From NCBI GenBank assembly GCA_947497455.1, contig CANMGU010000001.1:744001-808000 (forward strand): a stretch of DNA of 64,000 bases, in the 5' to 3' direction. Shown piece by piece: positions 1 through 64,000 of the stretch. Made by a program: the position numbers and the translations under genes. Under the pieces are notes generated by a model that saw only the letters and a list, made by a program, of their open reading frames with translations, was not told where the DNA came from and ran no database searches. The stretch's first letter is position 1; each line of letters opens with the position of its first letter. The stretch comes from an uncultured Sphingomonadaceae bacterium. Lineage in GTDB: Bacteria; Pseudomonadota; Alphaproteobacteria; Sphingomonadales; Sphingomonadaceae.

Positions 1-1
1 C

Positions 2-283
2 TCGGAAGGCATATTCTTTGCCGCGACAACCTTCATCCGTAAATGCGGTGTTGGTGTCGGGATCATCCTGGCAAGCAGCGTACTCGGAATTGTCGGATTG
101 CAATCTGGTGCGGGGCAGGGAGAGGTATCGGCCGATACGCTTTGGCAGCTGGGAGCGGTCTATGTGCCCCTGATCCTCGCACTATGGATGACGATGATCG
201 CGGTTATCAGCATGTATCGGCTGGACCGTGCAGGGCATGAAGACAATCTCCGACAGCTGAGCGCACGGGCATCTGCCGATTAG
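2..283 (+). CDS. GPH/MFS-type sugar:cation symporter, C-terminal fragment
   Basis: The last 93 residues of a membrane transporter whose start lies before the window. Two hydrophobic segments are visible, around GIILASSVLGIVGL and VYVPLILALWMTMIAVISMY, followed by a short charged cytoplasmic tail. The EGIFFAATTFIRK stretch before the penultimate helix is typical of the glycoside-pentoside-hexuronide (GPH, MFS_2) family, which couples solute uptake to a cation. The substrate cannot be inferred from this part. The stop codon shares the bases TTAG (280-283) with the stop of the convergent DoxX gene. Family assignment is from recognition of this C-terminal pattern only. Confidence 0.7.
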   Translation, partial: SEGIFFAATTFIRKCGVGVGIILASSVLGIVGLQSGAGQGEVSADTLWQLGAVYVPLILALWMTMIAVISMYRLDRAGHEDNLRQLSARASAD

Positions 284-714
284 CCAGATCTTGTCTTGAA
301 CGGCCAGTTGATGACATTTCCGGCAATCAATGCCCACCAGATGAAGACCGGTTGAAAAAGCAAGCGCGGGCCGTGATAGGCCCAACTCGCTGTCTCTCCG
401 CCAATCGCGATATTGTTGACCGCATGGTTGATGTTCGCAGGATAGACGCACAGCGCATAGAGTGCGAGACCGATGCCGGCGGCATAGCGGATATGGGGCA
501 AGAATTTGGGCGGGATGAGCAAGCCGATAGCGCCAGCTATCTCCGCTACTCCGGTCAGGAAAACAATCTGTTCCGGAAAGGGTACCCAATCAGGTGTAAT
601 CGCGAGAAAGCCTCCGGGGCTACGGATATGGGCAACGCCCGCGAGCAGATAGAATACGGCCAATAAAATGCGAAAACCCTTGCGCAAGGCGGTGTCATTG
701 CCATGCCCACTCAC
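280..714 (-). CDS. DoxX-like integral membrane protein
   Basis: A 144-residue four-helix membrane protein of the DoxX-like family. The pattern FYLLAGVAHIRSPGGF in helix 1, FLTGVAEIAGAIGLLIP in helix 2 and YPANINHAVNNIA before the last helix is characteristic. Family members are often linked to quinone or redox functions, but the precise role here is unknown. The start is a GTG at 714 that overlaps the TGA of the upstream channel gene as GTGA, so the two are probably translationally coupled. The 3' end overlaps the convergent transporter by 4 nt. Confidence 0.8.
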   Translation of the reverse strand: MSGHGNDTALRKGFRILLAVFYLLAGVAHIRSPGGFLAITPDWVPFPEQIVFLTGVAEIAGAIGLLIPPKFLPHIRYAAGIGLALYALCVYPANINHAVNNIAIGGETASWAYHGPRLLFQPVFIWWALIAGNVINWPFKTRSG

Positions 715-1139
715 CGGCTACGGCCCATGCGTGCGACAACGGTTACAAAGAAAGCTGTGGACCAGCCGAGCAGGATAATGCCGTTGACGCCTTCGATCGC
801 TGCGACCATCCGCCAGGCTTCGGCGAAGCCATCGTCATCATAGCCGGTGGTCGCATAAGTTATGGTCGAAAAATAGACAGCGTCGGACAACGTCGGCAGG
901 GCGTCCAGCAATAGGTAGACAAGGGCATAAGCCCATATCTCGATCCCGTGGAGCGCGAATAGACCAAGTACCAGCATTAATGTCACGGCGATCCCACGCA
1001 GTGACATGGGGTGTATATGCTCCTCTGCCTCTTCACGAGCCTCGACCCTGAGCAGACGAGCAAGGGCAAGTATACCGGCGCCATGAATGGCGACCGTGAG
1101 CAGGACCATCAAGGCACTGACTAGAAGGGCTGGAAGCAT
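711..1139 (-). CDS. Two-TM potassium-channel-like protein
   Basis: A 142-residue membrane protein with an N-terminal helix (ALLVSALMVLLTVAIHGAGILAL), a second helix near residues 48-65, a pore loop and a last helix. The pore loop reads DAVYFSTITYATTGYDDDG; the TTGYDD core matches the selectivity-filter position of the Ion_trans_2 family, where TxGYGD is canonical. The second glycine of the filter is replaced by aspartate, so selectivity may differ from that of a classical K+ channel. No RCK/TrkA domain follows the pore. It is cotranscribed with the downstream DoxX gene (GTGA overlap). Confidence 0.75.
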   Translation of the reverse strand: MLPALLVSALMVLLTVAIHGAGILALARLLRVEAREEAEEHIHPMSLRGIAVTLMLVLGLFALHGIEIWAYALVYLLLDALPTLSDAVYFSTITYATTGYDDDGFAEAWRMVAAIEGVNGIILLGWSTAFFVTVVARMGRSR

Positions 1140-1188
1140 GGGATGATAGTGAGCGACGAACTAGGATCGCGTCAAGCCATGATTGTTC

Positions 1189-1839
1189 CTAATCACCCCA
1201 AGGTGGCGGCGGAGGCTCAATGGGATTGGAAAGATCAAATTCGACCCGAAAGAAGCGGCCGCCAGCTGTATCTGGGCGGCGCAGTTCATAGGAAAAGCGG
1301 GCTTCCTGTTTGCCAGGTGGGCTGATCTCAACCGCCCATGTATTGGTTATGGATTGATCCAGCCCTTCCTGTTTGAAGAGCATGATAGATTCGTTATCAA
1401 CAGGATATTCCTGCCGCTCTGCGGTTCCCTCTGAACCAGTATCACCACCATAATTGCTGACAGCGTCCAGTGTTCCATCTTCATGGCGATGGCGGTGTTT
1501 CAGACGCAGGCCGTCATCGGTGCGGGTGATGATCCATGTCCGTGACCGGTTCCAGGTGCCATCAGCATTTGCAATATGGAAGGGAATCTGAATCTCATTC
1601 TGATCGCAGTTCGCAACATGCATGATCATTGGTTGGCCGATCATGTCCGCATCGGCTTCCTGATCGGAAACCAGCTGTCCTGGATAAGCCTTGTCGCAGA
1701 GTAGCGATAGACGCTCGAAATAGACATCTTGCGCCGCTGGGTCTGGCGCGACCGGAGGTTCGCCCGGCTCACAGGCGGACAGGGTCATGGCGAGGACAAC
1801 GGCAGAGATGCTGCCTGTTGTTTTAAGTGTCTGGTTCAT
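1189..1839 (-). CDS. Predicted lipoprotein of unknown function
   Basis: A 216-residue protein with a lipoprotein signal peptide: a hydrophobic stretch ending in TLSAC, so Cys23 would be the lipidated residue. The mature part is hydrophilic, with two cysteines (LLCDKAYPG and HVANCDQNE) that could form a disulfide, and a Pro-rich C-terminus (NPIEPPPPPWGD). The CDKAYPGQLVSDQEADADM section occurs in small sphingomonad lipoproteins, but I cannot name a family. It stands alone between the channel gene and the divergent DUF3429 gene. The function is unknown; periplasmic membrane anchoring is inferred. Confidence 0.75.
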   Translation of the reverse strand: MNQTLKTTGSISAVVLAMTLSACEPGEPPVAPDPAAQDVYFERLSLLCDKAYPGQLVSDQEADADMIGQPMIMHVANCDQNEIQIPFHIANADGTWNRSRTWIITRTDDGLRLKHRHRHEDGTLDAVSNYGGDTGSEGTAERQEYPVDNESIMLFKQEGLDQSITNTWAVEISPPGKQEARFSYELRRPDTAGGRFFRVEFDLSNPIEPPPPPWGD

Positions 1840-1923
1840 AGGATGAAACGTTACACTCTATCGCCCGCAAGGGGAAGGGCCAGGATAGTGGCATTGCGAG
1901 ACATATTCGGCTAATCGCTGGCC

Positions 1924-2388
1924 ATGCTGAATGATATCCCTATGGCTCCTCGCTTTCTTGGTCTTGCCGGCCTTTTTCCACCATTGCTTCTCACCCTTGG
2001 TGCACTTTTCGGACCGCCGGAGTGGCAATGGAGCGCACTTGCCATTGCCTATGCTTACGCGGCATTGATATTCAGTTTTCTTGGCGGTGTCTGGTGGGGG
2101 CTGGCGGTTATGCATAAGGACGCACAGGGATGGATATATGGTGTTGCCGTTCTGCCCAGCCTGATCGCGCTGGCAACCTATATACCTTGGATTTTGGGCT
2201 GGTCTTGGCCAGGACCGTCGATGCTGGTGTTGGGTCTGTGCATCATTGCATCGCCGCTGGTCGATAAAAGGCTGGTTGCAGCCGGTCTGGAATCGGCTTG
2301 GATGCTGACTCTGCGCTGGATATTGTCGCTGGGATTGGGATTTTTAACTTTGACATTGTCGGCCATCGCGCTGGTTTCGACGCCTTAA
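1924..2388 (+). CDS. DUF3429 family membrane protein
   Basis: A 154-residue protein with five likely transmembrane segments. The FSFLGGVWWGLAV segment in helix 2 and the alternating hydrophobic layout match the DUF3429 family of small inner-membrane proteins. The function of the family is not established. The ATG at 1924 is used here; a second ATG at 1942 is also possible. No close operon partner: the gene on the left is divergent and the cold-shock gene on the right has its own leader of about 200 nt. Confidence 0.8.
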   Translation: MLNDIPMAPRFLGLAGLFPPLLLTLGALFGPPEWQWSALAIAYAYAALIFSFLGGVWWGLAVMHKDAQGWIYGVAVLPSLIALATYIPWILGWSWPGPSMLVLGLCIIASPLVDKRLVAAGLESAWMLTLRWILSLGLGFLTLTLSAIALVSTP

Positions 2389-2610
2389 AGCCTCAAATCG
2401 GCGCATCCCATCAACCAAGCGGTTTGCTAAGTGGCAGATAGGCTGCTATGGGCCGCTGCAGCTAATAATCGCGTTCGACGAAATTCTTGTTTCGCGGCTT
2501 TTTCGAAAGCCCGCCTGCTCTTTTTTCCTTTTTCTCGACGTTGGCAACCCCGTCTGATCCCGCCGAAAAGCAGGGTCAGGCATAATTAAGTTATGAATAG
2601 GAATAAGAAT

Positions 2611-2817
2611 ATGCCTACAGGCACAGTAAAATTTTTCAACGCAGACAAAGGCTATGGCTTTATCGCTCCTGAAGATGGCGGCGATGACAGCTTCGTGCAC
2701 ATCACGGCCGTTCAAGCTGCTGGCATGCAGACTCTCGAAAAAGAGCAACGTATCACATATGACATTGAGACCGGGAACAATGGTAAGAAAGCCGCTGTAA
2801 ATCTTCAGCAAGCCTAA
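2611..2817 (+). CDS. cspA: Cold-shock domain protein (CspA family)
   Basis: A 68-residue single cold-shock domain. The RNP1 motif KGYGFI and the RNP2-like SFVHI are both present, and the N-terminus MPTGTVKFFNADKGYGF is standard for the family. It binds single-stranded RNA or DNA and acts as an RNA chaperone in the cytoplasm. An in-frame ATG at 2593 exists, but the 2611 start has an AGGA ribosome-binding site at 2599-2602 with 8 nt spacing and gives the usual length. Regulation through the long 5' leader (about 200 nt without another gene) is possible but not shown. A strong terminator follows. Confidence 0.93.
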   Translation: MPTGTVKFFNADKGYGFIAPEDGGDDSFVHITAVQAAGMQTLEKEQRITYDIETGNNGKKAAVNLQQA

Positions 2818-2836
2818 TCCATTCGGTTAAGAATTT

Positions 2837-2872
2837 AAGGGCGGGAATGCATTTGCACTCCCGCCCTTTTTT
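2837..2872 (+). terminator. Rho-independent terminator of the cold-shock gene
   Basis: A perfect 10-bp stem, AAGGGCGGGA (2837-2846) pairing with TCCCGCCCTT (2859-2868), with a 12-nt loop and a T run to 2872. It begins 20 nt after the stop codon of the cold-shock gene. Confidence 0.92.
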
Positions 2873-2933
2873 GTCTGTTCTACACTAGGGTTGGTATGTA
2901 TTGTTCCCATCCAATCACAACTGGGGTAGCATC

Positions 2934-3917
2934 ATGAAAACCGTATTTCGTATCATTGTCGCATTGGTCGTCATCCTGGTTGCTGCGTTCTTCATATTTC
3001 GTACGCCTGATACGGATCGCGCCGAAATGATTGCCAAATATTCGAATGATGCCTCGACATTTGTGGATGACGGGTTTGGCGGCAAAATTCATTATCGAGA
3101 TGAAGGTAATAAAGAAGGGCCAGCGATCCTTCTCATCCACGGATCAAATAGCCTTTTGCAGACCTGGGAACCAGTTGTGGCCCTGCTTGGCGACAAATAT
3201 CGCCTTATCTCTCTTGATCTGTACGGTCACGGCCTGACAGGCCCTCAAGTCAAGGGTGATTACAGCGCTGATGCGAATATTGCCGCAGCAGTTAAGGTGC
3301 TAGATACAGTCGGCGTTGAGCGCGCCTATTGGGTAGGCAACAGTATGGGCGGATGGCTGTCATGGCGCGCTGGCCTTGCGGTTCCGGAGCGTGTTTCAGG
3401 CCTGGTTCTAATCGACGCCTCTGGCGCGCAAACGGATGAAAAGGTTAAACCTTATCTTGGCGCTAGGCTGGCGCGCTCCTCAGTTGGTCAGTTGCTGTTG
3501 CCAGAGATCACACCCAAATTTCTGGTTCGCTCGTCGCTGGAAGAAAATTTTGCACAACCGGAACGTCTGACCGACGAACTGGTGACCCGCTATTGGGAGT
3601 TGCTGCGCTTTCCCGGTAATCGGCAAGCATCGGTTGCGCGTGGCAAAACAGCGCGTGAGCCGGAAAAATGGGCTGAGGTTGGAAATTTGGAAATGCCAGT
3701 TTTGCTGCTGTGGGGAGAGCAGGACAAGGTCATTCCCGTTTCGCATGGCAGGGCCTTTGAAGCTGCAATAGCGGGGTCAAAATTGATCATATATAAGGAT
3801 GCCGGGCATCTACCGATGGAGGAAACACCGGATCAGGTGGCGCGGGATATTGGTACATGGATCGAAGGAACCGAAGCTGTGAACGGTCAGGACGCAGCGT
3901 TGCAAGAGGCTGGTTAG
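2934..3917 (+). CDS. Membrane-anchored alpha/beta hydrolase
   Basis: A 327-residue alpha/beta-hydrolase fold enzyme with an N-terminal membrane anchor (IIVALVVILVAAFFIF). Visible motifs are the oxyanion-hole strand LLIHGSN, the nucleophile elbow GNSMGG (catalytic Ser), an acid in LWGEQDKVIP (Asp) and the catalytic His in DAGHLPMEE. The substrate is unknown; esters or epoxide-like lipids are common for this group. The ATG at 2934 is preferred over 2901 because a GGGG-containing ribosome-binding site precedes it and it starts directly at the anchor helix. Its stop overlaps the convergent Mpo1-like gene by TTAG. Confidence 0.85.
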   Translation: MKTVFRIIVALVVILVAAFFIFRTPDTDRAEMIAKYSNDASTFVDDGFGGKIHYRDEGNKEGPAILLIHGSNSLLQTWEPVVALLGDKYRLISLDLYGHGLTGPQVKGDYSADANIAAAVKVLDTVGVERAYWVGNSMGGWLSWRAGLAVPERVSGLVLIDASGAQTDEKVKPYLGARLARSSVGQLLLPEITPKFLVRSSLEENFAQPERLTDELVTRYWELLRFPGNRQASVARGKTAREPEKWAEVGNLEMPVLLLWGEQDKVIPVSHGRAFEAAIAGSKLIIYKDAGHLPMEETPDQVARDIGTWIEGTEAVNGQDAALQEAG

Positions 3918-4261
3918 GCGTCTTCCACCCCGGCCTTTCGAAGCTCCGGCTTCAGGCGGCCAGTAAGCCAAAGACCCCACATTTTGAAGTCGGCGATCAG
4001 CGACCAAAGCGGATAGGTAAATGTCGCAGGCCGGTTTTTTTCAATCCGCCAATGTGCGATCCACGCGAAGAAATAGCCTGCTAGCGGCATGGCCAACAAC
4101 AACAGCCAATTGGTTGAGAGCACAGCGTAAAGCCCGATTAGAACGACCAGACTGGTGCCGATATAGTGCAGGTTACGGGTCGCCGGTTTGGCATGTTCCT
4201 GCAAATAGAACGGCCAGAATGTATCAAAACTCTGATGCTCTTTTTGTCTGTTTGCCGTCAT
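3914..4261 (-). CDS. DUF962/Mpo1-like membrane protein
   Basis: A 115-residue protein of the DUF962 (Mpo1-like, YGL010w) family. The pattern FWPFYLQEHAKPATRNLHYI, followed by two helices and AWIAHWRIEKNRPATF, carries the conserved His residues of the family. The yeast homologue is an Fe(II)-dependent dioxygenase in fatty-acid alpha-oxidation; the bacterial role is inferred only. The open frame extends 40 codons upstream to 4381, but that part overlaps the end of ung and lacks family similarity, so MTANRQKEH at 4261 is taken as the start. Confidence 0.85.
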   Translation of the reverse strand: MTANRQKEHQSFDTFWPFYLQEHAKPATRNLHYIGTSLVVLIGLYAVLSTNWLLLLAMPLAGYFFAWIAHWRIEKNRPATFTYPLWSLIADFKMWGLWLTGRLKPELRKAGVEDA

Positions 4262-4299
4262 TGACCTTATCCCTATTCTGTATGCTTTTCGATTATATA

Positions 4300-5004
4300 T
4301 CAGGCGGGAGACAAAGACCAGTCGATCGGCGGTTGCCCATTCTGTTCCAAAAAAGCGTTGGTCTTGCTGAAATGTTTGCACCCGAAAAAGCCGTTATATG
4401 CCGACAATGGGGACGGATGCGGCGCTTTCAGGACAAGGTGTTTTCCGCCTTGTTCGACGCTCTGCACAAAGCCGGCTTTCTTTTGCGCGTAACTACCCCA
4501 AAGCAGAAAGACCACCGGATCTTCCTTCGCAGCTATCAAGCGCACAATTGCGTCGGTAAACTGCTCCCATCCCTTACCGCGATGTGAGGCCGCTTCGGCT
4601 TTCTGGACGGTCAAAACGCTATTCAGCAGCAATATGCCCTGATTGGCCCAGGATTCCAGAAATCCGTGCTGGGGGCGTTGCATCCCAATATCGCTTTCCA
4701 GTTCCTTGTAGATATTGACCAATGATGGCGGTGGCCGAACGCCGGGTTGAACGCTGAAGCAAAGGCCGTGGGCTTGTCCTGGACCATGATAAGGATCTTG
4801 CCCCAGGATCACGACACGAACTTTGTCCAGCGGCGTCAGATCAAGCGCCCGAAAATATTCACTGCCTTTAGGAAAAATATGCTTGCCGGATTCTTTCTGC
4901 TGAATCAGAAACGACCGTAATTTGGCCATATAATCGCTCGAAAACTCGGACGCGAGCGGTGCCTTCCAGCTTTCATGTAATTTTATGCGATCGGTTTCTG
5001 TCAT
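4300..5004 (-). CDS. ung: Uracil-DNA glycosylase, family 1
   Basis: A 234-residue enzyme that removes uracil from DNA as the first step of base-excision repair. The water-activating motif [18 protein letters not shown] (catalytic Asp), the [10 protein letters not shown] segment and the minor-groove intercalation loop [14 protein letters not shown] are all intact. The length is normal for bacterial Ung. The frame is open to 5052, but the start at 5004 ([13 protein letters not shown]) matches the usual N-terminus. It is transcribed towards the Mpo1-like gene, separated by about 40 nt. Confidence 0.95.
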
Positions 5005-5135
5005 GTTGCACAAATAGCAAGATAGATCTGATTGGCAATCGGACAGCGACACCGCTTGCTAGTTACGGCATGGGACTTTACGATATTGGTCAAATTATCT
5101 GAATATTCGACCCAAAGCTTATGAGAATTAATCCT

Positions 5136-6269
5136 ATGACCAATGCCAATATCCCCGTAATTTCTGCCACCGGCTTGTTCACGCCAAGCGATAGCATCAG
5201 CAATGAAGAACTGGTTTCCAGTTTCAATGCCTATGTCGATTTGCACAATAGCGAAAATGCCGACGCCATTGCGGCTGGCGCTGTTGCCGAACTGCAGCAT
5301 AGCTCGGTTGAGTTTATCGAAAAAGCGTCGGGTATCAAATCGCGTTATGTCCTTTCGAAAGATCCAATTCTCGATCCCGAGACTATGTGCCCGCGGTTGC
5401 CGGAAAGGCCCGATGAGCAAATATCGATTCTCGCCGAAATTGGTGTAAAAGCTGCTGAACAGGCGCTGGAGCGGGCAGGGCGCAAAGCGGAAGATGTCGA
5501 TGCGGTGCTCTGTGCCTGTTCCAATCTTCAACGCGCCTATCCCGCTATTGCGGTTGAGATTCAAGATGCACTGGGCATTGGTGATGGCTTTGGTTTCGAT
5601 ATGAATGTTGCCTGTTCCTCTGCGACATTCGGCATCCAGACAGCAGCTGACTATATCCGTTCCGGCAGCGCAAAATCCGTATTGGTGATCAACCCCGAAA
5701 TCTGCTCCGGTCATTTAAACTGGCGTGACAGAGACAGTCATTTCATTTTTGGCGATGTTGCAACAGCCATATTGGTGGAAGCGAAAGATATAGCTCCTGC
5801 CGACCATTGGGAGATTATCGGAACGAAACTGAAAACACAGTTTTCAAACAATATCCGGAACAATTTTGGTTTTCTCAACCGTACCAATCCGGAATCGCGA
5901 GACGATGCCGACAAGCTGTTCGTTCAGGAGGGCCGGAAGGTTTTCAAGGAAGTGGTGCCGATGGTTGCACAGATGATTATCGATCAGGCTGAAAGACTCG
6001 GCATCGAAGGCGCGGATTTGCGGCGTATGTGGTTACATCAGGCCAATGCGGGGATGAACCGTCTCATAGCGCAGCGGGTGCTTGGTCATGAGGCCAATGA
6101 TGACGAAAGCCCGACCGTGCTGGACACCTATGCAAACACATCTTCGGCGGGATCGATCATTGCATTTCATAAGCACAGCGCGGACCTGACGGGTGGGGAC
6201 ATTGGACTTATTTGTTCTTTTGGCGCAGGATATTCAGCAGGAACGGTTTTCGTAAGAAAAGCCGCATAA
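5136..6269 (+). CDS. Beta-ketoacyl-ACP synthase III-type enzyme (FabH-like, long form)
   Basis: A 377-residue thiolase-fold condensing enzyme. The catalytic triad is visible: Cys in NVACSSATFGIQTA, His in WLHQANAGMN and Asn in YANTSSAGSI. It is longer than housekeeping FabH (about 320 residues) because of an extended N-terminal region, as in the long KAS III-like group found beside other lipid genes. It probably condenses an acyl-CoA or acyl-ACP with a malonyl or acyl partner; the product is unknown. The neighbours downstream (GFA and two hydrolases) run in the same direction with short gaps. A start at 5121 is also possible. Confidence 0.85.
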   Translation: MTNANIPVISATGLFTPSDSISNEELVSSFNAYVDLHNSENADAIAAGAVAELQHSSVEFIEKASGIKSRYVLSKDPILDPETMCPRLPERPDEQISILAEIGVKAAEQALERAGRKAEDVDAVLCACSNLQRAYPAIAVEIQDALGIGDGFGFDMNVACSSATFGIQTAADYIRSGSAKSVLVINPEICSGHLNWRDRDSHFIFGDVATAILVEAKDIAPADHWEIIGTKLKTQFSNNIRNNFGFLNRTNPESRDDADKLFVQEGRKVFKEVVPMVAQMIIDQAERLGIEGADLRRMWLHQANAGMNRLIAQRVLGHEANDDESPTVLDTYANTSSAGSIIAFHKHSADLTGGDIGLICSFGAGYSAGTVFVRKAA

Positions 6270-6281
6270 AGGGGAAAAATA

Positions 6282-6686
6282 ATGACGATGACCGGACAAT
6301 GCCTGTGTGGAGCAGTCAGTTACAGTGTCAGTGGAGAGCCGCAGATGACAGGGGTTTGCCATTGTAAGAATTGTCAGCGTCAGTCGGGCAGCGCCTATTC
6401 GGTTTTGTTTGCGGTTTCCAATGATCAGTTGAGTATTCAGGGCGAGTTGACGACCTACGAAGACACGAGCGAAACAGGTAATATCGTCGAACGTCATTTT
6501 TGCGGGAAATGCGGGTCTCCATTGCTTTCTACTTTGCCAACACAACCCGGGGTGACCTTCGTCAAGGCCGGTACGTTGGACGATACCAGTCACCTTAATC
6601 CCCAGGTACATTTTTGGACCAAAAGCTCGCAAGACTGGGTAACAATTGATCCCAACGTGCCACAGATGGCAGGTAACCCAGGTTAG
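6282..6686 (+). CDS. GFA family zinc-binding protein
   Basis: A 134-residue protein with the glutathione-dependent formaldehyde-activating (GFA) fold. Cysteine motifs are GQCLCGAVSY at the N-terminus, CHCKNCQRQSG, and FCGKCGSPL, which bind zinc. The family is named after Gfa, but most members have unassigned substrates. It has an AGGGGA ribosome-binding site and starts 12 nt after the KAS III-like gene, so it is probably cotranscribed with it. Confidence 0.9.
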   Translation: MTMTGQCLCGAVSYSVSGEPQMTGVCHCKNCQRQSGSAYSVLFAVSNDQLSIQGELTTYEDTSETGNIVERHFCGKCGSPLLSTLPTQPGVTFVKAGTLDDTSHLNPQVHFWTKSSQDWVTIDPNVPQMAGNPG

Positions 6687-6695
6687 GATCACGAC

Positions 6696-7610
6696 ATGGC
6701 CAGTATAAGAGCCCGGCTGCTTGCCAAGGCCCTTCCGCTCACCGGATTGAAGGCGGTGTTTTCTGATGAAGCAAAGCTGAAGGCCAGCATCGCAAAAGCG
6801 CGCGCAAAAAAGGTTGCTGCGCCCGGTAAGGGATTGCATCGCAAATTCAATGTCACTGAAACCAATATCGACGGCCACCCGATATTTACATTAACGCCTC
6901 GGTCCGGAAGCCATCGCCGGATATTATATATCCATGGCGGAGCCTATGTTCTGGATATGCAACCCGGATATTGGGGGCTGTTGGGCGAAATGGTACAGCG
7001 CACCGATGCTGCTCTGGTCGCGCCCTGTTACCCGCTGACGCCAGAGCATGACTGGCAGCAAAGCTACGACTGGATGATGCAGGTCTATGACACGCTAGTT
7101 GACGAAGTCGGTGCCGAGAATATTACCATCATGGGAGACAGTGCAGGCGCTGGCTTTGCGCTTGGACTGACGCAGATGCTGCGGGACCAGGGCAAAGCAA
7201 TGCCGCATAAAATGGTTCTGTTGTCACCTTGGCTGGATGTAAGCATGACTGATCCAATGCAACCGGCCTTGGCAAAAAAGGATCGGATATTGGGGATTGA
7301 TGGCCTGCGCGCGGCAGGCAAATGGTGGGCTGGAGAGGGCGGAGCTGTTGATACGCCGCCGGTTAGCCCGCTATTTGACAGTCTGGACAGTCTGCCGCCA
7401 ATTGCTGTATTTACGGGGACATTCGATCTGCTTTGGCCTGATGCGAGAAAATTGAAGGAAAGGGCGGAAGCAGCAGGGCTTGCCTTAGACTATTTTGAGG
7501 CTCCGGCGATGCAGCATGTCTGGATGTTGTTTCCTATTCCTGAGGCGAAGAAAACCCGTCAGCAGATTGCCGCTTTCATCAATGCCGATCACGAGGCTGT
7601 TGCCGGGTGA
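6696..7610 (+). CDS. Alpha/beta hydrolase, HSL type (first of tandem pair)
   Basis: A 304-residue hormone-sensitive-lipase-type esterase. The oxyanion-hole motif reads HGGAYVL and the nucleophile elbow GDSAGAG; the acid and His are in TFDLLWPDA and QHVWMLFP. These enzymes cleave short- and medium-chain acyl or aryl esters. It has an AGGA ribosome-binding site and ends in a GTGA overlap with a paralogue, with which it shares the PLxPEHDWxQSY, AENITIMGDSAG and LGLTQMLRDxGKxMP stretches. Confidence 0.9.
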   Translation: MASIRARLLAKALPLTGLKAVFSDEAKLKASIAKARAKKVAAPGKGLHRKFNVTETNIDGHPIFTLTPRSGSHRRILYIHGGAYVLDMQPGYWGLLGEMVQRTDAALVAPCYPLTPEHDWQQSYDWMMQVYDTLVDEVGAENITIMGDSAGAGFALGLTQMLRDQGKAMPHKMVLLSPWLDVSMTDPMQPALAKKDRILGIDGLRAAGKWWAGEGGAVDTPPVSPLFDSLDSLPPIAVFTGTFDLLWPDARKLKERAEAAGLALDYFEAPAMQHVWMLFPIPEAKKTRQQIAAFINADHEAVAG

Positions 7611-8503
7611 TCAGCAAACGCGCACGTTTCATCAATTTTGTCCTGCGCTTGTTGAAGGTGCAGCAGCGTCTGGCCGACTATGATACCGGTATGAAGTTTC
7701 TCGCTCGTGACCGGAAAAACGGTCCGGCGCGTCCCGGCCGATGGTTCCGGAAACACAGCGTGATCAAAGAATATCATCTGGATGGGCACAAGGTCTACGA
7801 GATTGAACCTAAGGTTGGGGCGAGCAAGCAGCATATTTTTTATCTGCACGGTGGCGGCTATGCTTTTCAGATCGTATTTGTCCATTGGGCCATGATCAAG
7901 AAATTGATCAAGGCGACAGGGGCAAGTGCGACAGTGCCACTCTATCCGCTGGCACCTGAACATGATTGGTCGCAAAGCTATCCTGTGGTGCTGCAGGCTT
8001 ACGAGCGAGCGGTTGCCAAATATGGTGCGGAAAATATCACAATCATGGGCGACAGCGCGGGCGGAGGTTATAGCCTCGGGCTTACGCAGATGCTTCGTGA
8101 TCACGGAAAGCCTATGCCAGGAAAAATCATTTTGCTGTCGCCATGGCTCGATGCAACAGCCAGCGATCCATCGCAGCAGGAACTGGAAAAGCGTGATGTT
8201 CTGCTTTCAATACAGGGTGCTCGAACCGCTGGTCAATTCTGGGCGGGCGAGGGTAACGATCCTGCGGTTTTTCCGGTCAGTCCGCTTTTCGCCGAGGTTG
8301 ATAGATTGCCCCCAGTCGCCGTTTTTGCCGGCAGTCACGACCTGCTTTATGCGGATGCCTTGCGCTTGAAAGAAAGGGCCGACAGTCAAGGGGCCTCAAT
8401 CACACTGCATGTCGGGGAACAGATGCAGCATGTCTGGATGCTGATGCCGATCAGAGAAGCGAAACTGGCACGAGCCCAGATCGTGTCCTTCATCCTGCGC
8501 TGA
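7607..8503 (+). CDS. Alpha/beta hydrolase, HSL type (second of tandem pair)
   Basis: A 298-residue paralogue of the preceding gene, starting at GTG 7607 inside the previous stop codon (GTGA). It has HGGGYAF for the oxyanion hole, GDSAGGG for the nucleophile, SHDLLYADA for the acid and QHVWMLMP for the histidine. The N-terminal 70 residues diverge more from the first copy than the catalytic core does, which suggests a tandem duplication followed by change in the lid or substrate region. Cotranslation is likely from the overlap. Confidence 0.9.
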   Translation: MISKRARFINFVLRLLKVQQRLADYDTGMKFLARDRKNGPARPGRWFRKHSVIKEYHLDGHKVYEIEPKVGASKQHIFYLHGGGYAFQIVFVHWAMIKKLIKATGASATVPLYPLAPEHDWSQSYPVVLQAYERAVAKYGAENITIMGDSAGGGYSLGLTQMLRDHGKPMPGKIILLSPWLDATASDPSQQELEKRDVLLSIQGARTAGQFWAGEGNDPAVFPVSPLFAEVDRLPPVAVFAGSHDLLYADALRLKERADSQGASITLHVGEQMQHVWMLMPIREAKLARAQIVSFILR

Positions 8504-8509
8504 ACAACG

Positions 8510-9286
8510 CTAGCCCTTCAGGGATCGACCGCGCTCGATGACAGCCAGTCGCCTCTGCTCGACCGCTTCGGCACTCACATCATCATTATAGGCAACCGTG
8601 ACCTGCTTCTCCAAAGCCATCGCATCCTTGAAGCTATGGTCGTAGCCATCGAAGATAAGCTTCTTGTAGGTTTTGAGAAATTCAGGATCGATTGTTGCCA
8701 TGTCGGCTGCCAATGCTTGTGCGGAAGGGACTAGCTGTTCCGGTGGGTAGACATGATTGACAAGGCCCCAGCTACAGGCCGTATCGGCATCGATAAACTG
8801 ACCAGTGAAACTCAGCTCGCAGGCCCGAGATAAACCGATATGGCGAGACAGCTTTTGTGACAGGCCCCAGCCAGGAATAACGCCAACCCGGGCATGAGTA
8901 TCAGCAAAGCGGGCATTGGTCGAAGCGATCCGAATATCGCATGCCAGCGCCAGTTCAAAACCACCAGTAATGGCGACACCATTAATGGCTCCAATTACGG
9001 GTATTTCTAGCTGTTCCAAAGCACGGCAAGGGTTGCTTGCCGGTTTCTGATCGGTTGCAGCACCCAGGCCCGTTGATCCCAATTCTTTGAGGTCAAGGCC
9101 GGCGGTAAACGCACGCTCCCCGGCGCCCGTCACAATAGCTGCCCGAATATCGCCATCGCGTCTGACCGCTTCGCAGATATCAAAAAATTCAGCACGCAGA
9201 TCATGAGAGAGAGCGTTCATCGCTTCGGGCCGGTTTAGCGTGATGATCGCAACACCATCCGCTTTGTCGAGCAGGACCAAAGCCAT
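8510..9286 (-). CDS. Enoyl-CoA hydratase/isomerase family protein
   Basis: A 258-residue crotonase-fold enzyme. The N-terminal VAIITLNRPEAMNALS, the oxyanion-hole segment AFTAGLDLKEL and GAINGVAITGGFELALACD are typical, and the C-terminus lacks the dimer extension of fused FadB proteins. It probably hydrates an enoyl-CoA in fatty-acid or related degradation; the substrate is unknown. The start codon overlaps the stop of the upstream SDR gene by one base (TAATG), giving a tightly coupled pair. Confidence 0.9.
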   Translation of the reverse strand: MALVLLDKADGVAIITLNRPEAMNALSHDLRAEFFDICEAVRRDGDIRAAIVTGAGERAFTAGLDLKELGSTGLGAATDQKPASNPCRALEQLEIPVIGAINGVAITGGFELALACDIRIASTNARFADTHARVGVIPGWGLSQKLSRHIGLSRACELSFTGQFIDADTACSWGLVNHVYPPEQLVPSAQALAADMATIDPEFLKTYKKLIFDGYDHSFKDAMALEKQVTVAYNDDVSAEAVEQRRLAVIERGRSLKG

Positions 9287-10110
9287 TATTCGTCGTCTCC
9301 TGCCTCGTATTTTTCGGCAATTTGGGCCCCAAGACCAGCAGTCATTTCGAACAATTTTTCCGGATCGCTTTGCCGCAATTGGGCCAGCATCAATTCCGGG
9401 CCTTCAGCAATAATCAGCTCTGGCACCTTGTTCGCGACAGCTTCCAGTATCTGCCGTGCACATTCGGCAGGCTCCATACCGTTGTCGATTACGGCGTCGG
9501 ATTTGTCGCGCTTGGAGCCATCTTTTGTCAGCGCATTGCGAGACACGTCGGTGCGGATAGAGCCCGGCAATATGTTTGTGACATGGATATTATGCCGCTT
9601 TTCGGTCTCGGCACGCAATGCATCCATATAGCCGATCAGGCCATGTTTTGCTGCGCAATAGGCAGTGCGCAGCGGAACACCAATTCGTCCTGCGACCGAG
9701 CTGATCCCAACAACATGACCGCCACCAGCGCTGATCATGTGGGGCAGTAATAGCTGGGTTAACCAGATCGGGGCTAACAGATCGACATTGACGATCTGGT
9801 GGTGAACATTGGGATCGGTATCAAGCGCCAGGCTGCGCTGACTGATGCCAGCATTGTTGATCAACACGTCAACCTTGCCTTTCCATTGCTGCGCTTCCGT
9901 TACTTTAGTCGGCAGCACGTCATAGTCGGTTGTCTCGAAAGGTAGCAGCAATGTATCCGTCTCTATGTCTGCTGCCACTGCTTTCAGGGCGTCAACCCGG
10001 CGACCGGATAATATGATATGCGCGCCATTTGCCGCAAAGGCCTTGGCCAGCGCTTCACCGATTCCTGACGAAGCACCAGTGATCCAGACTGTCTTGTCAG
10101 TAAAGTCCAT
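9286..10110 (-). CDS. SDR family oxidoreductase
   Basis: A 274-residue classical short-chain dehydrogenase. It has the Rossmann motif TGASSGIGEA, the NNAGIS structural motif, the catalytic Ser in GISSVAGRIG and the YCAAKHG active site. A basic residue after the second strand (SGRR) suggests NADP(H). The substrate is unknown; the coupling with an enoyl-CoA hydratase suggests acyl-chain or alcohol metabolism. It sits 3 nt after a small membrane protein gene in a four-gene leftward operon. Confidence 0.9.
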   Translation of the reverse strand: MDFTDKTVWITGASSGIGEALAKAFAANGAHIILSGRRVDALKAVAADIETDTLLLPFETTDYDVLPTKVTEAQQWKGKVDVLINNAGISQRSLALDTDPNVHHQIVNVDLLAPIWLTQLLLPHMISAGGGHVVGISSVAGRIGVPLRTAYCAAKHGLIGYMDALRAETEKRHNIHVTNILPGSIRTDVSRNALTKDGSKRDKSDAVIDNGMEPAECARQILEAVANKVPELIIAEGPELMLAQLRQSDPEKLFEMTAGLGAQIAEKYEAGDDE

Positions 10111-10113
10111 TGC

Positions 10114-10512
10114 TCAATTCCTTTGGTTCTCTATCTGTTCGGTTGCCCTTAGCTTGCGCCATCCGACATAGCAGAGGGCCAGCATGATGATATTACCTAA
10201 AGCATCAATCAAACCCATGTTGGTGAAGATCGGATCGTGAAAGGTGAAGTAATAATTGAACACGAAAAAAGGCAGCAGGGCGATGCCATACACCAGAAAT
10301 GTTGTTGCCGTGAAGCGGGCGAAAGCTGCAAATAATCCTGCGAGCAGAGCCTGTGCGCCAAAGCAAGCCATCATGAATGGCAATATGCGTCCACCGATCC
10401 GATATTCGGGTAGAAAGACGGTATCAATGACATGCTGTGGGAAGAGGGCTGCCCATCCACCCAATAGGAAGAATACCAGCGCGATAAGATATTGAATGCG
10501 CCGAGGTTTCAT
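10114..10512 (-). CDS. Small four-helix membrane protein, unknown function
   Basis: A 132-residue protein with four hydrophobic helices: YLIALVFFLLGGWAALFP, ILPFMMACFGAQALLAGLFA, TFLVYGIALLPFFVFNYYF and the region near GNIIMLALCYVGW. No catalytic motif is visible and I do not recognise a named family. It lies between DUF3297 and the SDR gene with gaps of 15 and 3 nt, so it is probably part of the same transcript. Confidence 0.75.
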   Translation of the reverse strand: MKPRRIQYLIALVFFLLGGWAALFPQHVIDTVFLPEYRIGGRILPFMMACFGAQALLAGLFAAFARFTATTFLVYGIALLPFFVFNYYFTFHDPIFTNMGLIDALGNIIMLALCYVGWRKLRATEQIENQRN

Positions 10513-10527
10513 ACTTCCTTATCGCTT

Positions 10528-10854
10528 CTAAGCGCCCTTCTTGATGGTTGGGGCATCGTCGCCGAGATCTTCGAACCAGGCTTCGACTTCGCCGTTCAAC
10601 TTGATCAATAGCGGATTGCCTTTGCGATCAACGGTCTTACCAGCTTGTACTTTGACCCATCCTTCCGACACACAATATTCTTCAATATTGTTCTTGCGCT
10701 CTCCGCGAAAGTTAATGCCGATACCACGTTCCAGCAATTCACCGCCATAATATTTGCTCCGCGGATTGATCGCGAGATGGTCAGGCGGTGTGTCGGCGCC
10801 GGATTTCGTCTCTGCTGATGCTTGTTTTTCCGGCTGGTCGGGTGTGTCGGTCAT
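10528..10854 (-). CDS. DUF3297 family protein
   Basis: A 108-residue soluble protein. The core from DHLAINPRSKYYGGELLER through GIGINFRGERKNNIEEYC to LIKLNGEVEAWFEDL is the DUF3297 domain, widespread in alphaproteobacteria and of unknown function. About 28 polar residues precede it. A GGAG ribosome-binding site lies 11 nt upstream. It appears to be the first gene of the leftward operon ending at the enoyl-CoA hydratase. Confidence 0.88.
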   Translation of the reverse strand: MTDTPDQPEKQASAETKSGADTPPDHLAINPRSKYYGGELLERGIGINFRGERKNNIEEYCVSEGWVKVQAGKTVDRKGNPLLIKLNGEVEAWFEDLGDDAPTIKKGA

Positions 10855-10869
10855 AATATCTTTGTCTCC

Positions 10870-10901
10870 AAAAAAGGGTTGCGGCGCTTTGCCACAACCC
10901 T
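10870..10901 (-). terminator. Rho-independent terminator of the DUF805 gene
   Basis: On the minus strand the sequence reads AGGGTTG, then an inner GGC/GCC pair, then CAACCCT, followed by six T residues. The arms are 10895-10901 and 10875-10881. It lies about 50 nt after the DUF805 stop codon and just upstream of the DUF3297 gene, separating the two transcription units. Confidence 0.85.
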
Positions 10902-10951
10902 ATGGAAAATCAAGCCGCATGACATGCACCTGACAAGACTGAAGGTTTTGT

Positions 10952-11371
10952 TCAGTTAAACACGTCACCGACATTGTCGCTCATCTTGGGATCGTCACCA
11001 AAGCGGTTTTTGCCCTTGGTCCCTTCAAGGCACATGAACACCAGAACGACGATACCGCCAACATAGGGAATGAAACCGAGCAGCACGAACCAACCTGATT
11101 TATCCTGATCATGAAAGCGTCGCACTTGGACCGCCAGTGAGGGAATAAAAATCGCCAGAGCATAAAGGCCGAACAGGCCAATCACCAATCCGCTGCCCAA
11201 TCCCATTTCTCCGGTCGCGCTCGGGGTGAATGCACCCAGAATGCCGCCAACAATTGCCAGTCCGAACAGAACGATCATGTTAAACAGAAAAAACATCCAA
11301 TATTCTTTGCGCCGGGATCGCCCGCTAAATTCCGCATAGCGCTTTAGCGGCATCAACATCCATTCCATCAT
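10952..11371 (-). CDS. DUF805 family membrane protein
   Basis: A 139-residue protein with about four transmembrane segments. The start MLMPLKRYAEFSGRSRRKEY, the VRRFHDQDKSGWFVLL segment and the C-terminal KGTKGKNRFGDDP-like end are the hallmark of DUF805, a family of unknown function. A well-formed terminator follows, and no gene is close upstream, so it is probably monocistronic. Confidence 0.92.
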   Translation of the reverse strand: MMEWMLMPLKRYAEFSGRSRRKEYWMFFLFNMIVLFGLAIVGGILGAFTPSATGEMGLGSGLVIGLFGLYALAIFIPSLAVQVRRFHDQDKSGWFVLLGFIPYVGGIVVLVFMCLEGTKGKNRFGDDPKMSDNVGDVFN

Positions 11372-11650
11372 TCTTCCCCTCTTTTTTATCTCGATAGCAA
11401 GCCTAAGCCGCCAAAGTCTAAAATCAAGCGTCTATTTTCCTGCCTCCAAGCCACAAAGAACCCTGTTCTCGTCAAAATTTTGAGGATTGGCTCTGTTGCA
11501 GCAAGCGAGATCAGGCGAGGTATAAGCAACACCGTCTCACGATTACTCTTATTTCTGTGGTTAAGAGATGTTGCTATCCCATTCATTTAAAATAGTTATC
11601 TAGAGAATCATCCTGATGTTCCATTCGGCTCCGCGCGGGGAGGTTTTGGG

Positions 11651-12649
11651 TCAGGGAAAGTTGAACCATCGCACGATCAGAATACTCAAATCCTTCTCAG
11701 GCTCGAAATTTGTTTTGGTCACTTCAAACTGTGTCGGTGATATTTTTTGAACATCGTCCATACAAAAGCTGACCATGTTTGCTGGCTCTCCTTTGTCCAC
11801 TACGAGCCTAAATTTCTTGATCGGCCCTTTCCAGTTCGCACCGGGAGATAGGCGATAGTCCAGGAATAACTCCAAATATTGCTCGCGCTTGTCTTCACCG
11901 CGCGCATTGTAGGTCTGATCGAACCCCGCAATAAAATTATCGTCAATGCAGAATGTCTTTTGGAACCAGTTAAATCCGTCTTCGGGATTTTTGCGGGCAC
12001 CGGCGCTCATATTACCGCCATTGGTGCCGCCGGTAATAGGCTTGTAGCTATGTTCTACGGTGATGGTCTGGTTGGCTGGAAACAGCTGCTCACGGGTTAC
12101 ATGGGTGGTGACTCTCCAATCAGCATAAACATTAGTGCCGTGAGCCGACTGTTTCAATAAACCTTCAGCCAGAAGGGTTTGCAATTCGGGCTTTGGAACT
12201 TGCTGAAGCTTTTTCTGGAAATCATGGTCCAGCCAATATTGGACTGGCCATCCGAGTTCCTGCACTCGTCGGGTAATATCTTTTCCATCTGCGGTAACGA
12301 CGTCTCGATATTGTAGCGGAACGGCAGTCCCTTGCACCTTCGTCTGAAAGTCAATCGCCTTCCAGTCCGGGAAATTCTGATCTCCCATATGGCCATCAAT
12401 ATCATGGGGAAGTGCCGGCAGCGGAAAAGAAACCAGCGTTCTGACATCTTTGTCGGTGGTATTTGTGAATTGATATTTGACGGTCACCCGATCCATCGAA
12501 AGGAACAAGTCTTCGCTGTCCAGCGCTATCGCATCATTCTGCTTTAGCTCAAGCCCGCCTAGACCAATTGCCGCGCTGCTGTCATTCGCCTTCGCAGGGG
12601 GAACCAACACTATCAGGCTCAAGGCCCAGAGCATGTTTGAAAATTTCAT
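11651..12649 (-). CDS. DUF4424 family secreted protein
   Basis: A 332-residue protein with a Sec signal peptide (hydrophobic segment MLWALSLIVLVPPAKA). The mature start NDSSAAIGLGGLELKQND and the VKYQFTNTTDKDV region match DUF4424, found in alphaproteobacterial genomes. It contains beta-rich repeats and two cysteines (FCIDDN and FCMDDV) that may pair. The role is unknown; periplasmic location is inferred. The neighbouring MBL-fold lipoprotein gene ends 22 nt downstream of its start region on the same strand upstream, so the two may share a transcript. Confidence 0.82.
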   Translation of the reverse strand: MKFSNMLWALSLIVLVPPAKANDSSAAIGLGGLELKQNDAIALDSEDLFLSMDRVTVKYQFTNTTDKDVRTLVSFPLPALPHDIDGHMGDQNFPDWKAIDFQTKVQGTAVPLQYRDVVTADGKDITRRVQELGWPVQYWLDHDFQKKLQQVPKPELQTLLAEGLLKQSAHGTNVYADWRVTTHVTREQLFPANQTITVEHSYKPITGGTNGGNMSAGARKNPEDGFNWFQKTFCIDDNFIAGFDQTYNARGEDKREQYLELFLDYRLSPGANWKGPIKKFRLVVDKGEPANMVSFCMDDVQKISPTQFEVTKTNFEPEKDLSILIVRWFNFP

Positions 12650-12670
12650 TTTGTTCGGCCCCTTTTTTGG

Positions 12671-13639
12671 TCATAGAGGGTAGCAGGATAGATCATCGGC
12701 CAACAAGACCGGGCCGCTGTAACTTTCAGCAATGGCGGCATTCACGTCATTTTGCGCCTTAACAGCGCGCTGCATATGATGGGTCAGCAACAACGTTTGC
12801 GCACCTAGCGCTGCCGCAGTTTGCCCGATGGATTTTGGATCTCGGTGCAAACCACGCGGCTGACCATCGGCCATGGTGATTGCGTTATGCATCACCAGTA
12901 AATCCGGTTTGGTATTCGATAAGGCTACGATAAAATCTTCGCTCAAGAAGCTCTGGTCTCCGGATAAAATAATCGTCTTGCCACTAGCCTTAATAACATA
13001 AGCTAGCGCAGGCACATCCAGATGATGAACTGCTATCGCTTCAACCTTCAAGCCATTTTCGTTCGAAACGATCTGCAAATCGCTTTTGTCCGTGGCAATG
13101 TCCTTTACTGTCAAGCGGGGCAGGGCATCATTATCTTCGAGATAGGGATGCAGATAGCGCAATGCGCCGCCTTCTTTACCGATCAACGAATCAAGATAAG
13201 CGCTTGTTGAAGGAAATTGGTCATTCCCTGTCGGTCCAGCGACCATGAGATCCGCGGTCCGTTTTGCAAAAGCACCATTGTTGAGTAGGGCCGGGAGGCC
13301 GCTGGCATGATCACCATGCAGATGAGTGAGCAGGATCGCATCATGATCTGCAAAGTCAATTCCAGCCTCGCCGTATCGAACAAAGGCACCGCTACCGGCA
13401 TCAATCAACAAGCGTGCTTTGCCATCAATCCACAGGATATTGCTAGCCCCGGCACGATGATCATCGGCAATCGGACCGCCGGAACCGAGAACTTGCAAGG
13501 CAAGGGGATTGTCGCGACAGCTGTCACCATCGACCGCGATATCCGTGCCGGTAGCAGTGTCGGCGGAGCAGGAAACAAGGGCGACTGAAGCCGTCAATAA
13601 GACGCCCAGACCTAGGAGTTTTTTTATTGCTGTTGTCAT
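12671..13639 (-). CDS. MBL-fold metallo-hydrolase, predicted lipoprotein
   Basis: A 322-residue metallo-beta-lactamase-fold protein with a lipoprotein signal ending in ALVSC. Metal ligands are visible in THLHGDHASG (HxHxDH), the Asp in LSGDQSFL and the His in LLTHHM. The layout resembles RNase Z/arylsulfatase-like MBL proteins that open cyclic or ester bonds; the substrate is unknown. The frame is open to 13726, but the start at MTTAIKKLL gives an immediate signal peptide. The DUF4424 gene lies 21 nt downstream on the same strand, so the two are probably cotranscribed. Confidence 0.88.
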   Translation of the reverse strand: MTTAIKKLLGLGVLLTASVALVSCSADTATGTDIAVDGDSCRDNPLALQVLGSGGPIADDHRAGASNILWIDGKARLLIDAGSGAFVRYGEAGIDFADHDAILLTHLHGDHASGLPALLNNGAFAKRTADLMVAGPTGNDQFPSTSAYLDSLIGKEGGALRYLHPYLEDNDALPRLTVKDIATDKSDLQIVSNENGLKVEAIAVHHLDVPALAYVIKASGKTIILSGDQSFLSEDFIVALSNTKPDLLVMHNAITMADGQPRGLHRDPKSIGQTAAALGAQTLLLTHHMQRAVKAQNDVNAAIAESYSGPVLLADDLSCYPL

Positions 13640-13685
13640 GCTCTGATGATGATCCATCACAGCACATGATGCAACAATTGTTGCG

Positions 13686-15503
13686 CTAAGCCGCTTCCGC
13701 CTTGCGTGCCGCCTTCTTGCGATCATTGGGATCGAGATGGCGCTTGCGCAAGCGAATATTTTTTGGTGTCACCTCGACCAATTCGTCATTGTCGATATAG
13801 GCAATTGCCTGTTCGAGCGTCATGATTTTTGGTGGGGTGAGACGCACGGCGTCATCCTTACCGGTTGAGCGAAAATTGGTCAGCTGCTTTGATTTCATCG
13901 GGTTGACGTCGAGATCACCCGGTTTTGCATTTTCCCCGATGACCATGCCTTCATAGACCGGGGTCTGACCACCGATGAACAATATGCCGCGCTCTTCCAA
14001 TGCGTTCAGCGCATAGGACATCGCATTGCCAGTACCGTTTGAAACCAGCACGCCAACAGGACGCCCTTCGATCACGCCCTTATAGGGACCGTATTTTTCA
14101 AACAGACGGTTCATCAGGCCGGTACCGCGTGTGTCGGACAGAAACTCGCCATGATAACCGATCAGACCGCGCGACGGCGCAGAGAAGGTGAGGCGGGTTT
14201 TACCGCCACCGGAAGGACGCTGCTCGGTTAGCTCGGCCTTGCGGCGTTGCATTTTCGAAACGACGGTGCTGCTATGTTCGTCATCGACATCAATGACCAC
14301 GGTTTCATAAGGCTCTTGGCGCTCGCCATTTTCCTGACGATAAAGAACACGTGGGCGCGAGATGGAAAGTTCAAAGCCCTCGCGGCGCATGGTTTCGATA
14401 AGAACGCCCAGTTGCAATTCGCCGCGACCGGCAACTTCGAAGCTGTCTTTCTCATCACTCTCGGTGATCTTGATCGCTACGTTGGATTCCGCTTCGCGCA
14501 AAAGGCGATCGCGGATGATACGGCTGGTCACCTTATCACCCTCGCGGCCAGCCATTGGACTGTCGTTAACAGCAAAGTTCATTGACAGCGTAGGCGGATC
14601 AATGGGCTGTGCGGCAATCGGCTCAGTGACGGAAGGATCGCAGATGGTGTTGGCAACCGTGGCTTCGGTCAGGCCTGCCAGCGAGATGATGTCTCCGGCT
14701 TTGGCACTTTCGACGGGCACGCGCTCCAGTCCACGAAAGGCCATGATCTTGGTCGCGCGACCGGTTTCAACGACATTGCCGTCCATATCAATGGCATGGA
14801 TTGGTGCGTTCAGGTCAATTTTCCCGCTTTCAACTTTACCCGTGAGGATACGGCCAACGAAGTTGTCGCGGTCGAGTAGAGTAACGAGAAATTTGAATTC
14901 CGCATCCGGGTTCACATCGGGCTCTGGCACATGCTCGACAATCTTGTCGAACAGTGGCGACAGATCACCTTCGCGTACTTCCGGTGTATCACCGGCATAG
15001 CCGTTACGGCCGCTGGCGAATAGCGACGGGAAATCAAGCTGTTCATCATTGGCATCAAGATTGACGAAGAGATCGAACACTTCGTCCAGGACTTCTTCAG
15101 CGCGGCCATCCGGGCGGTCGATTTTGTTCACGACCACGATTGGCTTTAGTCCAAGCGCAAGCGCCTTGCCGGTAACGAATTTCGTTTGTGGCATCGCGCC
15201 TTCGGCACTGTCGACCAGAAGAATAACGCCATCAACCATGGAAAGAATACGCTCCACTTCACCGCCAAAATCGGCATGGCCCGGCGTATCGACAATATTG
15301 ATCCGTGTGCCCTTCCATTCGACACTGGTACATTTGGCGAGAATCGTGATGCCGCGTTCTTTTTCCAGATCGTTGCTATCCATGGCGCGCTCTTCCACCC
15401 GTTCATTGTCACGGAATGTACCGGACTGGCGGAAAAGCTGGTCCACAAGAGTGGTTTTGCCGTGATCAACGTGCGCGATAATAGCAATATTGCGAAGAGA
15501 CAT
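13686..15503 (-). CDS. typA: Translational GTPase TypA/BipA
   Basis: A 605-residue ribosome-binding GTPase. The P-loop AHVDHGKTTLVDQL, the switch I region ERGITI and DTPGHADFGGEV are intact, followed by EF-G-like domains and the BipA-specific C-terminal domain. It acts in ribosome assembly and stress or cold adaptation. The length equals that of the family. Basic residues (RKAARKAEAA) end the protein. It is transcribed alone; the divergent SBF transporter starts about 260 nt upstream. Confidence 0.97.
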   Translation of the reverse strand: MSLRNIAIIAHVDHGKTTLVDQLFRQSGTFRDNERVEERAMDSNDLEKERGITILAKCTSVEWKGTRINIVDTPGHADFGGEVERILSMVDGVILLVDSAEGAMPQTKFVTGKALALGLKPIVVVNKIDRPDGRAEEVLDEVFDLFVNLDANDEQLDFPSLFASGRNGYAGDTPEVREGDLSPLFDKIVEHVPEPDVNPDAEFKFLVTLLDRDNFVGRILTGKVESGKIDLNAPIHAIDMDGNVVETGRATKIMAFRGLERVPVESAKAGDIISLAGLTEATVANTICDPSVTEPIAAQPIDPPTLSMNFAVNDSPMAGREGDKVTSRIIRDRLLREAESNVAIKITESDEKDSFEVAGRGELQLGVLIETMRREGFELSISRPRVLYRQENGERQEPYETVVIDVDDEHSSTVVSKMQRRKAELTEQRPSGGGKTRLTFSAPSRGLIGYHGEFLSDTRGTGLMNRLFEKYGPYKGVIEGRPVGVLVSNGTGNAMSYALNALEERGILFIGGQTPVYEGMVIGENAKPGDLDVNPMKSKQLTNFRSTGKDDAVRLTPPKIMTLEQAIAYIDNDELVEVTPKNIRLRKRHLDPNDRKKAARKAEAA

Positions 15504-15761
15504 ATCAAATTCTGCCGTAAGAGAGGAAAGGGGGCTTTGGTGCCACGCCTTATATTGGGAGCGCCCTTAACCTGTTTCGTGCTGCGCCGCAACATTAGAA
15601 ACCGGGTTTGACACAGTCTATCACTGTGGAACGAAACTAAGGCATGCAGCGCAGTCGAATGAACAATGACAATATCAGTAGGTTAAGCTATTGATCATTC
15701 TCCAAATACCCGTTTGTTGGACTTGCGTCCGATTGCGCACTGGCGCATTGGCAGAACCGCG

Positions 15762-16721
15762 ATGCAAACCATAAGACTGATCCTGAATGACAAGTTTATC
15801 TGGCTGCTAGGAGGCTCTGTGCTCCTCGCAACGATGGTTCCGGTGCGCGGAACAGCTGAACCAATCGCGGCTTTTGCGGTGTCTGCTGGAATATTCTGGA
15901 TTTTTTTGCTTCACGGAGTTCGATTGGATCGCCAGGAAGTTGTTGCGGGCTTCCGCAATTGGCGTTTGCAATCAGCCGTTTTCGGATTTGTCTTTGGTGC
16001 AATGGTGGTGGCTGGACTTGTGCTGTCGCAAATTCTTGATGGATATATTACACCGATGATCGCGGTCGGCTTCTTGTATCTCGGTTGTCTTCCCTCAACA
16101 ATTCAGTCGGCGGCAAGCTACACAGCGATCGCAAAGGGTAATGTGGGAGCATCTGTGGTTGCTGCTGCGACGGTAAATCTATCTTCCATCGTGATCACAC
16201 CAGTGTTTTTTGCGTTGCTGGCCAGTTCGGTTGGAATAGTAATTACAGGCGCTTCATTCATAAAAATCATCACAATGTTGCTGCTGCCATTTGTCATCGG
16301 GCAACTCATTCAGCGCTGGGCACGGCCGTGGGTAGCCCAATATGGTGGGATAGTGGGGTGGTCCGATAAAGTTGCTATCAGTTTGGCAGTCTATGTTGCG
16401 TTTTCCGGTGCCGTTGCGGCCGGTATTTGGAATCAGGTGCCAGGCGATCAATTTTTGATCGTTGCCGTCGCGATTGGCGCGCTGCTTATCTTCGCGTTTG
16501 GCGGGGCCTGGCTCCTCGGTGGTATCTCGGCTTTTGTTATAAATGATCGAAAGGCGCTGCTGTTTGGCGGTGCACAGAAAAGCATAGCGGTTGGAGCACC
16601 GCTTGCTGCCATTCTGTTTCCAGCAGAATCTGCGGGACTGCTGCTGATCCCTTTATTATTCTATCACCTGTCCAGCCTTGTCCTGTCGGCTCCGTTGGCG
16701 GTGCGCCTGTCAAAACTCTAG
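15762..16721 (+). CDS. Bile acid:sodium symporter-like (SBF-like, YfeH type) transporter
   Basis: A 319-residue membrane protein with about ten hydrophobic helices. The GFLYLGCLPSTIQSAASYTA segment and FGGAQKSIAVGAPLAAILFP near the C-terminus are the two crossover-type motifs of the SBF-like (YfeH) family of sodium-coupled organic-anion carriers. The substrate is unknown. A TTG start at 15714 is possible, but the ATG at 15762 places the first helix close to the N-terminus. The stop overlaps the convergent ABC permease stop as CTAG (16718-16721). Confidence 0.85.
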   Translation: MQTIRLILNDKFIWLLGGSVLLATMVPVRGTAEPIAAFAVSAGIFWIFLLHGVRLDRQEVVAGFRNWRLQSAVFGFVFGAMVVAGLVLSQILDGYITPMIAVGFLYLGCLPSTIQSAASYTAIAKGNVGASVVAAATVNLSSIVITPVFFALLASSVGIVITGASFIKIITMLLLPFVIGQLIQRWARPWVAQYGGIVGWSDKVAISLAVYVAFSGAVAAGIWNQVPGDQFLIVAVAIGALLIFAFGGAWLLGGISAFVINDRKALLFGGAQKSIAVGAPLAAILFPAESAGLLLIPLLFYHLSSLVLSAPLAVRLSKL

Positions 16722-19225
16722 AGTTCGCGTAGCGCCCTTGCTGGTTTTGCCGACAGAACCGGTATCGATCCCAATAGTCCAATGCCTAATGTCATAATCG
16801 CGCCAATGGCGAGAGTGACCATCACGATCATCCAGTCCGGTTGCCAGGTAAACTCGAAAATCTGCGTGATGACGAACCAGCCAGCGAGTAAGCCAAGGCC
16901 CAAGGCAACGGCGGACAACAGCAAGGCAAGTACGGCATATTCAATCGCCTGTGCGGACAAGATCTGCGACCGGGTTGCGCCTAGCAATTTCAGAATGACG
17001 CTGTCATAAACGCGTGATTGCCGTGACGCTGCGATCGCGCCGATTAATACGGCGATACCGGAGAAAATCGCAATCGACGCGGCTGAGGCAATGGCAGTTG
17101 CCATCTGATCCAATATCGTGCCGATTTGCGAGGCTATCTCTTTCACTTTGACCATCGAAATGGATGGAAACTCGCGTGGTAAGGAGCCGAGTAAACCATC
17201 TTCTTTGGTCTGATCGATCTGGATCGTTGCCGCAACATTGTGAGGAGTATTGGCCAATATATTGGGCGGAAAAACCAGCACATAGTTAAAGCCGAAATTG
17301 CGCCAGTTAATGGTCCGCAATGACGCGACCTTGGCTTTTATCTCAACGCCTAGCAGGCTGACTGTCAGGCTGTCTCCTACAGCAAGCCCTAGTGCTAACG
17401 CTTGTTCTTCATCAACCGAAACCAAAGGTGGACCATCATAGTCCGACGGCCACCATTCGCCCGCAGCAATCTCGCTGCCTTCGGGGAGATCCGCGCTATA
17501 GGTAAGACCCCGGTCACCACGCAAGACCCATGCGCCCTCTGGCAGCTCATCCAGTTCCGACACGACCTGTCCGCCATATTCAGTTATGATACCGCGTAAG
17601 GTTGGGACAATATTTATCTCTGCCTCTGGCGCACTGGCAGTGACCTGGGTCTTAAATTCATCGGCGCGCTCCACGGGAATATCGAGAACAAAGAAATTGG
17701 GGGCTTGTTGCGGGACACTCAGCCGGATTTCATTAGTTAGGCTGGTCTGGATCGCAGCAAGTGTGGCGAACAGGGTTAGCCCGAGACCTAAGGCGACAAC
17801 CAACTGGCCAGTTTGTGAGCCGGGTCGGTGAAGGTTGGTGAGAGCCAGTCGCAGCAACGGCTGCTTCGGGCGCGGTGCTTTACTGGCAAGCCAGCGGATC
17901 AATATCCCAAGCAGACTTAGCAGCACCAATATGCCCAGAGCAGCGCCGATAAAGGCGAGCGAGAATATCGGTTCGCGTCCGCTACCGACCGCAAGTGTCA
18001 CGATGGCGGCAATGGCAAGCAAGACGGCAATCCATGTCTGCTTGTCAATCTGACGCCATGACCGGCTTTCGCCTCGAAAAAGTCCCGCTGCGGGGATCAG
18101 TTTTGCGCGAGATAAGGGTGGAAGCGCAAAAATGATGGCGATGAGCAAACCATAAGCGGCGCTGACGAGCAGCGGTAAGGGATAGAGCGCAAATTCAGGT
18201 CTGATGGGAAGCACATCTCCTGCCACTTCAATGATGATGAGTGGTGCCAGTGCTCCCACTATCAAGCCTGCGACAATTGCAACCAGAGCCACCGCCAAGA
18301 TTTGGAACATATAGATGCGAAAGACCATCGCGCTATCCGCACCCAAGATTTTCAGCGTCGCTATCGCGCCCTGCTTTCCGCGAAGATAGGAGGCGACGCC
18401 GTTGCCGACACCAATGCCTGCGATGACCAAGGATGCGAGTCCAACAAGCGTCAGAAATTGACCCATGCGTTCAATGAAGCGCCGGGTGCTCGGTGCGCCA
18501 TTATCGCGGGTTTTCACTTCCCAGGCGGCATTTTTATAGTCTTTTTCCAACTGCTCGCCCAGTTCAGACGGATCAACAGTCTCTGGAAGTTTCAGCCGAT
18601 ATTTGCTCTGAAACAAACTGCCTGGCTGGATCAGATTGGTCGCACGCAGGCTTTCCAAGGATGTAATCGCTACTGGTCCAAGCGATAAGCCTTCACTCAA
18701 CCGATCAGGTTCATCGCCTATGATCCCGGTCACCGTAAATGCCGCTTCCCCAAATTCGATCTGGTCGCCTGTCTTTAAGGACAGACGCTGAATCAACGCT
18801 GGTGTAACGTAAATCTCATTGGCGCCTAATGGCGGAGCGATTGTCCCGTCTTGTAGAGTGAAATCGCCGTAAAGCGGATAGGGTGCGTCAACGCCCTTCA
18901 GCTCGACCAGCTGCGTATCACTGCCATCCGGTAGTCGCGCCATGGCCTGCATACGCAGGGTTTCGGAAAGCTCGCCTGTGGACTGAAGTGCCTCCCGCTC
19001 CGCTGGCGTCGCTTCGCGCTGGGCCACTGATATTTCAAGATCTCCGCCCAAGATTGACTGGCCACGATTGGCGAGTTCATCTGTGATCGCGCTGGTCAGA
19101 CTGCCAATGGCCGCGAGCGTAGCGACGCCGAGAAACAGGCAGATGATAAGAAGACGCAGGCCGACAAACCGGCCTCGCAAATCACGTCTAGCGATAGTCC
19201 AGGCTTTGGAGAGGCTGGCGCTCAC
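16718..19225 (-). CDS. ABC transporter permease, FtsX/MacB family (YbbP-like)
   Basis: An 835-residue permease with an N-terminal helix, a large periplasmic region, three helices, a second periplasmic domain and a C-terminal FtsX domain with three more helices. This duplicated layout is that of YbbP and related type VII ABC systems, which act in lipid or lipoprotein handling in the envelope rather than classical import. It overlaps the ATPase gene by 4 nt. With the divergent TesA-type esterase it reproduces the tesA/ybbA/ybbP arrangement of Escherichia coli. Confidence 0.92.
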   Translation of the reverse strand: MSASLSKAWTIARRDLRGRFVGLRLLIICLFLGVATLAAIGSLTSAITDELANRGQSILGGDLEISVAQREATPAEREALQSTGELSETLRMQAMARLPDGSDTQLVELKGVDAPYPLYGDFTLQDGTIAPPLGANEIYVTPALIQRLSLKTGDQIEFGEAAFTVTGIIGDEPDRLSEGLSLGPVAITSLESLRATNLIQPGSLFQSKYRLKLPETVDPSELGEQLEKDYKNAAWEVKTRDNGAPSTRRFIERMGQFLTLVGLASLVIAGIGVGNGVASYLRGKQGAIATLKILGADSAMVFRIYMFQILAVALVAIVAGLIVGALAPLIIIEVAGDVLPIRPEFALYPLPLLVSAAYGLLIAIIFALPPLSRAKLIPAAGLFRGESRSWRQIDKQTWIAVLLAIAAIVTLAVGSGREPIFSLAFIGAALGILVLLSLLGILIRWLASKAPRPKQPLLRLALTNLHRPGSQTGQLVVALGLGLTLFATLAAIQTSLTNEIRLSVPQQAPNFFVLDIPVERADEFKTQVTASAPEAEINIVPTLRGIITEYGGQVVSELDELPEGAWVLRGDRGLTYSADLPEGSEIAAGEWWPSDYDGPPLVSVDEEQALALGLAVGDSLTVSLLGVEIKAKVASLRTINWRNFGFNYVLVFPPNILANTPHNVAATIQIDQTKEDGLLGSLPREFPSISMVKVKEIASQIGTILDQMATAIASAASIAIFSGIAVLIGAIAASRQSRVYDSVILKLLGATRSQILSAQAIEYAVLALLLSAVALGLGLLAGWFVITQIFEFTWQPDWMIVMVTLAIGAIMTLGIGLLGSIPVLSAKPARALREL

Positions 19226-19947
19226 GCTGCGCTGTCTTTCTCGATCATACCGTCACGCAACTCAATGATCCGGTCACAGCGCTTGGCGAGTTCCGGGTCG
19301 TGCGTGATGATTAGCAAAGTCGCCTGGTTCGCTTTCTGACGTTCGAACAAAAGCTCTATGATTATTTCGCCTGTCGCTCCATCGAGATTCCCAGTTGGTT
19401 CATCGGCAAAGATAATGGACGGACGCGATGCCATGGCTCTTGCAATGGCAACCCGCTGTTGTTCGCCGCCCGATAGCTGGGTCGGGTAGTGGCCAAGCCG
19501 ATCGCCCAGACCAACGGCTTCGAGTTCTTTGGCAGCGATGGCAAAGGGATCAGATTGTCCATCTAGCTCCAGCGGTACTGCAACATTCTCGAGCGCACTC
19601 ATTGTGGGCAACAGATGGAAGGCTTGCAAAACAATTCCAACCCTTCCGCGGCGGGCGATCGCAAGTTCATCTTCGTTCATCGCCCCAAAGTCAGCACCGG
19701 CAATGTTGACTGTCCCGCCCGTCGCGCGCTCCAATCCTGACAAAATCGCCATCAACGAGGATTTGCCTGAACCGGATGGTCCCAACAAAGCCACCGTCGT
19801 TCCGGATTCAATCGACAGGTTGATACCCCCGAGAATATCGACTCTTGCTTCACCTTCACCCAAAGAGAGGGTGACATTATGCGCTTCAATGGCAATATGG
19901 GGTTCGGAATTTGTGGCGTCGCTGGCTGCGGCGGTTTTTTGTAACAT
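19222..19947 (-). CDS. ABC transporter ATP-binding protein (YbbA-like)
   Basis: A 241-residue ATPase. Walker A is GPSGSGKSS, the signature LSGGEQQR and Walker [14 protein letters not shown], followed by the switch His in IITHDPEL. It partners the overlapping FtsX-type permease in a MacB/LolD-like complex at the inner membrane. The frame continues to 20013, into the divergent esterase, so the ATG at 19947 (MLQKTAAAS) is chosen. Only about 18 nt separate the two divergent starts. Confidence 0.95.
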
Positions 19948-19965
19948 GGTGGGAAGGTATATCCA

Positions 19966-20670
19966 ATGTTGAACAGGTTTATGACATATGGGTTTTGTTT
20001 TGCAATTCTTCAACTTCTGATTGCATGTGGCCCAGCGAGTTCAGAAAATAGCGCTACAGTTGAACCCCAACAGACCGCTGTTGAAAATTCTGACCAACCG
20101 GCCACCGAAGCCAAAACACTGATATTGGCCTTTGGCGACAGTCTATATGCTGGCTATGGATTGGCGCCCAATGAAGGCTTTGCCCCGGAGTTGCAGAAAG
20201 CGCTTAATGAAACGGGGCAAGATGTCAGAGTGCATAATGCCGGCGTGTCGGGTGATACCACGGCTGCAGGGCTACGGCGGATGGATTTCGTGTTGGATAG
20301 TTTGAACAGGAAGCCGGATCTGGTTCTATTGGGACTGGGCGGCAATGATTTGCTGCGCGGGCTTAAGCCCTCGGAAACGAGAGCAAATATGGAAGCTATG
20401 GTGCAAAAACTCTCCGATCGGGGCATTCCAGTAATGCTAACCGGTATGCTGGCGCCGCCAAATCTGGGCAAAGAGTTCAGTGATCAGTTCAATATTATAT
20501 ATCCGGCGCTTGCAAAAAAATATGAAGCAGATCTCTATCCTTTCTTTATGGATGGGGTCGTGGGCAGGGCAGATCTGATTTTGCCCGATGGTATTCATCC
20601 CAATGCTGAGGGCATTGATGTGATCGTTGAGAGGATTGCGCCAAGCGTTGAACTGGCACTGCAAGGCTAA
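19966..20670 (+). CDS. tesA: Arylesterase/lysophospholipase, SGNH hydrolase (TesA-like), predicted lipoprotein
   Basis: A 234-residue SGNH hydrolase with a lipoprotein signal (LQLLIAC, Cys22). Block I reads AFGDSLYAGYGL (catalytic Ser), block III GGNDLLRG, and block V DGIHPNAEG (Asp and His). The family cleaves acyl esters, thioesters and lysophospholipids in the periplasm. In E. coli tesA is divergent from ybbA-ybbP, as here, which supports the name; the lipid anchor is unlike E. coli TesA, which is soluble. Confidence 0.92.
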   Translation: MLNRFMTYGFCFAILQLLIACGPASSENSATVEPQQTAVENSDQPATEAKTLILAFGDSLYAGYGLAPNEGFAPELQKALNETGQDVRVHNAGVSGDTTAAGLRRMDFVLDSLNRKPDLVLLGLGGNDLLRGLKPSETRANMEAMVQKLSDRGIPVMLTGMLAPPNLGKEFSDQFNIIYPALAKKYEADLYPFFMDGVVGRADLILPDGIHPNAEGIDVIVERIAPSVELALQG

Positions 20671-20742
20671 ACGACCAAGATCCACTAAGTCACTGGCCAG
20701 GCTATTGGAAATACTGGCAGTGTTAAGCGCAATCTTGCATTA

Positions 20743-20766
20743 ACTGTATTATTTTTATAATACAGT
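20743..20766. promoter_or_regulatory. Perfect 10-bp inverted repeat upstream of the TelA/XpaC genes
   Basis: ACTGTATTAT (20743-20752) pairs exactly with ATAATACAGT (20757-20766) around TTTT. It lies 84 nt before the first start codon and is very AT-rich. No T run follows, so it is more like an operator for a dimeric regulator than a terminator, although a weak hairpin for the preceding tesA transcript cannot be excluded. The regulator is unknown. Confidence 0.55.
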
Positions 20767-20849
20767 AGAGAAACGCTTGAAAAGTGCTGCATTTGCATCC
20801 ATTTATGAGGTGAGTGCTGCATTAGAGACAGCGACATGGAGACAAGCCG

Positions 20850-22055
20850 ATGGCGATCGAGACGACGACAAAGACCGAAGACCTAACCCTGACACCACCT
20901 GAGCCGGTTGTGGCCGTTGCGCCGACAAAGGCTGCCGGGCTGGTTCCGGTCGGTGATGAAGTTAAGTCCAAACTGGAAGAGAAAGTTGACAGCTTTATCA
21001 GTGATCTCGTGGCTGAGGATGAGAATAGCCCCGAATTTGGTAAGAAAGTCGATCAGATTACCAATATGGGTCGCAAGGAAATTTCTGACGCTGCAGGACA
21101 GTCCAATCGCTTTCTGGATCGTCCCATCCGAACAATGGATGAAGAATCCGGTATCGGCGCAGATTTGAGTGAGCTGAGACGGACGGTTGAAGATCTCGAT
21201 CCTGGCAAGCGCGGCAATCTTCTCGCACCGCGCAAACTTTTCGGAATCATCCCTTTCGGCTCAAAGTTACGCAACTATTTTGACGGCTACAAGAGTGCGC
21301 AAGGCCATATTTCATCGATATTGACCCGTTTGCAGGGCGGCAAAGACGAGCTACTGATGGACAATGCTGCCATCGATGTAGAACGCAAAAATCTGTGGGC
21401 GGCGATGGGCCGGCTGGAGCAGATGATCCACGTGTCCAAGGTAATGGACCAGCGTCTGGAAGAAAAAGCATCCGATCTCGATGCCACCGATCCTGCAAAG
21501 GCTAAGGCAATCCGGGAAAGTGCACTTTTTTATGTGCGCCAACGGACCCAGGATTTGCTCACGCAGATGGCGGTGACGGTACAGGGCTATCTTGCCCTTG
21601 ATCTGGTTAAGAAGAACAATGTCGAACTGGTCAAAGGCGTGGACCGGGCGAGCACAACAACCGTTAGCGCATTGCGAACGGGTGTGACGGTTGCACAGGC
21701 GCTGACCAATCAGAAGCTGGTGCTTGACCAGATCACTTCGCTCAATACGACGACGGCAGGTATTATCGACAGCACAGGTGATATGCTGAAAAATCAGACC
21801 GCACAGATTCACGAGCAAGCTGCTTCAGCAACAATCCCGCTGGAAACGCTGCAACGGGCGTTCCAGAATGTTTACGACACGATGGACAATATTGACACGT
21901 TCAAGATCAAGGCGTTGGAAAATATGAAAACCACCGTCAATTCGTTATCTGGTGAGATTGAGAAGTCCAAGGGCTATATCGCAAGGGCTGAAGGGCAGGA
22001 CAAGGCAGCGCTCGAAGCGCCATCCGAAAACCCCTTGAGTGCGCTTGAGGAATAA
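20850..22055 (+). CDS. telA: Toxic anion resistance protein, TelA family
   Basis: A 401-residue, mostly alpha-helical cytoplasmic protein. Residues about 85-385 match the TelA domain: the LLAPRKLFGIIPFGSKLRNY start, the ELLMDNAAIDVERKNLW segment and the repeated AQALTNQKLVLDQITSLN region. TelA is associated with tellurite and membrane-stress resistance and, in Bacillus, with the partner XpaC; the molecular role is unresolved. The GGAGA ribosome-binding site lies about 9 nt upstream. The next gene starts 5 nt after the stop, so the two form one unit. Confidence 0.9.
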   Translation: MAIETTTKTEDLTLTPPEPVVAVAPTKAAGLVPVGDEVKSKLEEKVDSFISDLVAEDENSPEFGKKVDQITNMGRKEISDAAGQSNRFLDRPIRTMDEESGIGADLSELRRTVEDLDPGKRGNLLAPRKLFGIIPFGSKLRNYFDGYKSAQGHISSILTRLQGGKDELLMDNAAIDVERKNLWAAMGRLEQMIHVSKVMDQRLEEKASDLDATDPAKAKAIRESALFYVRQRTQDLLTQMAVTVQGYLALDLVKKNNVELVKGVDRASTTTVSALRTGVTVAQALTNQKLVLDQITSLNTTTAGIIDSTGDMLKNQTAQIHEQAASATIPLETLQRAFQNVYDTMDNIDTFKIKALENMKTTVNSLSGEIEKSKGYIARAEGQDKAALEAPSENPLSALEE

Positions 22056-22060
22056 AGCGA

Positions 22061-22774
22061 ATGAGCGAAAGCAATCAGCAAATTTATGATAATGCCGCGA
22101 ACTATTATCGCAGCTATAAATTTGCAGAATCCATTGGCGAACGATCCAAAGGATTGAAGCGTGGTTATTTTCGCAAGAAACTAGCGCGCGCTGCACTGCT
22201 TACGGCGGGCGTGCTGGTTGGCGCCAGTGTGGTGGGTGGAATATTAAATGGTATTGGATTTTGGGGTGTGATGATTTCTGCCGGCCTTATCGCTGGTGGT
22301 ATCTGGGCCGCAATGAAATTTCCGAAAATGAAAATTCCGACGCCGGAAACGCTCGTCCAATCGGATTTGAAGACTTTGGCGGGGAAAACCGAAATCTGGC
22401 TTGAAAGCCAACGACTGGCGCTGCCTAAGCCGGCAGTAAAGATCGTAAACGACATTGGTACACAGCTTGATATGCTTTCGCCGCAATTGCAAAAGCTCGA
22501 TGAAGCAGAACCGGCTGCCTATGAAGTGCGCAAGCTAATGGGTGAGCATCTTCCCGAACTCATCTCTGGCTATCGTGCCATTCCGGCATCGATGCGGAAG
22601 AAGAGTAACGATACCGGTAAATCACCAGATGAGCAGTTGATCAGTGGTCTCTCTTTGATTGAGAAAGAGATTTCCGGTGTTACCCAGCAGATTGCGAAGG
22701 GCGATATCGATAATCTTTCAATCCGTGGCCGCTATCTTGAGATGAAATATGACACGACCGGTGAGGCGGAGTAA
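22061..22774 (+). CDS. XpaC-like membrane protein, partner of TelA
   Basis: A 237-residue protein with a basic N-terminus, two adjacent transmembrane helices (AALLTAGVLVGASVVGGIL and VMISAGLIAGGIWAAMKF) and a helical cytoplasmic domain. The LPELISGYRAIP, then DEQLISGLSLIEKEI, and GRYLEMKY elements resemble the XpaC (5-bromo-4-chloroindolyl phosphate hydrolysis) family, which is paired with TelA in Bacillus. The family name is from comparison by eye and from the neighbour; no active-site residues are known. Its GAGGA ribosome-binding site lies inside the telA end. Confidence 0.7.
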   Translation: MSESNQQIYDNAANYYRSYKFAESIGERSKGLKRGYFRKKLARAALLTAGVLVGASVVGGILNGIGFWGVMISAGLIAGGIWAAMKFPKMKIPTPETLVQSDLKTLAGKTEIWLESQRLALPKPAVKIVNDIGTQLDMLSPQLQKLDEAEPAAYEVRKLMGEHLPELISGYRAIPASMRKKSNDTGKSPDEQLISGLSLIEKEISGVTQQIAKGDIDNLSIRGRYLEMKYDTTGEAE

Positions 22775-22798
22775 CGGGTCACTGGCGTCACTGATCGC

Positions 22799-23185
22799 TC
22801 ACCCAAATTCGCGGAGCTTGTTGACCAAATGCTGTAGCACGGCGGGATGCAGATCAATATTGAAAGCGCAGCCATAGTCCTCATGATCAGACCATTTGAT
22901 TGTCGCGCTTAGGGTCTGGATTCCCGGTAATCGGATATATACCGGCTTTTTCTCGTCAAGGTCAGTGTAGCTGTTCATTTTGAAACCGGACACGGACAGA
23001 TCAGACAAGGTTGCGCGGAATAGCTGAGAATCCGACTGTCTTACAAAGATTTCTGCTTCGACAATTTCACGTGCTACTTTTCTGTTGTCAGACAGTGGCG
23101 TGGTAAAACCATCAATGTTTTGTAGTTGCTCCATATTCCCGCTCCCAATCATTGGTCCTGCCAAGTTGGACGGTTGTCTTGCCAT
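22799..23185 (-). CDS. PilZ domain protein
   Basis: A 128-residue protein with one PilZ domain. The second c-di-GMP motif is visible as LSDLSVSGFKM (DxSxxG), and the upstream RKVAREIV segment is a possible but imperfect RxxxR motif. Proteins of this class bind c-di-GMP and alter motility, adhesion or exopolysaccharide output. The start is uncertain: ATGs at 23185, 23152 and 23134 are all possible, and the frame is open to 23260. It lies downstream of the TIGR03032 gene on the same strand. Confidence 0.78.
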   Translation of the reverse strand: MARQPSNLAGPMIGSGNMEQLQNIDGFTTPLSDNRKVAREIVEAEIFVRQSDSQLFRATLSDLSVSGFKMNSYTDLDEKKPVYIRLPGIQTLSATIKWSDHEDYGCAFNIDLHPAVLQHLVNKLREFG

Positions 23186-23253
23186 TTTTTGAAGGGCTGA
23201 CGTGAATTTATTGTGGCAATGGATGCCGGCTATCGCAGATCGATTGTACCGCC

Positions 23254-24345
23254 TTACCAATCCGGTTGTTCAATAGTGATAAAATCGCGGATCTCAGTCG
23301 ATTGGGGACCCAACGTGATGGGATTAGCAACACCGGGCAGAATGCAGATGTCAAACAACTCGGTAATCGCTCCGTCAAAACGCAGCCATTGTGCGAGTTC
23401 GCCGGTGGCAAGAGACCATATCTGGATACCGCACCAGGCATCCTGTCCCTGTTGCTGTAGTTTTTTGTCCAGCGCCAAGCCTTCAAACCGGCCATTGCGC
23501 GGCTTTGAAAGGGTCACAAAAGCATGATCGTTATGAAAGTCCAATCCGCGTAAAAACCCCGGGAAAGAAGCAACCGGCGTGAACGCATGGTCGGTTGGGT
23601 GCAGCCAACCCAGTTCGCCTGTGCCGGAATTCAACAACCATATACGCCCGACATGAAATCGCGGGCTATGGGGCATGGATAATCCATCAGCCAATATCTT
23701 GTTGGTCTCAACATCGATGATAATGCCGCCCGATTGCCGGTCATCCCGCCATCCGTCTTTCTTGTCGGAACGGCTCACCGCACTCACATATTTGGGTTGG
23801 CCATCCACCATAGCCAAACCGTTCAGATGACAGCGGTCTTCTGTAACCATTTCAGAGATAAAGTCAGGCTTCCAGATCGGTTTGAAGCTATGGGTGACAC
23901 TCGGGATGCTGAGGCAGTTATGCAGTGTGTTGACGAAGATGATCTGGCCATCCTGACGAATACCCAATTCATGAATATCAACATTGCCGGTTGTCTGCAT
24001 ATTGCGTGGAACAAACGCTTTGTCATGGGTGCCGTTGACAAGTTGCGCCGGTGCAAGGACGTTTTCAAGCCGAATGACCTGAGTTAGAGATCCCAGATAT
24101 ATGCGCTGGGTGTTGGCTGTGACACCCATGGCTTGCGGATAAAGCGCCTCATGAACTGCCAGCTTTCCATCGCTCCCACGCCCAACCAGATACAACCGAC
24201 CTGTCTGGTAGGAAGTGAAACCAATCGAAATGTCATGTGTTGCCAGAAAATCTGCAAGACCGAGGGAAAAGCTTATGGTTATATCGTCGGCGTCTTTGCC
24301 TGCAGGCACGCCGTCGGTGCCGGTCCCGTTTGCTGGCTCGCGCAT
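23254..24345 (-). CDS. TIGR03032 family (DUF4915) beta-propeller-like protein
   Basis: A 363-residue protein. The segments RLYLVGRGSDGKL, then VNTLHNCLSIPS, EDRCHLNGLAMVDGQPKYV and PHSPRFHVGRIWLLNSGTGE are the conserved blocks of TIGR03032, a family often found near tetratricopeptide or polysaccharide genes and predicted to form a beta-propeller. The biochemical role is not known. It has no signal peptide. An alternative GTG start is at 24354. It lies 56 nt downstream of tRNA-Gln and upstream of the PilZ gene. Confidence 0.87.
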   Translation of the reverse strand: MREPANGTGTDGVPAGKDADDITISFSLGLADFLATHDISIGFTSYQTGRLYLVGRGSDGKLAVHEALYPQAMGVTANTQRIYLGSLTQVIRLENVLAPAQLVNGTHDKAFVPRNMQTTGNVDIHELGIRQDGQIIFVNTLHNCLSIPSVTHSFKPIWKPDFISEMVTEDRCHLNGLAMVDGQPKYVSAVSRSDKKDGWRDDRQSGGIIIDVETNKILADGLSMPHSPRFHVGRIWLLNSGTGELGWLHPTDHAFTPVASFPGFLRGLDFHNDHAFVTLSKPRNGRFEGLALDKKLQQQGQDAWCGIQIWSLATGELAQWLRFDGAITELFDICILPGVANPITLGPQSTEIRDFITIEQPDW

Positions 24346-24400
24346 CTGTGTCACTTGGCCAGAACCAGTCTGTTATCGCCCACAATGATCCCCCGCTTTT

Positions 24401-24474
24401 TGGATCCCCCGTGAGGATTCGAACCTCAATTAACGGAGTCAGAGTCCGTGGTATTACCATTATACGACAGGGGA
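24401..24474 (-). tRNA. tRNA-Gln (anticodon CTG)
   Basis: A 74-nt cloverleaf with an encoded CCA end. The acceptor stem TCCCCTG pairs with CGGGGGA (one U-G), the anticodon arm is ACGGA-CTCTGAC-TCCGT with CTG in the loop, and the T arm TGAGG-TTCGAAT-CCTCA is perfect. It reads CAG codons. Confidence 0.95.
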
Positions 24475-24642
24475 GTGCCGGGGGGCGCAATAAGCGCAGG
24501 CCGGGTATTGGTCAAGGCTTTTCAAATTGGAAATCTGCCCGCTGTTTGACGCTAAACTCTTGCACATCGGAGGGGCTGTGGTTATCTCTAGTGGCAAGTA
24601 CCGGCGGTATTATCCGATCCGGAGAACATAAGAGTAACGGAA

Positions 24643-25755
24643 ATGGCGGATGAGACATCCCCATCGCCGCAACGACAGCAGGACGGAAAATCCGCAAGGG
24701 CAGGCCGTCCGAAACATGCGGCGAGATATAAGAACGGGAGTCGTAATGCGTCTCCCTCCCAGCATAATGGCGGCCGTTGGCCCAGACTGCGGTCCTATGC
24801 GGCTATTGACTTAGGTACCAATAATTGTCGGCTTCTGGTCGCAAAACCCTCTGCTGACGGTTTCATTGTCACGGATGCTTTTTCCCGCGTTGTCCGTTTG
24901 GGTGAGGGACTTGTTGAAACCGGCCGTATCAGCAACCGTGCGATGGATCGGGCGGTTGCGGCATTATCCATCTGTGCGGACAAGCTGAAACGCAGGAACG
25001 TCACATTGGCCCGATCTGTGGCAACGGAAGCCTGTCGACGCGCAAGCAATGGTGAGAAATTCATCGATCGCGTTCGGCAAGAAACCGGCATAGCGCTTGA
25101 TGTGATCACTGCCGAAGAAGAGGCCCGGCTTGCCGTCTTGGGCTGCCAGATATTGTTAGAACCGGGTGACGGACCAGCTCTGATCTTTGATATTGGCGGT
25201 GGCTCGACCGAATTGGTTCTGGTCGATACGTCTGGTGCGGCGCCGGAGATTATCGATTGGCTGAGTGCGCCTTGGGGCGTGGTCTCATTGACCGAAAGTG
25301 AGAAATATGACGGCGATGATGCGCAAGCGCGAGAGCAGGCGTTTATCAATATGCGCGCAAGAGTGGCCGACAGCTTTGCTGAGTTTGCCAATCGTCTGCC
25401 CATATTGGAAAATTCAGACTTTCGATTGCTAGGAACCAGCGGGACCGTGACCACGCTCGCCAGCCTGCATCTCAAGCTCCCGCATTATGACAGGAAAGTG
25501 ATTGATGGATTGATCGTGCCGGCAGAATCCATGCGCGATATCAGCGCCATGCTGGCCGCAGCCTCGCCAACCGAGCGCGCTGCAATACCCTGTATCGGCA
25601 AAGAGCGTGCGGATCTGGTCGTCGGAGGCTGCGCTATACTCGATTCCATTCTCGACATCTGGCCAGCCAGCCGGGTCGGTGTCGCTGACCGTGGCATTCG
25701 GGAAGGTATATTGCGGTCTTTGATGTCCTCACACGAACGAAAGCGGCCGTCATGA
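24643..25755 (+). CDS. ppx: Ppx/GppA family exopolyphosphatase
   Basis: A 370-residue phosphatase with the ASKHA fold. After a basic, low-complexity N-terminal extension of about 50 residues, the phosphate-binding motif YAAIDLGTNNCRLLVA appears, then ALIFDIGGGSTELVL, and GTSGTVTTLASLHL. It hydrolyses inorganic polyphosphate or pppGpp; the two activities cannot be separated from sequence. It is shorter than E. coli Ppx because it lacks the C-terminal HD-like extension. Its stop overlaps the rlmE start (ATGA). Confidence 0.92.
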   Translation: MADETSPSPQRQQDGKSARAGRPKHAARYKNGSRNASPSQHNGGRWPRLRSYAAIDLGTNNCRLLVAKPSADGFIVTDAFSRVVRLGEGLVETGRISNRAMDRAVAALSICADKLKRRNVTLARSVATEACRRASNGEKFIDRVRQETGIALDVITAEEEARLAVLGCQILLEPGDGPALIFDIGGGSTELVLVDTSGAAPEIIDWLSAPWGVVSLTESEKYDGDDAQAREQAFINMRARVADSFAEFANRLPILENSDFRLLGTSGTVTTLASLHLKLPHYDRKVIDGLIVPAESMRDISAMLAAASPTERAAIPCIGKERADLVVGGCAILDSILDIWPASRVGVADRGIREGILRSLMSSHERKRPS

Positions 25756-26426
25756 GCCGAGGGCGATCAGGGCATAAAGAGCGCGTAAAGACCGCAAAAG
25801 GCCGAAAAATCGGTTCGACCCGCTGGTTGGAGCGACAGCTTAACGATCCTTATGTGAAAAAGGCGAAAGCAGACGGCTATCGGTCTCGTGCGGCTTATAA
25901 AATTCTAGAATTGGATGAGCGGTTCAAATTTGTCCGCAAGGCCAAGGCCGTTGTTGATCTGGGAATTGCTCCGGGTGGTTGGGCGCAGGTCATTCGGAAG
26001 TTCGTACCTCAAGCCAAAATTGTCGGTATTGATCTGCTGCCGGTTGATCCGATTGACGGCGTGACCATTTTTGAAATGGATTTCATGGACGACAGCGCAC
26101 CTGATCAGTTGATGGATGCGCTGGGCTGTGCCCCCGATCTGGTCTTGTCTGACATGGCTGCGAATACTGTTGGGCATCAGCAAACCGACCATCTGCGCAC
26201 CATGGGTCTGGTTGAAGCAGGCGCTTATTTTGCGATCGAAAACCTGCAGGAAGGTGGGGCGTTTGTCGCCAAAGTGTTGGCTGGCGGAACGGATAATGAA
26301 TTGCTGACAATGCTCAAGCAGCATTTCAAGACTGTGAAACATGCCAAGCCGCCCGCCAGTCGCAAAGGTTCGTCCGAATGGTATGTGGTTGCACAGGGGT
26401 TTAAAGGGCGGTCAGAAGAGTCCTGA
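25752..26426 (+). CDS. rlmE: 23S rRNA 2'-O-ribose U2552 methyltransferase RlmE
   Basis: A 224-residue methyltransferase of the FtsJ/RrmJ type. The catalytic K-D-K-E residues fit Lys in YRSRAAYKILELDE, Asp in LVLSDMAANTVG, Lys in FVAKVLAGG and Glu in KGSSEWYVV. The SAM-binding motif is VVDLGIAPGGWAQV. It methylates U2552 of 23S rRNA during late large-subunit assembly. It is coupled to ppx by an ATGA overlap, a pairing seen in other sphingomonads. Confidence 0.95.
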   Translation: MSRGRSGHKERVKTAKGRKIGSTRWLERQLNDPYVKKAKADGYRSRAAYKILELDERFKFVRKAKAVVDLGIAPGGWAQVIRKFVPQAKIVGIDLLPVDPIDGVTIFEMDFMDDSAPDQLMDALGCAPDLVLSDMAANTVGHQQTDHLRTMGLVEAGAYFAIENLQEGGAFVAKVLAGGTDNELLTMLKQHFKTVKHAKPPASRKGSSEWYVVAQGFKGRSEES

Positions 26427-26621
26427 ACCAGACGAAGTTGACAATGTGAACCATCCCCTTGGACCGTTTTGCAGGTTCGATACCATCCGAAAGTTCACAC
26501 AAATCACACGCGCTTGGAATCGAACTGCTTAACCGCGTTCAATATTCAAATCTGAGAAAGAGCCGCACGGATATTATCATCTGCTTGGCACTGTAGGAAA
26601 GGATGTCGGATGGAGTGGCGT

Positions 26622-27404
26622 CTATTTCGAACCTCGCGCCTTGGCGATCATTTCCTTCAACCCATCATAGCCAACGGCGCCAACTTCGGTTTGGTTGCCA
26701 ACAACAAAGGCTGGTGTGCCGGTAAACTGGAGTTTGCGAGCGACATCAATGTTGCGCTGGACTTCCTGCTGCGCTTCGGGCGAGGCTATGAATTTGCGCG
26801 CTGCGGCCATGTCGAGGCCGACCTCTTTCGCGGCACTCGCTATTGTCGATGGGGTGGGGCGACCGGTGGCAAACATGGTTTTGTGAAAGGCGTAATATTT
26901 GCCCTGCTTCGCGGCTGCCAGAGCCATCAGCGCGGCGTCATTGCTGGCTTCGCTCAGGATCGGCAACTCGCGGAAAACAACCTTGATATTTTTGTCCTCT
27001 TTCAGGACCCTGTCAATATCGGCGGTCGTCTGCTTGCAATAGGGGCAGGCGAAGTCGGAATATTCGACCACGATGATATCGCCATTGGGATTTCCGGCAA
27101 AGGCGGCGCCAGCAAAGGGTTCTTCGATGTCTGAGCGGACTTCATCGATCGCCGCTGTCTTCTGGCGATTTTGCAGTATCTCAACAGCTTCAGGAATGAT
27201 TTCGGGATTCTTGAGAATATAATCGCGAACAATGGCTTCGATGGCCGCCTGTTCCTTGCTGTCAATGCCCGCAGCAAATGCCGCTTTTGTTGCTTCATCG
27301 CTGGCCGAGGTGCCACTTGTCTGCATGAACCAGACAGCCGCTGCCGCTGCTATGGCCAAACCGCCACCTGCCATAATCATCCACTTCCTGTTACTATTTT
27401 CCAC
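26622..27404 (-). CDS. DsbA family thioredoxin-fold protein
   Basis: A 260-residue periplasmic thiol-disulfide protein. An N-terminal anchor (WMIMAGGGLAIAAAAAVWFM) is followed by a helical region and a DsbA-type thioredoxin domain with the active site FACPYCKQT and a cis-Pro segment FTGTPAFVVG. This resembles the alphaproteobacterial BdbD/ScsC-like group. It oxidises or isomerises disulfides in exported proteins. The M48 peptidase gene follows on the same strand after about 95 nt... upstream, suggesting a shared envelope-quality role. Confidence 0.92.
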   Translation of the reverse strand: MENSNRKWMIMAGGGLAIAAAAAVWFMQTSGTSASDEATKAAFAAGIDSKEQAAIEAIVRDYILKNPEIIPEAVEILQNRQKTAAIDEVRSDIEEPFAGAAFAGNPNGDIIVVEYSDFACPYCKQTTADIDRVLKEDKNIKVVFRELPILSEASNDAALMALAAAKQGKYYAFHKTMFATGRPTPSTIASAAKEVGLDMAAARKFIASPEAQQEVQRNIDVARKLQFTGTPAFVVGNQTEVGAVGYDGLKEMIAKARGSK

Positions 27405-27500
27405 ATTTCACCATCAAAAGGATTTCAGCTTCCTTGTAGAAGCTTCGTCCGCTTGTCCACAATTGTTACAGAAGTAGGGGTAAATTTGTCTGGGAGTATC

Positions 27501-28904
27501 TTAGCGGCGACGCCGGTCTGACCGCTCAAATTCGTTTTTCGCGATCAAGGAGATATCCTGCGCGCGTATCCATTCAGGTGTGTTTTCCTTGATTCCGGCC
27601 ATTGCGATCTGGGAGCTGCGAATGGCACTGCTATAATTACGCTGTAACAACGCGCTTTCGGCCGTTGCCAGCTGCGCCCGTGCTGTATCTCCCTGCTGCG
27701 AATAGACCACGCCCAATTGATACCATGCAAAGGGATTACGGTTGTCCTTGACGACAGCCGCCTTCAAAACTCGCTGCGCTTCTTCAAAATGGGCTTCATC
27801 CTCCGTCGCAATCAGAGCATGGCCAAATAGGCTGGCGATAAGCGGCTGGTTGTTGGTCAACCGCACGGCTTTACGCAGGGATGCAATCGCTTCTTCGGGT
27901 TTTCCGGATTCGAGCAATATCTGACCGTGCAGCTCCAGAAAATAGGGATCATTCGGACTGTCTTTCAGGAGATTATTGACCTCCAGCAGTGCGCGATCAG
28001 GATAGGCGCTTTTGTGCCATGCATAAGCCCGAGCATAGCGGGCCGGAACGCTTTGGTCATATTCAGGGAATTTGCGCAGAGTTGTTGCTGGCTCATTGGT
28101 AAAACCCAGCAGTTTAGCCTTCACACGTTGAAATCGTTCTTCAATTTTTGGATCAGGCGGTGTGTCCCAAGCCGCATCGGCCTGATAGACGTCACGGAGC
28201 AGGGTTACGCGTTCGCCAGATAGAGGGTGAGTTCGGCCGTAGCTGTCCTCTTGCGGAATCCCTAGGCGGAATTCATAATTTTGCAGTTTCTTGAAAAAAT
28301 CGATCGAGCCGCGGCCGGTAATGCCAGCCGCTGATAGATAACGTGCACCGGCGGAATCGGCGCTGCGTTCCTGTACCCTGCTAAAGGCCAGGAATTTGCC
28401 CGTAGCGGCTTGCTGGCCTGCTGCCAATATGCCGGCCCCAGCGTCACCCGCTCCGGCGGCAATGGCTGCCGCACCGAGGATCAAGCTGAGTATGGTGATG
28501 CCGGTCGCAGTTTTGATACCTTCATCGAAACGGATGATATGGCCGCCGGTAATATGACCAAGCTCATGCGCCATGATACCTTGGATTTCAACGGCGGTAT
28601 CCGCCGCTGCAATCGTGCCGGAATAGAAAAACATGCGTTGTCCGCCAGCGACAAAGGCATTGATCTGACTGCTGTTGATCAGGATGACCTCGACATCTTT
28701 GGCATCCAGTTCAGACACGGCGACCAGGGGTGCGACCATATCGCTGAACAATGCCTCGGTCTCGGCATCACGAAGTACTGACTGGGCGGCCACTGGTTGT
28801 ACGGTGATCGCAATCATCGCGAGCAAAGCAGTAAATAGCTGGCCAATGCGAGACAGCGACAAGCGCGCGAAAGGCTGATGTCTAGTGTTGTTCAGCGATG
28901 ACAT
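27501..28904 (-). CDS. M48 family metallopeptidase with TPR region (BepA-like)
   Basis: A 467-residue periplasmic zinc protease. The signal peptide is followed by the HExxH motif in IMAHELGHITGGHI, a third ligand in the ERSADSAGARYL region, and TPR-like repeats in the C-terminal third (EEAIASLRKAVRL, then WYQLGVVYSQQGDTARAQ). This is the layout of BepA/YfgC, which degrades misassembled LPS-transport and outer-membrane proteins. The start at 28904 is chosen over 29003 because an AGAGGA ribosome-binding site precedes it. The DsbA-like gene lies about 95 nt downstream. Confidence 0.92.
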   Translation of the reverse strand: MSSLNNTRHQPFARLSLSRIGQLFTALLAMIAITVQPVAAQSVLRDAETEALFSDMVAPLVAVSELDAKDVEVILINSSQINAFVAGGQRMFFYSGTIAAADTAVEIQGIMAHELGHITGGHIIRFDEGIKTATGITILSLILGAAAIAAGAGDAGAGILAAGQQAATGKFLAFSRVQERSADSAGARYLSAAGITGRGSIDFFKKLQNYEFRLGIPQEDSYGRTHPLSGERVTLLRDVYQADAAWDTPPDPKIEERFQRVKAKLLGFTNEPATTLRKFPEYDQSVPARYARAYAWHKSAYPDRALLEVNNLLKDSPNDPYFLELHGQILLESGKPEEAIASLRKAVRLTNNQPLIASLFGHALIATEDEAHFEEAQRVLKAAVVKDNRNPFAWYQLGVVYSQQGDTARAQLATAESALLQRNYSSAIRSSQIAMAGIKENTPEWIRAQDISLIAKNEFERSDRRRR

Positions 28905-29079
28905 GAATTTCCTCTGGATGAAGGTCTGGCAAATATTGCATGCTATTAGCATAATCAGACTGAACCTGCGATGAAATCTGTCTATTCCTCCGTTAGCATT
29001 CATCTACCCGCGTTGCGAATATCTGGCAGTATCAAAGGAGGAGCGCCCCTGTTCGCGCAAAGGCGCTCCCGTTATTCTA

Positions 29080-31761
29080 TCAACCGAAGGTCCGTTGCCA
29101 CCATCCGCCCCGTGGAGCCTCAGCTTTCTCAGACACGGTTTCGCTTGCCGCGTCATCGTCCGCCTTTTTAGCAGCAGATTTTTTGGCCGCTGGTTTCTTG
29201 GCAGCTGGTTTAGCAGCAGATTTTTTGGCCGGTTTCTCTGTGGCATCTGCACTATCGGCATCAGCTTTCTTGGCCCTTGAGCGCGTTGCCTTTTTGGCTG
29301 CCGGTTTCGCCGCTTTTGCTTCACCAGTGGTGTCATCCGACGCCTCTGATGCCTCGGGTGCTGCTTTGGCTTTTCGAGGAGCACGGCGCCGTTTCGGTTT
29401 TTCCTCTGCATCGGCTGCAGCGGTTTCATCGTCGGCAACTTTATCTGACGCTGGAGCATCAGCTTTCTTGCGCGAACGGCTGGCCCGTTTTGGCTTCTCT
29501 TCAGGTTTGGAAGCTTCCTCTGCGGAGGTTTCGGCGTCTTCCTTGGCAGCTACCGCGTCGTCCGCAGCTTTGCGAGTGCGCCCGCCTCGAGACCGGCGCG
29601 TCTTTGGCTTCTCGCCTTCGTCGCTATGGTCAGCCGCTTCTGCTCCACTGCTATCTTGTGGTGCATCTGCAGTTGCTTTTTCAGTATTCTCACCATCCTT
29701 GCCTTCCGCTCGGTCGCCTCCACGTCCGCGCCGTCCGCGCCGTCTGCGCCGTTTGCGTGGGCGGTTTTCGGCTTCGTCGTCCTGCTCGGCTGGATCGATG
29801 ATCTCGTCATCATCCTCATCGACTATGGGCTCGAACTTGGGCACATTTTTCGGTGCTCCGCCGGAACCCTTGACTTCCATACGTGCGCCTTCGATTTCGC
29901 CATCGGGTGTAATCTGAACCGATACGCCATAGCGTTTCTCGATATCGTCAATCTCATGCCGCTTGCTGTTCAAGACGTAGATTGTCGCTTCCTGGCTTGC
30001 CGTGAGGGTAATCTCTCTGGCTTTGCCCTTGGCTGCTTCTTCCTCGATCAACCGCAGAGCTGAAAGCGCAGAAGAAGAGGCTGTTCGGACAAGACCGGTT
30101 CCTTCACAATGCGGACACACCTTGGTTGATGCTTCCAGCACACCTGTGCGCAAACGCTGGCGGCTCATCTCGAGCAGGCCAAAGCTGGAAATCCGGCCGA
30201 CCTGAATGCGTGCGCGGTCGTTCTTCAACGCATCGCGCATGGCCCGTTCAACTTTGCGAATATTGCCATGACGGTCCATGTCGATAAAATCGATAACCAC
30301 CAGACCAGCCATATCACGCAAGCGCAATTGGCGAGCAATTTCTGCAGCGGCTTCCAGATTGGTTTTGACCGCGGTGGCCTCAATACCATGTTCCCGCGTG
30401 GAACGGCCGGAGTTGATATCGATGGAGACCAAAGCTTCGGTTGGATTGATGACCAGATAACCACCCGATTTCAGCTGAACCTCGGGCTGATACATAGCCG
30501 AGAGCTGATCTTCCACGCCATAGCGCTGGAAGAGCGACACGGGATCGGCATAGCTTTTGACCCGCCGGCTATGGCTTGGCATCAGCAATTTCATGAAGTT
30601 CTTGGCCGCAGCATAGCCGTCTGCGCCTTCGACAAGAACTTCCTCGATCTCGCGATTGTAAATATCACGAATAGCCCGTTTGATGAGGTCGCTGTCGCTA
30701 TGGATTAATTTGGGAGCGACTGCACCCAGGGTATTCTCCCGAACCTCATCCCATAGCCGGGCGAGATAGTCGAAATCACGCTTGATCTCGGGTTTGGTGC
30801 GGGACAGTCCTGCCGTCCGAACAATGCAGCCCATGGTGTTGGGCAGTTTCAGGTCAGCAATAATCGATTTCAGTCGTTTACGATCGCCGGCATTGTTGAT
30901 CTTTCGGCTGATGCCACCGCCATGGGAGGTATTGGGCATAAGCACGCAATAGCGCCCGGCGAGGCTCAGATAGGTCGTGAGAGCAGCGCCTTTATTGCCG
31001 CGCTCTTCTTTGACGACCTGTACCAACACAACCTGACGGCGCTGAATAACGTCCTGAATCTTGTAGCGCTTGCGTAGCGCCATCCGTTTTTGTCGAGCCT
31101 GGTCGCTAGCTTTGGCTATATTTTTGCCACCACGTCCACCGCGTCCACGGTTGCGGCCCTTGCCGCGCCGGTTTCGGCCTTTTGCTTCCTTTTCGCCATC
31201 GCTGTCGTCAGAGCTATCTTCACTCTCGGCTTCTTCTGCGTTGTCATCATCGTCAGAATCGTCGTCTTCGTCACTGGCGTCATCATTTGCATCGTCATTG
31301 GCTTCTTCTGCCGGGACTTCACCCTCGGTCACATCAATCGTGTCGACGCTCTCGTCTTTTTCCACTTCAACCAGAGCCGTATCGAGCTCTTCGGTGGCTT
31401 CGCTGCGGACCATGTCCGCTGGTGCGTCTTCTTCCTCTTCTTCTTTTGCGCGCAGAGCCGCTTCCTCAGCGGCATGCTCTGCTTCTTCGGCGAGCAAACG
31501 TTCGCGATCTTCTTTTGGTATCTGGTAATAGTCGGGATGAATTTCGCTAAAGGCCAAAAACCCGTGACGATTGCCGCCATAGTCTACAAAAGCCGCTTGG
31601 AGCGAGGGTTCCACTCGCGTCACTTTTGCTAGATAAATATTGCCTTTTAGCTGTTTATGTTCCGAAGATTCAAAATCGAATTCCTCAATTTTGTTCCCTT
31701 TTACGACCGCCACCCGGGTTTCTTCCTGGTGGCGCGCGTCGATTAACATGCGCGTTGTCAT
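29080..31761 (-). CDS. rne: Ribonuclease E
   Basis: An 893-residue endoribonuclease, core of the RNA degradosome. The S1 domain at the N-terminus is interrupted by an insert (residues about 90-215) that is first strongly acidic and then basic (RNRRGKGRNRGRGGRGGK). The catalytic DNase-like region includes VSIDINSGRSTREHGIEATA and VVIDFIDMD, and the Zn-link CPHCEGTG follows. The C-terminal 300 residues are low-complexity Lys/Ala/Glu/Arg (PAAKKPAAKKSAAKK) and end with GGWWQRTFG, a typical alphaproteobacterial tail. The leader of about 500 nt may carry autoregulation, as in E. coli. Confidence 0.95.
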   Translation of the reverse strand: MTTRMLIDARHQEETRVAVVKGNKIEEFDFESSEHKQLKGNIYLAKVTRVEPSLQAAFVDYGGNRHGFLAFSEIHPDYYQIPKEDRERLLAEEAEHAAEEAALRAKEEEEEDAPADMVRSEATEELDTALVEVEKDESVDTIDVTEGEVPAEEANDDANDDASDEDDDSDDDDNAEEAESEDSSDDSDGEKEAKGRNRRGKGRNRGRGGRGGKNIAKASDQARQKRMALRKRYKIQDVIQRRQVVLVQVVKEERGNKGAALTTYLSLAGRYCVLMPNTSHGGGISRKINNAGDRKRLKSIIADLKLPNTMGCIVRTAGLSRTKPEIKRDFDYLARLWDEVRENTLGAVAPKLIHSDSDLIKRAIRDIYNREIEEVLVEGADGYAAAKNFMKLLMPSHSRRVKSYADPVSLFQRYGVEDQLSAMYQPEVQLKSGGYLVINPTEALVSIDINSGRSTREHGIEATAVKTNLEAAAEIARQLRLRDMAGLVVIDFIDMDRHGNIRKVERAMRDALKNDRARIQVGRISSFGLLEMSRQRLRTGVLEASTKVCPHCEGTGLVRTASSSALSALRLIEEEAAKGKAREITLTASQEATIYVLNSKRHEIDDIEKRYGVSVQITPDGEIEGARMEVKGSGGAPKNVPKFEPIVDEDDDEIIDPAEQDDEAENRPRKRRRRRGRRGRGGDRAEGKDGENTEKATADAPQDSSGAEAADHSDEGEKPKTRRSRGGRTRKAADDAVAAKEDAETSAEEASKPEEKPKRASRSRKKADAPASDKVADDETAAADAEEKPKRRRAPRKAKAAPEASEASDDTTGEAKAAKPAAKKATRSRAKKADADSADATEKPAKKSAAKPAAKKPAAKKSAAKKADDDAASETVSEKAEAPRGGWWQRTFG

Positions 31762-32294
31762 TCAATATACTCCTGGCATGGCGCGGCGGGAATGCTCCCG
31801 GCCGGGCCATGCAATATAAAAGGGACGACGTCTTCTTGCGCGCTGCCAAAACAGGGGGAGCGGGCGGCGTCATCCGGTTAAATTCAAATATCTCTGAAAA
31901 AAATGTGTCTGCGACAAATGCATGGCCCGGGCCGTTAGCCAGGGTCTTTCCGTCCATAGAAACGCTTCCCTGTGGAAGAGTTCCGGAGCCGGAGATGTCA
32001 TGCCTCATGTCGCTTCAACCTGTATATACTGGCTAAATACCAGCTTTATTTGTGCCGTTTTCGTCATTTTCGTCACAGCACGAGAAGAGTGCTAGCACCG
32101 CAATCGCAAATCGGCAACACAAACTATCACCGCAATGGACCGTCACGGTTTTCGCGCGATGAAAGTGGATCTAGCCTAATCCAATCATGGTAAATTTCCT
32201 GTTAACCATCTCAATTTACGGGAGATTACGCTTGCATGCTTAAGAGGGTCTTTACCGCGTTCTGTGGTGGAAAACCTTGGGTGATACAGCTGAT
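31762..32294. promoter_or_regulatory. Divergent regulatory region between rne and the amidase
   Basis: 533 bp without a convincing gene. Short frames in it have no recognisable product. It must hold the leftward rne promoter and leader and the rightward amidase promoter; a CtrA-like half site lies at 32212-32219. I do not see a riboswitch family that I can name. Confidence 0.6.
32212..32219 (+). promoter_or_regulatory. CtrA-like half site upstream of the amidase gene
   Basis: TTAACCAT, the known CtrA half-site consensus, 76 nt before the amidase start. CtrA controls cell-cycle and envelope genes in alphaproteobacteria. This is a motif match only; a single 8-mer can occur by chance. Confidence 0.4.
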
Positions 32295-33542
32295 ATGAGA
32301 TTTGACTGGACCAATATGGCAGGTGCATTGCATAAGGCCGCCATGCCGTTCGCTGCCATTTTAGCATCCTCGCTACTGACGTTAAATCCGGTAAATGCCG
32401 GCTCGGTCAGTCGTATTGATACCAGCGATGGGCAAATTACTGTCTCTTTTGATGGTCTGGTTGAGAGTGCATCGGCTTTCTCTCTGATCGGTCCGGACCG
32501 CATTGCGATCGATATCAAGGGTGGTAAGACCGGTGGTCGCGGAGGCAGCGCAACCGGCATGATTAAATCCGTGCGGCAAGGTCAATATGACCAGAATACA
32601 GCACGTATCGTCTTTGATCTGGCGGGGCCGGCGGTCATTACCGATGGTGCCTTCTCTGCTGATGGCAAGAGCCTGAGGCTGCGTCTGCAAACGGTTGGTG
32701 GCGCTGTCATCAACAGCGGGCGTAAATCCTTTCTCCCGCCAGCGCAGTTTCGTGCCGAGCCCCCCAAAAACACCTATAGTGTAAAGGTGCCGCTCGGTAA
32801 GCCTCGGGATGAGGTGGAGTTACCGAAAGTCCAAGGTCCCGACGACGATAGCCGACCGTTGGTCGTTATCGACGCAGGTCATGGCGGGCATGATCCCGGT
32901 GCCATATCGCCCCATGGCAGTCAGCGGGAAAAAAATATCACGCTCGCAATCTCGCGTGCGGTCCGCGATCAATTGCTAGCCAGCGGGCGGGTGCGTGTGG
33001 CGATGACCCGCGATACCGACAAATATCTGGTGCTCGAAGAGCGTTACGGCATCGCTCGACGTCTGGATGCCGATCTGTTCATATCAATCCACGCTGATTC
33101 CGCGGGCAATCAATCCGCTGCGGGAGCGACCGTTTACACCCTGTCGGAGGTGGCATCGGACCGAGAAGCTGCAAAACTTGCGGCGAGGGAAAACAGATCG
33201 AACATCATCAATGGTGTCAATCTGGGCGGCGCCAATCGCGATGTATCGTCCATTCTCATCGATCTTACCCAGCGTGAGACGATGAACGTGTCCGCTGATT
33301 TTGCCAAATTGCTGATCCGCGAAGGACAGCGAATGATAAAATTTCGGACAAATCCGCATCGGTTTGCATCGTTGGTGGTGTTGAAAGCGCCCGATACGCC
33401 GTCTGTTCTGTTTGAAAGCGGCTACCTGACCAACAAAGAAGATGTCGAGTTGTTGAGCTCGCGCGTAGGACAATCCAAGGTTGCGATCGGCATCGCCAAC
33501 GCTATCGAGGCCCATTTCGCCCGGAAGCTAGCACAGCGCTAA
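32295..33542 (+). CDS. amiC: N-acetylmuramoyl-L-alanine amidase with AMIN domain (AmiC-like)
   Basis: A 415-residue periplasmic zinc amidase. The N-terminal signal peptide is followed by an AMIN domain (about residues 45-130) that targets the division septum, and an Amidase_3 domain from VVIDAGHGGHDPGA. Zinc ligands are the His in AGHGG, a Glu in SQREKNITLA and the His in SIHADSAG; the catalytic Glu is in LFESGYLTN. It cleaves the bond between MurNAc and the stem peptide for daughter-cell separation. Earlier TTG at 32277 is possible. PBP1A follows after 130 nt. Confidence 0.94.
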   Translation: MRFDWTNMAGALHKAAMPFAAILASSLLTLNPVNAGSVSRIDTSDGQITVSFDGLVESASAFSLIGPDRIAIDIKGGKTGGRGGSATGMIKSVRQGQYDQNTARIVFDLAGPAVITDGAFSADGKSLRLRLQTVGGAVINSGRKSFLPPAQFRAEPPKNTYSVKVPLGKPRDEVELPKVQGPDDDSRPLVVIDAGHGGHDPGAISPHGSQREKNITLAISRAVRDQLLASGRVRVAMTRDTDKYLVLEERYGIARRLDADLFISIHADSAGNQSAAGATVYTLSEVASDREAAKLAARENRSNIINGVNLGGANRDVSSILIDLTQRETMNVSADFAKLLIREGQRMIKFRTNPHRFASLVVLKAPDTPSVLFESGYLTNKEDVELLSSRVGQSKVAIGIANAIEAHFARKLAQR

Positions 33543-33672
33543 TTGTGCGATCAATCTTTGCACCTATGTGCAGGCGCAGTTTTATCTGTGTTTCTCTGTC
33601 ATGCCAAAGCGAATAAATTTTTCGTCGATATTATCTGGAAAATGCCTCTGATAGTGCTAGATAGCGCAGGAT

Positions 33673-36213
33673 ATGGTCGAAAATACACCCGATAATTCAG
33701 GCGCTGAAGCCTCGGAAAGCCTCGCTTACAAACTGGAGCGTAACACCGGCGGCTTTATCAGCTGGGTCGAAAAGCTGTGGCAAAAGCGCTTGTTCCGGCT
33801 GTTTCTCGCTTTTGTCGCCCTTTGTCTTTTGGGCTGGCTGATGATCTGGGTCATTTTTGCGCGCGACTTGCCCGATGCGAAAACGCTGCAGCAATATGAG
33901 CCGCCTTTGCCCACCATGGTTCGAGCCTATGACGGCGAACCCGTGCACAGCTATGCGCGCGAACGGCGCGTACAACTTGAATTTGCGGAATATCCAGCGC
34001 TGCTGGTGCGGGCGTATCTTGCGGCAGAAGATCGGACATTCTTTGAACATGGCGGCCTTGACTATCCCGGAATTGCAACCGCGATCGTCACCAATATTTC
34101 CAATAGCGGTCGTCCGGTTGGCGCATCGACGATCACACAGCAAGTTGCCAAGAATCTTTTGCTCACCAACGAGGTCTCCTATCGCCGAAAAGTGCGTGAA
34201 GCGTTGCTGGCCTATCGTATCGAGGAAGTGCTGACCAAGCAGGAAATTCTGGAGCTATATCTCAATCAGATATTCCTTGGCCGTAATGCCTATGGCGTGC
34301 AGGCTGCGGCGCAGGCCTATTTTGGCAAGGATGTCGATGAACTGGCACTTCATGAAATGGCCTATCTGGCGATCCTGCCCAAAGGGCCGTCTAACTACCG
34401 CCCGGAAAATAACGAGCAACGGGCCGTGAATCGCCGTGACTGGGCCTTGGGCCGGATGCTGGACAATGACTGGATCACCCAGGAACAGCATGACCGTGCA
34501 GTGGCTCAGCCTTTGGGAGCAATCCGGTCTCGCGGGGCCCGATTCCAGCGTGTCGGCGGCTATTTTATTGAAGAAGTTCGTCGCCAGTTGATCGAGCAAT
34601 TTGGCGAGAATGAGGAGGCAGGCCCCTATAGCGTTTACTCCGGGGGCTTGTGGGTGCGTACATCGCTTAACCCTGAATTGCAGGAATATACCAAAGATGC
34701 TCTTCGCACCGGATTGTTGCGCTATAGTCGCGGCAAGGCTTGGAGCGGACCGATAAACAAAATCGAGATGGACGACAAATGGGCCCAGCGACTGGCCTCC
34801 ACCTTCATCAATACCGATTATGCCGACTGGCGGATCGCCGTGACCTTGCAGCGCCAAGGCAATGGCGCCGAAATCGGCTTTACCGACGGCACGACCGGCC
34901 GCCTGGGTAGCGCACCGAGGAACTTGGCAGCTGGGGATATTATTGCGGTCAGTCCAGCCGGCGGCAGCAGCTACATGTTGCGCAATGTACCGAAGGTATC
35001 TGGTGGCATGGTGGTCCAAAATCCTCGCAATGGCCGTATTTGGGCGATGCAGGGCGGCTTTGATGATCGGATGAGCTCATTCAACCGTGCAACCCAGGCC
35101 GAGCGACAGCCAGGATCGACAATCAAGCCATTTGTTTATGCCACCGCGCTTGATCAGGGCATGACGCCGGCAACCATCATTGTCGACAGTCCTTTCTGTG
35201 TTTATCAATCGGCCGCTCTCGGCCGTAAATGTTTCCGGAATTTCGGCGGTTCACGAGGAGCTGGTGAACAAACGCTACGCTGGGGTGTCGAACAATCCCG
35301 CAACCTGATGACTGTCCGTGCCGCCAATGATGCCGGGATGGACAATGTCGTCGAAACCATCAAGACAATGGGAATTGGTGACTATAAGCCATATCTCGCT
35401 TTTGCGCTCGGTGCCGGGGACACAACGGTTGAAAAACTGACCAATGCCTATTCCATGCTGGTCAATCATGGTCGGGAATTGAACCCAACCGTGATCGATT
35501 TTGTCCAGGATCGCCAAGGAAAGGTGATTTTTCGCGCAGACAAGCGAATATGCGAAGACTGCGATCAGGATGATTGGGATGGAGAAGCGATGCCGCGCCC
35601 AAGACCGGCAGGCAAACAGCTTATGGACCCGATGACCGCTTATCAGATGGTCAACATACTTGAAGGCGTGATTACGCGCGGCACAGCGCAAAATCTGAAG
35701 AGCCTGAACCGGCCTCTTTTCGGTAAGACCGGAACGGCAAGTGGCCCAACCAATGTGTGGTTTGTCGGCGGATCACCGGACATGGTTGCCGGAGTATATA
35801 TGGGTTTTGACCAACCAGCCAATATGGGCGGCTACGCCCAGGGCGGCACGCTGGCAGCTCCTATTTTCAAGGATTTTGCCCAGAAAGCGATGGCTGGCAT
35901 GCCTAAAACACCTTTTGTCGCCCCGCGCGGTATCCGTATGGTCCGTGTCGACCGCAAAAGTGGCAAGCGGGTTTTTGGCGGTTGGCCCTCCGATGATCCG
36001 AGATCGGCGGTGATCTGGGATGTGTTTAAACCGGAAACCGAGCCGCGGCGCTCGATCCGCAAGGAAGAATTGCTCGCACGTCTGGAAGCGAAAAAAGCAC
36101 AAATTCGAGCAGCGAAACTTGCTGCGCGTAATCGTGACGGAGACAATGGGCGCGGCAACAGGCCTGCGCAGAACGATAATGATTTCCTGCAGGATGAAGG
36201 CGGAATCTATTAG
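33673..36213 (+). CDS. mrcA: Penicillin-binding protein 1A
   Basis: An 846-residue bifunctional peptidoglycan synthase. After one transmembrane helix (LFLAFVALCLLGWLMIWVIF), the GT51 domain shows EDRTFFEHGGLDYPG and the ASTITQQVAKNLLLT motif; an OB-like insert follows; the transpeptidase domain has SxxK in GSTIKPFVYA, SxN as SRN, and KTG in FGKTGTASG. It polymerises and cross-links the wall at the outer face of the inner membrane. The tail (about 80 residues) is charged and poorly ordered. It follows the septal amidase gene in the same direction. Confidence 0.96.
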   Translation: MVENTPDNSGAEASESLAYKLERNTGGFISWVEKLWQKRLFRLFLAFVALCLLGWLMIWVIFARDLPDAKTLQQYEPPLPTMVRAYDGEPVHSYARERRVQLEFAEYPALLVRAYLAAEDRTFFEHGGLDYPGIATAIVTNISNSGRPVGASTITQQVAKNLLLTNEVSYRRKVREALLAYRIEEVLTKQEILELYLNQIFLGRNAYGVQAAAQAYFGKDVDELALHEMAYLAILPKGPSNYRPENNEQRAVNRRDWALGRMLDNDWITQEQHDRAVAQPLGAIRSRGARFQRVGGYFIEEVRRQLIEQFGENEEAGPYSVYSGGLWVRTSLNPELQEYTKDALRTGLLRYSRGKAWSGPINKIEMDDKWAQRLASTFINTDYADWRIAVTLQRQGNGAEIGFTDGTTGRLGSAPRNLAAGDIIAVSPAGGSSYMLRNVPKVSGGMVVQNPRNGRIWAMQGGFDDRMSSFNRATQAERQPGSTIKPFVYATALDQGMTPATIIVDSPFCVYQSAALGRKCFRNFGGSRGAGEQTLRWGVEQSRNLMTVRAANDAGMDNVVETIKTMGIGDYKPYLAFALGAGDTTVEKLTNAYSMLVNHGRELNPTVIDFVQDRQGKVIFRADKRICEDCDQDDWDGEAMPRPRPAGKQLMDPMTAYQMVNILEGVITRGTAQNLKSLNRPLFGKTGTASGPTNVWFVGGSPDMVAGVYMGFDQPANMGGYAQGGTLAAPIFKDFAQKAMAGMPKTPFVAPRGIRMVRVDRKSGKRVFGGWPSDDPRSAVIWDVFKPETEPRRSIRKEELLARLEAKKAQIRAAKLAARNRDGDNGRGNRPAQNDNDFLQDEGGIY

Positions 36214-36456
36214 AAATTGCGCTTCGGGCTTTGGTGCCAGATTTCGAGAAGCCATATGATTTGCACCGAGGCAGTCGCTTTTGCGACGACAGTCAAGTGA
36301 TGTAAGTTAGTCACAATTTTCGGTATTTCGCTATGAAATGGCAGAAATACACCAGTTTTTTGCGACGAACCGAAGCTTGAACATATTGAAAAGGGCTAAC
36401 GCGTCACCAACTCTGTTCGCAGCGGGGCAACACCGAACAGGGGTTTGGAGTTGAAT

Positions 36457-37242
36457 ATGCGTAGTTCTTATAAACTATTTGCAATCCTTGCCGCGGGAAC
36501 GTCTCTTGCGTTCAGTGGTGCCGCTCATGCCGGAGAGCCTTATGTAGGTGCATCGGCTGGGTTAAACTTACCGAGTGATTCAAAAAATCGCGGAGAATTT
36601 GAAGGCGATGTAGCGGCGACAGCCGACTTTGATGCCATTGCAGCCGGCACTGATCTCGACTGGACCACTGAACTGAATAATGGCCTCGACCTCAATTTAC
36701 TGGCTGGCTACCGTTTCGATAATGGTTTTCGGTTTGAATTGCAGGGCTTTTACAATGAATCCAGCGTGGATCTGCACCGTGATCTTGCCGTTGGCGGAAC
36801 TGTGATTGACGGCTTGGACTCGGCGGTCTTGACTCGTGGTGTGGCCGATCCGGCCAATCCGACAGTTGGGGCGGTTTTGAGCACCGACGATGGACAGATC
36901 AAGAATTATGGTTTGTTTGCAAACGCCTTCTATGATTTCCAGATCAGTGAAACTCTCGTGCCCTATGTCGGCGCTGGCGTGGGTTTCACGAGACAGGATG
37001 TGGAATATGCACCATCCGGAATCGATGTTGTGGATGATAAGACAACCCGTTTCGCCTATCAGGGCATGGCCGGTGTGACTTACAAGCTAAGCCCGTCTTT
37101 CGAGCTTTTCGGTCAGTATACCTACCGTGCCACGGATCGTGGCGACTATGACGTTGATCTATTGCCCGCGACATTGGGCGTGAAAAGCGAGCAATCGTTG
37201 TTCAACGTTGGTTTCCGCATTCCCCTTGGTGGAGGCAACTAG
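36457..37242 (+). CDS. Outer-membrane beta-barrel protein (OmpW/Omp25-like porin fold)
   Basis: A 261-residue protein with a Sec signal peptide ending in SGAAHAGEP. The mature part has alternating beta strands such as YVGASAGLNL and LLAGYRFDNGFRFELQGFY, and ends in an aromatic-type strand SLFNVGFRIPLGGGN. This is the eight-strand outer-membrane beta-barrel superfamily. Function is probably structural or adhesin-like. The start at 36457 has a GGAG ribosome-binding site (36447-36450). A terminator follows. Confidence 0.85.
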   Translation: MRSSYKLFAILAAGTSLAFSGAAHAGEPYVGASAGLNLPSDSKNRGEFEGDVAATADFDAIAAGTDLDWTTELNNGLDLNLLAGYRFDNGFRFELQGFYNESSVDLHRDLAVGGTVIDGLDSAVLTRGVADPANPTVGAVLSTDDGQIKNYGLFANAFYDFQISETLVPYVGAGVGFTRQDVEYAPSGIDVVDDKTTRFAYQGMAGVTYKLSPSFELFGQYTYRATDRGDYDVDLLPATLGVKSEQSLFNVGFRIPLGGGN

Positions 37243-37279
37243 TTTTTAGGTGATATCACTCCGATAAATTAGAAATATG

Positions 37280-37313
37280 CGCGCCGTCTGCACGACTATG
37301 TCCAGGCGGCGCG
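37280..37313 (+). terminator. Likely rho-independent terminator of the beta-barrel gene
   Basis: An 11-bp GC-rich stem (37280-37290 with 37303-37313, one G-T pair), loop of 12 nt, then TATTTTA. It lies about 40 nt after the stop codon and 55 nt before lepA. Confidence 0.75.
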
Positions 37314-37367
37314 TATTTTACGCGTTTCCCTGCTGACAGCGGTGAAAACCCCTGCTATCGGCGCGCT

Positions 37368-39173
37368 ATGACAGAACGTTCCCATATTCGTAATTTCTCG
37401 ATCATCGCGCATATTGACCACGGCAAATCTACGCTGGCGGATCGCTTGATCCAATATACTGGCGGTTTGACCGAGCGCGAGATGAGTGAGCAGGTGCTCG
37501 ACAATATGGATATCGAGAGGGAACGCGGTATCACCATCAAAGCCCAGACGGTGCGGTTGAACTATACCGCCAAAAATGGCGAGGCCTATGAACTCAATCT
37601 GATGGACACACCAGGCCATGTGGACTTTGCCTATGAAGTGTCCCGCAGCCTGGCTGCCTGTGAAGGTGCGCTGCTGGTCGTCGATGCAGCACAGGGCGTG
37701 GAGGCGCAGACGCTCGCCAACGTGTATCAGTCGATCGAACATGATCACGAGATTGTGCCTGTGCTGAACAAAGTCGATCTGCCTGCAGCGGAACCGGAAC
37801 GGGTTCGTACCGAGATTGAAGAGATTATCGGCCTAGATGCATCTGAAGCGGTTCTGGCCTCGGCCAAGTCGGGCATTGGAATTGAAGAAATATTGGAACA
37901 GGTCGTCGAGAAGATACCGGCGCCGGGCGGGGATCGCGATAAGCCTTTGAAAGCCATGTTGGTGGACAGCTGGTACGACCCGTATCTCGGCGTGGTTATC
38001 CTGGTGCGGGTTATTGACGGTGTGCTGACCAAAGGGCAGCGGATCAAGTTCATGGCCCAGGGCACCGAACATCTGGTTGATCGTGTCGGTTGCATGCGAC
38101 CAAAGATTGAGCAATTGCCAGAACTGGCGGCCGGTGAGATCGGGTTTATCACAGCCCAAATCAAGGAAGTGTCTCAGACCGCGGTTGGTGATACGATCAC
38201 CACCGTCAAAGGCGGAGCGGCAGAAGCATTGCCGGGCTTCAAGGAAGTGCAATCTGTTGTGTTCTGCGGTCTCTTCCCAGTTGATGCGGCAGATTTTGAA
38301 AAGCTGCGGGAAAGTATCAGCAAATTGCGTCTGAACGATGCGAGCTTTACCTTTGAAATGGAAACCAGTGCTGCGTTGGGGCAGGGGTTTCGATGCGGAT
38401 TTCTGGGCTTGCTTCACCTAGAAATTATTCAAGAACGTCTGACCCGCGAATATGACCTGGACCTGATCACGACAGCACCATCTGTAGTCTATCGGATGGT
38501 GATGAACGACGGTTCGGAGCAGTTTCTCCACAATCCTGCCGATATGCCGGATGTCGTGAAGATTTCCAATATTGACGAGCCGTGGATTGAAGCAACAATT
38601 TACTGCCCGGACGAGTATCTTGGCGGGATCCTGAAGCTCTGTCAGGATCGTCGCGGTGTGCAGAAGAATCTGACCTATGTCGGGGACCGTGCGCAGGTCG
38701 TTTATGAATTGCCTCTCAATGAGGTCGTGTTCGACTTCTATGACCGGTTGAAGAGCATCTCTCGAGGCTATGCGAGTTTCGACTATCATCAGGTCGGGCT
38801 GCGGACGGGCGATCTCGTCAAAATGAACATATTGGTGAACGGCGATCCTGTCGACGCGCTCAGCATGATTGTTCACCGCGATGCGGCGGAATCACGTGGC
38901 CGGCATATGTGCGAAAGGCTCAAGGACCTGATCCCGCGTCATTTGTTCAAGATTCCGGTACAGGCGGCCATTGGTGGCAAGGTCATTGCGCGCGAGACTA
39001 TTGCAGCTATGCGCAAAGACGTGACCGCCAAATGCTATGGTGGTGATATCAGTCGAAAGAAGAAACTGCTCGACAAGCAGAAGAAGGGCAAAGCCAAGAT
39101 GCGCGAATATGGCAATGTCAGCATTCCACAAGAAGCCTTTATCGCTGCCCTGAAAATGGGTGATGAAAACTAA
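37368..39173 (+). CDS. lepA: Elongation factor 4 (LepA)
   Basis: A 601-residue GTPase that back-translocates stalled ribosomes. The P-loop [15 protein letters not shown], the ERGITIKAQ switch and [12 protein letters not shown] are intact; the C-terminal domain unique to LepA includes [15 protein letters not shown] and GKAKMR. Length is standard. It is downstream of a terminator and appears to have its own promoter. Confidence 0.97.
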
Positions 39174-39271
39174 GTAAAACCTCGTAAAAATTGTCTTAAC
39201 AGGTTTTTAGAACTCGCTGATTTCATGTATAAACTTTGGCAGTGGGTCGCATCACAAGGCTGGGGCAGGGC

Positions 39272-39487
39272 ATGCTAACACTGTTTGAATCGAGGGACCG
39301 GCGTATTAAAGATGCGCAGGAAGTCGTGCGATTACACGACAAATATGGTGATGAATTGGTCACAGTGCTGAAAGAGCGAACGCGGGATCGTTCAATGAAA
39401 GATCGTGATCGCCGCCACTGGAAACGGATCCTGCGCAAAGCACGCAGTTACAAACCGGAAACAAGAAACGGTACGGCCATCCACTAA
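39272..39487 (+). CDS. Small basic protein, unknown function
   Basis: A 71-residue, strongly basic protein with alternating charge (VVRLHDKYGDELVTVLKERT, then DRDRRHWKRILRKARSYK). It has no transmembrane helix, signal or known motif. The ATG at 39272 is preceded by a purine-rich GGGGCAGG; an upstream TTG at 39236 would add 12 residues. The position 98 nt after lepA and codon use like that of neighbours suggest that it is real. It may be helical and nucleic-acid binding; that is inference from charge only. Confidence 0.55.
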   Translation: MLTLFESRDRRIKDAQEVVRLHDKYGDELVTVLKERTRDRSMKDRDRRHWKRILRKARSYKPETRNGTAIH

Positions 39488-39577
39488 GGTAATTGCCAAA
39501 GGTGATGCAGGTAAAAAGGGACGAAACGGCGCGCCACCGACTTAATCAACGAAAAGTCGTTTTTGCATTTGGTTGGC

Positions 39578-40354
39578 TTACTGTTCTAGCTCGCAAGGTT
39601 TGATTTTTCCCGGCAAGGGCGCTTTGCCCAAAGGCCGGAAGCGCGCGAAATAACCACCCAGTTCAGGACGCTCCATATATCCAATCAATTGATAGCCGAC
39701 GGCTTCAAATTCGCAAAAAAGCTGTTTCGGCCGGATGCCATGCTGTACAAATGGTCGGTCCACATCGACAACAATGACTTCGCCCCCATCATAGCTACCA
39801 CCATTCTGATCTTCGCGAATGGCGGGACGAAGACGTGAGAGAAATGCATAAGGTTCGCGAACCTCGTGATACATGTGGACCAGAAACACACGGTCAAAGC
39901 TATTCTCTGGCAAGCGTGGGTCATCGGGCGCGCCCAATTTGATTGAAACATTATCAAGCGTATCGCGGGCCACACGATCGGCTAGACGTTTAATTGCTTC
40001 CTCATCAATATCCTGTGCCAATACCCTGCCATCTTCGCCGACGCGATCAGCCAGTCGTACAGTGTAATAGCCTTCGCCTGCACCAATATCGGCGACGGTC
40101 ATACCGGGCTTCAGTCCGGCCGCCGCCATGATTTCTTCTGCTTCACCCACTTTGTCCCGCGCTGTTTCGGTCGACCATTGATTGCCCGCCAAATCTGAAA
40201 CTGGCCGTGATGCCGGAGGATAGGCAAGGGCTGTTTCTGGTCGATTAGCATCGACATCAGGTACGCGTTTGCAGCCAGCAAGCGGAGCAGTGGCCATCAG
40301 CACGGCGAACGCGATTAACGGTAAGGCAGACGGATACGGCTTGAAAATACTCAT
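39578..40354 (-). CDS. SAM-dependent methyltransferase, predicted lipoprotein
   Basis: A 258-residue protein with a lipoprotein signal (TAPLAGC) and a class I methyltransferase domain. SAM motif I is VADIGAGEGYYTVRLA; motif II and the post-I acid appear in GRVLAQDIDEEAI. A membrane-anchored periplasmic methyltransferase is odd because SAM is cytoplasmic, so it may bind another ligand or be anchored from the inside. Such proteins are common in sphingomonads. The frame is open to 40441, but the signal peptide starts at 40354. Confidence 0.82.
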   Translation of the reverse strand: MSIFKPYPSALPLIAFAVLMATAPLAGCKRVPDVDANRPETALAYPPASRPVSDLAGNQWSTETARDKVGEAEEIMAAAGLKPGMTVADIGAGEGYYTVRLADRVGEDGRVLAQDIDEEAIKRLADRVARDTLDNVSIKLGAPDDPRLPENSFDRVFLVHMYHEVREPYAFLSRLRPAIREDQNGGSYDGGEVIVVDVDRPFVQHGIRPKQLFCEFEAVGYQLIGYMERPELGGYFARFRPLGKAPLPGKIKPCELEQ

Positions 40355-40520
40355 GCAGGGATAATTAGGCGCTGAGGGCGACCGGGGCAATGGTGTTAAT
40401 GGGAACGGGATCGGTTTACTGCAAAGGCATGACGTAGGCATCGGCGTTTTGCATCGGATGCCGAAGCGGACAGTCCCGGTTAATACCGGTGATCAAATTT
40501 AATAGGATGATTGTGTTCGC

Positions 40521-41051
40521 CTACTCGGGCAGGCTGATCATATGGGCGATCATGCGATTACCTTCAAACACGGCGGTATCTTCAACATTAATTCCATCTT
40601 CAACGAAGACAAAGTCAAATACGCGGTCTTGATCAACATCACCATGCAGCATGACCAGAAACTTGTCCCCGGCGCTAGCAGGGTGCTGTATCTGGACTTT
40701 TACATTCTCGCTCTGGCCTTGATTTAGATATGCGAAGCCGGAAACGATATCGCCGTCTGGGCGCCCATCGATAACCGGATGAAGGACGAGCCAGCCCGCC
40801 TTTTCAATCATCACTTCAGGAAAGGTGATAGCGGTCGTGTTTGCGCGCAAAGTCGATACGTTTGCTCCATCGACGCGGACTTCGGAAACGATCGTTTCTT
40901 CGTTCTGACGGCTCAAGCCCTCAACCTGGATCGCGTTGGCCGTGCCATTGCCCATTGTAATTTGTGATCTTTGGGGTGTTTCCTGCGCTGATGCGGTTCC
41001 GGACAAGATTGCCAATGATAGAGCAAAAGAAAGTGCGCGCTTGATCTGCAT
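40521..41051 (-). CDS. Secreted DUF7282-domain protein
   Basis: A 176-residue protein with a Sec signal peptide (LSFALSLAILSGTASAQ). The remaining region, AGWLVLHPVIDGRPDGDIVSG and FLVMLHGDVDQDRVFDFVF, resembles the DUF7282 beta-sandwich, found as single or tandem copies in secreted proteins and of unknown function. The start at MQIKRALS is selected because upstream residues are hydrophilic and unlike a leader. Confidence 0.72.
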   Translation of the reverse strand: MQIKRALSFALSLAILSGTASAQETPQRSQITMGNGTANAIQVEGLSRQNEETIVSEVRVDGANVSTLRANTTAITFPEVMIEKAGWLVLHPVIDGRPDGDIVSGFAYLNQGQSENVKVQIQHPASAGDKFLVMLHGDVDQDRVFDFVFVEDGINVEDTAVFEGNRMIAHMISLPE

Positions 41052-41190
41052 GACCGGAACCTCTTCGTTTGTTTCAGGCGCATACTGTGCCTGCTGAGAC
41101 AGGTTTTTATAATTGGTTTCATAAACAACACAATAGCCAGCCAGAAAGATGCAGGTTGATTGATCCCCCACACTGAAACGAAGCCGCTGC

Positions 41191-41853
41191 TCAACCAGCC
41201 GCTCTCACCGGGTTCAGAAGTTCAGGATGATTGTTCCTGACATTACCGACATCGTTGGACACAGGCACTGCTTCAATCTTGCCAGCATAAGGTTCCAACA
41301 TAGCTCCTGCTTCGCTCCACTGACCCGCCAACCAGGTCCGCACTTGGTCAGGCTCCAGAATTGCTGGCAAGCGATTATGGATGGGTGCAAAGGCCCGCGT
41401 CGCATTGGTGGTCACAACGGTATAGGTCGTGGTTTCCAATACTGGATTATCAGCCCAAAGACCGGCCAAAATCATCGGCTTCCCGTCGCTGCGCTGAACC
41501 TTGTGGGCCTGCTTTTGCTTGCCATTACGCTTCCACTCGTAAAAGCCGGATACCAGAACGGCACAGCGACATGATTTGAGAAGGTTTCTGAAGGATGGCT
41601 TTTCTTCCAGCGTTTCTGACCGGGCATTGGTCATGGCGTAGGATCGCTTGGTATCTTTGACCCAAGTCGGAATGAGGCCCCATTGCATTGGTTTCAAAGA
41701 CGCGCGTCCGCTTTCCCAGACACAGACGGGCATGATATGGGTTGGCGCAATATTATAGTTGGGCTGCAGATTGGATGTCGGCTGGATGATGCTGAGCATC
41801 TCGCGATATTCTGCCCACGTCAGTTCTTCGCTCGCATATTTGCGCCCACACAT
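41191..41853 (-). CDS. SOS response-associated peptidase (YedK/HMCES family)
   Basis: A 220-residue SRAP-domain protein. Met1-Cys2 is followed by GRKYA, so Cys2 can form a thiazolidine link to abasic sites after Met removal. The NARSETLEEKPSFR segment holds the conserved Asn and Glu, and PIHNRLPAIL holds the His. It shields abasic sites in single-stranded DNA. The frame continues upstream to 41910, but family members start exactly at MCGR, which fixes the start at 41853. Confidence 0.95.
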   Translation of the reverse strand: MCGRKYASEELTWAEYREMLSIIQPTSNLQPNYNIAPTHIMPVCVWESGRASLKPMQWGLIPTWVKDTKRSYAMTNARSETLEEKPSFRNLLKSCRCAVLVSGFYEWKRNGKQKQAHKVQRSDGKPMILAGLWADNPVLETTTYTVVTTNATRAFAPIHNRLPAILEPDQVRTWLAGQWSEAGAMLEPYAGKIEAVPVSNDVGNVRNNHPELLNPVRAAG

Positions 41854-42071
41854 AATGCCCCCCGACAAATTATGTCTGTTCGCATAACCATGTTTGACAT
41901 TATCGGCCAATAGAAAATGGTGGGACCGTGCATCGCTGGTCAGTTCTGATCGGACCGGTGCGATGGGCTATGCGTTTTGGGAGCTGTGGACTGAGATAAT
42001 CGGATGTGCCCGATCGGGGCAGGGCAATCCTTGTCGGGGCCACCCAATATATCGGTCGAGAATGAAAAGAC

Positions 42072-42116
42072 AAATGGGATGGGCAGCTGCTTTCGCACAT
42101 GCTGCCCATCCCATTT
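42072..42116 (-). terminator. Long perfect hairpin, probable ompA terminator
   Basis: A 16-bp perfect stem, AAATGGGATGGGCAGC (42072-42087) with its complement at 42101-42116, and a loop of 13 nt that itself contains TGC/GCA. On the minus strand it is followed by TTTGTCTTTTC, fitting a terminator for the OmpA-family gene that ends at 42218. A second imperfect GC-rich hairpin (42161-42210) lies between. Confidence 0.75.
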
Positions 42117-42217
42117 CATATTGTAGTGAACGCAGTCGCGTTTGAAATCAGGTCAAGCCCGGTGGGGCGTTCCTGATCGAAATACTAGGGGCGGGCAGAA
42201 CGCCCACCCCGCGTGGG

Positions 42218-43093
42218 TCACAGGCCCTCAACACTCTTGCTGACCATGATGTTCACGGCAACGCGGCGGTTCTGCGCCTTACCTTCTCTGGTCGTATTAT
42301 CCGCCAACGGATCTGCTTCGGCCATTCCGGTTGGTGTCAACATGCGATAGGGTTTCCAACCGCAGGCTTGCTGAATATGATTGACGACGCGTCCGGCCCG
42401 CCTCTCGCTAAGGACCTGATTATACTCCTGGCTGCCAACGGAATCGGTGTAGCCAACAACAAGCAACAGGGCATTTTCCATCGATTCAGCCTGTGCTGCC
42501 GTCTGACAAAGCTCTTGCTCGGCCTGCTGAGACAGTCTCCACTTGCCGGTATCGAAGTACACATTTGTGGTGCCTCTAATATTATACTTGTCGATATCAC
42601 CAACGCGTCCGCGCAGTGCTTCCGTCGCTGCCGTTTGTTCCGCAAAGCCTTGGGCCGTGCCATTGCGGATCATGCTGGCGGTCTTGAGATCGTTGTTACG
42701 GAGACTGATCTTGCTCGCTACCAAGCCTTCGCCCCATTGTACGGTTTTGACCGTAACGGGCAAACCGTTAAGCAACGAATCGGCTCCAAGTTTGCTGCGA
42801 CCGAGGCCCAAAAAGCCCTTGCTCGCTTTGATTTCGGTGGCTTCAGCAACGATGACCGGAGTATTGGCCCCATCGTCGCTGGTGACTTGCATCCGGTCAG
42901 CTTTTCGCGCGGAGATAAAGCCTTCGATATCTGGTCCTTCAGGAAGCCCCGAGAGGTCAGCTGGAGGTAAGCCGGTTACGGTAATATCGACCTCATCCTG
43001 GTCTTGCAGCTGCGCATAGACGCCGCTCGGTGCCAATATTGCAACCGTGGCAAGAAGAAAGGTGATTCTTGAACTTTTAGAAATGTTTCTCAT
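42218..43093 (-). CDS. OmpA family peptidoglycan-binding protein
   Basis: A 291-residue protein with a signal peptide (FLLATVAILAPSGVYAQ), a central region of unknown fold containing ADKLGADS-like short repeats, and a C-terminal OmpA domain from NVYFDTGKWRLSQQAEQEL through GYTDSVGSQEYNQVLSERRA. The conserved Asp and Arg that bind diaminopimelate are in TDSVGS and LSERRAGRV. It anchors the outer membrane to the wall. The ribosome-binding site AAGGAG is strong. Confidence 0.92.
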   Translation of the reverse strand: MRNISKSSRITFLLATVAILAPSGVYAQLQDQDEVDITVTGLPPADLSGLPEGPDIEGFISARKADRMQVTSDDGANTPVIVAEATEIKASKGFLGLGRSKLGADSLLNGLPVTVKTVQWGEGLVASKISLRNNDLKTASMIRNGTAQGFAEQTAATEALRGRVGDIDKYNIRGTTNVYFDTGKWRLSQQAEQELCQTAAQAESMENALLLVVGYTDSVGSQEYNQVLSERRAGRVVNHIQQACGWKPYRMLTPTGMAEADPLADNTTREGKAQNRRVAVNIMVSKSVEGL

Positions 43094-43657
43094 TGGTCTG
43101 CTCCTTAAAAATAAAACGAGCCGGCGGTGCGGATTTCATGGCGTCCTTCCGACCACCCGTGTGGCGTATCGGGCAGCTTGAATCCTCTTCATCTCGCTAT
43201 ACAAGATGCGCGGCATGAAAGCCTTAGTGTTCAGACTATCCTTGCTGGTACATGAACACTGCCAACAACTCAGTTGGTTGTGCGGGTAATCCGAGCGTAT
43301 CATGCGGCGAACGGTTGCAGACAGTTTTGCACAAGCGTGTAATCGGGTTACGAGTCTCACTCTGACAAATTGACAAGCACTGATTCATGTGGCGACCATC
43401 TATTGGGGCGGCACATGGCTAAATCAAAGGCTAAATAGAACATCCGACTTACCTTATGTCGTGTTGCGAACGATTTTGGCTATCGTCTACTTTCGAGATA
43501 CTATGATGCTATCGCTTTGCTTCTGCTTTCATAAAGCTGAATACTAGTTCTCAGCGCTTTTGGGGCGTTATCGGAACCGCTAAATGCGTCTCTTATTCGA
43601 TTCAAATCGGAAACGCCCCGGCGAAATCGAGGCGTTCCCATCATGCTGCGGAGGATA
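43094..43657. other. Intergenic region between OmpA and SDR genes
   Basis: 564 bp with no convincing gene. It contains the ompA promoter and ribosome-binding site at its left end and a probable terminator hairpin for the SDR gene at 43609-43638. Short frames here, such as 43136-43360, show no recognisable product or good start signal. I see no RNA gene that I can name. Confidence 0.6.
43609..43638 (-). terminator. Probable terminator hairpin of the SDR gene
   Basis: GGAAACGCC (43609-43617) pairs with GGCGTTCC (43631-43638), with one bulged A. It lies about 20 nt beyond the SDR stop codon on the minus strand. The T run is poor, so the call is tentative. Confidence 0.5.
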
Positions 43658-44422
43658 TCACATTCTGAAACCGCCGCTTGCTTCAATCCGCTGGCCGCTA
43701 ATCCATCCCGCGTCATCAGAGGCAAGAAACGCAGTGATGGGACCGATATCTTCTGTCCTTCCGATCCTACCAAGAGCGGTTTGGCTCGCCAGATAATCTC
43801 GTGCCCCTGGCGCTTTTTCAAAGCGATCGGCATTGAAATCATTGTCAATAGCACCGGGTGCCAAGGCGTTTACCGTGATAGCCCGTTTGCCAAGGTCGGC
43901 CGCCAGATAGCGCGTAAACGTCTCAACAGCGGCCTTCATGGCCGCGTAAACGACCATCGGCGAAGATACGACCCGGGTAAGGCCGGTTCCCATAGTAATA
44001 ATCCGGCCACCATCTCTGATGAGTGGCTCCAGGTTCTGGGTGAGCATCACCAGACTTTTGAAATTGGTTTCATAAAGCCGGTCCAATTCTTCCTCTGGAA
44101 TAGCGCCAAAGGAATGTTCGCTAGCGATCCCGGCATTATTCACCAATATGTCAAACTTGTCCGTTCCCCATGCAGAAAGCTGGTTGATGAATGCCTGTTG
44201 GAAATCCTGCAGGCTGGCAACCCCGTCTAAATCAACTTGAAGTGCCGCAGCACGAACACCGCGGTTTTGCAGATCTTCAACGGTTTCTTTGGCAGCAGAT
44301 TCATTTCTAACATAAGTGATGATTATGTCGGCACCGTCGTTGGCCAGATGTTGCGCAGCATTGCGACCAAGGCTGCGACTGCCGCCGGTAACCAGAGCGA
44401 TTTTGTTTTTGAGATTTGTCAT
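43658..44422 (-). CDS. SDR family oxidoreductase, divergent from LysR
   Basis: A 254-residue classical SDR. It has VTGGSRSLGRNAA for the dinucleotide, NNAGIASE, and the active site with YAAMKAA; the expected catalytic Ser is replaced in the ITMGTGLTRVV strand by a Thr/Gly segment, so the usual Ser-Tyr-Lys triad should be checked. Substrate unknown. The LysR gene is divergent with 125 nt between, which suggests that it is controlled by that regulator. AAGGAT precedes the start. Confidence 0.88.
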   Translation of the reverse strand: MTNLKNKIALVTGGSRSLGRNAAQHLANDGADIIITYVRNESAAKETVEDLQNRGVRAAALQVDLDGVASLQDFQQAFINQLSAWGTDKFDILVNNAGIASEHSFGAIPEEELDRLYETNFKSLVMLTQNLEPLIRDGGRIITMGTGLTRVVSSPMVVYAAMKAAVETFTRYLAADLGKRAITVNALAPGAIDNDFNADRFEKAPGARDYLASQTALGRIGRTEDIGPITAFLASDDAGWISGQRIEASGGFRM

Positions 44423-44504
44423 CGAGCGATCCTTTCATGTTGATTGATGACCTCAAGATGCCGTGCGTCTGATCGGTTTGAAATTCTCCGAGATTGCATC
44501 GACC

Positions 44505-44520
44505 CATACATATTTGTATG
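44505..44520. promoter_or_regulatory. Candidate operator between LysR and SDR genes
   Basis: A perfect 6-bp inverted repeat, CATACA-TATT-TGTATG, 27 nt before the LysR start and about 80 nt before the SDR start. It has the dyad symmetry expected for a LysR-type binding site. This is a motif match; there is no test of function. Confidence 0.45.
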
Positions 44521-44547
44521 GCAGGTTGACGAAAAGGAGCCCTTCTG

Positions 44548-45414
44548 TTGGCAAATTGGTCGGACATACACTGGTTTTATGCGGTGATTGAGCATGGTAG
44601 CTTTTCCGCAGCAGCACGGGAACTGGGCACGACACAAGCAACCATTAGTCGGCGTGTAAAGGCACTGGAAGCTGAATTGGGCAGCGCGCTTTTTATCCGC
44701 GGCCGCGAGGGCACAACCTTGACGCCGCTTGGGGAGGCATTGCGAATACCCGCTATGGACATGGCAAAAGCTGGGCACAGTTGGGATAGGGCAGTTATTG
44801 GTGCGCGTTCAACACGCCGCCAGATCATTGTGACCTGCGGAGAGTTGATTGGCGGCTATTTGTCGAAATATCTGGGGCAGCTGCAAAAAGGCCTTGGCGG
44901 CGTGGATATTGAGCTCAGGCCAACAAATGCGATGGTTGATATAGCGAGCGGTGAGGCCGATCTGGCGCTGCGCAACAAGCGTCCCGAGGCAGGGCAGCTC
45001 AAGGCACGTCGACTGCAATCCGATAAATATGGCATGTTTTCGGTTTTTGGCGCGAAGACTTATTTCAGCGACAAAGAGATTAATACTCTTGATGCCCTGC
45101 GTGGCTATGCATGGATAGCTCATTCGCGGGCCAACGCACAGTTACAAAGTGCGCGCTGGATCACAGAGAATATTGGTGAAGAGCATATCAGATTCCGGAT
45201 GAATTCGACGGCCCTTGTTCTCGATGCAACACGTCACAATGAGGCGTTGGCCCTGCTGCCTCGGTTTATCGGAAGCCAGGAACAGCATTTGGCCGAAGTG
45301 TTCGGGCCGGTTGATGGTCTCGCCTTCGAAATGTGGATTGTCCGCCGGGACGAAGGCTATCCCGATCCGGTTATGGAGCGGTTGATCAAAAATATTGAAT
45401 CGGTTTTTGTCTGA
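44548..45414 (+). CDS. LysR family transcriptional regulator
   Basis: A 288-residue regulator with an N-terminal winged helix-turn-helix (SFSAAARELGTTQATISRRVKALEAELGSALF) and a C-terminal effector domain from about residue 90. It starts with a TTG at 44548, supported by an AAGGAG ribosome-binding site with 8 nt spacing and by the family's standard WSDIHWFYAVIEHGSF start. The SDR gene is divergent and is the most likely target. The effector is unknown. Confidence 0.93.
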   Translation: MANWSDIHWFYAVIEHGSFSAAARELGTTQATISRRVKALEAELGSALFIRGREGTTLTPLGEALRIPAMDMAKAGHSWDRAVIGARSTRRQIIVTCGELIGGYLSKYLGQLQKGLGGVDIELRPTNAMVDIASGEADLALRNKRPEAGQLKARRLQSDKYGMFSVFGAKTYFSDKEINTLDALRGYAWIAHSRANAQLQSARWITENIGEEHIRFRMNSTALVLDATRHNEALALLPRFIGSQEQHLAEVFGPVDGLAFEMWIVRRDEGYPDPVMERLIKNIESVFV

Positions 45415-45571
45415 GACATTCTTTCGGCTTCACTACCATCGCACACTAGAAAATTGAGAAAGTTGAGAATCTTCATTTCAACATAACCCTTCGGTCAACT
45501 GGAACTGGAAAGAATCCTTCTTGCAATTCTCCGATCATGCTGCTGAATTGCGCGCCAACCTTGGGGGCTAT

Positions 45572-46147
45572 ATGAAGAAACTATCACGCAAGCATGCACT
45601 GGCCGCGGCCGGTTTGGCGATACTTGCATTGGCGATATTATTTGGAATGGACCGCCCACCAATCTGTGAGTGCGGAACGGTCAAGCTATGGCATGGCGCA
45701 GTACAGTCGGCAGAGAACAGCCAGCATCTGGCCGACTGGTATACGTTCAGCCATATCATCCACGGCTTTCTGTTTTATGGGCTTGGCTATTGGCTGTTTC
45801 GTAAACAGCCAGAGACGGCACGGTTGGGACTGGCTCTCTGTTTGGCGGTATTCATTGAAGGTTTCTGGGAGATTCTTGAAAACTCACCTCTGATCATCAA
45901 TCGTTATCGTGAGGCGACCTTTGCCTTTGGCTATGCAGGGGACAGCATTATCAATTCGATGGCAGATATTGGCTGGATGACGCTTGGTTTTTTCGCGGCG
46001 CGGCGCATGCCTGTGATGGGGACAGTGGCGGTAGCTGTGATTTTTGAGCTGCTGGCGCTCTACGCCATTCGCGATAATCTTACGCTCAATGTGTTAATGC
46101 TGACCTTCCCGGTGGAGGCAATCAAGGTCTGGCAGGGCGCAGCATAG
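45572..46147 (+). CDS. DUF2585 (UPF0314) membrane protein
   Basis: A 191-residue protein with about five transmembrane helices. The segments [16 protein letters not shown], then [19 protein letters not shown] and [20 protein letters not shown], are diagnostic for DUF2585/UPF0314, found in alphaproteobacteria. The function is unknown; the Cys and His pattern hints at metal binding. A TTG start at 45521 would add 17 residues, but the ATG at 45572 matches the family start. Confidence 0.88.
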
Positions 46148-46298
46148 CCTTTCGACCAAAATGTCTTTCTGCATATTATATTGCCAGTACGTGCAATTAG
46201 GGCGACGAAATTACAATAAACCCGCTGTCGCAATATATTGATTTACTGTAAAAGATTCGCGTGGGGCAGTCTTTTTACCCTTTGTGGGAGAGATTGTA

Positions 46299-46832
46299 AT
46301 GAAACGTGGTTTTTCTTGTGCGCTTGCCATTGCGCCAATGTTGGCTTTGGCTGTTCCTGGTTCGGCCAACGCGGCTGTTTTTCTGGACTTTGACGGCAGC
46401 GATGGCGTGTTTGGGAATGATGACGTAACGGCGGATACATTTTCTGACGAGTTTATTTTTGACACTGGCGTATCTGCAGGATTGTTATCCGCTACGATTT
46501 CGTCAATCGCGTCTTCCGATCCGTCGAGCAATATTGATTTTACCTCCGTCACCATCAACGGCACAGAATTTGATCTCGTCCAGGCTGGCCGGGTTGAGTT
46601 TCGCAGCATAGAAGATTTGCTGATACCGGGAGGCTTGCAAACACTTATCGTTACGGGCACCTCAGGCGGGACCGGTTCCTATTCCGGGACGTTGGCATTC
46701 GCAAACGCGACCGCAGTTCCGGAACCAGCAGTCTGGGCATTCATGATATTCGGCTTTGGTGCCATTGGCGGTGCCCTGAGAACAACGCGTCGCCGTCAGC
46801 ATAAGGCGAATGTGAAGGTTGGCTACGCCTGA
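46299..46832 (+). CDS. PEPxxWA-CTERM sorting domain protein
   Basis: A 177-residue exported protein. It has a signal peptide (ALAIAPMLALAVPGSANA), a beta-rich domain with Asp/Gly-rich strands, and a C-terminal signal: VPEPAVWAFMIFGFGAIGGA and then basic TTRRRQ. This is the PEPxxWA variant found in sphingomonads and thought to be recognised by a dedicated sorting or exosortase-like enzyme. The mature domain has no named family. GGGAGA precedes the start. Confidence 0.9.
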   Translation: MKRGFSCALAIAPMLALAVPGSANAAVFLDFDGSDGVFGNDDVTADTFSDEFIFDTGVSAGLLSATISSIASSDPSSNIDFTSVTINGTEFDLVQAGRVEFRSIEDLLIPGGLQTLIVTGTSGGTGSYSGTLAFANATAVPEPAVWAFMIFGFGAIGGALRTTRRRQHKANVKVGYA

Positions 46833-46882
46833 AGCCTCTTCAAATATCTGAGCATGTTTAGCAGCTGAAAGATGTTGAAAGT

Positions 46883-47152
46883 CTAGTTTTCCACGGGCTC
46901 AGTTGGTGCGGGCGTACCCACAATATCAATCACTTGATCGGAAGCTGGAAGCTGCTCGTCCTCCTCCTTAGACCGGTCGTAGAGTGCTTTGGCAACCATT
47001 GCCCCACCCACCAGCAGCGCGCCTGGTAGTGATCTGGTCGCGATACGTGCCGCCAATATGCCTACACCGAAGCCCAGCAAACCATTGCCTTTTCCGCGCT
47101 TCCGCGCCTCATTGCCAACAATGGCGGTGGCAACATTGCGAATGAGCGACAT
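46883..47152 (-). CDS. Small Gly/Ala-rich hypothetical protein
   Basis: An 89-residue protein. A basic start (VGNEARKRGKGNG) is followed by a Gly/Ala-rich hydrophobic stretch, LLGFGVGILAARIATRS and GALLVGGAMVAKALYD, that could span or lie on the membrane, and an acidic, Pro-rich end. It resembles glycine-zipper-like small proteins, but no family is recognised. It is 5 nt downstream of the MscS gene and probably cotranscribed. Confidence 0.65.
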   Translation of the reverse strand: MSLIRNVATAIVGNEARKRGKGNGLLGFGVGILAARIATRSLPGALLVGGAMVAKALYDRSKEEDEQLPASDQVIDIVGTPAPTEPVEN

Positions 47153-47157
47153 GATTC

Positions 47158-48039
47158 CTAGTCCTTTGGTGCGAGTGGTACAGGTTCCTTGAATGTATGT
47201 GTAACATAAGGAAAGGGAATTTCGATAGCCGCTTCTTCCAGAGCACGCTTAATCGCACGGATCACATTATCGCGGCTTTCATGCATGGCGCGGGGTTTGG
47301 ATCCCGACCACCAGCGGATCTTGAAATCGACAGAACTGGAGTTGAATTCACAGGCAAAGACGTCAATGCGTTCGCCTGTGTCGACCTGCTCGGCTGATTG
47401 TACGGCTTTCAGGATCACGTCTTTGGCAATGTCCAGATCGGTATCATAGGCCACGCCAGCCACAATCTCGTGTCTGCGTTTTTCGTCGTCGGTCAGAATC
47501 TTGACCGGATTTTTGAACAGGATCGAATTGGGAATGATAGTCAGTTCCCTGTTGTTGCGCCGGACATGGGTTTCCCGCAGTGCGATGCTCTCGACAACAC
47601 CTTCCACGCCTTCACATTCGATATAGTCGCCAATCCGCATTTTTTCGCGGATCATTATCAGAATACCGGCCATGAAATTTTCAAAAATATCCTGAAAGGC
47701 AAAACCAATTGCCACCGCACCAAAGCCAAGTCCGGCGATCAGGCTGGCGGGAGTCAGACCCGGCAATAATATCGTCAGTGTCGCCATCAAGCCGACGATC
47801 CAGATTGCAAGCCGGACGATCGTTTCGACCAATTCCTGCAATGATGCACGCATGTTGGTCTTGTCGGTGAGCCTGTCAGCAATGCGGGTGGCAAAGCGGG
47901 CGATGATCCAGGTGATTACGAGAACGACTATCGCGATAGCAAGACTGGGCAGCAAAGATATGGTTTGCTCCCACATGCTCAGCAATTGCCGAATCAGGAT
48001 GTCGATAGCATTTAAAGATTCATCAATTGGATCGTCCAT
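47158..48039 (-). CDS. Mechanosensitive channel, MscS family
   Basis: A 293-residue small-conductance channel with three N-terminal helices and the MscS pore and beta domain. The pore-lining third helix region reads LIAGLGFGAVAIGFAFQDIF, with Gly/Ala packing, and the beta domain contains GVEGVVESIALRETHVRRND-like residues. It opens at high membrane tension to release osmolytes. It is cotranscribed with the small downstream protein; the FumC gene upstream on the same strand ends 52 nt... before its start. Confidence 0.92.
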   Translation of the reverse strand: MDDPIDESLNAIDILIRQLLSMWEQTISLLPSLAIAIVVLVITWIIARFATRIADRLTDKTNMRASLQELVETIVRLAIWIVGLMATLTILLPGLTPASLIAGLGFGAVAIGFAFQDIFENFMAGILIMIREKMRIGDYIECEGVEGVVESIALRETHVRRNNRELTIIPNSILFKNPVKILTDDEKRRHEIVAGVAYDTDLDIAKDVILKAVQSAEQVDTGERIDVFACEFNSSSVDFKIRWWSGSKPRAMHESRDNVIRAIKRALEEAAIEIPFPYVTHTFKEPVPLAPKD

Positions 48040-48090
48040 GTCGTCCCCGCCGAGTCCCGGATTATCGTTTTATTGTTATATCGCTATAAC

Positions 48091-49488
48091 TTATACCATA
48101 TCGTCCGGTTTAACATGGGCGTCATAGGTTTGGGGATCGACTAATCCCAATTTCAGGGCGGCCTCGCGCAAGGTCATGCCTGTTTCATGGGCATGTTTGG
48201 CGATTTTGGACGCGTTATCATAACCGATAACCGGTGCAAGCGCGGTGACCAGCATCAAAGATTGATTGACGAGTTCTGTAATGCGAGCGTCGTTGGTCTG
48301 CAGCCCGTCGACGCAGCGCGTTGCAAAACTGGACATGCCAATTGACACAATCTCTATCGAGCGCAGGACATTGGCACCAATCATCGGTTTGAACACGTTC
48401 AACTCCAGATGACCTTGCATTCCACCGACGGTCACAGCCTGATGATTGCCGATCACTTGCGCCGCCACCATGGTCAGCATTTCGCACTGGGTTGGATTGA
48501 CCTTGCCCGGCATGATCGAGCTGCCGGGTTCATTGGCTGGCAGGATAAGTTCTCCGAGGCCGGACCGGGGACCAGAGCCGAGCAGGCGGATGTCGTTGGC
48601 GATCTTGGTCAGTGATACGGCGAGCGTATTGAGGGCGCCTGACAGTTCGACCATCGTGTCATGCGCAGCCAATTCGGCAAATTTATTCTTCGCCGAGGTG
48701 AATTTCAGGCCGGTGATCTTCGCTATCTCTCGAGCAATATGTTCTCCGAAATTTTCCGGAGCGTTGAGACCGGTACCGACTGCGGTCCCGCCCTGTGCCA
48801 GCCGATAGAGACGCGGCAAGACCGCCTCGATGCGGTCCCGCGCAGCCAGCAATTGTGCGGCATAGCCCGAAAATTCTTGGCCCAGCGTCAGCGGCGTCGC
48901 ATCTTGCAAATGGGTTCGGCCAATTTTTACGATCGCCTTCCAGCTCTGTGCTTTTTCTGCCAAGGCATCATGTAATTGCTCCAGCGCAGGAAACAGCTCT
49001 ACCTCCAACGCGCGGGCGGCCGCGACATGCATGGCGGTTGGAAAGCTGTCATTGGAAGACTGCCCGCGATTGACGTGATCGTTGGGATGTACCGGGTCTT
49101 TGCCGCCGCGGATACCGGTCAGGCTTTCATTTGCGATGCCCGCAATCACTTCGTTGACGTTCATGTTTGTCTGGGTGCCAGATCCTGTCTGCCAGATTGT
49201 TAGCGGAAATTGTGTATCGAACGCACCCGAGCGCACTTCTTCGGCCGCTTTTGCAATTGCACCGGCAATTTCCAGGTCGAGTCCATGAATGCCATTTACC
49301 CGCGCCGCTGCCTGTTTGACCGTTGCCAGCGCATGGATCAGCCGGATCGGCATGCGCTCATGGCGAGGGAATGGGAAATTCTCAATACTGCGCTGCGTTT
49401 GCGCACCCCAATAGGCATCCTGCGGAACTTCTATTGGACCAATACTGTCATTTTCTGTGCGGGTGGTTTTCGTAGAAGGACCTGGCAT
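48091..49488 (-). CDS. fumC: Fumarate hydratase class II
   Basis: A 465-residue enzyme converting fumarate to malate in the TCA cycle. The family signature [15 protein letters not shown] is exact, [14 protein letters not shown] and [21 protein letters not shown] are the other two conserved regions, and the catalytic His is in [10 protein letters not shown]. It is the oxygen-stable, iron-free class. The SspB gene lies 7 nt upstream on the same strand, so they are probably cotranscribed, a common pair in alphaproteobacteria. Confidence 0.96.
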
Positions 49489-49495
49489 CAGGCGA

Positions 49496-49987
49496 TCACT
49501 TCTTCTTGCCGAAATCCACCGTTACAACGTTGGAACCATCATCGACTGTCTCGATCGCTTCCTGATCCCCGTCATTTTGCGCAGGTTCATGGATGTCAAG
49601 ATCGCCTTCGACCTCATCCACCTGAAATTGCAGCGCAAAATCAACAGCAGGATCAACAAATGAGGTAATCGCAGCGAACGGAATATGCAGCATCGAGCTG
49701 ATCTGGTTAAAACTTAGACCTACTTCAAACCGGTCCTCGCTGACCGACAGATCCCAATAGCGGTTTTGGAGCACAATCGTCATTTCGTCTGGAAATTTCG
49801 CAATCAGATGATCGGGGATGTCGACGCCCGGTGCACGGGTCTTGAAGGTGATGTAAAAATGATGTTCTCCGGGCAGACCATTGGTCTCTACTTCACCGAG
49901 TACCCGGCCAACGACGGCACGCAGGGCTTCCTGCACAATCTCATCATAAGGAATCAGACTATCGGGGGCGCTGTCATTCATAGACAC
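49496..49987 (-). CDS. sspB: SspB family ClpXP adaptor
   Basis: A 163-residue protein. The N-terminal substrate-binding fold ([38 protein letters not shown]) matches alphaproteobacterial SspB. An acidic flexible linker follows, then a C-terminal [10 protein letters not shown] that fits the ClpX-binding peptide. It tethers ssrA-tagged and other substrates to ClpXP. fumC is 7 nt downstream on the same strand. Confidence 0.92.
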
Positions 49988-50107
49988 TTGGTGGCGCGAA
50001 CACGTGGCAGGGTCAAGGGGATTTGAACAATTTTCATCAACTGTGATATTTCTGATTTTGCAGTGAAATTCTTGCCTGATGAAATACAGCCTTTATAGGC
50101 ATCAACC

Positions 50108-50701
50108 ATGAGAACAGCTACAATAGAGCGAAACACCAAGGAAACCGAGATTTTCGTCGAGCTAAATCTTGACGGAACCGGCCAATATGACGTGTCGACC
50201 GGGATCGGTTTTCTCGATCATATGATCGAGCAATTTTCCCGCCATTCGCTGATAGATCTGACGCTTAGGGTCAAAGGTGACCTGCATGTCGATCAACATC
50301 ACACCACCGAAGACAGCGCCATTGCGGTCGGACAAGCCATCGGCCAGGCTCTGGGCGACAAGGCTGGCATCGTGCGTTACGGTAGCACTTATTCACCGAT
50401 GGACGAGACGTTGAGCCGTGTCGCTCTGGATATTTCAGGACGTCCCTGGCTAGTTTGGAAGGCCGGGTTCACGCAGGAACGGCTGGGTGAAATGGACACC
50501 GAGCTGTTTAAACACTGGTTTCACAGTGTTGCTGATGCTGCCGGCATCACATTGCATATCGAGCTGCTTTATGGCGAGAATAACCACCATATAGCCGAGA
50601 GCATCTTCAAGGGCTTTGCCCGCGCGATGCGCCAGGCGGTTGAGCGTGATCCGCGCAAAGGGGATGCCATTCCTTCTACCAAAGGGCAGCTTGGTGGCTG
50701 A
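50108..50701 (+). CDS. hisB: Imidazoleglycerol-phosphate dehydratase
   Basis: A 197-residue monofunctional HisB for the sixth step of histidine synthesis. The metal-binding signatures [16 protein letters not shown] and [17 protein letters not shown] are intact, and [16 protein letters not shown] is typical. It is the first gene of hisB-hisH-hisA-hisF and overlaps hisH by 8 nt. Confidence 0.96.
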
Positions 50702-51314
50702 AACCATTGCGCTTATCGATTTCGGCGCCGGTAACTTACACAGTGTGCACAATGCGTTGATCGCAACCGGCGCATCCGGAGTGGTCGTAACTGCTGATCC
50801 TGATGTGGTTGCTGCGGCGGATCGCATCGTTCTGCCTGGTGTGGGTGCCTTTGGCGCGTGCCGCGATGCCTTGGCGGGCATAGACGGCATGATTGCGGCT
50901 CTGGAGCGACGGGTGCGGCAAGAAGGTACACCATTTCTCGGCATCTGTGTCGGCATGCAATTGCTTGCCGATAAAGGCATAGAATTTGGAGAACATCAGG
51001 GACTTGGTTGGATCGGCGGTACGGTGCACGCTATCGAAGCAGCATCAGCTGATATCAAAATTCCGCACATGGGCTGGAATGATGTCACGCCTACGACCGG
51101 CCATGACCTGCTGGAGGCGGGAGAGGCCTATTATCTCCATGGCTATCATTTCGATGCGGCGGATTCAGAGGATATTTTTGCAACCACCTTTCATGGTAGA
51201 AAGCTGGTCTCTGCCATTGGCCGTGACAATATTGTTGGGGTGCAATTTCACCCGGAAAAAAGCCAAGCCTATGGGCTGGCTTTCCTCAAACGCTTTTTGG
51301 AGTGGAAACCATGA
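50694..51314 (+). CDS. hisH: Imidazole glycerol phosphate synthase, glutaminase subunit
   Basis: A 206-residue glutamine amidotransferase subunit that supplies ammonia to HisF. The active Cys is in [10 protein letters not shown], and the His-Glu pair is in [10 protein letters not shown]. The start is a GTG at 50694 ([14 protein letters not shown]), inside the end of hisB. The frame is open to 50616, but the family starts here. It overlaps hisA by 4 nt. Confidence 0.95.
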
Positions 51315-52036
51315 TCGTTTTTCCTGCCATTGACTTGAAATCCGGCGAATTCGTTCGCTTGGCCGAAGGTGATATGGATCGTGCCACCGTCTATGGCGAC
51401 AATCCAGCGGAGCAAGCGGGTCTGTTCGCCAATGCTGGGGCTGAGCATATTCATGTCGTTGATCTGGACGGCGCTTTTGCAGGATCTCCGCGCAATGCCG
51501 AAGCGGTTGAAGCCATTGTTGCGAGCTTCCCAGGCTATGTGCAGCTGGGCGGCGGTATCAGAAACCGGGAAACTGTCGAGCGCTGGTTTGAACTGGGCGT
51601 GGCGCGATTGGTGATCGGCACGGCGGCACTGAAAGACCCGGAATTCGTTCGCGACATGGCGAAGGAATATGAAGGCGGCATTGTGGTAGCCGTTGATGCC
51701 CGTGACGGCATGGTCGCCACGGAGGGCTGGGCCGATGTTTCGGAAGTCAGCGTGATCGACATGGCGCGGCGGTTCGAGGATGCCGGGGTGGCTTCTCTGT
51801 TGTTCACTGATGTGGGCCGCGATGGGCTGCTGACCGGGTGCAATATAGAAGCAACGGTAGATCTCGCCCGGGCGGTCGATATTCCGGTGATCGCCAGTGG
51901 CGGCGTCAAAGGGCTGGATGACATTCATATGCTCAGCCAGTTTACCCAAGACGGCATTGAAGGCGTGATTACGGGGCGGGCGCTCTATGATGGACGGCTT
52001 GATCTGGCCACTGCAATCGCGATGGCGAACCGCTAA
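51311..52036 (+). CDS. hisA: ProFAR isomerase
   Basis: A 241-residue TIM-barrel isomerase for the fourth step of histidine synthesis. The first strand is [16 protein letters not shown] with the catalytic Asp, and the second is in [13 protein letters not shown]. The start overlaps the hisH stop as ATGA. HisF follows after 2 nt. Confidence 0.95.
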
Positions 52037-52038
52037 GC

Positions 52039-52806
52039 ATGACCGTCCGTATCCGTGTCATACCCTGTCTGGATGTCGCCGATGGCCGCGTGGTCAAAGG
52101 CGTCAATTTTGTTGATCTTAAAGATGCCGGTGATCCGGTGGAGCAGGCGCGAGCCTATGATGCAGCTGGCGCCGATGAGCTTTGTTTTCTCGACATTGGT
52201 GCAAGTCATGAGAAGCGTGACACGATTATCGATGTGGTACGACGGACCGCAGAGGTCTGTTTCATGCCGGTTACTGTAGGCGGCGGTGTAAGAACGGCGG
52301 ACGATGCTCGCGCGCTGTTGATGGCAGGAGCAGACAAGGTGGCGGTCAACAGCGCCGCTGTGTCTCGCCCTGAAGTGGTCAGCGACATAGCGGGCCGTTT
52401 TGGCAGTCAGTGCATGGTCGCCTCGATTGATGCGCGCAGCGTTGAGCAAGGGCGCTGGGAAATCTTCACTCATGGTGGTCGTACGCGAACCGGGATTGAT
52501 GCCTTGGAGCATGCCGCGCGCATGGCGGAATTGGGGGCAGGGGAGTTGCTTGTCACATCGATGGACCGTGATGGCACTCGTGATGGTTATGACCTGTCGC
52601 TGACCCGAGCCATTTCTGATGCGGTTGCCATTCCAGTCGTTGCCAGCGGCGGGGTGGGAACGCTTGATCATATGGTGGAAGGGGTCACAAAGGGCGGTGC
52701 TAATGCGGTTCTGGCTGCCTCGATTTTCCACTTTGGCCAGCATAGTATATCAGAAGCACATGATGCGCTTCGTGCAGCAGGGCTGCCGGCGCGTCATAGC
52801 AGTTAA
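52039..52806 (+). CDS. hisF: Imidazole glycerol phosphate synthase, cyclase subunit
   Basis: A 255-residue TIM-barrel cyclase, partner of HisH. The catalytic Asp is in [17 protein letters not shown] and the second in [12 protein letters not shown]. The C-terminal phosphate-binding loop [11 protein letters not shown] is conserved. In many sphingomonads hisE follows directly; here two PEP-CTERM-type genes come first. Confidence 0.96.
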
Positions 52807-52856
52807 GACATTATCTCGACTTGGTTCAAGATGATACAGAATGGAAAAACCTTCTG

Positions 52857-52864
52857 TTAACCAT
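52857..52864 (+). promoter_or_regulatory. CtrA-like half site upstream of first PEP-CTERM-type gene
   Basis: TTAACCAT, 131 nt before the start at 52995. A second TTAA pair with 6-nt spacing lies at 52898-52911. The stretch from 52855 to 52920 is very AT-rich. Motif match only. Confidence 0.45.
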
Positions 52865-52994
52865 CTATTTTTACAGAATATTAATCTTCTTTTCCCATTA
52901 ACGTTTTTTAAACCATTTGTTCGCGTTCTCCGTTTATCGCGGTCAAATTTCTGGTTGAAATCGGAAAGGCCCGCCGGGCGAAATGAGGGATGAG

Positions 52995-53708
52995 ATGAAG
53001 ATTGTTCGCATTGCAATAATTGGTACAGTATCGGCATTGGCGATGGCAGCCGTCCCGGCTCAAGCTATCTATCCTTCCCAATCGAAGGACGCGCAATCGC
53101 AGGGCGGGAAACGGGGCGGATCGTCTGGTTACGGTGGCAGTTCGGGCAGTTCGAGCAGTTCGGGAAGCTCCGGCAGCTTCAGTTCCACCAGCACTGGCGG
53201 GTCCACTTCGACATCGTCCGGAGGATCGTCAACCAGTGGCGGCTCGACCTCTACTTCGACCGGCGGCGGCACTTCGACAAGTGGTGGTTCCACCTCCACA
53301 TCGAGCGGCGGTTTCTCCAGCACATCAACCGGCGGCTCAACATCGACATCGTCCGGCGCAATTTCATCCTCTTCAGGCGGTGTTTCGACATCTACCGGCG
53401 GTGTTTCCACTTCAACAGGTGGTGTTTCCACCTCAACTGGCGGCGTATCGACATCTACGGGCGGTGTATCTACATCTACCGGCGGCTCGTCCAGCTTTGG
53501 CGGATCGAGCAGCTCTTCCAGTTCAAGTTCCAGCAGCAGTTCGTCTTCTAGCAGTTCCTCGAGTTTTGGCGGATCAACGGGTGGTCACCCTGGGGGATCA
53601 ACCGGAGGGACGCCTGTTCCTGCACCGGGCGTGATGATTCTCTTTGGTCTGGGTGCTGGTGGTCTTGCAGCAGGCCGGTTATATCAGCGCCGGCGGAAGA
53701 ACAAATAG
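52995..53708 (+). CDS. Ser/Thr/Gly-rich exported protein with PEP-CTERM-like anchor
   Basis: A 237-residue protein. The signal peptide is MKIVRIAIIGTVSALAMAAV with PAQA cleavage. The mature part is almost entirely Gly, Ser and Thr, in blocks such as GSSGYGGSSGSSSSSGSSG, five VSTSTGG repeats and long serine runs. The end is TPVPAPGVMILFGLGAGGLA, then AGR and a basic tail, so it looks like a PEP-CTERM anchor in which PEP has become PAP. Predicted to be a processed, probably glycosylated or matrix-linked surface protein. An AGGGA ribosome-binding site supports 52995. Confidence 0.85.
   Translation: MKIVRIAIIGTVSALAMAAVPAQAIYPSQSKDAQSQGGKRGGSSGYGGSSGSSSSSGSSGSFSSTSTGGSTSTSSGGSSTSGGSTSTSTGGGTSTSGGSTSTSSGGFSSTSTGGSTSTSSGAISSSSGGVSTSTGGVSTSTGGVSTSTGGVSTSTGGVSTSTGGSSSFGGSSSSSSSSSSSSSSSSSSSSFGGSTGGHPGGSTGGTPVPAPGVMILFGLGAGGLAAGRLYQRRRKNK
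53382..53486 (+). repeat. Five 21-bp tandem repeats encoding VSTSTGG
   Basis: Five exact seven-residue repeats in the coding frame. The nucleotide copies differ at many third positions (for example GTT TCG ACA, GTT TCC ACT, GTA TCT ACA), while the amino acids are identical. Confidence 0.9.
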
Positions 53709-53838
53709 AAGCCGTATTCGACCCAAGATTTCTATTCTCGAAAAAGTTCATGGGGGAGGCTGAACAGCCTCATCCCGTGTATTCAGCCCCCAGGATCAAT
53801 TGACGCTTTGTCCCATTATGGGACAGCTATCTTCAAGG

Positions 53839-53854
53839 TTAATGTCGACTTAAC
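53839..53854 (+). promoter_or_regulatory. Full CtrA-like site upstream of second PEP-CTERM gene
   Basis: TTAA-TGTCGAC-TTAAC, an exact match to the TTAA-N7-TTAAC CtrA consensus, 138 nt before the start codon at 53992. A TTAACCAT half site lies 29 nt further on. Confidence 0.6.
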
Positions 53855-53882
53855 TTACATTTTTCACGACGCGAAAAAGCCG

Positions 53883-53890
53883 TTAACCAT
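53883..53890 (+). promoter_or_regulatory. Second CtrA-like half site upstream of PEP-CTERM gene
   Basis: TTAACCAT, the same octamer as at 52857 and 32212, about 100 nt before the start at 53992. Two sites in one short leader make control by CtrA more credible than one match alone. Confidence 0.45.
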
Positions 53891-53991
53891 TGTCACCAAC
53901 CTGTAAGGCGGAAATCCCATGTTTGGCAGGAATATTGCTTCACCAATCTATCAAATATTATGATTTTCAGTCATGTTCCCAAGGGTAGGTT

Positions 53992-54372
53992 ATGAAGCTT
54001 GCAAAACTGACCATATTAACCGGAACCGCCATTATCGGCGTTTCGGTCGCGGTTCCAGCCAATGCAACATGGTATCCCCATAGTGGAACGTCGCACGGCG
54101 GCTGGAGTACATCAGGCGGTTGGGGCGGTTCTGTTTGGGGATCCTCAGGATGGAGCAGTTCCGGCTGGGGCTCATCGAGCTACGGCGGGACGACAAGCAC
54201 GTCGACCAGCAGCAGCTCTAGCAGCTCGACGTCAACAGGCTCATCATCAAGCGGCTCGTCATCTGGCGGTATAACAGTTCCTGAGCCATCCAACATGGTC
54301 ATGCTGGCACTGGGCGTTGCCGGTCTAGTTGCTGGACGCATGGCGGCACGCAAGAAACGCAAGAAGTTGTAA
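53992..54372 (+). CDS. PEP-CTERM sorting domain protein, Ser/Gly/Trp-rich
   Basis: A 126-residue exported protein. The signal peptide (MKLAKLTILTGTAIIGVSVA, ending PANA) is followed by a short Gly/Ser/Trp region (GWSTSGGWGGSVWGSSGWSS) and Ser/Thr runs, and the anchor VPEPSNMVMLALGVAGLVAG, then R and a basic tail. It is a paralogue of the preceding gene: same start, similar tail with AGR, but with Trp and shorter. An AGGGTAGG ribosome-binding site is present. Confidence 0.88.
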   Translation: MKLAKLTILTGTAIIGVSVAVPANATWYPHSGTSHGGWSTSGGWGGSVWGSSGWSSSGWGSSSYGGTTSTSTSSSSSSSTSTGSSSSGSSSGGITVPEPSNMVMLALGVAGLVAGRMAARKKRKKL

Positions 54373-54421
54373 AGTTCGTCACCGAATGGATGCGCAGATC
54401 TCTGATCTTGCTGCACCATGG

Positions 54422-54457
54422 AAGGGCCGTCATCGGGGGATTAGACGGCCCTTTCTT
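54422..54457 (+). terminator. Terminator after the second PEP-CTERM gene
   Basis: A 10-bp perfect stem AAGGGCCGTC (54422-54431) with GACGGCCCTT (54444-54453), loop of 12 nt, then TCTT. It separates the PEP-CTERM gene from hisE. Confidence 0.82.
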
Positions 54458-54526
54458 ATGGGTAATATCGCTTACAGTCTTTCAAGGACTTGACGCCTGT
54501 CCCATTGCTCGCGCAAACGGGCATCC

Positions 54527-54844
54527 ATGAATGATATTTTGCACAAGCTGGAAGCGACCATCCACCAACGCCGGGATGCAGATCCCGAAGACAGTTATGT
54601 TGCCAGCCTGCGCGCAAAAGGCCGCGCGAAGATGGCGGAAAAACTGGGTGAGGAAGCAGTAGAAGCGGTTATCGCAGCGGTGCAGGGTGATGAAGCGGGA
54701 ATGACTAGCGAGGCGGCTGATATACTGTTTCACTTGATGGTATTGCTGGCTGATATGGGCCTGTCGGTTGATGATGTGCTGGCCGAGCTAGCTCGCCGCG
54801 AAGGCCTGTCCGGCATTGCCGAAAAAGCTTCAAGAAAGGACTGA
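54527..54844 (+). CDS. hisE: Phosphoribosyl-ATP diphosphatase
   Basis: A 105-residue all-alpha MazG-like pyrophosphatase for the second step of histidine synthesis. The signature EKLGEEAVEAVIAAV with metal-binding Glu residues is intact, and SYVASLRAKGRAKMAEK is typical. It is separated from hisF by about 1.7 kb carrying the two PEP-CTERM-type genes. HIT gene follows after 3 nt. Confidence 0.95.
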   Translation: MNDILHKLEATIHQRRDADPEDSYVASLRAKGRAKMAEKLGEEAVEAVIAAVQGDEAGMTSEAADILFHLMVLLADMGLSVDDVLAELARREGLSGIAEKASRKD

Positions 54845-54847
54845 CCC

Positions 54848-55228
54848 ATGGCGATTGACGCAACCCAGCCTTATGATGACGAGAATATCTTCGCCAAAAT
54901 CTTGCGCGGAGAAATCCCGAACCGGACGGTGTACGAGGACGAACATGCGCTGGCTTTTCACGACATCAACCCGCAGGCACCGCACCACATTCTGGTGATC
55001 CCGAAAGGCAAATATGTCAGTTGGGATGATTTCTCGGCGATGGCAGATGAAACTGAAATCGCTGGATTTGTTCGTGCGGTCGGACATGTCGCACGAGAAG
55101 CGGGCATGGTCGAGCCCGGCTATCGCTTGCTCGCCAATATTGGTCATGACGGGCATCAGGAAGTACCGCACCTCCATGTCCACATCTTTGCTGGAAAACC
55201 ACTTGGCCCGATGTTGATGAGAGGCTAG
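54848..55228 (+). CDS. HIT family hydrolase (HINT-like)
   Basis: A 126-residue histidine-triad protein. The active-site motif HLHVHIFAG is exact, with DINPQAPHHILVIPK in the N-terminal half. The family hydrolyses nucleoside phosphoramidates. Co-occurrence with hisE is common in sphingomonads. ATG overlaps no gene but is only 3 nt from hisE. Confidence 0.94.
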   Translation: MAIDATQPYDDENIFAKILRGEIPNRTVYEDEHALAFHDINPQAPHHILVIPKGKYVSWDDFSAMADETEIAGFVRAVGHVAREAGMVEPGYRLLANIGHDGHQEVPHLHVHIFAGKPLGPMLMRG

Positions 55229-55281
55229 GTACAAGCGTTCAGGCCGCTCAGACGGCGCGCGTAGTATATAGGGGAAATAAT

Positions 55282-56715
55282 ATGGCAGGTTCAGTAGCAC
55301 CGGGTGGAGAAGGCTGGTCGTCGAGATGGGCCTTTGTGCTGGCGGCGGTCGGCGCGGCAGTTGGCCTTGGGAATATCTGGCGATTTCCCACTCTCGCCGG
55401 TGAAAATGGCGGCGGCGCGTTCGTACTTGTCTATATTGGTTGTATCATTCTTATCGGTCTTCCGATGGTTCTTTCGGAAATCCTTATTGGCCGACACGGC
55501 CGGAGCGATGCCTATCACAGTGTGGTGAAAGTGGCAGAAGATTCAGGCCGCAGCAAAAATTGGGGCATATTTGGCGGTATCGGGATATTAAATGCCTTTC
55601 TGATCCTGACCTTTTATAGCGTCGTTGCCGGCTGGGTCATGTACTATGTCGGTGTAATGAGTGCCGATCTTCTGGGGGCGATATTCTCGGGTAATCCGTT
55701 CGCGGGTGCCCTGGCCAGCGAAAATCCGGAAACTATCCCTAACCGGATGACAGACCTTTTCTCCAACATTCCCATGCTGCTTGGCATGCATACATTGTTC
55801 ATGATTATTACGATCTGGATCGTTGCGCGCGGTGTGACAGACGGTATCGAGAAAGCGGCAACCTATCTGATGCCGACCTTCTTCGTTCTTCTTATCCTGA
55901 TCACGCTCTATGGTGCATTCACCGGCGAATTTGGCAAGGCCGTATCCTTCCTGTTCAACCCAGATTTTTCAAAACTATCACCATCAGTGGTGAATGATGC
56001 ATTGGGGCAAGCGCTATTCTCAATGAGTGTCGCTTCGGCGGCGCTGATCACCTATGGCGGCTATGTGTCCAGGGAAACCAATCTGGCACCCACGGCTGGT
56101 ATGATCGCTTTTGCTGATACCGGCGTGGCGCTTCTCGCCGGTCTGATGATTTTTCCGATTGTTTTCGCCGTCGGCCTGGATGCAGCAGCCGGCCCGACAT
56201 TGGTATTCCAATCCCTCCCGATAGCCTTTCACAATATGCCTGCCGGGTCATTGGTTGGCTTTTTGTTCTTCGTGCTGATCTTTTTTGCTGCGCTCACCAG
56301 TTCGATATCGTTACTGGAAGGCGTCGTCGCCTGGGCGATGCGCCGGTTTGAATGGAGCAGAGCCTTCGCTGCGTGGCTGGTCGGCGGCGTCATATTCCTG
56401 ATCGGTGTCGCCTGCGCCTTATCCCTGAATGTCTGGAGTGACATTCGCCCGCTTGGCTTCATTCCGCTTTTCGAGGAAAAGAATATCTTTGATGCGATTG
56501 ACGATCTGGTCTCGAAAATATTGCTTCCGGTGACGGCATTCCTGACAGCAGTCTTCATTGGTTGGCGCGCTGACAAGAAGCTTGTCGAAGCAGAAACCGG
56601 TCTGGAAGGCACGATGTTTGGATTGTGGCGTTTCCTGATTGCCTGGCTGGCGCCGCTCGCTGTCGCTATGATCTTCGTTTTCGCGGTCTTCCCCAATCTG
56701 ATTGGTCAGGGATAG
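55282..56715 (+). CDS. Sodium-dependent transporter, NSS/SNF family
   Basis: A 477-residue LeuT-fold transporter with about 12 helices. The N-terminal motif SRWAFVLAAVGAAVGLGNIW is diagnostic, RFPTLAGENGGGAF forms helix 1, and the Na+-binding unwound segments are recognisable. It imports amino acids or similar compounds with Na+. The substrate is not predictable. GGGGAAA precedes the start. YacG follows with a 3-nt gap. Confidence 0.94.
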   Translation: MAGSVAPGGEGWSSRWAFVLAAVGAAVGLGNIWRFPTLAGENGGGAFVLVYIGCIILIGLPMVLSEILIGRHGRSDAYHSVVKVAEDSGRSKNWGIFGGIGILNAFLILTFYSVVAGWVMYYVGVMSADLLGAIFSGNPFAGALASENPETIPNRMTDLFSNIPMLLGMHTLFMIITIWIVARGVTDGIEKAATYLMPTFFVLLILITLYGAFTGEFGKAVSFLFNPDFSKLSPSVVNDALGQALFSMSVASAALITYGGYVSRETNLAPTAGMIAFADTGVALLAGLMIFPIVFAVGLDAAAGPTLVFQSLPIAFHNMPAGSLVGFLFFVLIFFAALTSSISLLEGVVAWAMRRFEWSRAFAAWLVGGVIFLIGVACALSLNVWSDIRPLGFIPLFEEKNIFDAIDDLVSKILLPVTAFLTAVFIGWRADKKLVEAETGLEGTMFGLWRFLIAWLAPLAVAMIFVFAVFPNLIGQG

Positions 56716-56718
56716 ACG

Positions 56719-56922
56719 TTGGCCAGCAAGCTCGCCCCTAAATGTCCGGTATGCGGCAAAGCAAAGGCCCAGGACTTTACGCCTTTCTGCAGTGCGGGCT
56801 GTAAAGACCGTGATCTGCTGCAATGGTTGGGGGAGGGGTACAAGGTCGCTGGTGCACCCGTTTCACCTGATCAATTGGCGGATCATTTTTCGGGAGAAGC
56901 AGGCCGTGATGGAGAGTCATAA
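56719..56922 (+). CDS. yacG: DNA gyrase inhibitor YacG
   Basis: A 67-residue zinc-binding protein. The four Cys ligands are in CPVCGK and FCSAGCKDRDL. It binds GyrB and blocks DNA binding. The start is TTG at 56719 (ASKLAPKCPVCG), 3 nt after the transporter stop. Nothing else in the frame is plausible as a start. Confidence 0.88.
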   Translation: MASKLAPKCPVCGKAKAQDFTPFCSAGCKDRDLLQWLGEGYKVAGAPVSPDQLADHFSGEAGRDGES

Positions 56923-57021
56923 AGCCGCCAGAAAAAACGGCAATTTTTAGGGTAGACAACCCATACAAGCCCCGCCTATAGCGGCGCTTCTAAATCGGCA
57001 GGATGAATGGTCCCGCCCGTT

Positions 57022-57097
57022 GCCCGAATAGCTCAGTTGGTAGAGCAAGCGACTGAAAATCGCTGTGTCGGTGGTTCGAATCCGCCTTCGGGCACCA
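57022..57097 (+). tRNA. tRNA-Phe (anticodon GAA)
   Basis: A 76-nt tRNA with encoded CCA. The acceptor stem GCCCGAA pairs with TTCGGGC, the anticodon arm AGCGA-CTGAAAA-TCGCT holds GAA, and the T arm has GGTTCGAATCC. A recombinase remnant lies 200 nt downstream. Confidence 0.97.
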
Positions 57098-57299
57098 CTT
57101 TTTTCCTTAGTTTTCAAAGCCTCGCAGTCGGAAAACGATATTCGGATTTTATCTCTATTTTTCCGCTAGTTAGCAGATCGTGATGTGCGGACCCTGTCGC
57201 CAGAGACCATTTGTCAGCCGAGATATGGGGGCAAAATAGCCAAGTGTCTCGATGGCCCAAATATTGGAGTCCAGATGCACTTGTGGATTTGGGGAGGTT

Positions 57300-58256
57300 T
57301 TAAGCTGGAGCGAACCCGAACATCTTGCGCTGACCCGCCCAGTCTAGGGGGATTTTGTTGATCCGCATGATCTTGCGTCCGGTGAGATCAGGTGGCTGTG
57401 TTCCATCAACTATCGCAGAGATAATATCGGGGGCCATGAAGCTTAACCTAACAAGCTGCTGCAAGTGCCGCTGCTTGTAGTGATTGACCATCGGAGAGGA
57501 TATTCCCCAAACCAGAAGGTCTTGCGCTGCGAAAGCGTGAGCTATCAGTCTGAGCAACACTGGATCTGGCTCACGCTTGATTGGTCCATCATCCGGTGTA
57601 ATTGCTAATCTTACTTCTGATCCTCTGCTGACCATTTTTGCCTTAATCGAGAGTTTGACCGGTAGATCCTGTTTTGGAGGCGTGAATTTGATTTCGATTG
57701 TTCCTGCTTTGATAGAAACGTGTGTTTTGCAGTTGAGCAGTAATTTGCGTTGTTCGGCGATAGCCATCTCGGGTAGATCGGTCGAAGTTTGGTGATCCAG
57801 ATTAATCTGAGCTTCCATTTCTCGTGCATCATCTGTCGCCGAGAAGTTGCACGTCACTAGATGCCTCGCAATTGTATCCACAACCAGCCGCTCAATCTCT
57901 CCGGCAGGCATGCGTCATTTGGTTGATTTGTCTCCAGGCTGAATTCGAGTGACATAATAGCGATACCGTTTTGATCCCTTAGTTGCATGGGCCGGTGTCA
58001 TCGGCTTTCCATCGGGGTCGGCGATCATACCAGTCAACAAGCTGGGATTGCGGCTTTTCTTGCCCAGCGCATTGTCTTTGCGGTTGGCGCGAAAGATCGA
58101 CTGGACATGATCAAATAACCCCTGTGAGATAATGGACTGGTGGATGCCCTCATAGGTATCTTCTTTATGTCTCATTTTACCAATGTAGACGGGATTCTGA
58201 AGGAGATGCGTGAGCGTGCCTGTCTTGAAGAATATGCCGCCGACCTTCTTTCCGGT
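57300..58256 (-). pseudogene. Remnant of a large serine recombinase, catalytic domain lost
   Basis: Reading on the minus strand from 58256, the frame opens with GGIFFKTGTLTHLLQNPVYI, then GKMRHKEDTYEGIHQSII, RNPSLLTGMIADPDGKPMTP and KRYRYYV. It meets an in-frame TGA at 57915-57917, then continues in the same frame as RMPAGEIERLVVDTIARHL to a C-terminus RKIMRINKIPLDWAGQRKMF. These are the recombinase and zinc-ribbon domains of large serine recombinases. The N-terminal resolvase domain is missing, and stops occur above 58256. It lies next to tRNA-Phe, suggesting an old integration. Confidence 0.85.
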
Positions 58257-58419
58257 CTAGCATATGAAATATTATCACCACATTTTCTCGCCACTAAGAG
58301 TGGAGTAGGGGGCTTTGGTCATTTGAACTCTTCATTGATATGTTAGTTGTCCGGGTAGGCCCCGGCGGTTACTTCCTGGTTCCACAAAATGTTCTGATTT
58401 TTTGAAGAGGAAAATATTT

Positions 58420-59688
58420 GTGCCGTCATCATCGAACATCAACATTTTTGATCCTGCTGTCCTGAGTGACCCGTATGAGGCTTACAAGGAACTGCGCGCT
58501 GGTCCCGCTTTGCATTTTGTCCCTGAAATGAATGTGCACGTGGCAACACGCTATGAGATTGTTCGAGAAATCATCAGAGACACGAAGACGTTTTCAAGTG
58601 AATACGCAGCCTTTTTTGATCAGTTGCGGGCAGCTGGTATCGCATCGGCTTCACCCGAGGTCAGCGGCGAACTTGAGCGTCTGGAAAAACAGATTATCCC
58701 GCCGGTTCCGACAATGCTGACCTTGGATGAGCCCGGACACACGCGCTATCGCTCACTTGTCAGTGCGCTTTTTACGGCTAAGGAAACACGGAAATCCGAA
58801 TCTGCCGTACGAATGGTTGTTGATGACACGATCGCTTCCCTCGGTAGCGCAGAATCTATCGAGTTTATGGAGAGCTTTGCGGCACCAATTCCGCTAAGAG
58901 TCATTGGCCAGCGACTTGGTATCCCCGAAGATGACGTGCCGATGTTCAATCGCGGAGCCACGGCAGCGGCCAGCGGATTGCGCTTGACGCCGCTGACCGG
59001 TGACCAAATGATCGAACGCGCAAAGACAGCTGTCGAACTGCAAGACCTTTTGGTTCGGCTGATCGAAGAACGCCGGACCAGTCCGGGTGAAGATATGATT
59101 TCTATTCTCGCCAACTCGAAACTGGAAGATGAGAATCGCTATCTCGAACATGGAGAGACGCTTAGTATCCTGGGGCAGTTTCTGGTTGCAGGACATGAAA
59201 CAACGACAAGTGCATTTGGTTGGGCAATGCTGTTGCTTTGCAAAAATCCAGAAATCGAAGCCCAGATAGCATCTGACCCAAAAATGCTTGGTACATTTGT
59301 AGAGGAAGCCCTCCGTCTGGAGGCGCCCGTTCAAGGATTGCCAAGACTTGTTACCAAAGACACCAATTTGGAAGGATATGAGTTAAAGGCCGGAGAGATT
59401 GTCTTCTTGCGCTATGGCTCGGCCAATCGGGACGAACGAAAATTTGATAATGCGGATAGCTGTGACCTGCATCGCAAAAAGGCCGGAGCCCATTTTGCAT
59501 TTGGAGGTGGTGTCCATGCGTGCATCGGTGCACCCTTATCCCGACAGGAACTAAATCTTGGCTGGACCGCTCTTTTGCAACATGGCAAGAATTTCCGACT
59601 GTCAGAGGGCAAGCCTGAGCCCGAGGCTGAAATGAGTTTTATATTACGGAATTTGCCCGAGCTGCACGTAGAATTTGATCTGTGTTGA
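58420..59688 (+). CDS. Cytochrome P450
   Basis: A 422-residue soluble bacterial P450. The I-helix motif is AGHETTTSAFG, the ExxR is EEALRLEAPVQGLPR, and the heme-Cys loop is FAFGGGVHACIGAPLSR. It hydroxylates an unknown substrate and needs ferredoxin and reductase, which are not encoded in the window. A GTG at 58420 has an AGAGGA ribosome-binding site with 8 nt spacing; a TTG at 58402 is also open. It lies next to the recombinase remnant and may be of foreign origin. Confidence 0.94.
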   Translation: MPSSSNINIFDPAVLSDPYEAYKELRAGPALHFVPEMNVHVATRYEIVREIIRDTKTFSSEYAAFFDQLRAAGIASASPEVSGELERLEKQIIPPVPTMLTLDEPGHTRYRSLVSALFTAKETRKSESAVRMVVDDTIASLGSAESIEFMESFAAPIPLRVIGQRLGIPEDDVPMFNRGATAAASGLRLTPLTGDQMIERAKTAVELQDLLVRLIEERRTSPGEDMISILANSKLEDENRYLEHGETLSILGQFLVAGHETTTSAFGWAMLLLCKNPEIEAQIASDPKMLGTFVEEALRLEAPVQGLPRLVTKDTNLEGYELKAGEIVFLRYGSANRDERKFDNADSCDLHRKKAGAHFAFGGGVHACIGAPLSRQELNLGWTALLQHGKNFRLSEGKPEPEAEMSFILRNLPELHVEFDLC

Positions 59689-59708
59689 TCGTTGATTAAT
59701 GTCTCCTG

Positions 59709-59879
59709 TTACAGCAGGCGCCCGTTCAAAAAATCTGGATATGGCTGTTCTAGAATATGAAACAAGCCAGGCCATGTGGTGGCACTGCTGGTCCCAATAT
59801 TGAATCCGAGGAAGAAGGTTCCGGACAGAAACATGGCCAGCGTTTCTCTCACATTGTTGCGTTTTGATGTGGTTGTCAT
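59709..59879 (-). CDS. Very small ORF, possibly a membrane peptide
   Basis: A 56-residue ORF on the minus strand. MTTTSKRNNVRETLAMFLSG is a basic start, followed by a hydrophobic stretch (TLAMFLSGTFFLGFNIG) and a polar end with TWPGLFHILEQPYPDF. It has only a weak ribosome-binding site (AAGCGG). The frame can be extended to 59999 without a good start. It follows another small ORF by 16 nt. No family is recognised. Confidence 0.35.
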   Translation of the reverse strand: MTTTSKRNNVRETLAMFLSGTFFLGFNIGTSSATTWPGLFHILEQPYPDFLNGRLL

Positions 59880-59895
59880 GCCGCTTGAATCAAGT

Positions 59896-60069
59896 TTAGC
59901 TTTGGTCAGTTGTCTGCTTGCCATCGGGGTTCGCCAAACCGCCAAGCTCACGCTGCACGCATTTTTCAAACAGTTCTTGCTCACGGGTTGGGTTGTCATT
60001 CGCGATGCGGCGAAACTGCTCGCTCGGTCGACACGGGTTTTTGCCGACTGACATGGAGAGCTTGGTCAT
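59896..60069 (-). CDS. Very small ORF downstream of kdgK
   Basis: A 57-residue hydrophilic ORF on the minus strand, starting 13 nt after kdgK and preceded by a good ribosome-binding site (GAGGCGGG, partly inside the gap). Residues include SEQFRRIANDNPTREQELF and KCVQRELGGLANPDGKQ. It has one Cys and no signal or helix for the membrane. It could be the last gene of the uronate operon or a decayed fragment. No family is recognised. Confidence 0.4.
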   Translation of the reverse strand: MTKLSMSVGKNPCRPSEQFRRIANDNPTREQELFEKCVQRELGGLANPDGKQTTDQS

Positions 60070-60082
60070 CACCCGCCTCTAG

Positions 60083-61114
60083 CTATCGCTGCACACGGCC
60101 CGAACCGTCGCCGGACATTAATTTCTCAACTTCGGCTACGCTAACGCGATTGAAGTCGCCGAGAATGGAATGTTTCAAGCAGCTACCCGCCACGGCAAAT
60201 TCCAACGACTGCTGACGATCCTCATAGGCATTCAGGCCATAGATAAGGGCTGAGGCGAAACTGTCGCCGCCGCCGACGCGGTCAATGATGTCTGTGATTT
60301 CATAACGCCGGGACAATTTAAAATCACTGCCGCGCTCACGCAGGCAAGCAGACCAGCCATTGCGGTCAGCGCTCATGCTTTCGCGTAATGTTATCGCGAT
60401 CGTGGACATGTCTGGATATAGATCGAGCACTTTTTCTGACAGCGCTTCATATTTCTTGGTGTCGAGCTCGCCCGCTTCGACATCGACATCAACGCTGATG
60501 CCGAGTGATTTCTGGCAGTCTTCTTCGTTGGCGATGCCGACATCAACATGTTTGACCAGCTCGGACATAACCTCGGGCGCGCTCTTGCCATATTTCCAGA
60601 GTTTACCACGATAATTGAAATCACAGGATACGGTGATGCCCGCCTGTTTTGCCGCCTGTACGCACTCAATGCTGAGGTCGGCGGACTCCTGAGTAAGCGC
60701 GGGGGTGATCCCAGTAATATGAAGCCATTTTGCGCCATCGAATATCGTTGGCCAATCAAAATCGCCGGGCTTGCATTCACTGATCGCGCTATGCGCGCGG
60801 TCGTAGATAACCTTGGATGGACGTTGATTTGCTCCAGTTTCAAGAAAATAAATGCCTACGCGGTCTCCCGAACGGCGGATATGGGACGTATCGACACCGA
60901 AACGGCGCAGCTCGCCAATGGCAGACGTGCCAACATCATTGTCGGGCAGGGCAGAGACAAAACCAGCATTTAGACCATAGTTGCTCAACGCAACCGCGAC
61001 ATTGGCTTCGCCGCCGCCAAATGTGGCTTCAAAGCCCGGCGATTGAAAAAAGCGCTCATGGCCAGGTGTCTTGAGCCTAAGCATGATTTCACCAAAAGAT
61101 AGAAATTCAGCCAC
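60083..61114 (-). CDS. kdgK: 2-dehydro-3-deoxygluconokinase (PfkB family)
   Basis: A 343-residue sugar kinase. The PfkB N-terminal motif [20 protein letters not shown] and the C-terminal [17 protein letters not shown] (catalytic Asp, anion hole) are intact. In context with eda it phosphorylates 2-keto-3-deoxygluconate (KDG) to KDPG. It starts 2 nt after the eda stop in a leftward operon. The assignment to KDG rests on both motifs and neighbours. Confidence 0.92.
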
Positions 61115-61116
61115 TT

Positions 61117-61773
61117 TTAATTCTCCGTAATGCGCGCCTGACGGCCGATGGCGACCGCTTCCTGCGCCAATGTGGTTATTGCATTAAAATTACCGGCCTC
61201 TATTTCAGCGGCAGGCGTGAGCCAGCTGCCTCCGCAAGCAACGACCGAGGGCAGGGCGAGGAAATCGCTGAGATTGCTGGCTGATACTCCGCCTGTCGGC
61301 ATGAAACGCATGTCGCGAAAGACGGAGGACAGTGCTTTCAGCATCGGTACTCCGCCAGCAAGCGATGCCGGAAAAAATTTCACCGTGCGCAGCCCTAATG
61401 CATAAGCGCGCTGCACTTCTCCAGCGGTCATGGTGCCAGCATAGAGTGGAACGGATTGTCGCAAACAATATTCCGCCACTTCATCGACCAGCCCCGGACA
61501 AACGATAAACTGTGCGCCGCGAGAGATAACTTCCTCTGCTTGCGAGACCGTCAAGACAGTTCCGGCGCCTACGATGAGACCGGAGGTCTGTTTGACTATT
61601 GCCTCCATGCAATCAATGGCTTGATCCGTGCGCAGTACCACCTCGATGACACTGAGGCCACCTTCGTACAAAGCATTGGCGGTATCCACCGCAACACCGG
61701 TGTCCTTCGCGCCTATGAGCGGCACAACCGGCGCGGCTGCAAGCCGGGCTTCAAGTTGCTGATCTATATCCAT
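61117..61773 (-). CDS. eda: KDPG/KHG aldolase
   Basis: A 218-residue class I aldolase. The Schiff-base Lys is in [12 protein letters not shown], and the catalytic Glu in [21 protein letters not shown] is the phosphate-binding region. It cleaves KDPG to pyruvate and glyceraldehyde-3-phosphate. It lies between the SDR and kdgK genes. Length is typical. Confidence 0.95.
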
Positions 61774-61796
61774 GTTCTTTTCGCTACCTCTTCAGA

Positions 61797-62552
61797 TCAG
61801 GAGAAAAACAAGCCGCCGTTAATGTCGATATTGGTGCCCGTGATAAACGAGGCTTCATCAGACGCCAGATAAGCAGTCGCGTCTGCTGTTTCCTCCGCTA
61901 GGCCTTGCCGGCGTAGAGGAGTTGAATTGGCGACATTTTCACGCACCGCATCAGCGGTAAAAGTATCATGGAATGATGTCGCTATCATACCTGGGCATAG
62001 AGAATTACAGCGAATGCCCTTCGGACCAAGATCCTTTGCCATTGCCCGCGTGAAGGTCATTACGGCACCTTTTGAGGTCGCATAGGCCGCTGCGCCTGGA
62101 CCACCGCCATCACGGCCAGCGAGGGAAGCAAAATTAACGATCGCGCTGCCTTTCGGCATGTGGGGAACCACTGCTTTGGTCGCCAGGAAAGTGGATGTAA
62201 CGTTGAGCCGCATGACATGTTCGAAAAACTCCATGTCCATTTCGTCAAGGCCTTTGCGCTGAACCAATCCGCCAGTCACATTGACGAGAATATCAATCTT
62301 ATCTCCAAAAGCAGCCTGCGCGGCAGCGATAAGACCGTCCACATCCTCAGGCTTCATCATATCGCCTTTGCAGGAAATAGCCGTCCCGCCGACACCTTCA
62401 ATTTCAGCAAGCGTTTCATTAGCCTGCTCTTCATTGTTGCAATAGTTCACGACAACCTTGGCGCCTTCACGGGCCAGTTTCACCGAGACAGCGCGACCAA
62501 TGTCCCGGCTACCACCGGTCACAATTGCTACCTTGTCTTTCAATCTAGTCAT
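61797..62552 (-). CDS. SDR oxidoreductase, candidate DEH reductase
   Basis: A 251-residue SDR. The cofactor motif is VTGGSRDIGRA, the catalytic set is in FASLAGRDGGGPGAAAYATSKGA (Ser, Tyr, Lys), and the fold has VTGGLVQRKGLDEMD in place of the usual NNAG. The GGGPGA and GGLVxRK patterns recall, from memory, the DEH reductases of alginate-degrading sphingomonads. Given eda and kdgK, reduction of 4-deoxy-L-erythro-5-hexoseulose uronate (DEH) to KDG is the best guess; a KduD-type role in pectate breakdown is the alternative. Confidence 0.82.
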   Translation of the reverse strand: MTRLKDKVAIVTGGSRDIGRAVSVKLAREGAKVVVNYCNNEEQANETLAEIEGVGGTAISCKGDMMKPEDVDGLIAAAQAAFGDKIDILVNVTGGLVQRKGLDEMDMEFFEHVMRLNVTSTFLATKAVVPHMPKGSAIVNFASLAGRDGGGPGAAAYATSKGAVMTFTRAMAKDLGPKGIRCNSLCPGMIATSFHDTFTADAVRENVANSTPLRRQGLAEETADATAYLASDEASFITGTNIDINGGLFFS

Positions 62553-62584
62553 GTTTTCCCCTGTCTATAATAATGATGAATCTT

Positions 62585-63871
62585 TTAGGCGGATTTGGCT
62601 TTCAGCGGTTTGATGTCGGTACAAAAAACCAGGACCGACAAAACTGTGAGAATAGCGAGAGCAGCGCCGACCACGAAGGCGGGCGTGTAGCTGTTGACGG
62701 TAATGACCGGGATCAGGAAGTTGAGCCCAACCACTGCCAGCTTGGCGGCGGTGCCTGCAAAACCTGCCAGTGATGCCACTGACTTGCCGTTGTAGAAATC
62801 GCTCGGTAAAGTCTGGATATTGCCCACCGCTGTTTGGAAGCCGAATAATATCGCCGCCATCAACAGCACTGCGACTAAAGGAGTTGCGGCCTGGGTCGTC
62901 ATGAGTAGTGATATCAGCATAATCAAACCGCCGAGGCTGATCACAGCTTTGCGCGTTTTGTTGACCGTCCAGCCCGCCTTGATCCGGTTCTGTGCGAGCA
63001 GGCCGCCGAACCAGGCTCCAAACATCGCACCAACGTAGGGTACCCAAGCGTAAAGGCCGATCTCCTTAACGCCAAAACCGTAGGTCTCGTTGAGATAGAG
63101 TGGCAACCAGCCGACAAAAAGCCACCAGATCGGGTCAAGGAAGAAGGATGCCATGATCACGCCCCAACTTTCCTTGCGAGAGAGTATCTCCTTTGAATTG
63201 GGTGCGTAATCGGCGACTTCACCAGATTCTTCATTGCGTTGTCCGGTGAGAATATATTGGCGCTCTCCCTCTGAGACCCAGGGATGCGTATCCGGTCCGG
63301 ATTTATACATGATCAGCCAAGGGACTAGCCAGAGAAAACCCAGCGCCCCCACTGCGATAAACGTCGCCTGCCAAGTACCGAGAAAGACAAAGAGATAAGC
63401 AATAATAGGCGCAGAAACGATCCCGCCAATGGCTGCACCCGAGTTGAAAATCCCTTGCGCCAGTGCACGTTCGTTGATCGGGAACCATTCCGCATTGGCT
63501 TTGGTCGCTCCGGGCCAGTTTCCTGCTTCGGACACACCCAAAATGGCGCGAAACACTGCGAAACTTGTTAGGCCGCTAGCGACGGCATGCAGCATGGTTG
63601 CCGCTGACCAGACCACAATCGAAAGCACAAAACCGAGACGGGTTCCGATCCAGTCAAAAATCTTACCAAATAGCGTCTGGCCGAACGCATAGGCGAATGT
63701 GAAGACGTTGAGGATGATCGCATAGTCGGTTTTGGAAAGACCGAGATCATCCGAGATTTCTGGCCAGAGGAAACCAAGCGCCCCGCGGTCAATATAGTTG
63801 ATGATCGTCGCAACTGCCACCAGCGTAACAATGGCCCAGCGAAATTTTCCAATTTTCAGCGCACCGCTCAT
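62585..63871 (-). CDS. MFS transporter, anion:cation symporter (ExuT-like)
   Basis: A 428-residue MFS carrier with 12 helices. INYIDRGALGFLWPEI in helix 1 and GFVLSIVVWSAATMLHAVA with the GTRLG loop are typical of the ACS family, including hexuronate carriers. It probably imports the unsaturated uronate or its keto form. The frame is open to 63946, but MSGALKIGKF at 63871 overlaps the kdgF stop (ATGA), which fixes the start. Confidence 0.93.
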   Translation of the reverse strand: MSGALKIGKFRWAIVTLVAVATIINYIDRGALGFLWPEISDDLGLSKTDYAIILNVFTFAYAFGQTLFGKIFDWIGTRLGFVLSIVVWSAATMLHAVASGLTSFAVFRAILGVSEAGNWPGATKANAEWFPINERALAQGIFNSGAAIGGIVSAPIIAYLFVFLGTWQATFIAVGALGFLWLVPWLIMYKSGPDTHPWVSEGERQYILTGQRNEESGEVADYAPNSKEILSRKESWGVIMASFFLDPIWWLFVGWLPLYLNETYGFGVKEIGLYAWVPYVGAMFGAWFGGLLAQNRIKAGWTVNKTRKAVISLGGLIMLISLLMTTQAATPLVAVLLMAAILFGFQTAVGNIQTLPSDFYNGKSVASLAGFAGTAAKLAVVGLNFLIPVITVNSYTPAFVVGAALAILTVLSVLVFCTDIKPLKAKSA

Positions 63872-64000
63872 GATTGATCTCCCGGAGAAAGAAAGTCTTC
63901 CCGCACGGGATTGAATATATCGAGCAGCGAACCTGCCTCGATGCAAGTGATGCCATGGTCAGTATCAGGCGTAATCGCGACACTATCGCCGGCAATCAGT
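63868..64000 (-). CDS. kdgF: Cupin-domain protein, C-terminal fragment (KdgF-like)
   Basis: The last 43 residues of a cupin whose start is beyond the window. The residues IAGDSVAITPDTDHGITCIE, then AGSLLDIFNPVREDFL, match the end of KdgF, which opens unsaturated uronate monomers to linear ketouronates for alginate and pectin pathways. It overlaps the MFS gene by ATGA and is probably the promoter-proximal gene of the visible operon. The partial state limits certainty. Confidence 0.75.
   Translation of the reverse strand, partial: LIAGDSVAITPDTDHGITCIEAGSLLDIFNPVREDFLSPGDQS

Follow-up and report, generated by a model that had tools for sequence, protein, structure and literature searches.

The stretch of DNA analysed here (the window, 64,000 nucleotides) carries two genes for exported proteins between hisF and hisE, which we call gene A and gene B. 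Both genes and a separate leader for each had been predicted and were found, and the region is laid out as follows.

52039–52806, + strand: hisF (TIGR00735, 329.5 bits, over the cut-off), which closes the his genes upstream.
52857–52864, + strand: TTAACCAT, of the CtrA half-site type, in the leader of gene A; TTAAC stands at the same column in 13 of 13 aligned gene A leaders.
52995–53708, + strand: gene A, 237 aa, with a signal peptide, a Ser/Gly/Thr-rich core and a PVPAPG...AAGRLYQRRRKNK tail.
53809–53825, + strand: TGTCCCATTATGGGACA, a palindrome that may be a second motif 1 copy or a different operator; its form TGTC-N9-GACA stands at 12 of 26 genus loci.
53839–53854, both strands: TTAATGTCGACTTAAC, a match to the CtrA full site (TTAA-N7-TTAAC, consensus of PMC3692519) that overlaps motif 1.
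53843–53859, + strand: TGTCGACTTAACTTACA, motif 1 of a PEP-CTERM box and probable PrsR site, with length and spacing as in PMC1569441.
53883–53890, + strand: TTAACCAT, a third box element at a fixed offset, 41 nt before the −24 element.
53924–53938, + strand: TGGCAGGAATATTGC, predicted sigma-54 −24/−12 promoter.
53992–54372, + strand: gene B, 126 aa, with a signal peptide, a Ser/Gly/Thr-rich core and a VPEPSN...VAGRMAARKKRKKL tail.
54420–54455, + strand: transcription terminator hairpin, then a short T-containing tail.
54489–54494, + strand: CTTGAC, resembling a −35 element, ahead of hisE and shared by all 26 genus loci.
54527–54844, + strand: hisE (NF001613, 142.8 bits, over the cut-off).
54848–55228: HIT gene, downstream of hisE.

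For gene A, the start at 52995 was favoured over a possible ATG at 52983 because a GAGG ribosome-type site fits the former better. Read by eye, both N-termini resemble signal peptides, with a basic start, a hydrophobic stretch and an AQA/ANA end, while the C-termini follow a P[A/E]P, hydrophobic stretch, GR and basic tail layout and the cores consist of 87% (gene A) and 82% (gene B) glycine, serine and threonine. This composition and layout agree with the predicted Ser/Gly/Thr-rich exported proteins with PEP-CTERM-type tails. Gene B passes the Pfam PEP-CTERM profile PF07589 (22.0 bits against a cut-off of 20.7) and scores 11.6 bits against the stricter NCBIfam domain TIGR02595, below its cut-off of 16. 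Gene A, in which PAP replaces PEP, falls narrowly below the PF07589 cut-off (20.3 against 20.7 bits) and matched no NCBIfam family in the profile search; PEP is the usual form in relatives at this position. Both genes are under purifying selection, with dN/dS values of 0.05–0.09 for gene A and 0.12–0.28 for gene B (five pairs each), and so are the shortest homologues at the locus, which at 51–55 residues are almost tail alone. The original prediction also took the two genes for an old duplication. The tails and signal peptides are indeed alike, but a duplication is not demonstrated, since the likeness is confined to these parts, the cores are of low complexity and the promoters differ.

The leader of gene B carries a PEP-CTERM box, that is, an activator motif (motif 1), a 64-nt spacer and a sigma-54 promoter, with 53 nt from there to the ATG. 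Such a box, with the PrsK-PrsR pair, belongs to the PEP-CTERM/EpsH (XrtA) system (Haft et al., 2006; PMC1569441). The ranges given in that paper's account of the box are a 17-nt motif 1, a spacer of 32–92 nt (mean 62.8), a GG/GC sigma-54 motif and a start codon 23–221 nt further on (mean 71), and gene B lies within all of them. A scan of the 3.66-Mb genome for the combined pattern gave 3 matches, against none in a reversed control; after the third of these boxes no PEP-CTERM ORF was seen. Among the 26 genus loci, the sigma-54 motif is present in 24 and TGTC-N9-GACA in 12, both with none in the reversed control. The sigma-54 pattern by itself is common in the genome (97 matches against 21 in the control), and the elements are therefore informative only in combination. 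Outside the genus, signs of a box with the fixed geometry were seen at 14 of 59 loci. The leader of gene A has no sigma-54 motif and does not qualify as a PrsR/sigma-54 box. The genome encodes PrsK (453.7 bits, cut-off 300) and PrsR (669.9 bits, cut-off 502.6); PrsT was only partly read and scored under its cut-off.

A check for exosortases elsewhere in the genome, proposed with the original prediction, returned two over their cut-offs: XrtA (334 bits, cut-off 208), which carries an EpsI domain and adjoins a gene for a PEP-CTERM/XrtA-type glycosyltransferase (TIGR03087), and XrtV (373.4 bits, cut-off 313), with an EpsI partner. A six-frame Pfam search revealed 15 other PEP-CTERM genes; it missed genes A and B, and the listing is thus incomplete. 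Fourteen of the 15 have a W in the tail (W-type), including one frame of 225 codons whose tail is PESxxWA, and the one example tested is PEPxxWA-CTERM by NCBIfam. The tails of genes A and B have no W. A box with spacing identical to that of gene B stands before the sole non-W gene among the 15 and before none of the 14 W-type genes, with 206 nt upstream covered for the PESxxWA gene. Because, of the PEP-CTERM genes found, just gene B and this non-W gene have the box, we assign gene B to XrtA. Our main reading, to which we give a probability of roughly 0.75, is that gene B encodes a substrate for the XrtA exosortase/exopolysaccharide system and forms a self-contained unit between hisF and hisE driven by PrsR and sigma-54. 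It builds on what the sequence itself contains, namely the genes, the box, PrsK/PrsR, both exosortases, the synteny, the selection on the proteins and the hairpin; that XrtA rather than XrtV does the processing is what we infer from them.

The pair could instead be handled by XrtV, which we consider unlikely. This enzyme and its EpsI partner are present, the W-type genes predominate among the other PEP-CTERM genes, and xrtV itself has a loose sigma-54-like site, which lies 41 nt ahead of the start and follows TTTACA at a distance of 56 nt; a correctly placed TGTC motif is lacking there. Moreover, a TGTC-N9-[G/T]ACA palindrome resembling the one at 53809 precedes three W-type genes, and together with the partial xrtV site this somewhat lowers our confidence in the main reading. 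Tail type and box point the other way, as W-type tails would belong to XrtV, a pairing that we infer as well. The distribution of the enzymes also argues against XrtV: in 43 of the 52 family genomes whose hisF-hisE gap exceeds 150 bp, XrtA passes its cut-off and XrtV does not, and of the five measured family genomes with XrtV and no XrtA over the cut-off, four have gaps of 10–57 bp and the fifth (G105) has an 892-bp gap with no tail-bearing ORF by our rule.

CtrA has its own traces at the locus. The protein is encoded in the genome (NF045991, 422 bits, cut-off 350), ctrA is itself preceded by a full site, and the two published consensuses, TTAA-N7-TTAAC and TTAACCAT (PMC3692519, as far as its account of the sites goes), are both matched before gene B and one of them before gene A. 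The third box element, TTAAC(CAT), matches the CtrA half-site; it keeps its distance of 41 nt to the −24 site and is also found in other genera. It is apparently new relative to the published box; a search of the PrsR, PEP-CTERM and RpoN literature, mostly excluding subscription papers, gave no title on a third element, and one joining PEP-CTERM and CtrA gave off-topic matches only, as judged by title or start of abstract. In the hisF-hisE gaps, TTAACCAT occurred 19 times in the genus and 10 times in other genera, against 0.16 and 0.12 expected from shuffles, and 3 of the 17 distinct full sites in the genome lie directly before PEP-CTERM genes. A reading in which CtrA is the main regulator, with the TGTC and TGGCA signatures being incidental, would draw on this enrichment and on these three sites. 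It appears improbable to us given that the sigma-54 motif is found at 24 of the 26 genus loci, never in the reversed control, and at the published spacing. Furthermore, several relatives that retain motif 1 together with the sigma-54 site have a changed full site, none of the 51 gaps from other genera contains one, and the full-site pattern is not over-represented in the genome (22 matches against 51 for a control pattern); across the whole window, neither site type is more frequent than expected by chance. CtrA as sole driver of both genes was considered and set aside when alignment of the leaders revealed the sigma-54 site and the published box, a better fit for gene B. We retain CtrA at TTAACCAT as a putative added regulatory layer. 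More tentatively, and with more doubt than confidence, the sphingomonad PEP-CTERM box might be a three-part switch in which a CtrA half-site GTTAACCAT follows the PrsR motif by ~40 nt and precedes the sigma-54 promoter by exactly 41 nt. Such a switch would link the synthesis of exosortase substrates to motility and surface life as controlled by CtrA; by the same proposal the product of the locus, in some genera nearly a sorting tail alone, may have the tail itself as its conserved function.

The predicted terminator before hisE is real by folding energy and conservation: the folding energy over 51 nt is −27.9 kcal/mol (z −4.7), and a hairpin with a T-containing tail occurs at 22 of the 26 genus loci. 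A simple terminator scan did not list the hairpin at 54420–54455, and outside the genus terminators before hisE were not evident (4 of 51, against 2 in the control). hisE looks separately transcribed, with CTTGAC as its putative promoter, and no link between the proteins of genes A and B and histidine was found. That both genes are ordinary members of the his operon, transcribed by read-through and with low-complexity, near-neutral products, is very improbable. They do share the strand of the his genes, and the scan lists one weak candidate in the 3′ part of hisF (52705–52718) and none between hisF and gene A; against this stand the dN/dS values of 0.05–0.28 over the ten pairs, the sigma-54 promoter of gene B, and the conserved hairpin and CTTGAC before hisE.

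To follow the insertion, we measured the hisF-hisE gap in 79 genomes of the family (Sphingomonadaceae in the GTDB sense, as judged from named relatives) and in 55 that represent six further families (f3–f8) of the same order. The gap exceeded 150 bp in 52 of the 79 and in none of the 55. With such gaps in 51 other measured family genomes, the insertion, which had been suggested to be lineage-specific, is not special to the species or the genus; it goes far back in the family and was lost again in some members, and gene B is its older part. Gene A was recognised at 13 of the 26 genus loci and nowhere else, while tail-bearing ORFs stand at the same place in Sphingobium, Novosphingobium, Sphingomonas and further genera, several with the same box. 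Among culturable relatives, Parasphingorhabdus marina DSM 22363 has gene B. The strongest form of the original view, a recent lineage-special insertion of both genes, could appeal to this narrow range of gene A, but it is contradicted for gene B by the ORFs in the other genera and is the least credible of the explanations considered. The same genes in distant alphaproteobacteria were sought as a refuting case and not seen; ten loci from Rhodobacteraceae, Paracoccus, Acidocella, Acetobacteraceae, Rhodospirillales and Reyranella had gaps of 3–167 bp and no tail-bearing ORF by the rule. In searches mostly excluding subscription papers, no title among the matches listed concerned PEP-CTERM genes between hisF and hisE, nothing joined PEP-CTERM, exosortase and Sphingomonas, and no match listed from the wider sphingomonad literature contained PEP-CTERM.

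XrtA was present in 39 of 40 genomes with an insert by the tail rule compared with 24 of 39 without (Fisher p 5e-5, raw count). On a tree from a quick LG+G4 search, with long-branch warnings for G151, G002, G006 and G116, the association comes down to just 5 independent pairs, too few for significance, and because this test lacks power the raw association is no proof. The rule misses nine XrtA-positive long-gap genomes whose ORFs read as tail-bearing; it matched the reverse strand in 2 of the 79 family genomes and the forward strand in 0 of the 55 from other families. Single genomes depart from the pattern: G117 has the insert and the box with no exosortase match, G216 (same genus, 89% complete) has the insert with no XrtA over the cut-off, and G201 and G215 have lost the insert and kept XrtA.

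Under the XrtA reading, gene B would have arrived between hisF and hisE early in the Sphingomonadaceae (GTDB sense) and then stayed. PrsK would signal PrsR, which may bind motif 1 and drive RNA polymerase with sigma-54 at 53924–53938. The protein would be exported by Sec and retained in the inner membrane via its tail; XrtA would presumably then cut it and pass the product on, and a Ser/Gly/Thr-rich protein with a putative matrix function would remain outside the cell. Gene A would be a second protein of the same make under a different promoter. The terminator and separate promoter would keep hisE independent, and the his genes would therefore be neighbours rather than partners.

Exosortase substrates diverge too fast to be traced by sequence, and the fixed hisF-hisE place with its promoter geometry would make one presumed XrtA substrate followable across the family. 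The forms of 51–55 residues would reveal the minimal requirement for an exosortase partner. In this two-exosortase genome promoter type and tail type split the substrate genes nearly alike, which opens the pairing of enzyme and substrate to direct tests. Should the 41-nt element prove to be bound by CtrA, the output of a matrix protein would be wired to the CtrA switch.

Within the same genome, the PEPxxWA-CTERM genes (NF035944), putative partners of XrtV (NF035943), have a tail plan similar to that of genes A and B, and differ from gene B in the W of the tail and in having no full PrsR/sigma-54 box here. A more distant comparison is offered by Aquincola tertiaricarbonis, a betaproteobacterium. 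Its pepA, a PEP-CTERM gene that depends on RpoN, has a role in floc formation (PMC9850573, in the parts describing this gene); like gene B it has a −24/−12 promoter, measured for pepA, and a putative terminator after the gene, but it adjoins prsT, outside a his cluster. As described for the PEP-CTERM/EpsH system in the passages of PMC1569441 on the box and its genes, gene B is a single-gene unit with a long leader, a 17-nt motif 1, a spacer of ~63 nt and a sigma-54 motif 2, in a genome with PrsK/PrsR and an exosortase adjoining exopolysaccharide-type genes. Unlike in that description, the gene here holds the hisF-hisE position in much of the family, some homologues are very short, and the spacer contains a third element, TTAAC(CAT), which the section of that paper on the box does not mention. 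Finally, the locus is like the CtrA regulon, as outlined in the site descriptions of PMC3692519, in having both site types before gene B and one before gene A in a genome with ctrA, and differs from it in that an NtrC-type activator motif and a sigma-54 promoter hold the putative half-site between them.

The his cluster of the window contains two genes for exported Ser/Gly/Thr-rich proteins, arranged as follows:

50108-52806: his run hisB, hisH, hisA, hisF, upstream of gene A (hisF by profile; hisB, hisH and hisA by reading)
52995-53708: gene A, 237 aa, after the his run
53992-54372: gene B, 126 aa, between gene A and hisE

Gene B is followed by hisE and then by the HIT gene, with hisE and the HIT domain verified by profiles. 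The gene A protein is composed of MKIVRIAIIGTVSALAMAAVPAQA, a core that is 87% Gly, Ser and Thr, and the tail PVPAPGVMILFGLGAGGLAAGRLYQRRRKNK, while the gene B protein consists of MKLAKLTILTGTAIIGVSVAVPANA, an 82% Gly, Ser and Thr core that contains W, and VPEPSNMVMLALGVAGLVAGRMAARKKRKKL. Gene B passes the Pfam PEP-CTERM model (22.0 vs 20.7 bits) and gene A lies just below the cut-off (20.3 vs 20.7 bits); neither exceeded the cut-off of the NCBIfam PEP-CTERM domain model. Compared with their nearest relatives at locus L272, the genes show dN 0.018 and dS 0.39 (gene A) and dN 0.035 and dS 0.29 (gene B). The original observation of such a pair between hisF and hisE is thereby confirmed. The window holds a third PEP-CTERM gene at 46284-46832, ~6 kb before gene A; its tail is PEPxxWA-like (VPEPAVWAFMIFGFGAIGG) and it has no sigma-54 box.

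A HisE search across 196 genomes of the order gave a match in 175, of which 146 were examined (30 initial loci, with the window as G000, and 116 further ones). No hisF was within reach in 12 of these, all from the same family as the window, leaving 134 measured genomes. The hisF-hisE gap spans 5-117 bp in all 55 genomes of six other families, and exceeds 150 bp in 52 of the 79 own-family genomes (range 272-1723), with a tail-bearing ORF called by rule in 40 of the 79. Among loci assigned to the family by name, such an ORF occurs in Sphingobium cupriresistens (L100), Sphingobium psychrophilum (L106), Novosphingobium endophyticum (L104) and a Sphingomonas MAG (L099), and none was called in Porphyrobacter sp. 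AAP82 (L098, gap 26 bp) or Novosphingobium flavum (L103, gap 37 bp). The pair is a probable exosortase-substrate locus of conserved position, present in much of the family. The original interpretation is thus right only in part: the PEP-CTERM type stood, but the suggested lineage-specific insertion did not.

Some homologues are very short. In six genomes of genus g7 (L167, L222, L231, L232, L251, L270) the ORF at this place has only 51-55 residues and ends in a tail such as EPSALTLVAVGLAGVLIGRF; no signal peptide was recognised by eye, and dN/dS values of 0.15-0.40 in 15/15 pairs indicate purifying selection. The 57-residue form of N. endophyticum has few residues separating signal peptide from tail. 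We suggest that what is conserved in these homologues may be the tail. Four genomes of genus g2 (L020, L027, L033, L190) carry two ORFs, the second a short one between the PEP-CTERM ORF and hisE with a PELSD/FELSD-like tail, which may represent a different exosortase tail class.

The original prediction proposed a search for an exosortase elsewhere in the genome, and the 3.66 Mb, two-contig assembly has two that score above their cut-offs: XrtA (334 bits, cut-off 208), which carries an EpsI domain, and XrtV (373.4 bits, cut-off 313), accompanied by a V-type EpsI. A TIGR03087 PEP-CTERM/XrtA-type glycosyltransferase adjoins XrtA. The signalling pair PrsK (453.7 bits, cut-off 300) and PrsR (669.9 bits, cut-off 502.6) is encoded together, along with a TPR protein resembling PrsT, the part of which that was read scores 141.7 bits (cut-off 312.2). 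A Pfam search returned 15 additional PEP-CTERM places, all with readable genes, of which 14 have a W-type tail (13 PEPxxW, one PESxxW) and only L016 does not; as this search overlooked genes A and B, further PEP-CTERM genes may exist.

XrtA was above cut-off in 39/40 genomes with a tail-rule insert vs 24/39 without (Fisher p 5e-5), and in 48/52 with a gap >150 bp vs 15/27 (p 2e-4), both being counts that ignore descent. The HisF+HisE tree yields only 5 independent pairs, too few for a significant sign test of this association. Exceptions are G117 (insert and box, no exosortase match), G216 (own genus, 89% complete; insert, no XrtA above cut-off), and G201 and G215 (XrtA retained, insert lost). 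None of the five measured family genomes having XrtV and no XrtA above cut-off contains a tail-bearing insert by rule.

Proteobacterial PEP-CTERM genes are described as preceded by a 17-nt motif 1 ending in TTTACA, at times repeated, with mean distances of 62.8 nt from motif 1 to the sigma-54 motif 2 and of 71 nt from there to the start (Haft et al. 2006, PMC1569441). The region before gene B contains:

53809-53825: palindrome TGTCCCATTATGGGACA, upstream of motif 1
53843-53859: motif 1, TGTCGACTTAACTTACA
53924-53938: sigma-54 motif, TGGCAGGAATATTGC

A 64-nt spacer separates the two motifs and the ATG lies 53 nt beyond the second. Genome-wide, the combined pattern matched three times (before gene B, before the L016 gene and at L334) and never in the reversed control; L016 is the only one of the 15 other PEP-CTERM genes with the box. 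At L334 (G000:C2:1014577-1014672) no PEP-CTERM ORF was seen downstream and the -12 element reads GTGC, and the match may be chance or a target of another kind. The box precedes gene B in the genus and single genes in other genera, which argues for gene B as the older unit; gene A would then have been added, or be a copy retained in part of the genus only. Both genes occur together at 13/26 loci of the genus and near kin, with gene B alone at most others; the insert is lost at L088 (93 bp left) and reduced at L084 to a remnant still holding a sigma-54 motif.

Two features make the split by box and tail less clean. Upstream of xrtV (L002) lie a loose sigma-54-like site (TGGCAGATTTTCTGC, 41 nt before the start) and TTTACA 56 nt further up, with no TGTC motif at the expected place. 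A TGTC-N9-[G/T]ACA palindrome precedes three W-type genes (L003, L007, L013; TGTCCC...GGGACA in two); the one before gene B, at 53809, may accordingly represent a different operator, possibly one common to both exosortase systems. Despite these signs, we infer that gene B belongs to XrtA, mainly because the full box goes along with the tail type.

The promoter of gene B also holds a possible new, CtrA-type element. Measured back from the -24 element, TTAAC occurs at precisely 41 nt in 21/26 loci from the genus and its near kin and in 13/59 from other genera (8 of the 59 being named loci, and near-copies such as L105 and L106 included), at 42 nt in three loci of each set, and at the remaining offsets from 20 to 69 in totals of 4 and 3, respectively; the reversed control for these fixed-geometry signs gave 0. 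CAT follows TTAAC in 8 of the 13 other-genus loci, and the L016 promoter has TTAACC, likewise at 41 nt. The CtrA half-site is given as TTAACCAT and the full site as TTAA-N7-TTAAC (PMC3692519). CtrA is encoded in the genome (422 bits, cut-off 350) with a full site upstream of its own gene, and three of 17 distinct full sites lie directly upstream of PEP-CTERM genes (gene B, L016, L003; rough binomial 6e-4, assuming 3,500 genes and ignoring base composition and intergenic length). Speaking against CtrA, full sites are not over-represented genome-wide (22 matches vs 51 reversed), and neither site type is above chance across the whole window. The 51 other-genus gaps lack the full site and contain 10 half-sites vs 0.12 expected. 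One full site (L282, G000:C1:1358934-1358949) stands directly before a gene for a 414-aa W-type surface protein without a sigma-54 box. In Sphingomonas melonis, motility and exopolysaccharide are under CtrA according to work cited in PMC8921679. We propose that CtrA may control the gene B locus.

The terminator predicted before hisE was borne out in the genus, where a strict rule finds a hairpin at 19/26 loci vs 1 reversed (22/26 with a T-containing tail, ~100-130 nt before hisE, by a loose rule without control). It was not evident in other genera (4/51 vs control 2). CTTGAC lies upstream of hisE at 26/26 genus loci, even at L088 without the insert; a separate promoter for hisE is therefore probable, although a clear -10 element to go with it was not recognised.

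Gene A is a related member, less certain than gene B, and gene B closely fits the published PrsR/sigma-54 PEP-CTERM gene.
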